Source of the DNA: an uncultured bacterium
Lineage (GTDB): Bacteria; Chloroflexota; Anaerolineae; J036; Brachytrichaceae
Direction: 5' to 3'
DNA: 36,065 nucleotides
Assembly (NCBI GenBank): GCA_903921365.1
Contig: CAIXPS010000076.1
Coordinates: 1-36,065 of the forward strand
Shown here: piece by piece, positions 1-36,065 of the stretch
How positions within the stretch are numbered: position 1 is the first letter of the stretch
Layout: each line of letters opens with the position of its first letter
The notes under the pieces: model-generated
Told to the model about the DNA's origin: nothing
Database searches by the model: none
The model's input: only the letters and a program-made list of their open reading frames with translations
Program-made: the position numbers and the translations under genes

Positions 1-2
1 TG

Positions 3-470
3 ACACGCGCCCATCTTGCAGACTATCCGATGATTAATTGGGACGAACTCAATGAGATATCCGGAAATGGCATCGAGTGTGGCGGGCATACCCATACGCA
101 TATTCAGTTAGATCTTGTGTCAAAGGATGTTGCATACAATGAAATAACCCGTTGCAAGATGGAACTGGAACAACACCTGCAACGACCGGTTGCAACCTTC
201 GCATACCCTAACGGATACTGCGGAGGGCATGTGCGAGATCTGGTTTTGCAGGCTGGCTTCACAAGCGCCTGCGCCGTCAAGAATGCATTGTCGTTTAGCG
301 GGGATGACACGTACGCACTTGCCCGCGTTTTCATCACCCCTTATATGTCGCTGACGGATTTTGAACACGTGACGTTGGGGCGCGCGCCCCACCTTGCTCT
401 GCGCAGGGAACGACTTCGCACGAAAATCTGGCGACGGGCTCGCACACTATTCACACTTCTTGAGAAATAA
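3..470 (+). CDS. Polysaccharide deacetylase (NodB-like), C-terminal part
   Basis: The reading frame is open to the left edge, so the N-terminus, including the TFDD-type metal-binding motif, lies outside the window. The visible part has the second NodB motif (GGHTHTH, with the H-x3-H metal ligands) and the FAYPNG motif, both typical of carbohydrate esterase family 4. These enzymes remove N-acetyl groups from extracellular or cell-wall polysaccharides. A basic tail (RRERLRTKIWRRAR) ends the protein. The stop is 16 bases before the epimerase start, which suggests one operon with the glycopolymer genes downstream. An internal ATG at 30 is not the likely start, because the NodB fold must begin earlier. 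The family call is secure; the substrate is unknown. Confidence 0.85.
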   Translation, partial: TRAHLADYPMINWDELNEISGNGIECGGHTHTHIQLDLVSKDVAYNEITRCKMELEQHLQRPVATFAYPNGYCGGHVRDLVLQAGFTSACAVKNALSFSGDDTYALARVFITPYMSLTDFEHVTLGRAPHLALRRERLRTKIWRRARTLFTLLEK

Positions 471-486
471 CCCCCGAGGAAAAACT

Positions 487-1419
487 ATGGCTCTCATTCT
501 GGTCACTGGCGGCGCTGGGTTTATTGGTTCGCATTTGGTCGCTGCGCTATTGCAGAACGGGCATTCTGTCCGTGTTCTGGACAACCTCAGCGCCGGCAAA
601 CTCGAAAATCTCGCGGGCTTCCGAGAGGATATCGAGTTTATCGAGGGCGACATCCGAGATGACAAAACTGTCCACACTGCCGTTCACGGCATTGACAGCA
701 TCGTGCATGAGGCAGCGCTTGTCTCGGTTGCGATATCGGTGCGTGAACCGATAAGAACCGAAGAGACCAACGTCCTCGCAACGCTAAAGTTATTAATCGC
801 CGCGCGCGATGCAGGCGCGCGGCGCTTTGTATTTGCGTCGTCAGCCGCCGTGTATGGGTCGTCGCCCGAGCTACCCAAACGGGAAACCATGACCCCCTAC
901 CCCAATTCCCCTTATGGCTTGAGCAAGCTGGCGATGGAACACTATGCCCGGATATTCACTGAGCTCTACGGGCTGGAGACAGTCGGCCTGCGGTACTTCA
1001 ATGTGCTCGGCCCGCGCCAGGATCCATCGTCCGAATACTCAGGCGTCATCGCCAAGTTTGTCACGACGATGTTGCGCGGCATAGCGCCAACCCTCTATGG
1101 CGACGGACTGCAGACGCGTGATTTTGTCCACGTCCGCAATGTGGTTAAAGCTAATCTACTGGCATTATCCGCACCCATGTCGGGGGGTGTTTTCAACGTC
1201 GCGACGGGTCAAAGTCACACATTACTGGACTTGACTGCGACGCTGAACGGCATTCTTGGCACAGACTTCAAACCGGTGTTTGCGCCCGCAAGACACGGAG
1301 ATATCAAGTATTCAGAGGCAGATATCAGCCTGATACGCAACTATGGATATGAGCCTGTAGTGGATTTCGAGACTGGTCTGGCAGACACGGTCCAATGGTA
1401 TCGAGACCATGCCTTATAG
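487..1419 (+). CDS. NAD-dependent epimerase/dehydratase (UDP-glucose 4-epimerase-like)
   Basis: This is an extended short-chain dehydrogenase of 310 residues that interconverts or dehydrates nucleotide sugars for polysaccharide synthesis. The N-terminal Rossmann motif GGAGFIGSH starts at residue 8, SSAAVYG provides the catalytic Ser/Thr region, and the Tyr-x3-Lys pair is Y143/K147 in YGLSK. The frame is open back to 394, but the start at 487 is preferred: GAGGA at 476-480 sits six bases before ATG, and the Rossmann strand begins right after it. The length fits UDP-glucose 4-epimerase-like proteins (GalE and relatives), but the exact substrate cannot be read from the sequence. It lies between a deacetylase and a FemAB-type transferase, consistent with a surface glycopolymer locus. 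Confidence 0.9.
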   Translation: MALILVTGGAGFIGSHLVAALLQNGHSVRVLDNLSAGKLENLAGFREDIEFIEGDIRDDKTVHTAVHGIDSIVHEAALVSVAISVREPIRTEETNVLATLKLLIAARDAGARRFVFASSAAVYGSSPELPKRETMTPYPNSPYGLSKLAMEHYARIFTELYGLETVGLRYFNVLGPRQDPSSEYSGVIAKFVTTMLRGIAPTLYGDGLQTRDFVHVRNVVKANLLALSAPMSGGVFNVATGQSHTLLDLTATLNGILGTDFKPVFAPARHGDIKYSEADISLIRNYGYEPVVDFETGLADTVQWYRDHAL

Positions 1420-1455
1420 TAAGAGAAACTGTTTCCCGTAATCACCACGAACCAA

Positions 1456-2526
1456 ATGCGAGTCATCAGCCCTGCACCACACGATGCGTGGGAAGCCATA
1501 CATACAGCCGATCCAAACGCCCTGGTGAGTCAAAGTGCTGCCTGGATGAACTGCATTTGTTACACCACCGGCGCGACTGATGCAAGCCGCCTATACAATC
1601 TTGGGGACGGTCGAATGGCAGTGCTTCCACTGGCGCAGACTCGTGTCGCTCCCATGTTTCTTTCCAGCCTGAGATCACCGCCATCAGGATGGGGCATAGG
1701 AGGGCTGATTGCAAATTGCAATTTGCAGGTTGAGGACCTTTGCCATATCCTTGATGACCTTGCACGCTTGCCACACTTAAGCATCTCAATACGCCCTAAT
1801 CCACTAACGGATCAACTCTGGGCGTCAGCGATGCACGCGCATGTGATTGCGTTGCCGCGACGCGCTCATGTGCTTGACCTGGTTGAGGGTTTCGACGCTT
1901 TATGGTTGAAGCGCTACAAACACGCCACGCGCACAGCCGTCCGCAAGGCCGAAAAGTCAGGGGTTACTATTGAGTGTAACAGTGATGAAAAGAGTGTTAT
2001 CGACTTCCACAAACTATACTTGCGCTCGCTTGACAGGTGGGGAGCACAACAACATGAACCCCGCGCGTTAACCCATTGGCGCGGCTTAAGGCGTGATCCG
2101 ATACAAAAGCTTCAGAATATATCAATCATGTCGGGAATAAACTGTCGAATCTATACAGCACGGGTGAATGGGGAACCAGTCGCAGCGTCGCTATTGTTAA
2201 TCGGTCAGAATGCGCATATGACACGGGATGTAATGATCAAGGAACTTGCGGGGCCAGTGCGAGCTAATGATCTTTTGTACAACCGCGCCATCAAAGATGC
2301 CTGCGAAGCCGGATGCCATTATTTTCACATGGGTGAGACAGGTTCTTCAATATCACTGGCGCGTTTTAAGACCGGCTTTGGCGCAGAAGCTTACGAGTAC
2401 GCCGAATACCGGCTCGAACGTCTGCCTCTCACACAAGTCGATGCTCTCCTGCGCAAGATCGTGAAACGCATCATTGGCTTTAAAGACACAACAAACGATG
2501 CGCGCGCCAATGAAGGGCAACATTAA
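1456..2526 (+). CDS. FemAB/GNAT-type acyltransferase (peptidoglycan-bridge or lipid-linked glycan modification)
   Basis: The protein has 356 residues and two tandem GNAT-like halves, as in the FemAB family. The central motif KRYKHATRTAVRKAEKSGV is the typical basic helix of this family, and the C-terminal segment with HMGETGSSISLARFKTGFG matches the usual end of the second GNAT domain. FemAB proteins move aminoacyl groups from charged tRNA onto lipid II; relatives in exopolysaccharide clusters probably acylate glycan intermediates. No ribosome binding site is visible before the ATG, which lies 36 bases after the epimerase stop. The stop is 2 bases before the flippase-kinase start, so the two are probably translationally coupled. 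The fold call is good; the acyl donor and acceptor are unknown. Confidence 0.8.
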   Translation: MRVISPAPHDAWEAIHTADPNALVSQSAAWMNCICYTTGATDASRLYNLGDGRMAVLPLAQTRVAPMFLSSLRSPPSGWGIGGLIANCNLQVEDLCHILDDLARLPHLSISIRPNPLTDQLWASAMHAHVIALPRRAHVLDLVEGFDALWLKRYKHATRTAVRKAEKSGVTIECNSDEKSVIDFHKLYLRSLDRWGAQQHEPRALTHWRGLRRDPIQKLQNISIMSGINCRIYTARVNGEPVAASLLLIGQNAHMTRDVMIKELAGPVRANDLLYNRAIKDACEAGCHYFHMGETGSSISLARFKTGFGAEAYEYAEYRLERLPLTQVDALLRKIVKRIIGFKDTTNDARANEGQH

Positions 2527-2527
2527 A

Positions 2528-4897
2528 ATGGCTTCGCCCACACGCCAATTCGGTATAGCGTTAATCCAAAGAGTAGTCGCCCACCTGCGCGAACCGCTCT
2601 TCTGGAATGGCTATGCCTTGATCCTGAGTTCGATGGCGACATCGTTACTCGGTCTGGTGTACTGGGGCGTCGCCGCGCGCGCCTACAACGCCGAAATCGT
2701 CGGAACAAACACTGCGACCATGTCTGGCTTACAGCTACTCAGTCTGTTAGCCCAACTGGGCATGGTGAATGTCGCCAATCGTTTCATCCCGACTGCCGGC
2801 AAGGCGACGGCGAAGTTGGTGCTCATCGCCTACGCTGTTGCCGTCACGGCAGCGCTTTTGGCAGGGCTGGTATTTTTAAGCGGAATCACTATCTGGGCGC
2901 CCTCGCTCGCTTTTATCAGCAGTAATCCGGTGCTTGCCATGTGCTTCATTGGCGCCACTATGGGATGGGTGATCTTCGTGATTCAGGACGCCGTGCTTGT
3001 CGGGTTAAGACAGGCGACATGGGTGCCGATCGAGAACATCGTATTCGCTGTTGCCAAGATTGCGTTGCTGATTGCATTTGTGTCGTTTATTCCGGATTAC
3101 GGCATCTTCGCTTCGTGGGTGATCCCATCTATTCTGATAATCATCCCCACAAACATCCTCATTTTCAGATACCTGATACCGCGTCATGTGCGCGATACGG
3201 CCGCGCGCACCATCGAGATAAAAGTTGGCGCACTATTCCGCTTCATTACAGGAAACTACCTCAGCACATTGATCTGGAATTCAACGGTGACTACCATCCC
3301 GTTGCTTGTATTCAGCAGAGTCGGGGCAGAAACGAGCGCCTACTTCTATCTACCGTGGACGATTGCATTTGCGCTGCATCTGGTATGCACCAGCCTGAAC
3401 ATGTCATTCCTGACCGAGGTCGTATCAGACAACGCCAAACTGTCCTCTTACAGTTTCCGCACCTGGAGTCAGACGCTGTTAATACTCATACCGGCGGTGA
3501 TCGTCATTGAAGTTGGCGCGCCATTCATCTTGCAGTTATTCGGTAATAGCTATGCGTCGGGCGGCGCAACCCTTCTGCGGTTACTGACGTTGTCAACCAT
3601 CGGGTACAGCTTTACGGCTCATTTCCTTGAGATTTCGCGCGCGCGTCAACGCAATAGAGACGCATTCATCGTGCAGGCAGTCTTGTGTTTCATTATATTA
3701 AGCTTGGGATACATTTTTCTTGGAATCTGGGGGATCACTGGGCTGGGAATCGCCTGGTTTATCGCTCACACAGCAGTAGGCGCATACCTGGCAGTCACAA
3801 AACTGAGTTATATATGGCTTCCGGAGCTGAAGAAAGGCGGTTCTGGCAGAAACATCCGCTTTGTAAGCACGCTGCTGTGGAAGTGGACACACAGGCGCAG
3901 GAACGCAGAAGCGTTGCGTTTGGCGCCACAGATTCTGGCAGATATCACTGGAACCGAGGCTATGCCCCAGATGCGCAGTTGGGCGAAATACACGGTTATT
4001 CCGACCACTTCTGATATGTCCGTTATTAGTGTCGGTCCTGTTGACGGGCCAGCAGAAGGCATTGTCAAGATACCGCGTTCAGAGTCCGCTGAGAATAGCT
4101 TTTTGAAACAGAAACACATGCTGTCATTGGTGAGGGAGGATGCGCGGCTTGTCGAATTCTCAAATCTGTTGCCTGTCGTCCTTGCTGATGGAAGCACGAA
4201 CGGTCATTTGTACAGTCTGGAGCAGATGATTCCGGGCGTCAGCGCACAGTATTGCGCCAATCATCACCAAGGCTGCCTGTCCACGCTAGCAGTGGCCGCA
4301 GATGCAATCAGGATGCTCCACATTCAAACCGCCAATACAATCAGTGTCAGCCCCAAGATGATTTCACACTGGGTCGATCAGCGTATAGCGGTTCTCGATA
4401 AGCTATATGAAAAACCGATTCCGGGATTCGTCAGCCGATCGGCGATCAAGCGTTTACAAGCAGAATTACATTCCAGTTTCATTGACAAAAATGCGACAGT
4501 CTCATGGGTGCATGGAGACTACTGGCTGGGAAATATCCGCGTTACGCCTGATGGAAAGACCGTAACAGGCATACTCGATTGGGAACAAGCGGCGCCGGAT
4601 GAAATTCCGCAATGCGATGTTCTGCTGCTCCTTGTTACAACGCGCATGGCTACCACAGCCAGTGAAATGGGGGACGTCGTCACCCAGCTGTTGAGCAACC
4701 CATCCTGGTCGGCAGAAGAAAAGGCAATTCTTGACCAGGCTGCTAAGGATTTCAAGTTCGACCCAATCGACATGCGTTCTTTGCTCCTCTTGACCTGGCT
4801 ACGGCATGTCAGCGATGAGGTCGCAAAGACGACGCACAGGGCAACACACTGGTATTGGATCTACCGAAATGTCGAATGGGTGCTCAGAAAGCTGTAG
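2528..4897 (+). CDS. Wzx-like polysaccharide flippase fused to an aminoglycoside-phosphotransferase (APH)-like kinase domain
   Basis: This protein of about 789 residues has two parts. Residues 1 to about 440 carry many hydrophobic helices typical of a MOP-superfamily oligosaccharide flippase, including the N-terminal segment around LILSSMATSLLGLVYWGVAARA. Residues from about 500 onward form an APH-like kinase: a Lys in GIVKIPRS that could contact ATP, the catalytic loop HGDYWLGN at H662 to N669, and the metal-binding D684 in DWE. The catalytic residues are therefore intact. The frame is open to 2474, but ATG 2528 follows the FemAB stop directly and has AAGGG upstream. Typical flippases have 400-500 residues and no such domain. 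Inference: the kinase could phosphorylate the lipid-linked glycan or gate export. Both halves are confidently recognised; the joint function is not known. Confidence 0.82.
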   Translation: MASPTRQFGIALIQRVVAHLREPLFWNGYALILSSMATSLLGLVYWGVAARAYNAEIVGTNTATMSGLQLLSLLAQLGMVNVANRFIPTAGKATAKLVLIAYAVAVTAALLAGLVFLSGITIWAPSLAFISSNPVLAMCFIGATMGWVIFVIQDAVLVGLRQATWVPIENIVFAVAKIALLIAFVSFIPDYGIFASWVIPSILIIIPTNILIFRYLIPRHVRDTAARTIEIKVGALFRFITGNYLSTLIWNSTVTTIPLLVFSRVGAETSAYFYLPWTIAFALHLVCTSLNMSFLTEVVSDNAKLSSYSFRTWSQTLLILIPAVIVIEVGAPFILQLFGNSYASGGATLLRLLTLSTIGYSFTAHFLEISRARQRNRDAFIVQAVLCFIILSLGYIFLGIWGITGLGIAWFIAHTAVGAYLAVTKLSYIWLPELKKGGSGRNIRFVSTLLWKWTHRRRNAEALRLAPQILADITGTEAMPQMRSWAKYTVIPTTSDMSVISVGPVDGPAEGIVKIPRSESAENSFLKQKHMLSLVREDARLVEFSNLLPVVLADGSTNGHLYSLEQMIPGVSAQYCANHHQGCLSTLAVAADAIRMLHIQTANTISVSPKMISHWVDQRIAVLDKLYEKPIPGFVSRSAIKRLQAELHSSFIDKNATVSWVHGDYWLGNIRVTPDGKTVTGILDWEQAAPDEIPQCDVLLLLVTTRMATTASEMGDVVTQLLSNPSWSAEEKAILDQAAKDFKFDPIDMRSLLLLTWLRHVSDEVAKTTHRATHWYWIYRNVEWVLRKL

Positions 4898-4944
4898 CCT
4901 CCTGAAGTCAAAACGTCCCCATATCACCAGGCTGTTCCTGTAGA

Positions 4945-6888
4945 ATGATACGAGAGATGGACAGGCCCACCACCGCTAAAAGCAAGGCGCCGCCGCCCAG
5001 TGTCACCGCACACCGGGGGATTCGACATCTCGTGCAATACCGGCCCAAATTGCCCCAGGGCATCGATTTCACTAACCTGATCCGAAAAACCTGGCCGCTG
5101 GTCATTCTGAGTGCAGTTCTCGTGACATATGTGGTCTCAGTCTGGGGCGCCGATGTAAACCACATGACCGATTTCGGTTTCCTGTCAGTACTTCCGCCGG
5201 CGGCTTACGCAGCACTCGCAGTCCTGATCATAAGCGCCTGTATCTTGATCTTCCACCAACCCGAAGATAGCCTGTTCATATTTGCGTTCATCTTCACCCT
5301 GGTGCTGTTGGTGCATGGCGCCCCAAATGTGCTCTATGGCACACTCAGGTATTCATGGTCGTGGAAACACGTCGGGATGGTTGACTATATTCAAGACTAC
5401 GGCAGCATCAATCCCGCAATTGCGTACCTGGGTGTCTATCATAACTGGCCTGGGTTCTTCGCCTTTGGGGCATTTTTGACAGAAATAACCGGCGCGCAAT
5501 CGGCCCTCAATTTTGCTGGCTGGGCGCCTGTTTTCTTTAACTTGATCGACATCGCTGCTCTTCTGTTTATCTACAGCTCTTTGACCACTGACCGGCGAGT
5601 CATCTGGTTTGCAGCACTGATCTTCTGTCTGACGAACTGGGTTGGGCAGGACTATTTCTCACCACAGGCGATGAATTATTTCTTCCACCTCATCATCATA
5701 GGGATGATTCTGAAGTGGTTCACCGTAACATCCCCGCCCACACTCACTGTTCTACACCGGATACCAATCGTTCGTCGCTTCGCGGTGCCCATCCTCCGGT
5801 TGCTCAGCCGGGCGATCGACTCAGATGCGCCTGTGAACGCCTCTACTTCGACTGAGCGGATCATCTACCAGGGGATAATCGTGGCAGTCTTTGGCGTCAT
5901 TGTAGTAAGCCATCAGATCACGCCTTTCATGACGATCATCACGGTATTCGGCTTGTTGCTGGCGCGCCAGATTAAACCGCGCCTGCTGCCATTCATTTTA
6001 TTATTCATGTTCGTGGCGTGGCTCATGACAGGGGCGCGCACCTATATGCAGATTCAAGTGTCCAGCATGCTAAGGGACCTTGTGCAGTTTGGGGATCATC
6101 TGACATCCACCTTGCACGACACAACGACTTTCAGCCCTGGGCAGGTGATTGTGTCTGCCATGGTGCGCGGGGAAACGCTGGCCGTCGTGCTGCTGGCCGT
6201 GGCTGGCGCATTTCGCCGATACCGCAATAGAAACATTGACGTGCCAATCATCATCTGTGTCATTGCCCCATTTTCAGCATTACTGGCCAGTTCGTATGGC
6301 GGAGAGATTCTATTTCGGGTTTATTTCTTTGCCCTTCCCTTCCTGGCATTGTTTATTGCGTTGTTGATACGACCCACGTTCAGATTGCCGCAAAGATGGC
6401 TGATGACTGTTTTCGCCGCTGTGATGAGTTGTATGCTATTCATCGGCTTTCTGTTTGCGTATTACGGCAAAGATCAGTGGAATTACTTCACGCCCAACGA
6501 AGTAGCGGCGTCGGACTATCTTTTTAACAATGCGCCGCCCGGCACACTTGTGATAGAAGGATCGCGCAACTATCCCTCAGAGTATCGCAACTACTCCCGG
6601 TTTACCTACCTCATGCTCTCACGAGAGATTCCACTGGATGCGAAGCTGGTCACAGACACGACGGCAACGCTGGCGCGCTGGATGAGCGAATCAAAATACT
6701 CGGCAGCGTTTGTCATCATCTCCCGCAGTCAGATACTTGAAGAACACGGACTTGGCGAGATACCAATAGGCACACTTGAGAATATCAAACAAACGTTGCT
6801 GGATTCACCCTTGTTCCGCGTCGTTTACCGTAACGACGATGTGATTATCTTCAGACTCGCCGACAAGTACGATGCGGCACAGCCATGA
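4945..6888 (+). CDS. Large polytopic membrane protein, GT-C/DUF2206-like
   Basis: A protein of about 647 residues with more than ten hydrophobic segments and a soluble C-terminal part of about 120 residues. The lumenal-type loop with YHNWPGFFAFGAF resembles membrane proteins with a GT-C-like layout (DUF2206-type), which use lipid-linked sugar donors. No metal or donor motif is certain, so a glycosyltransferase role is inferred from fold and context. The ATG at 4957 may be the true start: TAGAAT at 4941-4946 lies ten bases before it, as in a leaderless promoter, and the ATG at 4945 falls inside that box. The gene follows the flippase-kinase by 47 bases, and its stop overlaps the next start in an ATGA. 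Confidence 0.65.
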   Translation: MIREMDRPTTAKSKAPPPSVTAHRGIRHLVQYRPKLPQGIDFTNLIRKTWPLVILSAVLVTYVVSVWGADVNHMTDFGFLSVLPPAAYAALAVLIISACILIFHQPEDSLFIFAFIFTLVLLVHGAPNVLYGTLRYSWSWKHVGMVDYIQDYGSINPAIAYLGVYHNWPGFFAFGAFLTEITGAQSALNFAGWAPVFFNLIDIAALLFIYSSLTTDRRVIWFAALIFCLTNWVGQDYFSPQAMNYFFHLIIIGMILKWFTVTSPPTLTVLHRIPIVRRFAVPILRLLSRAIDSDAPVNASTSTERIIYQGIIVAVFGVIVVSHQITPFMTIITVFGLLLARQIKPRLLPFILLFMFVAWLMTGARTYMQIQVSSMLRDLVQFGDHLTSTLHDTTTFSPGQVIVSAMVRGETLAVVLLAVAGAFRRYRNRNIDVPIIICVIAPFSALLASSYGGEILFRVYFFALPFLALFIALLIRPTFRLPQRWLMTVFAAVMSCMLFIGFLFAYYGKDQWNYFTPNEVAASDYLFNNAPPGTLVIEGSRNYPSEYRNYSRFTYLMLSREIPLDAKLVTDTTATLARWMSESKYSAAFVIISRSQILEEHGLGEIPIGTLENIKQTLLDSPLFRVVYRNDDVIIFRLADKYDAAQP

Positions 6889-7226
6889 GACAGCGCATCA
6901 CCTGGCCGATCATTATCATTGTCTCTGCGTTGAGCGCCGGGCTGGCATCACTTGGCTTCCTGCCAACAATCCTGCAGTTTCTGATTATCGGCGGCTTCAT
7001 CCTTGTGATACCCGGCATGGCCTATATCCGCCTGATGCTTTCTACCCCGTCACTCACGCGTTTTATTCTCTCGGTTGCGCTCAGCCTGTCGCTGTCCACT
7101 TTTGTGTCGATGTTCATGGTTCTGACGCATACCTGGTATCCGCTAGGCGGACTGTATTTTCTCATCGCAATCAGCATCGCCGGCGCTGCTCTGCAGATTA
7201 TTCTGTCCCCCCGAAACCAGTGGTGA
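6885..7226 (+). CDS. Small four-helix membrane protein, unknown function
   Basis: A protein of 113 residues with about four transmembrane helices and almost no soluble part. The segment FILVIPGMAYIRLM recalls the N-terminal membrane region of DUF1616/DUF2206-like proteins, but the similarity is weak. The start overlaps the stop of the preceding GT-C-like gene by four bases (ATGA), which indicates translational coupling and a shared role, perhaps as a subunit of the same membrane complex. No catalytic motif is visible. Confidence 0.6.
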   Translation: MRQRITWPIIIIVSALSAGLASLGFLPTILQFLIIGGFILVIPGMAYIRLMLSTPSLTRFILSVALSLSLSTFVSMFMVLTHTWYPLGGLYFLIAISIAGAALQIILSPRNQW

Positions 7227-7278
7227 CTCCTGTTTTACCGCGCGACCCGCAACCCGACTCCGAACGCCTAAAAGCATC

Positions 7279-7284
7279 TACAAT
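7279..7284 (+). promoter_or_regulatory. Candidate -10 box for a leaderless HAD transcript
   Basis: TACAAT ends nine bases before the ATG at 7294, so a transcript starting at the usual distance would have almost no 5' leader. No ribosome binding site is present. No convincing -35 box is seen, so the call rests on the -10 and its spacing. The same TACAAT-N9-ATG layout occurs on the minus strand at 33541-33555. Confidence 0.4.
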
Positions 7285-7293
7285 TACAACCCT

Positions 7294-7959
7294 ATGCAAT
7301 CTACTGCCAATGCAATCATCTGGGACATGGACGGCGTTCTTGTCGATTCTGGATCATTCCATTACCGCGCCTGGCGCGAGACGCTGCGAGCGGTGATGAA
7401 CACGGATATTACTTATGCCGCTTTTCAACGCACCTTCGGTTTGCGGAATCTTGAGATGCTCAGGGACACCCTCGGCTACAACCTGACGCTCGACGAAGTG
7501 AATCACCTTGCGGGTATCAAAGAAGAGCGATATCTGGAGTTGATTCGTCAGCAAGGCATGAGCCTGCTGCCGGGAGTAAAGGAATGGCTAGATCAGACAA
7601 CCGCTGCAGGCTGGCGTCAGGCAGTTGCATCCTCTGCACCGCGCGTGAATGTAGAAGCAGTGGTTGACGCGGTAAATATCCGGGGGTATTTCGATGCGAT
7701 GGTATCCGCAGAGGATGTGTCGCGCGGCAAACCCGACCCGGAAGTGTATCTTGCTGCGGCGACGAAACTGGGCGTGACCCCGTCCCGGTGTATCGTCATT
7801 GAAGACGCGCCGGTGGGCATTCAAGGCGCCCGTAGCGCGGGCATGAAATGCATCGGCGTATTAACCACACATGATCACCTTGACGGCGATCTGGTTGTCA
7901 ATCGCCTGTCGGATGCGACCTTTGCAATGGCGGTCGATCTACTGAACAGTGCGTCGTAG
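7294..7959 (+). CDS. HAD-superfamily phosphatase/phosphomutase (beta-phosphoglucomutase-like)
   Basis: This is a HAD subfamily I protein of 221 residues. Motif I is DMDGVLVDS (nucleophile D11, acid/base D13), motif II is in VASSAPR, motif III is the Lys of SRGKPDPEVYL, and motif IV is VIEDAPVGIQGARSAGM. The helical cap between motifs I and II is of the beta-phosphoglucomutase/phosphatase type. It acts on a small phosphorylated sugar in the cytoplasm, but mutase and phosphatase cannot be told apart here. The last 21 bases overlap the convergent isomerase gene on the other strand. It may function with the neighbouring sugar genes. Confidence 0.88.
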   Translation: MQSTANAIIWDMDGVLVDSGSFHYRAWRETLRAVMNTDITYAAFQRTFGLRNLEMLRDTLGYNLTLDEVNHLAGIKEERYLELIRQQGMSLLPGVKEWLDQTTAAGWRQAVASSAPRVNVEAVVDAVNIRGYFDAMVSAEDVSRGKPDPEVYLAAATKLGVTPSRCIVIEDAPVGIQGARSAGMKCIGVLTTHDHLDGDLVVNRLSDATFAMAVDLLNSAS

Positions 7960-8814
7960 CGCTTCCGCCCAGCATTTCTGCGCAATTTGCGTGTAGACCA
8001 TCGCCTGCTGCCAGCGATCGCCTTCTTCGATCCACTCGCCACGGGAGTTTAGAATAAGCCGCGCGTAGCTGATTTCGGGCCCCAAAAGCTCAGGAGCGAA
8101 GTTAAGGTAATCTCCGGACTGAGCGGTTTTCAAAAAACCGGCTATGCATCGCGTCCACATCTCTCGGAAATGCGACACATTAGGCCTGTCCGAACCATCA
8201 CCTATATCCACCTGGATACACCCGGGTGAGGAAATGCGGCCATGAATAAAGCGCACGCGGTCGAACACCGGCTGTATAAAATCAAACTTGGCGTTGATAT
8301 CGCCATAGACCATTTCGAGACCTGTGTACCAGTGCGAGAAGTCGCCGTTAAATCGTATTTCCGGAAAGCGCTCAGTCAGCTTTACCGTTCGCCATAAATC
8401 CTGCGTGATTGTCGCTCTGTGGGTCTCAATGTACATCGGGATGTCTACTGTCACAGATGCTGTGAGGATGGCCTCAACCATGCGACTGACTTCGTCGTCA
8501 TCCTCCATTCCCCACCCGGCATGCAATGTGATGCAGTCATATCCTTTTGCCTTGCCGTCGCGCGCAACCACATAGGCATCCTCTGGTATATTCACCCGAC
8601 CGCCGCCCGATTGCCCGAGACCCAATTCGCGACAAGCCGCGAGATCGCCGCCCTGTATCGCCTCATATCCCGAGTGCTTGACCGCCAGATGCAAGGCTCG
8701 ATCATCCCCCTGCGGCGCAGTTGTATAGAGAGGCAGTCCCGCAACATTCGCATAAGTGATACTCTTCCTTAAAGCTGGTGCGCGTCCAGAGCCATCATTT
8801 GTATTCTTAACCAT
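7939..8814 (-). CDS. Sugar-phosphate isomerase/epimerase-like TIM-barrel protein
   Basis: A protein of 291 residues with the features of the xylose isomerase-like TIM-barrel superfamily: a conserved LHAGW strand, a Glu strand in MYIETHRAT, FNGDFSHWYTG near the middle, and an RFIHGRIS strand with a His. These strands normally supply the metal-binding Glu, Asp and His. The substrate is unknown. The start ATG at 8814 has AGAGGT about seven bases upstream on the minus strand. It is the last gene of a minus-strand run behind Rho (33-base gap) and overlaps the HAD gene tail to tail by 21 bases. A second member of the superfamily, clearly divergent, lies at 10755-11615. Confidence 0.78.
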   Translation of the reverse strand: MVKNTNDGSGRAPALRKSITYANVAGLPLYTTAPQGDDRALHLAVKHSGYEAIQGGDLAACRELGLGQSGGGRVNIPEDAYVVARDGKAKGYDCITLHAGWGMEDDDEVSRMVEAILTASVTVDIPMYIETHRATITQDLWRTVKLTERFPEIRFNGDFSHWYTGLEMVYGDINAKFDFIQPVFDRVRFIHGRISSPGCIQVDIGDGSDRPNVSHFREMWTRCIAGFLKTAQSGDYLNFAPELLGPEISYARLILNSRGEWIEEGDRWQQAMVYTQIAQKCWAEALRRTVQ

Positions 8815-8847
8815 CGGCTTACCTCTTCTCTAGCACAATCACACCCA

Positions 8848-9942
8848 TCACTCATCGACTACTATATTCTGAAGCAATACCTCATTAGTCGGATATTTGT
8901 CGAGTTGCTTTAAAAACCATGTCATGCTCTCGATCGGTTTTCGCGCCACCAGAGCGCGCCGCAGGATATTCAGCCGTTTGTTCGCGTCGGCTGTGTAGAG
9001 TTTCTCGGCTTTGCGCGTGCTGCTCGCTGCTAGGTCGATTGCCGGGAAAATGCGGGATTCGGCCAGTTTCCTGTTTAGCACAATCTCGCTATTGCCCGTT
9101 GCCTTGAACTCTTCGAAGATAAGCTGATCCATGCGTGAGCCTGTATCAACGAGCATGCTGGCAATAATCGTGAGCGACCCGCCCTTTTCAACATTGCGCG
9201 CTAACCCAAAAAACCGGCGCGGAATCTCAAATGCACTGGCGTCAACGCCACCCGATAGCGTGCGACCAGTGCCGCCGCCTTTCAGGTTAAATGCGCGCAC
9301 AAGCCGTGTCATGCTGTCGAGCAGGACGACGACTTCGTTGCCACATTCGAGCTCGGTGCGGGCATGCGCCAGGATGAACTCGCACAAAGCAATATGCTCC
9401 TGCGTTTTCTGATCGCTCGAACTCGCAAACACTGTGGCGGACGCCAGTCGCCTGAAATACGTTACTTCCTCGGGTCTCTCGTCGATCAACAACGTAATCA
9501 GACGCGTGTTTGGGCTCGAGACATGAATCGCTTTTGCTATCTTCTCGATCAGCATCGTCTTACCCGCTTTTGGCGGCGCGACAATCAGCCCACGGGTTCC
9601 TTTGGCAATCGGCGCAACAAGATCAACCACCCGCATACTGGTGTCTCCCTCAACAGAGAGATTAAAGCGATCAACGGGGTCGATCGCGATCAGATCCGCA
9701 AATGGTTTGCGTTTCGCGAATGCAGCCGGCTTTAACCCACCGATCTTATCGATAGTTGCGAGCTCTGAGTTGGATTTACCATCCTGAACGTGCCCCGCGA
9801 TAGAAACACCCTCCGGCAGCTTGTATTGCTCAACCAGTGCTGCTGGAACGCGAACGGGGTCGCCATTCGGTTTTGCCGGATCATATAGAACCATCGACCC
9901 CTTCGCTGATCGTTTGAGTAAGCCAGATGCAAGTTGTGCCAT
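8848..9942 (-). CDS. rho: Transcription termination factor Rho, short form with altered RNA-binding domain
   Basis: Rho is the hexameric RNA-dependent ATPase that ends transcription of untranslated RNA. The ATPase core is complete: Walker A APPKAGKT at residues 122-129, LLIDERPEEV, the Walker B-like VVLLDSMTRLVRAF, the Q-loop region with GRTLSGGVDASA, and the R-loop region with DTGSRMDQLIFEEFKATGN. The residues that line the bicyclomycin pocket in E. coli Rho appear kept. At 364 residues it is shorter than E. coli Rho (419) and lacks the N-terminal helical domain. In the cold-shock-like domain, the RNP1 stretch equivalent to DGFGFLR reads KGSMVLY (residues 14-20), so the aromatic RNA-contacting residues are missing. 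There is no ribosome binding site; the ATG is six bases after the deacetylase stop. Confidence 0.93.
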   Translation of the reverse strand: MAQLASGLLKRSAKGSMVLYDPAKPNGDPVRVPAALVEQYKLPEGVSIAGHVQDGKSNSELATIDKIGGLKPAAFAKRKPFADLIAIDPVDRFNLSVEGDTSMRVVDLVAPIAKGTRGLIVAPPKAGKTMLIEKIAKAIHVSSPNTRLITLLIDERPEEVTYFRRLASATVFASSSDQKTQEHIALCEFILAHARTELECGNEVVVLLDSMTRLVRAFNLKGGGTGRTLSGGVDASAFEIPRRFFGLARNVEKGGSLTIIASMLVDTGSRMDQLIFEEFKATGNSEIVLNRKLAESRIFPAIDLAASSTRKAEKLYTADANKRLNILRRALVARKPIESMTWFLKQLDKYPTNEVLLQNIVVDE

Positions 9943-9948
9943 GCGGTG

Positions 9949-10710
9949 TTATAAGCGGTTTTTCAAGATGTAGCTACCCACGGCTGTCACCGTGTCAATC
10001 CATATCAATTTGTCAGGATCGGAACAGTACTGACACAATTCCTCAAGAACTTCAATCGCCATTGCCTGGCGCGAAAACGCGCCGATATCGTGCGAACACA
10101 ACACCAGCCAGCCCTCTTCATCCATGGCGCGATCTATCCACAAGCTCAGTCTCTCGTACGCATGGTCGTCGCTATCTACACCCATGACTTGCGCCAGATC
10201 ACATAACAACGGCGAGTTGATTGACTCGTCCCGAAACCCGCGCCCGCACAAGAACCGCCTTGCCACTAGCGGCACATAGCTCGCCAATGCCTCACCACGG
10301 CCAACGTGCTTCTGGCCGCAAGGATAGGCAAAAGTGCGCGGTGTGACGCCGACCAGGTCGCGAATAACCTCATCCGCCCGATCCATCTCTGCGGCCAGGT
10401 CGTAAAGCGTCTTGTCTTCGAGTGCATTACTGCGCGACCACACAAAGTTGGCACTGCATGGGTGTGTCAGGGTGTGGTTACCCATTTCGTGTCCATGCGC
10501 CGCCGCCTTACGCCAAGCATCCTGCCGCACAGCGATGTTGTTTGGCGAGAGATAAAACGTCGCCTTAACGCCAAAACGATCCAGAATCGGCAACCCGGCG
10601 TCAACCTGCGACGACCTTGCGTCGTCAAACGTCAGGCTGATAGCCGCTTTCTTACCGGCTGGCCAGTGGAACACCGCGCCTTGTGGCATAACTGTTTTTC
10701 GATCCTCCAT
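9949..10710 (-). CDS. Polysaccharide deacetylase (NodB-like)
   Basis: A complete protein of 253 residues from carbohydrate esterase family 4. Motif 1 is SLTFDDA (catalytic base and metal Asp), motif 2 is MGNHTLTHP with both metal-binding His, motif 3 contains RTFAYPCG, and the C-terminal segment GWLVLCSHDIG carries the last His motif. No signal peptide is visible, so it may act on a cytoplasmic or membrane-linked sugar rather than the outer wall. It sits between a TIM-barrel isomerase and Rho on the minus strand, suggesting co-transcription. TGACACAA occurs twice in tandem just before the start codon. Confidence 0.88.
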   Translation of the reverse strand: MEDRKTVMPQGAVFHWPAGKKAAISLTFDDARSSQVDAGLPILDRFGVKATFYLSPNNIAVRQDAWRKAAAHGHEMGNHTLTHPCSANFVWSRSNALEDKTLYDLAAEMDRADEVIRDLVGVTPRTFAYPCGQKHVGRGEALASYVPLVARRFLCGRGFRDESINSPLLCDLAQVMGVDSDDHAYERLSLWIDRAMDEEGWLVLCSHDIGAFSRQAMAIEVLEELCQYCSDPDKLIWIDTVTAVGSYILKNRL

Positions 10711-10728
10711 TGTGTCATTGTGTCAGTG

Positions 10729-10754
10729 ACTCGCGCACGCGCGTACTCGCGCAC
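10729..10754. repeat. Short direct repeat between isomerase and deacetylase genes
   Basis: ACTCGCGCAC occurs at 10729-10738 and again at 10745-10754, a 16-base period of about 1.6 copies. It fills most of the 44-base gap between the two minus-strand genes. Function is unknown; slippage is the simplest explanation. Confidence 0.5.
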
Positions 10755-11615
10755 CTATGCGTTAATTATTTCACGTAGAAACTGGACGGCATCACTGATG
10801 TCTGCTGCTGGATTGTCGCCTACTTCACGCTCGATTGTCAAATACCCTTTATAGCCAATATCGCATAACGCCTGCAGATAGGGCGTCCATTTTACCGCCC
10901 CTTTTCCCAATGGAACTTCCTCGAATAGTTTACCGACCTGAATTGCTTCAATTCCGCCCGTTGCAAATGCGCCATACACCTTTTCAGGATCGCATGGCTG
11001 TAACTGCACCCCGTCCTTTGCATGGGTATGCACGATATAGTCTTTTAACGTGTACACCGCTTGAACCGGATCATCTGCCGTGACCATAACAAGATTAGCC
11101 GGGTCAAGGTTCACCCCGATGCCCTTCGAACCGATATCGTCCAGGAACATCTTCAGCGTCGTCGCTTTCTCTGGCCCTGTTTCGATCGCAAAAGTAACGC
11201 CCGCGCGCGCCGCATACTGCGCTAACTCCCGACATGCATTAAACAGGATAGCATACCGAGGGTTGGACTTGTCTTCAGGAACGACGCCGATATGGGTCGT
11301 CACGACATGCGCGCCCATATCCACCGCAAGATCGGTGATGCGTTTGCTTCGCTCAACACGCATTGCATTTTCACTGGCATTCTGGAACCCATGCCCGCCA
11401 AGATCACCACACAAGGCGGAAATCTCCAGTCCCAGATTCTGGCAAAATCGCCTGAAATCTTTGCGCGTGGCTTTGTCCATCAGTTCCGGGCTGATTTCCC
11501 CGTGTGCCGCATAAACCTGCACACCATCGGCCCCAATCTCTTTTGCTTTGAGCACGCCCTCGCGGGGCGAAAGTCGAAACCCATCACTCATTACACCAAT
11601 CTTAAAAGGCATCAT
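10755..11615 (-). CDS. Sugar-phosphate isomerase/epimerase-like TIM-barrel protein (IolE/xylose isomerase-like)
   Basis: A TIM-barrel protein of 286 residues. The N-terminal strand FKIGVMSDGF, the segment GADGVQVYAAHGE, the Glu of FAIETGPE, the metal-site strand GVNLDPANLVM, the His strand IVHTHAKDG and the C-terminal LTIEREVG form the usual series of metal-binding Glu/Asp/His residues of the family. Members epimerise or isomerise ketose phosphates or inosose. Two ATG codons follow each other at the start; AGGAGA lies about eleven bases upstream. It heads the minus-strand run and is divergent from the PHP-dehydrogenase operon, so both may share the control region at 11616-11860. The substrate is unknown; a role in the same polyol pathway is inferred from position. 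Confidence 0.82.
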   Translation of the reverse strand: MMPFKIGVMSDGFRLSPREGVLKAKEIGADGVQVYAAHGEISPELMDKATRKDFRRFCQNLGLEISALCGDLGGHGFQNASENAMRVERSKRITDLAVDMGAHVVTTHIGVVPEDKSNPRYAILFNACRELAQYAARAGVTFAIETGPEKATTLKMFLDDIGSKGIGVNLDPANLVMVTADDPVQAVYTLKDYIVHTHAKDGVQLQPCDPEKVYGAFATGGIEAIQVGKLFEEVPLGKGAVKWTPYLQALCDIGYKGYLTIEREVGDNPAADISDAVQFLREIINA

Positions 11616-11737
11616 GGCAACTCTTCTCTCCTGTACTGTGATTGCGACGCGCTAACAATAGCACTGATCAGACAAAAACACATGACTGATACCCTACATT
11701 AGTGCAGGTCATATAAATAGTGATTATCGTGAGTAAA

Positions 11738-11762
11738 TGAAACGACAAGTATTGCCGTTTCA
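11738..11762. promoter_or_regulatory. Inverted-repeat operator 1
   Basis: The arms TGAAACGACAA and TTGCCGTTTCA are separated by GTA and match at 10 of 11 positions. The site lies in the 245-base divergent intergenic region, upstream of the probable promoter of the PHP operon. Its centre is about 61.5 bases from the centre of the second site, close to six helical turns, so a repressor could bind both on the same face and loop the DNA. The binding protein is not identified. Confidence 0.6.
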
Positions 11763-11785
11763 ACTGCGTTTTTATTGACGTATTA

Positions 11786-11813
11786 TTGACGCGTTAATGA
11801 AACGGCATAAAAT
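11786..11813 (+). promoter_or_regulatory. Probable sigma70-type promoter of the PHP-dehydrogenase operon
   Basis: TTGACG at 11786-11791 is followed by a 16-base spacer and TAAAAT at 11808-11813. Both boxes match consensus at five of six positions. A second TTGACG, at 11775-11780 within a repeated TATTGACG, may be an alternative -35. The -10 box lies between the arms of inverted repeat 2, so a protein bound there would block polymerase. Transcription would start near 11820, about 40 bases before the GTG start. Confidence 0.55.
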
Positions 11814-11823
11814 GAAGCCGTTT
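11800..11823. promoter_or_regulatory. Inverted-repeat operator 2 overlapping the promoter
   Basis: AAACGGC and GCCGTTT form perfect 7-base arms around a 10-base centre. The left part AATGAAACGGCA repeats the left arm of operator 1 (AATGAAACGACA). The site covers the predicted -10 box, which points to repression, perhaps relieved by a sugar ligand. The longer centre compared with operator 1 means the two sites are not identical in geometry. Confidence 0.5.
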
Positions 11824-11860
11824 ATTCTTACGGAAATAAGCAAATTCTCCTTGTCGAGTA

Positions 11861-13222
11861 GTGAGGCAGATCATTAGCGCACCAACCACACAATCCGAGT
11901 GGGAATCACAACTAAATAGCTTCGACCCTGTTATTAGAGCCGGTGCTCTTGCGGCATTGCTATCCCACGACCATAATGTGGCGGCTCAAAGGCCGTTACT
12001 TAACGCAGTCAACATGCACGCCCATACGTTCTTTTCCTTTAATGCGTATGGACATTCTCCGACCTCGCTGGTGTGGCTGGCTCGAAAAGAGCGTTTTGCC
12101 GCCATTGGCAGCGTTGACTTTGACGTTCTGGATGCTGTCGACGAGTTTCTTGACGCCTGTGAACTGGCGTCAGTTCGGGGAAGCAGCGCACTGGAAACAC
12201 GCGTCTATATCCCGGAGTTCGCCGACCGCGAGATCAACTCACCGGGCGAACCGGGCGTGGCCTATCACATGGGTATCGGTTTTACCAGTAGCACAGCAAA
12301 CGGTAAGGTCACCAGTATCCTCACGGACATGCGCCAACGCGCCTCGCAACGCAATCGCGAGCTCATCAACCGTGTGAATGCGCATCTTTCACCGATCACG
12401 ATCGATTATGACCGCGACGTATTGCCGCTTACCCCAGCCGGAAACGCCACAGAGCGCCATATCCTGGTTGCGTACACCCGCGCAGTCGATCAGAGCGGCG
12501 CAGATCCGGTTGATTTCTGGGCGCGCGCGCTGGATGCAAAAAAAGAGCAGATAGCGCTGATTATCACCGACATACCAAAGCTTCACAACTTAATCCGATC
12601 CAAACTGATGAAACGGGGTGGCGTCGGGTATGTCCAGCCGGGACCCTCCACCTTCGCTTCCATTGATGAATTTCACCAGTTCGTGATCGGGTGCAACGCC
12701 CTGCCCTGCGCCACCTGGCTGGACGGCGTCTCAACCGGTGAACAAGCGATTGAGGAATTGCTCAATCTGGGCATCTCAAAGGGCGTGGTCGCGCTCAATA
12801 TCATTCCTGATCGCAACTGGAATATCGCCGACCCGGCTCAAAAACACGTCAAACTCCAAAACCTGTATGACGTGGTAGCACTGGCTCAGAAACTGGACTT
12901 GCCGCTTAACATCGGGACAGAGATGAACACTTACGGCAACCGGCTCATTGACGACTTCGATGCGCCTGAACTGGCGTCAGTGCGCAAACCTTTCCTGGAT
13001 GGGGCATACTTCATATACGGCCACACGATGATGCAACGCGCCATTGGCCTTGGATACCAGAGCGACTGGGCGAAGTCACATCTGCCTTCACGAGCAGCGC
13101 GCAATGCCTTTTACACTCAGATTGGTTACCGTATCATTCCCGGCAAGGCCGGGATGCAACAGATTTGTGCTTTCTCCGACGGGATGAAACCGTCTGAAAT
13201 CACATATAAACTTGGTGGATAA
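11861..13222 (+). CDS. PHP-domain protein of a polyol/sugar operon
   Basis: A protein of 453 residues with an N-terminal PHP-like metal-binding signature, NMHAHTFFSFNAYG (the HxH motif), followed by ALETRVYIPE and, near the C-terminus, YIYGHTMMQ-type segments (FIYGHTMM). PHP domains are usually phosphoesterases, so a sugar-phosphate phosphatase is possible, but the chemistry is not established. The only start codon in frame after the upstream stop is GTG at 11861, with no clear ribosome binding site. It is the first gene of the operon, 45 bases ahead of the SorE-like dehydrogenase, so it probably acts on an intermediate of that pathway. The confidence covers the coding call and PHP family; the function is open. 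Confidence 0.75.
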   Translation: MRQIISAPTTQSEWESQLNSFDPVIRAGALAALLSHDHNVAAQRPLLNAVNMHAHTFFSFNAYGHSPTSLVWLARKERFAAIGSVDFDVLDAVDEFLDACELASVRGSSALETRVYIPEFADREINSPGEPGVAYHMGIGFTSSTANGKVTSILTDMRQRASQRNRELINRVNAHLSPITIDYDRDVLPLTPAGNATERHILVAYTRAVDQSGADPVDFWARALDAKKEQIALIITDIPKLHNLIRSKLMKRGGVGYVQPGPSTFASIDEFHQFVIGCNALPCATWLDGVSTGEQAIEELLNLGISKGVVALNIIPDRNWNIADPAQKHVKLQNLYDVVALAQKLDLPLNIGTEMNTYGNRLIDDFDAPELASVRKPFLDGAYFIYGHTMMQRAIGLGYQSDWAKSHLPSRAARNAFYTQIGYRIIPGKAGMQQICAFSDGMKPSEITYKLGG

Positions 13223-13228
13223 TCAATT

Positions 13229-13250
13229 GGTTATCGGTTGGTTATCGGTT
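13229..13250. repeat. 11-base tandem duplication before the dehydrogenase gene
   Basis: GGTTATCGGTT occurs twice in direct tandem, between the PHP stop and the ribosome binding site of the dehydrogenase. It looks like a small duplication and may alter mRNA spacing; no function is evident. Confidence 0.6.
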
Positions 13251-13266
13251 AATGAGGTGGAATGAA

Positions 13267-14991
13267 ATGTTAGATAAATTAGCGGAATATCGGCGCGCAG
13301 AAGTAGACCAGACTCCTGATAAAACTCAGATCTGGCCGTTATACGGCGCAGGATTCGACAACCTTGGCGTGGACAGCAAGCCCATTGAAATTGACCTGCC
13401 CCAATACGGCGCGGATGATCTACTTGTGCGCCATGACGCATGCGGCCTGTGTTTCTCCGATATAAAAATCCTCTCACTGGGTGAGACGCACCCGCGAATC
13501 TTCAAGAATATGAAGGTTGACCCCGTGGTCATGGGTCATGAGGTTGTCATGACCATCATCGGCGTAGGCGAGAACCTAAAGGCTCAGTATCATATCGGGC
13601 AGCGCTTTATCGTCCAGGCGGACATATACGACAAAGGCGTGAACTATGCCTATGGCTATATGTTGCAGGGCGGTCTTTCGCAGTACGCCGTGATTGGCAA
13701 GCGCGTCCTGAACGGCGACGATGGAAGTTACCTGATCCCAATTCGTGAAGAAACCGGCTACGTCGAAAGCGCGCTCGTAGAGCCATGGGCGTGCGTCATC
13801 GCGGCATATCAGCTTAAATACCGCACCAGTATCAAACATGGCGGCACAACTTGGATTGTCGGCTCAGACGACGCCTCAGACACAGTCCCGTACACCATCA
13901 CCGCAGGCTTTGATGAGCAATCGCATCCTGCCAAGCTCGCGTTGTCCAACGTGCCCGCGAAACTATCCGCGTGGCTCAGGGAGCGCGCGGCGCAGATCGG
14001 TGTGCATGTCATCGACGTTCCGGATATTGGCGACACGACGCTCGAAAGCGTCGATGACATCATCATACTGGGCGCAGACGCCGCTGTGGTTGAGAAGGTA
14101 AGCCCGAAGTTGGGGATGTTTGGCATACTGGCTGTCGTCAGCGAAAGTCCTTTCGCGCGCAGCGTCAGCATCGATGTCGGACGCATTCATTACAACCGCT
14201 GGGCTTATGTCGGCACCAAGAGTTCCAACATTTCGCGGGCTTACAGCGATACACCGATACGATCAACACTACGAACCGGCGGCAAGACCTGGCTGGTAGG
14301 CGCGGGCGGCCCAATCGGTCGGATGCACCTGCAGCGAGCCATCGAGATCGCAGATGGGCCGGGGACAATCGTGTGCACGGATGTCAGCGATGCTCGCCTG
14401 GAGGATCTGCGCGTCAGCTTTGAAGGCGATGCCAGGAACAAGAACGTCAACCTGGTTTGTCTGAATCCGATGAAGAAGGAAGAATACGGTCAACGCATGG
14501 GCGAGATCAAGGCCGCCGGCGGGTTTGACGACATCATCGTCCTGGCGCCGATTCCGGCCGTCATCTCAGACTCTGCCACATACCTTGCGCCGAAAGGGGT
14601 CATGAACGTCTTCGCCGGCGTCAATCGCGGCACGATGGCTACCCTCAACCTGAACGATATGCTTGACAAGAACGCGCGTGTGATTGGTCATTCGGCATCG
14701 TCTGTGGACGACATGAAACTGATGCTGCATGATACTGAAGCAGGCATTCTTAAGCCGAATCGCTCAGTCGCCGCGGTCGGATCGCTTGAGGCTGCAAAAG
14801 AGGGTCTGAAGGCGCTCAAAGATGCGACCTATCCGGGCAAGGTGGTGATCTTCCCCAACATCAAGTATCTGCCCGTTACCTCACTGCCTGAGTTGGAAGT
14901 CAAACTCCCCACCGTCTTCGCCAAGCTGCATAATGGGCGCGAGTGGTGCGTCGAAGCCGAGCAGGAATTCCTGCGTATCATGTTGCCGTAA
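13267..14991 (+). CDS. Medium-chain alcohol dehydrogenase, SorE-like, with an extra Rossmann-like domain
   Basis: The protein has 574 residues against about 350-410 for relatives such as L-sorbose-1-phosphate reductase (SorE). The N-terminal GroES-like domain carries the catalytic zinc ligands in ACGLCFSD and MGHEV, without the structural four-Cys zinc lobe. A first Rossmann-like unit begins at GGTTWIVG (about residue 192) but lacks the glycine loop. A second, intact unit begins at GGKTWLVG (about residue 338) with GAGGPIG at 345-351. ATG 13267 is preferred over 13252 because GAGGTGG at 13254-13260 is its ribosome binding site. The downstream sorbitol-6-phosphate dehydrogenase, 3 bases away, supports a ketose-1-phosphate or hexitol-phosphate substrate. 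The family is sure; the substrate is inferred. Confidence 0.85.
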   Translation: MLDKLAEYRRAEVDQTPDKTQIWPLYGAGFDNLGVDSKPIEIDLPQYGADDLLVRHDACGLCFSDIKILSLGETHPRIFKNMKVDPVVMGHEVVMTIIGVGENLKAQYHIGQRFIVQADIYDKGVNYAYGYMLQGGLSQYAVIGKRVLNGDDGSYLIPIREETGYVESALVEPWACVIAAYQLKYRTSIKHGGTTWIVGSDDASDTVPYTITAGFDEQSHPAKLALSNVPAKLSAWLRERAAQIGVHVIDVPDIGDTTLESVDDIIILGADAAVVEKVSPKLGMFGILAVVSESPFARSVSIDVGRIHYNRWAYVGTKSSNISRAYSDTPIRSTLRTGGKTWLVGAGGPIGRMHLQRAIEIADGPGTIVCTDVSDARLEDLRVSFEGDARNKNVNLVCLNPMKKEEYGQRMGEIKAAGGFDDIIVLAPIPAVISDSATYLAPKGVMNVFAGVNRGTMATLNLNDMLDKNARVIGHSASSVDDMKLMLHDTEAGILKPNRSVAAVGSLEAAKEGLKALKDATYPGKVVIFPNIKYLPVTSLPELEVKLPTVFAKLHNGREWCVEAEQEFLRIMLP

Positions 14992-14994
14992 ATT

Positions 14995-15795
14995 ATGGAT
15001 AAAACACTACAGGATCGCATTGCAATCGTCACCGGCGGCGGTCAGGGTCTCGGACAGTCCATCTGTCTGAGACTGGCCAATGAGGGCTGCCACGTCGCGG
15101 TGGCTGACTTGAACGAAAAAACTGCGCAGGATACCGCGGAGCTTGTCGCCAAAGAAACCGGGCGGCGCACCATCGCCGTCAAGGTGGACGTATCCGATGA
15201 AGCGCAGGTCGAGGCGATGGTCAAGCGCGTCGTCGATGAGTTTGGTCGACTGGACATCCTGGTCGCAAACGCCGGAATCCTCGTTTCCGGCGACATTACG
15301 GACTTCCCCGCCGAAAAATGGCGCGCGGTCATGAACGTCAACCTGTTTGGTTATTTCCTGACGGCCAAACACGCTGCCCGTGTGATGAAAGCGCAGAAGA
15401 AAGGCGTCATTATCGAGATCAACTCGAAGTCTGGCAAGAAAGGCAGCTTCCGCAACTCGGCCTATGCCGCTTCCAAGTTCGGCGGAATCGGCTTGACGCA
15501 AAGTATTGCGCTCGATCTCGCAGAGGATGGCGTGCGCGTCAATGCTGTCTGTCCCGGCAACCTCCTGGACTCCCCGCTCTGGAATCAGGGCCCGAACTCG
15601 CTTTTCAAGCAATATGCGCGTAATCGCGGCATTACAGAGGAGGAAGTGCGCCAACTCTACATCAACCAGGCGCCAATGAAGCGCGGTTGCACTTATACTG
15701 ACGTCTGCAACGTCGTCGTCTTCCTTGCCTCCGACCAGTCAAGTTATATGACAGGCCAGGCCATAAACGTCACGGGCGGTCAGGAAATGCGTTAA
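14995..15795 (+). CDS. SDR-family sorbitol-6-phosphate 2-dehydrogenase-like enzyme (SrlD/SorD-like)
   Basis: A classical short-chain dehydrogenase of 266 residues. It has the nucleotide loop TGGGQGLG, NAGI, the catalytic Ser within INSKSGKKGS, and the YAASK Tyr/Lys pair. The stretch EINSKSGKKGS, the FGGIGLTQSIALDLAE helix, the PMKRGCTYTDVCNVV segment and the end INVTGGQEMR closely resemble E. coli SrlD, which oxidises D-sorbitol-6-phosphate to fructose-6-phosphate with NAD. The start is 3 bases after the dehydrogenase stop and has no ribosome binding site of its own, so translation is probably coupled. A perfect hairpin follows 5 bases after the stop. Together with the SorE-like enzyme it would complete conversion of a sorbose-1-phosphate-type compound to fructose-6-phosphate. 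Confidence 0.88.
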   Translation: MDKTLQDRIAIVTGGGQGLGQSICLRLANEGCHVAVADLNEKTAQDTAELVAKETGRRTIAVKVDVSDEAQVEAMVKRVVDEFGRLDILVANAGILVSGDITDFPAEKWRAVMNVNLFGYFLTAKHAARVMKAQKKGVIIEINSKSGKKGSFRNSAYAASKFGGIGLTQSIALDLAEDGVRVNAVCPGNLLDSPLWNQGPNSLFKQYARNRGITEEEVRQLYINQAPMKRGCTYTDVCNVVVFLASDQSSYMTGQAINVTGGQEMR

Positions 15796-15799
15796 AAGA

Positions 15800-15828
15800 T
15801 TAGGGCAGACTTACCCAGTCTGCCCTAA
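15800..15828 (+). terminator. Perfect 12-bp hairpin after the polyol operon, no U-tract
   Basis: TTAGGGCAGACT and AGTCTGCCCTAA pair perfectly around a 5-base loop (15812-15816). The stem begins 5 bases after the dehydrogenase stop and ends 10 bases before the DegV start. No run of T follows on the plus strand, so it is not a classical intrinsic terminator. It may end transcription with help, protect the mRNA 3' end, or hide the DegV start when read through. Confidence 0.6.
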
Positions 15829-15838
15829 AATAACTGCC

Positions 15839-16675
15839 ATGGTCAAAATCATCACCGACACAACAGCTGGCCTGGCAGCCGAGGTTACTACCCGCTACGG
15901 AATTCCAGTCATCCCGCAGATAATCCATTTTGACGGCGATTCCTTCATGGAAGGAGTCGACATGAATAATGCCGCCTTCATGCAACGCCTGAAGACGGCG
16001 CGCAATCTGCCAAAGACAGCCGCCCCGCCACCTGAACTGTTTATCAAAGAGTTTGAAAGACTGACTCCGTCCGGTGAGCCGATTCTCTGCATTCATCCGA
16101 CGTCGGAGCTGAGTGGCACAATTCGTTCTGTGACGGCTGCGCGGGCTGAGTTCCCTAAAGCCGATATCCGCATCATCGACACGCGTGTTATCGGTAGTCC
16201 TCTGGCTACACTGGTAACGCTCGCTGCGGAATGGGCCGCAACTGGAGTCGATGTCGATACAATAGAGTCACGCATTCGCTCCATGATTCCCCGTTGCCAT
16301 GTATACTTCCTGGTGGCTACGCTGGATTTTCTTGCGCGCGGTGGTCGCATTGGCGGCGCATCCGCATTGCTGGGCAGCGTGCTGCAGATAAAGCCAATCC
16401 TGGCTCTTCATGATGGCAAAATCGATCTGATTGAGCGGGAGCGCACACAGAAACGCGCGCTTCAACGGTTAAAAGAACTCGTCACTCAGAAAATCGCGCG
16501 TGATGGAAATGGCTATCTCTCCATCATGCATGCGGCGGTTCCTGACCAGGCGCAGGCTCTGGCACAGGATCTGTGTTTACAGTTAGGCATTCGTAGTGCT
16601 CCGATCCTCGATGTGCCTCCGGCGATTGTCGTTCACGGCGGTCCGGGCATTCTTGCGGTCGCATTCTTTTCCTAA
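15839..16675 (+). CDS. DegV family fatty-acid-binding protein
   Basis: A protein of 278 residues with the DegV layout: the N-terminal VKIITDTTAGL, the ligand loop region HPTSELSGTIRSV, and FLARGGRIGGASALLGSVLQIKPIL, a hallmark segment in the second domain. DegV/FakB proteins bind a fatty acid and, with the kinase FakA, can present it for phosphorylation; no FakA is seen here. No ribosome binding site precedes the ATG. TAAAAT at 15826-15831 lies seven bases before it and could be a -10 box for a leaderless mRNA, overlapping the preceding hairpin. Confidence 0.9.
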   Translation: MVKIITDTTAGLAAEVTTRYGIPVIPQIIHFDGDSFMEGVDMNNAAFMQRLKTARNLPKTAAPPPELFIKEFERLTPSGEPILCIHPTSELSGTIRSVTAARAEFPKADIRIIDTRVIGSPLATLVTLAAEWAATGVDVDTIESRIRSMIPRCHVYFLVATLDFLARGGRIGGASALLGSVLQIKPILALHDGKIDLIERERTQKRALQRLKELVTQKIARDGNGYLSIMHAAVPDQAQALAQDLCLQLGIRSAPILDVPPAIVVHGGPGILAVAFFS

Positions 16676-16741
16676 AGTATGAGAACAAAAACAGGCTGTT
16701 AGAAATTACTGCCATATCGCATTGTTGCGTGGAGGTATACC

Positions 16742-17998
16742 ATGGCTTATCTGAGCGAGTTGCTCGGCAAACCCGTTGCTGATATAGATGGCAACAAAAT
16801 TGGAACAATCACAGACGTTATCGCATCTCCACGCGCAGATGCATTGCATCCACAAATCGCCGCGATTGCGGTGAAACGTAAAGGCGTCGACTTTCTCATT
16901 CCCTATGCGGACATTGCGGTGCTTGTCGCCCCCGCAGTGCCGGTCAGCAAACGTATTGCGGATATCATCCAATACCAGGTCAGCGAAAGCGATCTGTACC
17001 TTGCGCGCGACGTGCTGGATAAGCAGATCATCGACACCAATGGAATGCGCGTCGTGCGCGTGAACGACCTTGACCTGGCCAGGGTAAACAACGCGTTCTA
17101 CATCGCCAACCTTGATATTGGCAGCATGGGCTTGCTGCGCCGGCTTGGCCTCGCTTCAGTGGCTTCGAAGGTCGCGGTCAAACTGGGTCGGCCGTTGAGC
17201 TCCGGCGTTATCGCGTGGCATGACACGGAGTTATTGCCGGGCGATCAACCTATGAGACTCAAGGTGGCTAGTGACAAAATCACCGACCTCCACCCCGCCG
17301 ACCTTGCCGAAATCATCAGCGATCTCAGCCGCTCCGAGAGCAGTAAGTTTCTCGAATCGCTCGACATCAAAACAGTTGCCGACGCGCTGGAAGAGGTCGA
17401 ACCCGAATATCAGGCGAGCCTGGTTGAAGGGATGACTGACGAGAAAGTCGCAGATGTGTTGGAGGAGATGTCTCCAGACGCCGCTGCAGACCTGCTCGCC
17501 GAACTCCCGGAGGAACGCAGCGAAGACCTGCTAAACCTCATGCAACACGAAGACGCGCGGGACGTCCGCGAACTGCTGACTTATGCGGTTGACAGCGCGG
17601 GCGGTTTGATGACAACTGAATATGTCGCCGTTCGTCCTGACCTGACTGCCGCGCAGGTCATGGAAGTGCTTCGTGAGACTGCCAATGAAGCAGAGACCAT
17701 TTTCTATGTCTATGTGACCGAAGCGGATGAACGACTAGTGGGTGTGTTCTCACTCCAGAATCTGGTGCTGGCCAAGCCGGATCGCAGGGTTAATGACTTC
17801 ATGCACCATCGCATAGTCACAGTCATGCTCGAAGATACTCAGGATGAAGTCGCGCAAGTCGTCGCAAAGTACAACTTGCTGGCAGTGCCCGTTGTAGATG
17901 AGCAGCATCGCATGCACGGCATCGTCACAGCAGACGATGCGCTGGACAAGATCATCCCAACTGCATGGAAAAAACGCATCCCCAAGCTGTATCGCTGA
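16742..17998 (+). CDS. PRC-barrel, MgtE N-terminal and CBS domain protein (soluble metal-sensing partner)
   Basis: A soluble protein of 418 residues. Residues 1 to about 75 form a PRC-barrel (MAYLSELLGKPVADIDG), with a likely second PRC-like unit up to about 160. An MgtE intracellular N-domain follows from about residue 185 (HPADLAEIISDLS, then helical repeats rich in Glu and Asp), then a pair of CBS domains from about 290 to the end. In MgtE channels the N and CBS domains sense Mg2+ and close the pore, but here the membrane part is missing. GGAGGT at 16731-16736 is a strong ribosome binding site. The NRAMP-like transporter starts 53 bases downstream, so this protein probably senses the metal or gates that transporter; this pairing is inference. 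Confidence 0.88.
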   Translation: MAYLSELLGKPVADIDGNKIGTITDVIASPRADALHPQIAAIAVKRKGVDFLIPYADIAVLVAPAVPVSKRIADIIQYQVSESDLYLARDVLDKQIIDTNGMRVVRVNDLDLARVNNAFYIANLDIGSMGLLRRLGLASVASKVAVKLGRPLSSGVIAWHDTELLPGDQPMRLKVASDKITDLHPADLAEIISDLSRSESSKFLESLDIKTVADALEEVEPEYQASLVEGMTDEKVADVLEEMSPDAAADLLAELPEERSEDLLNLMQHEDARDVRELLTYAVDSAGGLMTTEYVAVRPDLTAAQVMEVLRETANEAETIFYVYVTEADERLVGVFSLQNLVLAKPDRRVNDFMHHRIVTVMLEDTQDEVAQVVAKYNLLAVPVVDEQHRMHGIVTADDALDKIIPTAWKKRIPKLYR

Positions 17999-18051
17999 AG
18001 ATTGGCGCCTGCTAAAACATCAAATACTGACATCGTATCGTGGAGTGAACT

Positions 18052-19314
18052 ATGACCAGACTTTGGAATCGCCTGAAACCCTTCCGAACACGCATTCTGC
18101 TACTGCTGGCTGTCATCGGGCCTGGCATCATCACCGCCAATGTCGACAACGACGCCGGCGGTATCACCACCTACTCCGTAGCCGGCGCTCGTTATGGCTA
18201 CAGTTTGCTATGGATGCTAGTCCTCGTGACGCTGGCGTTAATCATCGTGCAGGAGATGAGCGCTCGACTTGGCGTCGTGACCGGCAAAGGATTAGCAGCG
18301 CTCATTCGCGAGCGTCTTGGCGTCCGTTGGACAACGATCATCATCGGCATCCTCCTGATCGCCAACCTGGCAAACACCGTGAGTGAATTCGCCGGAATCG
18401 CCGCCAGCATGGAGATATTCGGGGTCAGCAAATATATCTCGGTCCCAATTGCCGCGATCGCAGTCTGGTTTCTGATCGTTAAAGGCAGCTATAAATCTGT
18501 TGAGCGGGTGTTTCTTGTAGCAAGCGTGATCTACCTAGCCTATGTCATCTCCGGCTTTATGGCAAATCCTCCCTGGGCGGCTGTTTTGAAAGAAACACTG
18601 ACGCCAACGTTTAAACTCGAATCCGGTTACGTCGCGCTGTTTATTACGGTCATCGGCACCACCATTGCGCCATGGATGCAGTTCTATCAGCAGTCAGCCA
18701 TCGCGGATAAGGGCATCAGTGTTAGTGTCCTGCCCTATGAACGCCTCGATGTCATCATTGGTTGTTTCTTTACTGACATCGTAGCGGCCTTTATTATGAT
18801 CGGGTGTGCCGCAACCATTTACGCCCACAATCTACCGATTGAATCCGCTGCGGATGCTGCGCGCGCACTGGCGCCGCTGGCAGGGCCATTTGCCACGGTA
18901 TTATTCGCCCTCGGACTTCTGAATGCCTCGGTATTCTCTGCGGCTATTCTGCCATTGTCCACTGCGTATGCTGTGTGCGAAGCGTTCGGCTGGGAATCAG
19001 CCGTAAACCGCAACCTGCGCGAGGCGCCGATCTTTTTCGGCATTTACACCGCGTTAATCGTGCTGGGCGCGCTGATTATCCTTCTTCCAATCAAGTCGCT
19101 CGTTGATGCAATGCTGGCCAGCCAGACGCTGAACGGCGTGCTCCTGCCAATCATCCTGATCGTCATGTTGCGCTTGATCAATGACAAACGGTTAATGGGA
19201 AAATACGTCAATGGGCGCATCTTCAACATCATCAGCTGGGCCATGGTTATCGTGCTGATCTTCCTGACAGGCGTCCTCGTCGTCACAAGCACATTCCCCG
19301 GCCTGTTGAGCTAA
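18052..19314 (+). CDS. NRAMP-family divalent metal transporter with non-canonical metal site
   Basis: A membrane protein of 420 residues with about eleven helices. TM1 has GPGIITANVDNDAGG: the canonical DPGN is replaced by D34-A-G-G. The TM6 region reads TIAPWMQ at residues 204-210 where typical Mn/Fe members have a Met-Pro-His motif, so the Met that selects transition metals is replaced by Ala206. Described NRAMP-related magnesium transporters (NRMTs) carry changes at these positions, as far as I recall, and the upstream MgtE_N/CBS partner also points to Mg2+. GGAG at 18042-18045 is the ribosome binding site. The family is sure; Mg2+ specificity is inferred. Confidence 0.88.
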   Translation: MTRLWNRLKPFRTRILLLLAVIGPGIITANVDNDAGGITTYSVAGARYGYSLLWMLVLVTLALIIVQEMSARLGVVTGKGLAALIRERLGVRWTTIIIGILLIANLANTVSEFAGIAASMEIFGVSKYISVPIAAIAVWFLIVKGSYKSVERVFLVASVIYLAYVISGFMANPPWAAVLKETLTPTFKLESGYVALFITVIGTTIAPWMQFYQQSAIADKGISVSVLPYERLDVIIGCFFTDIVAAFIMIGCAATIYAHNLPIESAADAARALAPLAGPFATVLFALGLLNASVFSAAILPLSTAYAVCEAFGWESAVNRNLREAPIFFGIYTALIVLGALIILLPIKSLVDAMLASQTLNGVLLPIILIVMLRLINDKRLMGKYVNGRIFNIISWAMVIVLIFLTGVLVVTSTFPGLLS

Positions 19315-19326
19315 GTGAATGGATAC

Positions 19327-20894
19327 TCAGTCGGCCGCATGCGCCAGTTCGATCTGCGCCTCTTCAGCGCTTGCGATCTCTGCGCCCTTGACTTCATTGA
19401 TGCGCGACAAGAGAAAAATGCCAATAACAAAAAAGACTGAGATTGAGAACACGCTCGCCCGCGGGTTGCCCGTAATCTGGCCTACGATGCCATAAAGCAA
19501 TGGACCGAGGATGCCTGCGAACTTCTCGCTCAACCCATACAGACCGAAAAACTCACCCGACTTGGCGCGCGGCGACAGGCTGGAGAACAACGAGCGGCTT
19601 AATGCCTGCGTCCCACCCTGCACAGTTCCGACCAGCCAGCCGATCATGAAAAACTCCGCCTGGGAACGCAAAACAAATCCCCACAAGGGAATAATGGTGT
19701 AGATCAGCAGACCCAGAATAATTGCGCGTTTGGCATTCAGGCGCTCGCTCAAACCTTTGAATAGTCTGCGCCCAATAAAGGCTGAGAACAGAACGCCTGC
19801 AATTTGATCAATTGCGATGGCAGCGAAGGTTGCCGGGATGTTCAGCGCACCGGTGAGATTCGCATACACACCGATCAACGGCAGCGTGACGCCTGTCCAG
19901 ATCAACATCGAGACATATGAGGCGCGCGCCTTGTTTTCCGGATTAGGAATGCGGCCATAAATCAAGGCGTAAGGGAAAGCCACAAATTGAGTCAATAGCA
20001 GCGTGCCGATCAACACCGCGGTGTCCAATCCAAGCGCAGCGCCATAAGCCGTCGCCAGCAGAATGATTGCCCCGATCCCTTCCATATAGAACCAGAACGC
20101 AATCAGCATTTTGAAAAGCTCGCTGTAATGGCGGATGTCCTTGACCGTATGTCCTAAGCGCACAAAAGTGTCGCGTATAGCGCTTCCGGTCGTGGAGTGT
20201 GCCAAGGGGTCGCGGGCGGTTCTGGCACGCGCAAGGCAAGCGGAACGCTAAACCCAATCCACCATATGCCCACGGTTAGAAATGCGATGCGCACAGCCGT
20301 CCCGCTGTCGAGACCAATCTTGTCAGAGAACAGATAAAGCACCGTGTTTAGAGCGAGTAACACGCCGCCACCGATGTATCCCATTGCGTAACCCTGGCTG
20401 GAAACACGGTTCAGGTCAGCAGGATGCGCCACATGGGGCAGGAGTGAGCTGCTCAGCCCAAGCGCAATATTCATTGCGACCTGCGTCAGAATATACAACA
20501 CCAGCGCAAGCTGCCACATCCCGGTTGTCAGCACGAACATCATGGATGCCAGGATTCCACCTGCGCCAGTGGCAAGCAGCAGAAATCGTTTTCTCCGGCC
20601 GGTGATATCCGCCAGCGTGCCGATAATCGGCGCAAGGATGGCGGCAGCAAATAAGGCCAACGACACAGATAGCGCATATACATTCGAAGCCGTATCCCGC
20701 GCCAGAGCCATTGCATCGGCGTCGCCGGCAACTTTACCCGCAAGCAGAAATGCCGGCGCGGCGATTGCAATGAAAAATGGCGGGAAGAAAGTTGACGCGG
20801 TAGTGGTGATATACGCGTGATTTGCCCAATCGTAAAATGACCAGGCGCGAATCCGACGACTGTACGACCGGTCTGCCTGGGGTGTATTTTGCAT
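19327..20894 (-). pseudogene. UMF1/Atg22-type MFS transporter split by a frameshift
   Basis: Two overlapping frames encode one protein. The 5' part (20894 down to 20154) starts with the hallmark FYDWANHAY and holds about six helices with the MFS loop GTLADITGRRKR. The 3' part (about 20205 down to 19327) holds the remaining helices, including the segment YGLSEKFAGILGPLLYG. The frames cross at a run of four G (20206-20209; CCCC on the coding strand), where PPATP would continue into LAHSTTGSAIRDTF if one more C were present. No in-frame ATG begins the second part; it opens with TTG. AAGGAC precedes the first ATG. An assembly or sequencing error in the homopolymer is as likely as a true mutation. 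The substrate is unknown; relatives are putative permeases. Confidence 0.85.
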
Positions 20895-21041
20895 GATGTC
20901 CTTATGCGCTGAAAAATGCGGCGCGTCCGATGCGGATCACACCTGTTTGAAATGTAAGCTCGCCGAATATGGGCTGAATAGTACCATCGTTGTCTGTCTG
21001 CGTGACTGGATTTTCGGAACTAAAATGAACATGCGCACGAT

Positions 21042-23510
21042 ATGAATCACAGGACGCGCAGGTTGGAAATAGCCCTGCTTTCTCTTGGCCTCTTCTTCGG
21101 CTGGATAGCTGCCACATCACTTTGGCTGCAATCGCATGCCGCCATGACTCTCGTCACGCCGGCAGTCTGTACGCTTGCGGGCATTGTGGCGCACTTATGG
21201 TTGAACCGGGTCGCCCCGCAACGCGATCCACTATTGCTACCTATTGCGCTCACACTGACAACCTGGGGCTTGCTCGTCATTGCGCGGGTTGCGCCGAATT
21301 TCCTGGAGAGACAGCTTGTATGGTTGCTTGTTGGACTGACGGCTCTGTGTGGTGTGGCCGCAAGCCGTGACAGATTGCGCTGGCTTCGTAGATTCAAGTA
21401 CACATGGCTTATCGCCAGTCTTCTATTGCTCGCGGCCACACTGTTTTTAGGCGTAAATCCTGCGGGTGAAGGCGCGCGCCGCTGGTTGAGCATCGCCGGC
21501 GTCTTTTTACAACCGTCCGAGGTGCTGCGCCTGTTGATGATTGCTTTCCTGGCCGCCTTCTATAGCGAACGCACGGGTCTGGACCGGATTGGCCCGGCGC
21601 TCGCACGGACAAGTCACACGCCTGCATGGAAATACCTTGCCCCGCTGCAAAACAGATTGAGGTCTCTGTCGCCTCTGGCGCCCTCATTGGTAATGTGGTT
21701 GTTCGCGCTTGGGTTGCAGGCAACCCAGCAGGACATTGGCGCTTCGGCGCTGCTCTTGATCACCTATGCCGTCATGTTGTACCTTGCCACTGGCGACCCA
21801 ATCCTGCCTCTTTTTAGCGCAGTCATGCTGGCGTCCGCCATCGCCATTGGCTACTTCTTCTCAAGGCTCATTGCTTTGCGCGTGAATATCTGGCTGAACC
21901 CATGGCTTGACCCGCAGGGCAACTCGTTTCAGATCGTCCAGTCTCTCATCGCGGTCGCCAGTGGCGGCATCTTCGGGCAAGGCCCTGGGCAGGGACGCCC
22001 AATTTATGTGCCTGCAATACACACCGACTTTCCATACGCGGCGATTTCCGAGGAATACGGGTATCTGGGCGCATTGGCAATGCTTGTTTTGTTCGGACTG
22101 CTCCTTTTGCGCGCCTGGCGCATTATGCGCGGAACGCAGTCGGCATACATGCTGCTACTCGCCGGCGGGTTGGGAACACTGATCACCACCCAGCTATTCG
22201 TTATCGTTGGTGGAAATCTAGGGCTCATACCGTTAACGGGTGTGACGGCGCCCTTCGTCAGTTATGGCGGGAGTTCCCTCCTGGTCAGTTTTATCAGCAT
22301 CGGTCTCTTGATCCGTCTATCTTGTGACTCTGCGCCTGAGCAACCCAACCGACAACGCCTGATTCACCACCAGTCAGCGCAGACGGCAGGCTATGACCTG
22401 GCGCTGAAAGTGACGCCCAGACAACGCCTCGCCACGCGAAACGCAATCGGTTTCGCTCTTGCCTTAATAGCAATGGCGGCAGTCGCTACAAGTTACTGGG
22501 GTGTCTTTCGCGCCGCCGACCTCACAAACCGCAGTGACAATCCGCGTCAGGTTGATCAAGAGCGCGCTATTGCGCGCGGTTCCATTGTTGCGCGCGATGG
22601 CACGCTGCTTGCATACTCAGAGCTACAGGCTCAAGCCAACGACTTCTCACCGCCCGTGTATGTGCGGCGTTATCCTATCGCATCAGCGGCGCCGCTCATC
22701 GGTTATTACAGTCTATGGCACGGGGTCGGAGGAATTGAGGCCTATGCAGATACTCCACTGCGTGGGACAACCACTCCTCTGAACAGCCTGCTGCATCAGA
22801 GTCAGGTCGGAATGAGTATTACGACGACGCTTGATATCTCAGCGCAGACCTATGTCGCAGATGTTATAAGCGGGACAATCGGCGCCGTAGTGATCATGGA
22901 TTGGCACACGGGCGAAATCCTTGTGCTGGCAAGCACCCCTGGTTACGACCCCGCGACGCTTGACGCCGACTGGGATACTTTGCGAAACATGGCTGATGCA
23001 CCGCTACTGAATCGCGCCACACAGGGTCTGTACCAGCCGGGCGCGCTACTCGCATGGCTTTACGCGAATGAGCGCGGACTTAAACAGGAATCTTCAATCG
23101 AGGCCTTAGCGTGGGATCCGAATGATCGATTTGAGTTGGGCAAACCCGTTACATTTGAACTGAATAATGCATCGGCGCCTTATCCGCCCAGCGGCGCATA
23201 CACCGAAACCATAGGCCAAGGGACGTTGCGTGTGACGCCGTTGCGTGTTGCCGTGACTGCCGCCAGGCTTGCCGCTGGTCAAGTTATCGTGCCCACGGTC
23301 ACCCTTGTCAAATCCTCAAATCAAAACCGCGCTGGACATTCTGAGATGCGCGCAGAATACACCGGTCTCGCTCAAAGTTCGGCAGGGAAAACTGTTGGAT
23401 GGTATGTGGGGATTGACGACCAAGTCGTTACCGTCCTGACCCTCGAAGCTCAGACAGATAACGCCGTCCTGTTGAACGAAATGACGGCCAGGCTGAAGAA
23501 ACGCCAATAA
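21042..23510 (+). CDS. SEDS glycosyltransferase (FtsW/RodA) fused to a degenerate class-B PBP transpeptidase domain
   Basis: The protein has 822 residues. Residues 1 to about 430 are a SEDS peptidoglycan polymerase with about ten membrane helices. The conserved QQDIG and HTDF motifs are present, the latter with D329 at the position of the catalytic Asp of E. coli RodA/FtsW. After another helix (about 470-490), residues 500-822 resemble a class-B PBP: RGSIVARDGTLLAYS, AVVIMDWHTGEILVLASTPGYDP, YQPG and TIGQGTLRVTPLRVA. The active-site SxxK is replaced: after YQPG (664-667) come A668-L-L-A671. The SxN region is deleted and the KTG motif reads KTVG (783-786). A SEDS polymerase activated by a dead PBP is inferred. 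No ribosome binding site is visible. Confidence 0.9.
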   Translation: MNHRTRRLEIALLSLGLFFGWIAATSLWLQSHAAMTLVTPAVCTLAGIVAHLWLNRVAPQRDPLLLPIALTLTTWGLLVIARVAPNFLERQLVWLLVGLTALCGVAASRDRLRWLRRFKYTWLIASLLLLAATLFLGVNPAGEGARRWLSIAGVFLQPSEVLRLLMIAFLAAFYSERTGLDRIGPALARTSHTPAWKYLAPLQNRLRSLSPLAPSLVMWLFALGLQATQQDIGASALLLITYAVMLYLATGDPILPLFSAVMLASAIAIGYFFSRLIALRVNIWLNPWLDPQGNSFQIVQSLIAVASGGIFGQGPGQGRPIYVPAIHTDFPYAAISEEYGYLGALAMLVLFGLLLLRAWRIMRGTQSAYMLLLAGGLGTLITTQLFVIVGGNLGLIPLTGVTAPFVSYGGSSLLVSFISIGLLIRLSCDSAPEQPNRQRLIHHQSAQTAGYDLALKVTPRQRLATRNAIGFALALIAMAAVATSYWGVFRAADLTNRSDNPRQVDQERAIARGSIVARDGTLLAYSELQAQANDFSPPVYVRRYPIASAAPLIGYYSLWHGVGGIEAYADTPLRGTTTPLNSLLHQSQVGMSITTTLDISAQTYVADVISGTIGAVVIMDWHTGEILVLASTPGYDPATLDADWDTLRNMADAPLLNRATQGLYQPGALLAWLYANERGLKQESSIEALAWDPNDRFELGKPVTFELNNASAPYPPSGAYTETIGQGTLRVTPLRVAVTAARLAAGQVIVPTVTLVKSSNQNRAGHSEMRAEYTGLAQSSAGKTVGWYVGIDDQVVTVLTLEAQTDNAVLLNEMTARLKKRQ

Positions 23511-23519
23511 CGCCAGCGC

Positions 23520-23548
23520 GACTCCAGCCTGACAGAGTCTTTTCTATT
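23520..23548 (+). terminator. Weak hairpin with T-rich tail between convergent genes
   Basis: GACTC at 23520-23524 can pair with GAGTC at 23535-23539 around a 10-base loop, followed by TTTTCTATT. The stem is only five bases, so termination efficiency is uncertain, but position and tail suit the end of the SEDS gene. Confidence 0.35.
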
Positions 23549-23549
23549 G

Positions 23550-25079
23550 CTAGAGTAGATTGTCGCTACCCGACATCTCGGCAAATGCACTGCGCAGCGC
23601 CGGATAAAGCTTATAAAAGATATTAAACCTCCGCTCGTAGATGGGAACATTCATCGGATTGGGCACATAGGTTCCCTTTGATGAAATGAATTCATACGGC
23701 GGCGTCGCGGTGCTGTGCCAGCCCATCGTCCGTCCCGCTGCGTATGCCGCCCCGCGCGCCGTGACTTCATCCAGCGGCGAGAGCAGCTCGACTCTGCAGT
23801 CGAACACATCCGCAAATATCTGCGCCCAGAATGGCGTGCAGTTTTCATCGCCAACTAGATATAACACTGGATCGGCGGTGGTTTCAGCCTCAGGCAGGAT
23901 AAGCTGGATCGCCCGAAGCGAGTATGCCACTCCCTCGAGAACGGCGCGATACAGGTCAGAGCGCCAACTGCGCCGGCTGACATTGAACCAGCCGCCGCGC
24001 GCGTTCGGATCCTTGAATGGAGCCTGTTCGCCCGAAAGGTACGGAAGGTAGATAATGCCGCCGCTCCCTACCGCCGCCTCGGCCGCAAGCGTCATCATCA
24101 GATCGACCAGCGGCAGCTTCTCGTCGGCAAACAGGCTCTCTTCAGCGACCCCAAAGCGGTCTTTCAACCACTCGAAGTTACCGCCTGCGGTGATCATTGG
24201 CCCAATGACCATATACCCGTCGCCCAGTGGGTTGCGCAGGTTCACCAAACCGGTTACTGGGTCTCCTGGTTCGGGAAGTTCGATCGCGCCTAGCCAGCCG
24301 CTGTCACCCAGGTAACATACCGTCTGGTGCGACTTCGTGACGCCAGTGCCGAGCAGGGTTGCAGCTAGGTCGGCTGTGCCGTGGTAAATCGGCAATCCGG
24401 CGGGTAGGCCCAGCTTCTCAGCTATCGCGGCGTCCAAGTCGCCGATATGCGTTCCCGCGGACACGATCCTGGGAAACCAGTCTTTGCGCAACTGGAAGAC
24501 ATCAAGAAGATCGAACGCCCAGTCATTTTGCCGCAGGGAGTAGAGATCGGTCAGCGACGCAGTTGTGCTATCCGTAACTCGCGCGCCACACAGCCGCCAG
24601 GCGATGTATTCATGCGCAGCAAGGAAGATCACGCGCGCCCTTTCATAATTGGTGGGGCTATGCTTCTTCAACCACATCAGACGGGCGATATGGCTGGTTG
24701 AATCGTGCACATTGTCTGCACTCGCGAGGAGCGCATCGATCCCCACCTGTTGCACCATTTCCTGCCACTCACCGGTTGACCGGCGGTCGGATGGAAGCAG
24801 CGCAGAATCAAGTCGATCCAGGTCATCAGCCAACACCAGGATACGGGGGAATCCGGTCAGCGTGATTGCGCTGGGTGTGATCTCGGGATGCTGTTGGCGC
24901 AACTCTTTCAGCGCCAGCGTCATCTCATACCACCAGTCTCGTGGTTCCTGTTCTACCCAGTTTCCCACCATCCCTGTCAGATAAGAACCTTCCGCCGCGG
25001 CAACCACGCCGCCCTGACGACCAACATAGCTGACACGACAGCGCGTCGGGCCAACATCAATGACTAATATGATTTCCAA
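23550..25079 (-). CDS. FGGY-family carbohydrate kinase (xylulokinase-like)
   Basis: A sugar kinase of 509 residues with the two ribonuclease-H-like domains of the FGGY family. Visible are the N-terminal phosphate loop region (VIDVGPTRCRVSYV), the catalytic Asp region LPSDRRS, HGTADLAATLLGTG, the domain-2 segment YLPYLSGEQAPFKDPNARGG, and the C-terminal adenosine region LVGDENCTPFWAQIFADVF. The usual GT(T/S) loop with a nearby Lys is changed to GPTRCR, so activity or substrate may differ from standard xylulokinase. The start is TTG at 25077-25079: GGAGG lies seven bases upstream on the minus strand. It follows the pseudo-receiver regulator by 29 bases, suggesting one operon. The substrate is unknown. 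Confidence 0.85.
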   Translation of the reverse strand: MEIILVIDVGPTRCRVSYVGRQGGVVAAAEGSYLTGMVGNWVEQEPRDWWYEMTLALKELRQQHPEITPSAITLTGFPRILVLADDLDRLDSALLPSDRRSTGEWQEMVQQVGIDALLASADNVHDSTSHIARLMWLKKHSPTNYERARVIFLAAHEYIAWRLCGARVTDSTTASLTDLYSLRQNDWAFDLLDVFQLRKDWFPRIVSAGTHIGDLDAAIAEKLGLPAGLPIYHGTADLAATLLGTGVTKSHQTVCYLGDSGWLGAIELPEPGDPVTGLVNLRNPLGDGYMVIGPMITAGGNFEWLKDRFGVAEESLFADEKLPLVDLMMTLAAEAAVGSGGIIYLPYLSGEQAPFKDPNARGGWFNVSRRSWRSDLYRAVLEGVAYSLRAIQLILPEAETTADPVLYLVGDENCTPFWAQIFADVFDCRVELLSPLDEVTARGAAYAAGRTMGWHSTATPPYEFISSKGTYVPNPMNVPIYERRFNIFYKLYPALRSAFAEMSGSDNLL

Positions 25080-25108
25080 CTACGAGCCTCCATTTCTGTG
25101 TGTTTTGG

Positions 25109-25885
25109 TTATATAAACATATAGCCAGCGCCGCGCATATTCAGGATGCGATTCGAAAGCACCGAGTAACGCTCCAGTTTGCGGCGCAGCCGAACGATGT
25201 GCGGGCGCAGTTGCTTCACGCCTGAATCTATATCGACGTTCGGATTCGTGAGAACGTGGCGAACCAGCTCCTCCATGGCAACCGTGCGGTTATGGTTGGC
25301 CAGAAGCAAATCAAAAATGCGGCCCTCAATCGGACTCAGGCGGACGTAGTTGTCGCCAAGGTGAAGCACGTGGCCAATCGAGTCCCACTGGAATTCGGAG
25401 TCGGCTGCGCTAGACGCACCCGCATTCACGTCTGGTATGGTTTCAACGGGTTCAGATGGCGCAACGGCCGCGATGGCTGGTGTGAGCATGGTCAGCTCTG
25501 CGCTGGCGCGTTCGACCAGTAAGCGGGCTCCAATTTCACGATTGATCTCAGGATCTGTCGCAAGCACATAATCGCGCACACCCAGTTGCAATGCCTTGAC
25601 TACGGCATGAATATCATCACCCAAGCGGTCAAAAATGAGCGTCGGAGGTAAAGACGAAAGAACATCACGCATCAGGATTAGCAACGGAATAGCGCCTGAC
25701 TGCACCTCAGCAACCAGGATTACAAGTGATGCGCTATCCGGCCCTTTGTATGTCCGAACACGATCTAGTGTTTCACTGACAGTTCGGGTCTCAATAATGT
25801 CGCATGCCGCCTGTTGCAGACCCTTGGTGATTGCCACATCTGACCCGCTCTCACCCGCAAGATATATACCAATTCTGTTTTTCAT
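25109..25885 (-). CDS. OmpR-type winged-helix regulator with a pseudo-receiver domain
   Basis: A protein of 259 residues. The C-terminal 100 residues form a winged-helix DNA-binding domain (LSPIEGRIFDLLLANHNRTVAMEELVRHV, ending RLRRKLERY and RGAGYMFI). The N-terminal 120 residues have a receiver-like pattern, but the acidic pair after strand 1 (IGIYLAGES) and the phosphoacceptor Asp at the end of strand 3 (LVILVAEVQ) are missing. Phosphorylation by a classical histidine kinase is therefore unlikely. The frame is open to 25960, but ATG 25885 has AGGAC about five bases upstream and starts right before the fold. It is divergent from the hexapeptide transferase and upstream of the FGGY kinase gene, which it may control. 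Confidence 0.82.
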   Translation of the reverse strand: MKNRIGIYLAGESGSDVAITKGLQQAACDIIETRTVSETLDRVRTYKGPDSASLVILVAEVQSGAIPLLILMRDVLSSLPPTLIFDRLGDDIHAVVKALQLGVRDYVLATDPEINREIGARLLVERASAELTMLTPAIAAVAPSEPVETIPDVNAGASSAADSEFQWDSIGHVLHLGDNYVRLSPIEGRIFDLLLANHNRTVAMEELVRHVLTNPNVDIDSGVKQLRPHIVRLRRKLERYSVLSNRILNMRGAGYMFI

Positions 25886-25998
25886 GTTAGTCCTGAACCG
25901 GATGTGTTTTCCTCGAGTAGCACTAACTATCGCTCTCGAGGCGCCGTGCTCCCATTCCATAGCATCTTAACTCTATCATATGCAATGACTCTGCGGGT

Positions 25999-26047
25999 GC
26001 ACAACCCAATTGTCACAATCCACAATGGCATTGCGTTGTGCTAGTAT
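25999..26047 (+). promoter_or_regulatory. Extended -10 promoter with clustered CACAA half-sites
   Basis: TGCTAGTAT at 26039-26047 is an extended -10 (TGn plus TAGTAT), 78 bases before the hexapeptide transferase ATG. Upstream lie CACAA at 26000, 26014 and 26021 and TTGTG at 26036. GCACAAC (25999-26005) and GTTGTGC (26035-26041) are perfect inverted copies, and TTGTCACAA (26010-26018) is itself palindromic. The cluster sits between the pseudo-receiver regulator and the transferase and could be the regulator's own site. Confidence 0.45.
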
Positions 26048-26125
26048 TTCCATCTTACAAACACAGCAACAAGTAACACTGTTACTGCATTAGTGGTTTT
26101 ATTTCATAACAGGACTCTCATATTC

Positions 26126-26647
26126 ATGCCCACAGATCTGCCCTCTACCGACACGCGCAAAGCGCGCTGCCGCACATTTCAAAGCAAAGGCGACCATGCG
26201 TCGCTTTGGTATTTCTCATCTGCTGCAGGAGGCGTTCTGCGTGTCATGTGGAATGCAATCTGCATCTATATGGCGCGCTTTGCGCCCACATTTGCGATAA
26301 AGCACTGGCTGTACCGAGCCGTTGGAGCGAAAACTGATAAACACGCCGCCATCGGGCTGGGCGTCACGCTGGATATCTTCTTTCCTCAGGATATTACTGT
26401 CGAAGCCGATGCGACGGTCGGTTACAATACAACCGTGTTGGCGCATGAGTTTATGCGACACGAGTGGAGACGCGGCCCTGTTGTAATCTGCCGAGATGTG
26501 ACGATTGGCGCAAACTGCACAATACTGCCCGGCGTCGTTATCGGCGCTGGCGCCACTGTTTCGGCTATGAGCCTGGTGAATCGCGATGTGCCCCCCGGCG
26601 CTTTCGTCGGTGGCGTCCCGATTCGACTACTTGGCACAAGCCAGTAG
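26126..26647 (+). CDS. Hexapeptide-repeat acyltransferase (LbH family)
   Basis: A protein of 173 residues whose C-terminal half is a left-handed beta-helix of hexapeptide repeats (ITVEADATVGYNTTV, VTIGANCTILPGVVIGAGATV, VPPGAFVGGVP). The His in VLAHEF may be catalytic. Such enzymes transfer acetyl or other acyl groups to sugars, serine or antibiotics; the acceptor cannot be told here. ATG 26126 is preferred over GTG 26093 because AGGA at 26111-26114 lies eleven bases upstream. The N-terminal hydrophobic stretch (about 40-60) may contact the membrane. The next gene follows on the same strand. Confidence 0.8.
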   Translation: MPTDLPSTDTRKARCRTFQSKGDHASLWYFSSAAGGVLRVMWNAICIYMARFAPTFAIKHWLYRAVGAKTDKHAAIGLGVTLDIFFPQDITVEADATVGYNTTVLAHEFMRHEWRRGPVVICRDVTIGANCTILPGVVIGAGATVSAMSLVNRDVPPGAFVGGVPIRLLGTSQ

Positions 26648-26660
26648 AAGCCGCCAACCG

Positions 26661-26680
26661 TATCGTATCGCATCGAATCG
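26661..26680. repeat. Four-copy pentanucleotide repeat (NATCG)
   Basis: TATCG, TATCG, CATCG and AATCG follow one another directly, three bases before an ATG at 26683. It may be a chance low-complexity tract or a slippage-prone leader. Confidence 0.4.
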
Positions 26681-26736
26681 TAATGAGAGCGCCTGCTGTA
26701 TGGCTGCAGGCAGTTGCTGTTGTTCAGGATTGGAGA

Positions 26737-27423
26737 ATGAAGTTTATACGTAGCGTGTCTGATTGGGTTGTTCGCGAACCCGTGCTGGCATATGGCCTGG
26801 CCTTTGCCAATCTCCTTGGCTTTTTTATCGGCACTGTGTTCTGGTACGGCGACTTCTTTCGCGCGTTTCAGCCGCCTCTGTGGACTTACCCATTCATTCC
26901 CGACTGTCCCCTGGCTGCGGGTATTTTTGCGGTAGCACTGATTCAACTACACCGCGCTAAATCAAACAACCTGCTGAATCAGCTCGCCGCGATATTCAAC
27001 ATCAAGTATGGCACATGGACGATGAGCTTCTGGCTGTTGTATTGGGCTCGGACGGGAGATTACGATTTCGTCTCGGTGCTGATGTTCGTCACGCATCTTG
27101 GACTGACGATTCAAGGGCTGCTCATCATGCAGTATCTCCACAAGCCCAGCCTGCGCGACACGTTAATCGTTCTTGCCTGGTTTGTCACGAGCGACATCGT
27201 TGACTACGCCCCAATAGCGCCAGGGCGTGACGGTTATGGCTGGTATCCACCTCTCCCACTCGGCATCCAACTTGTGCCAGCGATGTTGGTCCACGCTGTC
27301 AGCATGACATGGCTGCTAAATGGCATACTGTTGATACGGGTAATGGTGCAAAGGGTAAAAGGCGGTCACCTGCGCGCGCAAGCGCGCGCATGCGCTCAGA
27401 AGTCAAGCCAGTCTGGTGAATGA
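26737..27423 (+). CDS. DUF1405 family membrane protein (YpjA-like)
   Basis: A protein of 228 residues with six or so membrane helices. The start FANLLGFFIGTVFWYGDFF and the segment WTYPFIPDCPLAAGIFAVAL are typical of DUF1405 (B. subtilis YpjA). The function of the family is unknown. The frame is open far upstream, but this region overlaps the hexapeptide transferase in another frame. ATG 26737 has CAGGA about seven bases upstream and fits the family's usual N-terminus; ATG 26683 is an alternative. The extreme C-terminus is polar and encoded by a GCGC-rich palindromic stretch (27371-27390). It converges with tRNA-Arg. Confidence 0.8.
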   Translation: MKFIRSVSDWVVREPVLAYGLAFANLLGFFIGTVFWYGDFFRAFQPPLWTYPFIPDCPLAAGIFAVALIQLHRAKSNNLLNQLAAIFNIKYGTWTMSFWLLYWARTGDYDFVSVLMFVTHLGLTIQGLLIMQYLHKPSLRDTLIVLAWFVTSDIVDYAPIAPGRDGYGWYPPLPLGIQLVPAMLVHAVSMTWLLNGILLIRVMVQRVKGGHLRAQARACAQKSSQSGE

Positions 27424-27448
27424 CGGAATGGAGTAACGGTCGATGGAA

Positions 27449-27520
27449 TGCCCCTACGCAGATTCGAACTGCGACCTACGGCTTCGGAGGCCGGTACTCT
27501 ATCCATTGAGCTATAGGGGC
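27449..27520 (-). tRNA. tRNA-Arg (anticodon CCG)
   Basis: The minus strand folds into a 72-base cloverleaf. The acceptor stem GCCCCTA/TAGGGGC is perfect, the D stem is GCTC/GAGT, the anticodon loop CTCCGAA carries CCG and reads codon CGG, and the T arm is CGCAG-TTCGAAT-CTGCG. The outermost anticodon pair (27-43) is a C-T mismatch. CCA is not encoded. The discriminator base is A. Confidence 0.95.
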
Positions 27521-27530
27521 AAGTATCACC

Positions 27531-27558
27531 ATTCTAACACGCAGAGAATACTCTGCAA
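27531..27558 (-). promoter_or_regulatory. Promoter of tRNA-Arg
   Basis: On the minus strand TTGCAG (27558-27553) and TAGAAT (27536-27531) are 16 bases apart, and the -10 ends ten bases before the mature tRNA. A perfect palindrome GCAGAG-N4-CTCTGC (27541-27556) overlaps the -35 and spacer. Confidence 0.6.
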
Positions 27559-27574
27559 AACCATTTTGGCCGGG

Positions 27575-27580
27575 TATAAT
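27575..27580 (+). promoter_or_regulatory. -10 box of aspartate kinase gene
   Basis: A perfect TATAAT lies here, divergent from and close to the tRNA-Arg promoter. No good -35 is seen. Transcription would start near 27587, leaving a leader of about 75 bases. Confidence 0.5.
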
Positions 27581-27591
27581 CGCGGTCACTG

Positions 27592-27642
27592 GTTGCGGTC
27601 AGGCTGTTGACGCTTGCAGGGCGCCTGAATCACAGCCGCAAC
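27592..27642 (+). promoter_or_regulatory. Structured leader of aspartate kinase mRNA
   Basis: GTTGCGG (27592-27598) pairs with CCGCAAC (27636-27642), and the next bases TCAGGC (27599-27604) pair with GCCTGA (27623-27628), giving a 13-bp bulged stem. It ends 19 bases before the start codon. It is too short for a lysine riboswitch and is not recognised as a known element; a regulatory role is inferred. Confidence 0.4.
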
Positions 27643-27661
27643 GGAAACACACCATAAAACT

Positions 27662-29113
27662 ATGTCTTTAGTCGTACTAAAATTTGGCGGCACGTCCGTT
27701 GGAGACGCCCAGTCCATGCGCCAGGCGGCGCGCATCACGCAGGAGTCGGCATCACAATGGGATCATGTTGTTGTGGTGACCTCGGCCATGGGCAAGGCCA
27801 TCGGCGCGCGCGACAATATAAAGGTGACAGATGCGCTTCTCATTGCGGCGCGAACCGCTGCCAATGGCGATAGCGACACTTTCCACCGCATCCGGCGCGA
27901 ACTCACGGACAAACATCAGGCCGCGATCGATGGCACGATATCAAATGCACAGGAACGCATGCGCATCCAGGAGGAAATAGAGCAACTCCTGAGTGGTTTC
28001 GAGATTTTATGCGCCAGCGTGCGTGTGCTTGGTGAAGTGACGCCTCGCGCGCTGGACGCCATCAGCGGCCTGGGTGAACGAATGGCGGCGCGCATCCTCG
28101 CCGGCGCGTTGCGCAGTCAGGGCGTGCCCGCCGAACCAGTTGATGCAACTGAGCTGATCATCACCAACGATCACTACCAGTCGGCAAACCCCTTGATGGA
28201 GGCCACACGCGAGAAAACCCGCGCTCGGTTGCTGCCGCTCATCGAGGGCGGAATCGTCCCGGTTGTTACCGGGTTCATTGCTGCAACTGCCTCTGGCGTT
28301 CCAACGACGCTTGGGCGCGGCGGCAGTGATTACAGCGGAAGCATTATTGGGGCCGTTCTCGATGCGGATGAAGTTCACAACTACACCGACGTCGACGGCG
28401 TGCTCACCGCAGACCCGCGCATCGTGCCCGAGGCGCGCACAATTCACACACTCACCGGGCAGGAAATGTCAGAGCTGGCATTCTTTGGCGCGCAAGTGCT
28501 GCATCCCATGACGATAGCGCCGTTGCTCGAACAGAAAATCCCGCTGCGCGTGAAGAACACATTCAACCCCGGGCATCCGGGCACATTGATTCTGCAGGAA
28601 CCACCGCGGCGCGAGACGGGGTTGCATGGCGGCGGGACCGTTAAAGCAGTCACAATGATTGACAAGGTCAGTATGGTAACCGTTGCAGGGCGCGGCATGA
28701 AGGGCGTGACTGGCATCGCAGGTCGCATGTTTACAGCCGTTGCGCGCACGAATACCAGTGTGCTGATGATCTCGCAGGCATCCGCCGAGCAGAGCATTTG
28801 TTTCGTAATCCCGCACGCCGCATCGGCAAGAGTGGCGCTCGAACTCAAGCGCGAATTTTCGCCCGAGCTCTCAACCAGCGAGATTGACCACATTCACACA
28901 ATCGAGGATGCCGCAATTGTGACCGCGGTTGGCATGGGAATTGCGTTTACGCCCGGAGTCAGTGGTAAAGTATGTAGTGCGGTTGGTAAGCTTGGCATAA
29001 ACATCATTGCGATTGCCCAGGGATCGTCTGAATGCGGCATCAGCCTGGTCGTGAGTGGACCAGACAGTAGAGAATCTGTTCGCGCAGTTCACGCCCTGAC
29101 AGCATCGTCATAA
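27662..29113 (+). CDS. lysC: Aspartate kinase
   Basis: This enzyme phosphorylates aspartate, the first step toward lysine, threonine and methionine. It has 483 residues: an N-terminal amino-acid kinase domain with KFGGTSVG, the segment GRGGSDYSG and the nucleotide motif NYTDVDGVLTADPR, then two ACT domains from about residue 335 (MVTVAGRGMKG; VTAVGMGIAFTPGV). The ACT domains allow feedback control by an end-product amino acid. It is a monofunctional type with no dehydrogenase domain fused. No ribosome binding site is visible; the leader instead holds a bulged stem. It stands alone, downstream of the divergent tRNA-Arg and 85 bases ahead of the peroxiredoxin gene. Confidence 0.95.
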   Translation: MSLVVLKFGGTSVGDAQSMRQAARITQESASQWDHVVVVTSAMGKAIGARDNIKVTDALLIAARTAANGDSDTFHRIRRELTDKHQAAIDGTISNAQERMRIQEEIEQLLSGFEILCASVRVLGEVTPRALDAISGLGERMAARILAGALRSQGVPAEPVDATELIITNDHYQSANPLMEATREKTRARLLPLIEGGIVPVVTGFIAATASGVPTTLGRGGSDYSGSIIGAVLDADEVHNYTDVDGVLTADPRIVPEARTIHTLTGQEMSELAFFGAQVLHPMTIAPLLEQKIPLRVKNTFNPGHPGTLILQEPPRRETGLHGGGTVKAVTMIDKVSMVTVAGRGMKGVTGIAGRMFTAVARTNTSVLMISQASAEQSICFVIPHAASARVALELKREFSPELSTSEIDHIHTIEDAAIVTAVGMGIAFTPGVSGKVCSAVGKLGINIIAIAQGSSECGISLVVSGPDSRESVRAVHALTASS

Positions 29114-29198
29114 GTTTTGTTTGAATGCTTGCCGGGTAATTGATTGTTGGCCAGACGGGTTTAACGTTTCGAATATATAAAAAGGAAATTGAGTAGAA

Positions 29199-29762
29199 AT
29201 GGTTGAAATTGACACTAAAGTAGTGGATTTCGTAGTTGAGGCGTTTCATAATGAAGAGATCAAGACGATAAAATTGTCCGACTACAAGGGCAAATGGATC
29301 GTTCTGATTTTCTACCCGGGCGATTTCACCTTCATCTGCCCTACGGAGCTCGAGGAAGCCGCACAGTACTATGATCAGTTCGTAGCGCTGGGCGCGGAAG
29401 TCTTCGGCGTCAGCACGGATTCGAAGTGGGTGCACAAGGCATGGCACGACGAATCCGAAGCCATCAAGAAGGTGCAGTATCCGTTGATCGCAGATCCGAA
29501 CGGCAACCTGTCGCGCCAGTTTGGCGTGTATATCGAGGCTGACGGCGTCGCTCGCCGCGGCACGTTCATCATTGATCCCGAAGGTGTGCTCAAGACCCTC
29601 GAGATTCACAACAACAGCATTGGCCGCAATGCGAAAGAAATGCTGCGCAAACTACAGGCAGCCATTTTCGTGTCACAAAACGACGGCGAGGTATGCCCGG
29701 CAAGTTGGGAACCTGGAAAGGATACCCTTCAGCCTGGTCTTGCCCTCGTCGGTAAGATCTGA
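29199..29762 (+). CDS. ahpC: Typical 2-Cys peroxiredoxin (AhpC-like)
   Basis: A protein of 187 residues that reduces peroxides in the cytoplasm. The peroxidatic Cys is C47 in FTFICPTE and the resolving Cys is C166 in GEVCPASW; the length is that of AhpC. The segment VSTDSKWVHKAWHDE is also typical. AAGGAA lies about ten bases before ATG. No AhpF reductase gene is in the window, so the electron donor may be thioredoxin or encoded elsewhere. A perfect hairpin follows 31 bases after the stop. Confidence 0.95.
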   Translation: MVEIDTKVVDFVVEAFHNEEIKTIKLSDYKGKWIVLIFYPGDFTFICPTELEEAAQYYDQFVALGAEVFGVSTDSKWVHKAWHDESEAIKKVQYPLIADPNGNLSRQFGVYIEADGVARRGTFIIDPEGVLKTLEIHNNSIGRNAKEMLRKLQAAIFVSQNDGEVCPASWEPGKDTLQPGLALVGKI

Positions 29763-29793
29763 TTCAGTCTCAGGGAGAATTGAGAATGCGGAT

Positions 29794-29824
29794 ATGGGAA
29801 ACGGGCGCTATGCCCGTTTCCCAT
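29794..29824 (+). terminator. Perfect 13-bp hairpin after ahpC, no U-tract
   Basis: ATGGGAAACGGGC and GCCCGTTTCCCAT pair fully around a 5-base loop (29807-29811). No T-run follows. The style matches the hairpin at 15800-15828: perfect stem of 12-13 pairs and 5-base loop. It lies 39 bases before the der start and probably marks the end of the ahpC transcript. Confidence 0.6.
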
Positions 29825-29863
29825 TCCATTGCCTTGAATCCTTCAGGACATTCTCGGAGAACA

Positions 29864-31501
29864 ATGTCGAGATCATTTATTGTGCTCGTCGGTCGTCCAA
29901 ACGTCGGCAAAAGCACCCTATTTAACCGTCTCATCGGCGAACGGCTTTCGGTTGTCGATGACCGACCCGGCACTACCCGTGACCGCGTGCATGCCAGCAC
30001 GGAATGGCGCGGGGTCGAGTTTACTCTTGTTGATACCGGCGGGCTTGAACCGCTCGAATCGCTTCGAAGCGCAGACGCAATAGCGCTCGCGGAAGGGTCC
30101 ACCGACTTCGTTCGTGAGATCCGCCAGCAGGTGGAGATCGCCATTGCGGAAGCCGACGTGGTTGTCTTCACCGTCGATGGCCAGACTGGATTGACTGGCG
30201 CCGATCACGCCGTCGCAGATATTGTGCGTAAACAGATTGGCCTGCGTCAGCGCCTTGGTAAATCGATCCCAGCGGTGGTCATCGCGGCAAATAAGTGCGA
30301 AACCGCAGACGCGCGCACCAACACTGTCGAGTTTTACCAACTGGGACTTGGCGATATATACCCGATCAGCGCCCTGCAGGGAGACGGCACCGGCGACCTG
30401 CTTGATGCGATTGTTCGCGCCATCCCCCCGTCTGCGCCCGCCCCTGTCGATGAATCCATCAAGATCGCACTCATCGGTCGACCCAACGTGGGCAAATCCT
30501 CCCTTTTCAACGAACTGATCGGTGAGGAGCGCGTCATCGTCAGCAATGTGCCAGGCACAACTCGCGACGCGATAGACACTCGGATTAACTATCACATCCC
30601 TGTGTCTGGCGACGATTCAGTTGATGATGCCGATGCGGCAGACGAGGCCGAGGAAGAGCCCGAAGAGGACTACAAGAGTGATGACGAGTCATTTATCGAG
30701 GATATTCCTGAAGAGGATGTTAACGAGCATGACGATGATGTGTACGCAGAGCGGGAAAATGAGCCCGTGACACAAACGGATGGCGAGGCGGACGAAGATG
30801 TAACCGCAATGACCATCATCGACACAGCCGGCATCCGCAAGCGCGGGACGATTGAGTCAGGCGTTGAGAAATACAGTGTTTTGAGGGCTTTCAAGGCCAT
30901 TGAGCGCTCGGACGTAGCCCTGTTGCTTATCGACGCAGTGGATGGCATTACAGCTCAGGATGAGCATATTGCCGGTTACATTCTGGACGCCAGTAAAAGC
31001 GCCATCCTCGTCGTCAACAAATGGGACACTGTCGAGAGCGAAGAAAAGGTTGACCGAATCGCCAAACCAGTCAAAGGCATGGGGCTGCTGACTGAAAAGA
31101 TGCAGATATTTATGGGTGTGGCACAGCGGCGTTTTAACTTTATGGCCTACGCGCCCATCCTTTTCGTGTCAGCTACAACGGGATTCCGTTGCGACCAGAT
31201 ATTGCCAACGGCTATTCGCGTCCATGAAGCCCGCAATATGCGCATTGCCACATCGGATGTGAATCGCATTCTGCGCGCAGCCGTTGAGAAACATGCGCCA
31301 CCATCCAAGGGCGCCAAACGCCTGAAGTTCTACTACGGCACGCAAGTGACCACTAATCCTCCCACGTTTCTGTTTCACGTCAACGACACGGACCTGGTTC
31401 ACTTCACGTACAAACGCTATATCGAAAATGCCTTGCGCGATGAATATGGCTTTCTTGGAACACCTATACGCCTTTCGTTTCGCGGGCGCGCCAGAGAATA
31501 A
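29864..31501 (+). CDS. der: Ribosome-biogenesis GTPase Der with acidic insertion
   Basis: Der (EngA) has two G domains and a KH-like domain and helps assemble the 50S subunit. G domain 1 has GRPNVGKST and VDTGG; its G4 motif reads NKCE instead of NKxD. G domain 2 has GRPNVGKSS, the switch-I TTRDAIDT, IDTAGIRKRG and NKWD. Between switch I and the DTAG of domain 2 (about residues 249-315) lies an acidic low-complexity insert of roughly 65 residues that most Der proteins lack. The total is 545 residues against the usual 440-490. The frame opens at 29780, but ATG 29864 has GGAG at 29856-29859 and precedes the first strand. The C-terminal KH-like domain is present. Confidence 0.93.
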   Translation: MSRSFIVLVGRPNVGKSTLFNRLIGERLSVVDDRPGTTRDRVHASTEWRGVEFTLVDTGGLEPLESLRSADAIALAEGSTDFVREIRQQVEIAIAEADVVVFTVDGQTGLTGADHAVADIVRKQIGLRQRLGKSIPAVVIAANKCETADARTNTVEFYQLGLGDIYPISALQGDGTGDLLDAIVRAIPPSAPAPVDESIKIALIGRPNVGKSSLFNELIGEERVIVSNVPGTTRDAIDTRINYHIPVSGDDSVDDADAADEAEEEPEEDYKSDDESFIEDIPEEDVNEHDDDVYAERENEPVTQTDGEADEDVTAMTIIDTAGIRKRGTIESGVEKYSVLRAFKAIERSDVALLLIDAVDGITAQDEHIAGYILDASKSAILVVNKWDTVESEEKVDRIAKPVKGMGLLTEKMQIFMGVAQRRFNFMAYAPILFVSATTGFRCDQILPTAIRVHEARNMRIATSDVNRILRAAVEKHAPPSKGAKRLKFYYGTQVTTNPPTFLFHVNDTDLVHFTYKRYIENALRDEYGFLGTPIRLSFRGRARE

Positions 31502-31543
31502 CGCCCTTGCGCGGCCAAGGCCGTCCTAAAGGATTCGAAGTAT

Positions 31544-32290
31544 TCAGCCGGAGAGAACACGCCGGGCGATGTGCTCAACCAGAGCCGCAATCGCATCCTC
31601 TCCGCGCTGAGTAGTAGCTGTTCGCGCATCTTCACCCATCTGCGCAAACAGCGGATCGGCAGGATCATAATTCACACCGCGGTACCGTTCGAAATCGGGA
31701 ACCGCAGTCTGATTCGGCCATGCAGTCATATCGCGCCCAGGCGTCAAGGCTGCCAGATCAACAAATTCCGGCAATAGCGCAAGGCCATAGGATGTCTCCT
31801 CTCGCGCCGCGTGGTCGCCCGGCAGCAACAACTCGGGACGGCCGATCGAAGCCTCTGTGCCCCACAGGATCAAGACATCCGGATGGTCGCGTTGCAGGTC
31901 ATCCAACTGCTTGCCAGCGATTGCTTCCCAGGGGTAATGCCCCATCAACAATACGATCCTGCGAAAACCGCACAGAATCATGCGTTGCACTGTATTGATT
32001 ACGATGTCGCGAGCAGCTTGTTCCGACTGGTAAAACGTCCACAGAAAATCACCATGTCCCCCTGACCCGCCCCACCACATAGTGGGCAATATGACGCCGC
32101 CAGTCTGCTGTGCAATGCGCTCGCAGATGCGCGCAGCCTTTATTCCATCAAACCCGACCGGCAGGTGCCAGCCATGGTGTTCGAGAAGGCCCAGCGGCCA
32201 GTATGCAAAGGGAGTTTGCCACACCATGTCGCGTAATTCATCTGGTCGCAATTCCTCATAACGACGCCAGTGTGATGATTGGTCATTCAT
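31544..32290 (-). CDS. Creatininase-family amidohydrolase
   Basis: A protein of about 248 residues of the creatininase/creatinine amidohydrolase superfamily. The metal site motifs are PLGLLEHHGWHLPVGFD (Glu, His and Asp), GGSGGHGDF, LMGHYPWEA (position of the usual GHGGN) and DHAAREETS. The usual GNGG segment is changed to GHYP, so the substrate likely differs from creatinine. Family members also act on mycofactocin or formamidopyrimidine intermediates. The start at 32290 is chosen because GGGAG lies upstream; 32311 is an in-frame alternative without a ribosome binding site. It converges with der over 42 bases and follows the lipoprotein gene on the minus strand. Confidence 0.82.
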   Translation of the reverse strand: MNDQSSHWRRYEELRPDELRDMVWQTPFAYWPLGLLEHHGWHLPVGFDGIKAARICERIAQQTGGVILPTMWWGGSGGHGDFLWTFYQSEQAARDIVINTVQRMILCGFRRIVLLMGHYPWEAIAGKQLDDLQRDHPDVLILWGTEASIGRPELLLPGDHAAREETSYGLALLPEFVDLAALTPGRDMTAWPNQTAVPDFERYRGVNYDPADPLFAQMGEDARTATTQRGEDAIAALVEHIARRVLSG

Positions 32291-32319
32291 AGAGATTGCA
32301 CTCACTCCCATGACGGCAG

Positions 32320-33540
32320 TTACTTGCTGCCACTCACAACTTTGTCGATGCGCCAGGTTCCAGCTTCCTTGATCATTGTGAAGTTTCGGATGCTCGCGCC
32401 CGATTCATAAGTCAGCGCTGCTTGAATCACAACACTATCCGGGCTGTTGCTGAACAGTGTCACCTCGAATGAGTTATAACCCGGTTGAATCCCAAGACCC
32501 GTTGGCAATATCCAGTTCGCGGATATCTCGGCGTGCAACCGCTGGCTAAGATAAGTGACGCTGCTTGCGCCCGATGGATCGCGCAGAAGTGAGTTCAGGA
32601 AATCGACCGTTACGTTGATTGGCTCCTGGCTGAACCCCGCAGTGCCTTCTGGCTTTACGATTGGTCGTGATGTCGTCAGAGGCGGCGACGTCGTTTGACT
32701 TGAGGCTGCCGATGCCGTCAGTTCAACCGGCGAATTGGGCGATCCCGTTTCGTTCATCTGGTTATAGGCAAATTCGGCCAGCGCCCTTGCAGACCCATCC
32801 GTAGTTACCGCTACAATCGCCAACCGTTTCTCGACAATTGGTTTCCCATCTGGCCAGGCTGCCGGCATTAAAAACACCACAGTCACATTTCCGGCAGTAT
32901 CGGACACGGTGCTCGCATACACCTGTGACATTGCGCCAGAACCAGGCAAACCGAGTCGTATAACAACTTCAACGGATGATGGGAACCCTGTTCCACGCAC
33001 AGTGACACTTGTCCTTGCCGTGCCGCCGGTAGGCGCAATAACGACCGCGGGCAGGTTGCGCCCCGCTGGTTGTTGCCCTCCCGCTGCGCTCTTCGTAGCC
33101 GAAGGCGTCACTCCCGGTGTGCTCGCGACATTAAACACAGCCGAGGTCGATATCGATCTATCACTGCTGGCGGCCGTAATACTTAAACTGTCATCGATGA
33201 TGAGCGCGCCGTCCTGCCAATTTTGCGGAATCATGAAGATGAGTTTGAATTGGCCGTCAGCACTGGCGATCACTTCACCAATCTGAACTGGATCATGCGT
33301 TTCCGACATCGAGCCAAACCCAATCTGGATATGCGCCGTCGGCGGAAATCCAAAACCATCAATTGTGAGTGGTGAATTGGGTGCGCCAGAGGTAGGTGTG
33401 AGGACAATTCGCGGACCCGTTCGCGCTGATCCCTGCGCATCCACTGCGCCAGACGGCTGCAATTGACCACACCCGGTGAGCGCCATCACTGACAGAAGGA
33501 TAGCCGGTATGAGACCCAATCCGCGAATACCGTTTTGCAT
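32320..33540 (-). CDS. Lipoprotein with two IPT/TIG-like domains and a C-terminal NTF2-like region
   Basis: The N-terminus is a lipoprotein signal peptide ending in the lipobox LTGC (Cys24). Two similar beta domains follow, about residues 43-138 and 163-262: both open with I-P-T-x-G and a GFGFPP/GTGFPS turn and close with MIPQNWQDG or LMPAAWPDG, so they are an internal duplication of IPT/TIG-like units. A Ser/Thr/Pro-rich linker leads to a C-terminal domain of about 100 residues ending in TWRIDKVV, reminiscent of NTF2-like DUF folds. It probably lies on the outside of the membrane. The minus-strand -10 TACAAT ends nine bases before the ATG and suggests a leaderless mRNA. Ligand or partner unknown. 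Confidence 0.72.
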   Translation of the reverse strand: MQNGIRGLGLIPAILLSVMALTGCGQLQPSGAVDAQGSARTGPRIVLTPTSGAPNSPLTIDGFGFPPTAHIQIGFGSMSETHDPVQIGEVIASADGQFKLIFMIPQNWQDGALIIDDSLSITAASSDRSISTSAVFNVASTPGVTPSATKSAAGGQQPAGRNLPAVVIAPTGGTARTSVTVRGTGFPSSVEVVIRLGLPGSGAMSQVYASTVSDTAGNVTVVFLMPAAWPDGKPIVEKRLAIVAVTTDGSARALAEFAYNQMNETGSPNSPVELTASAASSQTTSPPLTTSRPIVKPEGTAGFSQEPINVTVDFLNSLLRDPSGASSVTYLSQRLHAEISANWILPTGLGIQPGYNSFEVTLFSNSPDSVVIQAALTYESGASIRNFTMIKEAGTWRIDKVVSGSK

Positions 33541-33549
33541 ATTAATGCA

Positions 33550-33570
33550 ATTGTAGGCTGAAAGTAGAAT
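33550..33570. promoter_or_regulatory. Two divergent -10 boxes between lipoprotein and YfhO-like genes
   Basis: On the minus strand TACAAT (33555-33550) lies nine bases before the lipoprotein ATG. On the plus strand TAGAAT (33565-33570) lies 14 bases before the YfhO-like ATG. The 44-base gap leaves almost no leader for either gene, and neither has a ribosome binding site. Confidence 0.45.
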
Positions 33571-33584
33571 AGGCGCACAATCAA

Positions 33585-35921
33585 ATGCACATTAAGATTA
33601 TCGCGCAGAAACTCTTTCGGCCACAGATCTCGCGGGCGCTCATTCCGATTATCGTGATCGTGTTCGCGTGGTCGCTTTTCTTCTGGCGCGTCCTGACACC
33701 GGTATCCGCCGATCGACTCACCTTCCAGCAAGGTGACTTCACACTCCAATTCCTGGCCTACCGTGAGATCGCTTATAACCAGATTCTGAATGAGCGCCTG
33801 CCAGTCTTTACCGAGTGTTTATATAGCGGGTATCCATTCCAGGCAGACCCGCAGTCGCAAGTGCTCTACCCGCCTGTTATGTTCCTCATGTTACTTGGGA
33901 AAACACTCGCCTGGCCGTCGTATCCACTCCGGGCGCTCGAATGGGAAGTGATGGCGCATGTCCTTATTGCTGCATTGTGCATGTATGCCTTTCTGCGCCA
34001 GATGCGGTTAAGACGTCCCGCTGCCTTGCTGGGTTCACTTGCTTATGGGTTTAGCGGCTTTTTGACCGGCTACGCCATGCTGCAGACCGCGATTCTCGAA
34101 ACGGCGGCATGGTTTCCCCTGATATTGCTTTCTTTACGCACATTGGCAATGCAACCGGTGGCCGCCGGAAGTCGCTGTTTAATGTGGATCCGTCCAGCGG
34201 CCTTATTGGCCATTTCAGTTGCGCTCGCATTGACCGCAGGTCACACCCAGAGTTTGCTCTTTATGGCCTATAGCAGTGCGATTGCATACGTCTTCTGGTG
34301 CTGGCAAGCCAAACTCAGTTTCAGGCAGATGGTTGTGCGGGGCGGGATCGCAGGCATCCTTGCCGTAGGCCTGTCTGCCGCACAACTCATTCCTTCATTG
34401 TCGTTCATGCTGGCGTCGACGCGAGCTTCGCTGCCTTTCAACGAAGCAGGCAACGGCTTTGTTCTGCACGATATCGCCCTGTTCGTTCTTACAGGCGTTA
34501 CCAACGTATGGCAACCGCTTTACATCAGTATTGCGGCGTTATTCACAGTCGCCGTCGCATTTTCAACCCGACGCGCCGAAGTGTGGCTGTGGCTTGGTAT
34601 TGGCATCACGGCGTTGATTATCGGTTTTGGCGCAAACGCCGTGGGATTTGACCTGGCATACAACATTGCGCCTGGCTACAAACAATTTCATTCGCAGGAG
34701 CGTCACGCCCTCATCGTGGTGACGGCGTTGAGCATCCTGAGCGCACTAGGGCTACAGGCATTGATGAACCCATTGCGAGCAAGTTGGCGCAGGCGGCTGG
34801 GCCGGGCGGGCCGTCGCGCGTTGCCTTGGGCCGCTGTTGCATTCGCCGCTCTGATTGCAATCCTGGTCTACGTTCGGCTGGTCGTGGTCGACCCAAAACC
34901 AGCCGATCCAGGGCCAATCAGCGATCGCATCGCGATGATCGCCATGTGCCTGCTGGGCATGGGCGCGTTATTTATCTGGCGCGCGCGACTCGGACGCGCG
35001 CCACGCTGGCTATGGGTCACCGCACTGCTTGGCCTCGTCGTTTTCGACCTGTTTACAACAAATCGCTATACGGCAACACAACTACCCGCCGATCCCTTCC
35101 CTGCCCTCAGCCTGGTTGCACCAATCTCCGCCGGCAACGACCTGCCGCAAGGGATGCACAACCTCGGCGCCTATCGCATCAACAACCACTTTGGCCTGCC
35201 GCTTAATACGGCCTGCGTCAACGGTTTGGCCGAAATCACCGGTGGTTCGCCCATTATTCTGCGCGATTACAAGACATTCCTGTCGCGCGTTCCGGAGGAT
35301 GTCTATTCCCAACTGCTGAACGTCTGGTACACCGTCACATGGCGTGGCGGCATGGGGACAGATAACGGGCGACGTATACCGGATCGCAAAGTTGCCACGG
35401 ATAAGTACCAGAATATCGACGCTAACACGTTCTTTCTCAACTGGCCGGCTCCAACCCCACAACCTGCCTGGGTCGCATCGACTACATCTTATGTCCAAAC
35501 CGAGGACGAGTTATACGCCCGCATGAACGCCGACAGCTACAAACCGATGAACGAGGCAATTCTCTATGCGCGCGATCACCTATCAATCCCGGCAACCACT
35601 CAAGGTTCGGCGGGGATGGAAGGAAAAGCGATCGGCTATATGAAAATCGCCGCAACGGCAACCACACCTGCGCTTTTAGTGGTCAGCGAGGCCTACCACT
35701 GGAACTGGGTGGCGGTCGTAAACGGGCAGGAAGTGAAGACTATTCTTGTGGATGGGGCATTGCTGGCAGTGCCAATACCGGCCGGCGACTCAACGGTTGA
35801 ACTCAGTTATCGCCCGCTGGACCTGTATATCGGCGGCGGCATCACCGTTGCAACACTGATTGCACTGGGTGTTCTCGTCGCGATAAGCACCGCGCCCAGG
35901 CGCAAACAGCAAGGCAGATGA
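33585..35921 (+). CDS. YfhO-like polytopic membrane protein
   Basis: A protein of 778 residues with about twelve membrane helices in the first 500 and a large extracytoplasmic C-terminal domain of about 270 residues, with one last helix near the end. The early segment GDFTLQFLAYREIAYNQIL and LYSGYPFQADPQSQVLYPP match the YfhO family, a GT-C-like fold. In Bacillus and Listeria YfhO members glycosylate teichoic or lipoteichoic acids; the acceptor here is unknown. The motif region GD (residues near 50) is where GT-C enzymes carry a catalytic acid, so activity is plausible. The stop abuts the stop of the convergent partial gene at the edge with no gap. Confidence 0.82.
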   Translation: MHIKIIAQKLFRPQISRALIPIIVIVFAWSLFFWRVLTPVSADRLTFQQGDFTLQFLAYREIAYNQILNERLPVFTECLYSGYPFQADPQSQVLYPPVMFLMLLGKTLAWPSYPLRALEWEVMAHVLIAALCMYAFLRQMRLRRPAALLGSLAYGFSGFLTGYAMLQTAILETAAWFPLILLSLRTLAMQPVAAGSRCLMWIRPAALLAISVALALTAGHTQSLLFMAYSSAIAYVFWCWQAKLSFRQMVVRGGIAGILAVGLSAAQLIPSLSFMLASTRASLPFNEAGNGFVLHDIALFVLTGVTNVWQPLYISIAALFTVAVAFSTRRAEVWLWLGIGITALIIGFGANAVGFDLAYNIAPGYKQFHSQERHALIVVTALSILSALGLQALMNPLRASWRRRLGRAGRRALPWAAVAFAALIAILVYVRLVVVDPKPADPGPISDRIAMIAMCLLGMGALFIWRARLGRAPRWLWVTALLGLVVFDLFTTNRYTATQLPADPFPALSLVAPISAGNDLPQGMHNLGAYRINNHFGLPLNTACVNGLAEITGGSPIILRDYKTFLSRVPEDVYSQLLNVWYTVTWRGGMGTDNGRRIPDRKVATDKYQNIDANTFFLNWPAPTPQPAWVASTTSYVQTEDELYARMNADSYKPMNEAILYARDHLSIPATTQGSAGMEGKAIGYMKIAATATTPALLVVSEAYHWNWVAVVNGQEVKTILVDGALLAVPIPAGDSTVELSYRPLDLYIGGGITVATLIALGVLVAISTAPRRKQQGR

Positions 35922-36065
35922 CTATATTATAAAATCTTCCCCGTGCCACAAGCCATTTTCGGGGGCATGGACGTGAGCTTTTTCCACATGGCCACTGGTG
36001 AGTTTCTCCAGTTCTTCCACGCGCGCCATCAATGAACTCACTGTCGCCCCAATTGTGTCCGGCAA
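35922..36065 (-). CDS. C-terminal part of an unidentified protein at the window edge
   Basis: An open frame of 47 codons plus a TAG stop reaches the right edge. It contains a possible short coiled-coil (MARVEELEKL) followed by a His-rich tail (KAHVHAPENGLWHGED). No family is recognised. It is likely real because it begins immediately after the YfhO-like stop with normal convergent spacing and no interruption to the edge. Confidence 0.5.
   Translation of the reverse strand: MPDTIGATVSSLMARVEELEKLTSGHVEKAHVHAPENGLWHGEDFII

Follow-up and report, generated by a model that had tools for sequence, protein, structure and literature searches.

A natural SEDS-PBP fusion in which the penicillin-binding protein has lost its transpeptidase active site and probably persists as an activator of the polymerase

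Introduction

Class B penicillin-binding proteins (bPBPs) have been argued, on the strength of point mutants, to perform two separable jobs: activation of a SEDS partner and crosslinking. Can a natural bPBP give up the second of these and be kept for the first? The question is raised by a gene in a 36,065-nucleotide stretch of DNA from an uncultured bacterium of the Chloroflexota class Anaerolineae (hereafter the window, meaning this whole stretch). It encodes a SEDS protein joined to a PBP domain which a preliminary description, made from the sequence alone, had considered to be catalytically dead and to retain only the activator role.

Results

The frame and coordinates of the gene proved to be correct. 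It runs from an ATG at 21042 to a stop codon at 23510 and encodes a protein of 822 amino acids, in which a SEDS glycosyltransferase is followed by an 11th membrane helix, a PbpA-type pedestal and a degenerate transpeptidase. The features referred to below are as follows (window coordinates, strand, description and basis):

21042..23510, + strand: whole SEDS/pseudo-bPBP fusion gene, 822 aa (open reading frame, orthologues)
21042..22331, + strand: SEDS glycosyltransferase half, residues 1-430 (PF01098; model matches FtsW/RodA)
21519..21530, + strand: E160 and R163 of the SEDS motif QPSExxR, which is QPSExxK in most relatives (orthologue alignment)
22026..22028, + strand: D329, the catalytic-type Asp of ECL4 (HTDF), aligned with HTDF of E. 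coli RodA (RodA/FtsW chain alignment)
22416..22508, + strand: 11th transmembrane helix, residues 459-489 (helix in the model; sequence)
22530..22547, + strand: membrane-proximal motif RSDNPR, residues 497-502 (orthologue conservation)
22557..22856, + strand: pedestal or PbpA-type dimerisation domain, residues 506-605 (PF21922; match to M. tuberculosis PbpA)
22878..23507, + strand: degenerate transpeptidase domain, residues 613-822 (partial PF00905; cleft relaxed and shortened)
23043..23054, + strand: lost SxxK, A668-LL-A671 (alignment against 54 intact orthologues)
23358..23366, + strand: lost KTG box, Y773-T-G775, in 'EYTGLAQ' (alignment)
23388..23399, + strand: KTVG, residues 783-786, not the KTG box (10 residues past the KTG column, before W787)

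The SEDS half is matched by the Pfam profile PF01098 over residues 87-428 (E 2.6e-75, above the curated cut-off), and both HTDF, with D329, and QQDIG are present in it, as the preliminary description had said. The PBP half displays the class B trait of a membrane helix followed by a pedestal: the helix at 459-489 is the former N-terminal anchor of the bPBP, and PF21922 matches residues 512-578 (34.7 bits, cut-off 27). Comparison of the remainder with PF00905, a check that had been proposed at the outset, gives only a partial match (34.7 bits, cut-off 22.1) in which the best stretch covers no more than profile positions 1-43 of 299. In the predicted model of the fusion (mean pLDDT 81, pTM 0.74), the SEDS half matches FtsW (8bh1_A; Z 33.1, rmsd 2.5 over 329 residues) and RodA (6bas; Z 30.3). 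Residues 504-822 match M. tuberculosis PbpA (3upp_A; Z 29.1, rmsd 3.3 over 308 residues), which is the best solved-structure match of the PBP half. The model carries no inter-domain error values, and residues 326-328, which adjoin D329, have a pLDDT below 50.

The alignment against intact orthologues places A668 and A671 in the columns of the SxxK serine and lysine, upholding the original assignment. The SxN region is absent, again as first proposed, because around 100 residues have been deleted between SxxK and KTG; the two motifs lie a median of 105 residues apart in the window's family versus approximately 203 in active relatives. The third motif had been misplaced. KTVG was thought to stand in for the KTG box, whereas the alignment sets the box at Y773-T774-G775, with tyrosine therefore replacing its lysine, and KTVG lies downstream at 783-786. 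An intact SxxK elsewhere in the PBP domain would have overturned the interpretation, but none was found in the domain alignments.

A protein search returned full-length fused matches throughout the window's family. A profile of the PBP half matched more than 100 of 298 genomes of the window's class at E 1e-65 or better and, in a sample of the phylum, 105 of 251 genomes at E 1e-55 or better; 120 regions were taken for alignment with intact references. The search for orthologues that the preliminary description had suggested thereby recovered the dead form in at least 81 sampled genomes from 20 families of the window's class, with an intact SxxK, SxN or KTG in none, and the fused and dead form was read in 19 genomes of the window's own family. 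Nine dead members have a serine in the SxxK serine column, never with the lysine alongside. Active orthologues with all three motifs numbered 54 (12 from the window's class, 39 from other classes of the phylum and three from Bacillota), and all seven catalytic positions are intact in every one. In those other classes 39 of the 40 sampled homologues keep the motifs, the dead exception being the locus L198.

With the active site missing in 81 of 81 dead-clade orthologues, the alanines cannot be put down to a sequencing error. More generally, the idea that the gene is a decaying pseudogene, a sequencing error or an assembly artefact is scarcely tenable and, for the window gene, is already refuted: the frames are uninterrupted in orthologues of 20 families, dN/dS is well below 1 (see below) and the members share a tree. 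The idea does find an echo in L030 (366-1505), where KTG is kept and a GEL-rich tandem repeat occupies the place of both SxxK and the helical segment; L082, from the same genus, is intact, and L030 looks like a recent loss or a misassembly. A chance fusion in a single assembly was likewise rejected, as 10 families of the window's class contain the fused form.

The PBP occupies one open frame with the SEDS gene in 56 of 81 dead orthologues versus 1 of 51 active Chloroflexota orthologues, and the former count is a lower bound, given that some of the split cases are located where a contig ends. Within the dead lineage fusion is frequent yet not obligatory, since the dead clade includes split gene pairs. 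An active orthologue from another class of the phylum is also fused to its own SEDS half (L208:4056-6956).

D329 is invariant in dead (78 of 78 readable) and active (44 of 44) orthologues alike, so that its loss, which would also have spoken against the initial interpretation, was not encountered. E160 and D231 are invariant in the dead orthologues that are readable there. Position 163 is lysine in 61 and arginine in 18 of 79 dead rows, and lysine in 41 and arginine in three of 44 active ones; the fusion has arginine. These data bear on the suggestion that the SEDS half handles a lipid-linked substrate other than that of peptidoglycan, with the dead PBP a relic of an old pair. With a product other than peptidoglycan one would expect crosslinking to be lost, and two more SEDS genes, of ordinary size, are kept in the source genome, but the catalytic-type residues and ECL4 are the same as in active orthologues that have a transpeptidase partner, and we regard the suggestion as highly improbable.

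Regional identities were compared using one or two genomes per family, a sample in which the SEDS identity of dead and active sets is equal (0.495 versus 0.488). At this equal divergence, identity in the dead and active sets, respectively, is 0.635 versus 0.545 for ECL4, 0.474 versus 0.347 for the membrane-proximal region, 0.428 versus 0.405 for the pedestal and 0.509 versus 0.504 for the transpeptidase N-lobe, whereas it is 0.249 versus 0.478 for the transpeptidase core and 0.304 versus 0.635 for beta3-5. Within RSDNPR, conservation of N500 is 1.00 in dead versus 0.87 in active orthologues, and that of D499 is 0.90 versus 0.35. The cleft is the least conserved region and is trimmed by up to half in dead orthologues. 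Across ten close pairs, dN/dS was 0.09-0.47 for the pedestal, 0.10-0.47 for the pseudo-transpeptidase and 0.07-0.25 for the SEDS half. All computable values, whichever of the three parts they refer to, are well below 1, the maxima of 0.47 coming from one low-dS pair, and they indicate that the fusion protein is under purifying selection. It might be supposed from this retention of a selected head domain that the PBP half now binds wall glycan or stem peptide without catalysis, for example to hold the nascent strand. The cleft itself, however, is the poorly conserved and shortened region, making a role of this kind very unlikely.

The gene neighbourhood is informative at the level of the family. 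FhaA_N/FHA genes adjoin the SEDS-PBP pair in 29 orthologous loci from 12 families, and an MTAP-like phosphorylase gene does so in 41 loci from 16 families, suggesting a connection between the family and gene clusters of the FhaA/FhaB-RodA-PbpA type. Within the window no FHA-type or MTAP-like gene was found beside the fusion, which has an ATG22-like transporter and a xylulokinase-like FGGY kinase next to it. The ATG22-like gene (19327-20894, - strand) is present as two overlapping open reading frames, each matching a different end of the profile, a pattern suggestive of a frameshift. Also in the window (16742-19314, + strand), an Nramp transporter gene comes after one for a PRC, MgtE_N and CBS protein that lacks a membrane part, and the two are perhaps a sensor-transporter pair. 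At L038:9932-11242, from the Chloroflexota MAG CFX4, a dead-clade SEDS gene stands beside an MTAP-like gene and has no PBP gene after it.

The FHA genes at these 29 loci, together with the continued conservation of the transpeptidase N-lobe and of LNRATQGLYQPG and the published binding of MreC to the PBP2 pedestal (PMC10257715), could be taken to mean that the PBP half is mainly a scaffold which docks crosslinking enzymes or regulators (MreC-like, or FHA- and kinase-linked) and does no polymerase switching. We think this unlikely as a complete account, in that the strongest extra conservation falls on ECL4 and the membrane-proximal motif, on the side facing SEDS, although docking and activation are not mutually exclusive.

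A quick tree built from the SEDS part alone and rooted on Bacillota places active pairs at the base and unites the 77 dead rows of the window's class in one clade (SH-aLRT 86), with the families f6 and f33 as nearest outgroups. L198, which belongs to another class and is both dead and fused, is placed with an active relative. A topology joining it to the other dead rows was rejected (AU p 0.009), albeit for a group that was named only after the tree had been seen. On this sequence evidence, catalysis was apparently lost twice, in one main event and in the independent dead, fused homologue L198. The SxxK-KTG distance is approximately 203 in active orthologues, 205 in the dead family f19, 133 in f15, f41 and f45, 120 in f27 and 105 in the window's family. 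Because the distances fall stepwise and dead f19 is untrimmed, it seems that the loss of catalysis preceded the trimming of the cleft, which took place in several lines. Loss of catalysis probably predates fusion too, because split gene pairs also occur in the dead clade. The preliminary description was therefore right about the dead partner, but needs amending in that the loss likely came before the fusion and the fusion is optional. The fused state requires seven changes on the tree, and only two to three independent pairs bear on a possible link between fusion and loss, too few for a phylogeny-aware test of whether fusion follows loss of catalysis.

Discussion

We consider it probable that this gene encodes a SEDS peptidoglycan polymerase whose fused PbpA-type bPBP has been turned into a non-catalytic activator. 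The SEDS half demonstrably retains both its fold and the catalytic-type residues, and four elements survive in the PBP half: the membrane helix, the membrane-proximal motif, the pedestal and, from the transpeptidase, its beta1-beta2 lobe. Retention of the dead partner by at least 81 sampled relatives in 20 families points to switching on of the polymerase as the function left to it. Those elements of the activator-only interpretation that can be tested from sequence all turned out in its favour, whereas activation of the polymerase by the PBP half is an inference. The same is true of lipid II polymerisation and of the absence of penicillin binding, for none of which is there any biochemistry.

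The interpretation leans on published work concerning the ECL4-pedestal contact, inactive bPBPs and an engineered fusion. The polymerase of SEDS-bPBP synthases is turned on through the action of the pedestal on ECL4, and the contact between these two is the activation interface (PMC8078798). Division in B. subtilis is supported by catalytically dead PBP2B when PBP3 is present for crosslinking (PMC5656894), inactive SpoVD gives partial support to asymmetric division in C. difficile (PMC12713402), and RodA-PBP2 engineered as a fusion is functional (PMC6207328). Counting against an activator is the arginine that replaces the QPSExxK lysine in the fusion. Moreover, conservation of the transpeptidase N-lobe, including the LNRATQGLYQPG stretch, exceeds what pedestal contact alone explains. 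The stretch ahead of the lost SxxK, PLLNRATQGLYQPG (residues 654-667 in window numbering), is conserved in dead members and is not accounted for by activation alone.

Mechanistically, the pedestal would pack against ECL4 of the SEDS half and keep the polymerase active, although this contact is inferred and was not measured in the model. The shrunken head may serve as a lever or as a docking surface for regulators; a use for it can be envisaged because RodA-PBP2 has been proposed to be regulated via opening of the bPBP (PMC10257715). Crosslinks in the strands made by the fused synthase would have to come in trans, from L,D-transpeptidases or from further PBPs. Since crosslinking would fall to other enzymes, the fused synthase should not itself bind beta-lactams. 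The source genome contains five intact class B PBPs (two MecA_N-type and one inside a second SEDS-PBP fusion, P0002), three class A PBPs and eight YkuD proteins, and we infer that these could be the trans crosslinkers. Whether the whole clade represents a third arrangement of SEDS synthase, in which the bPBP is an obligate non-catalytic allosteric subunit, strand making is insensitive to beta-lactams and crosslinking occurs only in trans, is a finer judgement, and the balance tips only slightly in favour of it.

Neither a natural SEDS-bPBP fusion nor a naturally dead bPBP partner was described in the literature that we searched, although subscription papers were mostly not covered. A lineage in which one bPBP job has been kept and the other dropped, in dozens of genomes and apparently twice, provides natural evidence that the two are separable. 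The activator job seems to need the membrane base, pedestal and N-lobe of the bPBP, and the cleft seems to be dispensable. The fused and trimmed form also offers a compact single-chain object for structural work and lipid II assays of SEDS activation.

Among known systems, the fusion family resembles the actinobacterial type of RodA-PbpA pair found beside FhaA/FhaB, with which it shares the PF21922 pedestal and, in 29 orthologous loci, FhaA_N/FHA neighbours. M. tuberculosis PbpA is, however, acylated by penicillins, whereas in the fusion the three motifs are gone and the two proteins form one chain. RodA-PBP2 and FtsW-FtsI have in common with it the SEDS fold, the catalytic Asp and a helix and pedestal expected to lie near ECL4 (PMC8078798), but in those systems the bPBP crosslinks and in the fusion it cannot. 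The paralogue P0002 from the same genome (L002:46-3540, G000:C49), whose gene is followed after approximately 20 bases by the start of that for the MecA_N-type PBP P0003, has the same SEDS-then-PBP order in one protein. It differs in its length of 1165 amino acids, its intact PPGSVFK, SDN and KTG motifs and its very divergent SEDS half. Counterparts also exist as laboratory constructs, namely the engineered RodA-PBP2 fusion (PMC6207328) and the S309A variant of B. subtilis PBP2B that supports its SEDS partner (PMC5656894). In contrast to these, both the fusion and the dead bPBP described here are natural, and they have been kept across a clade.
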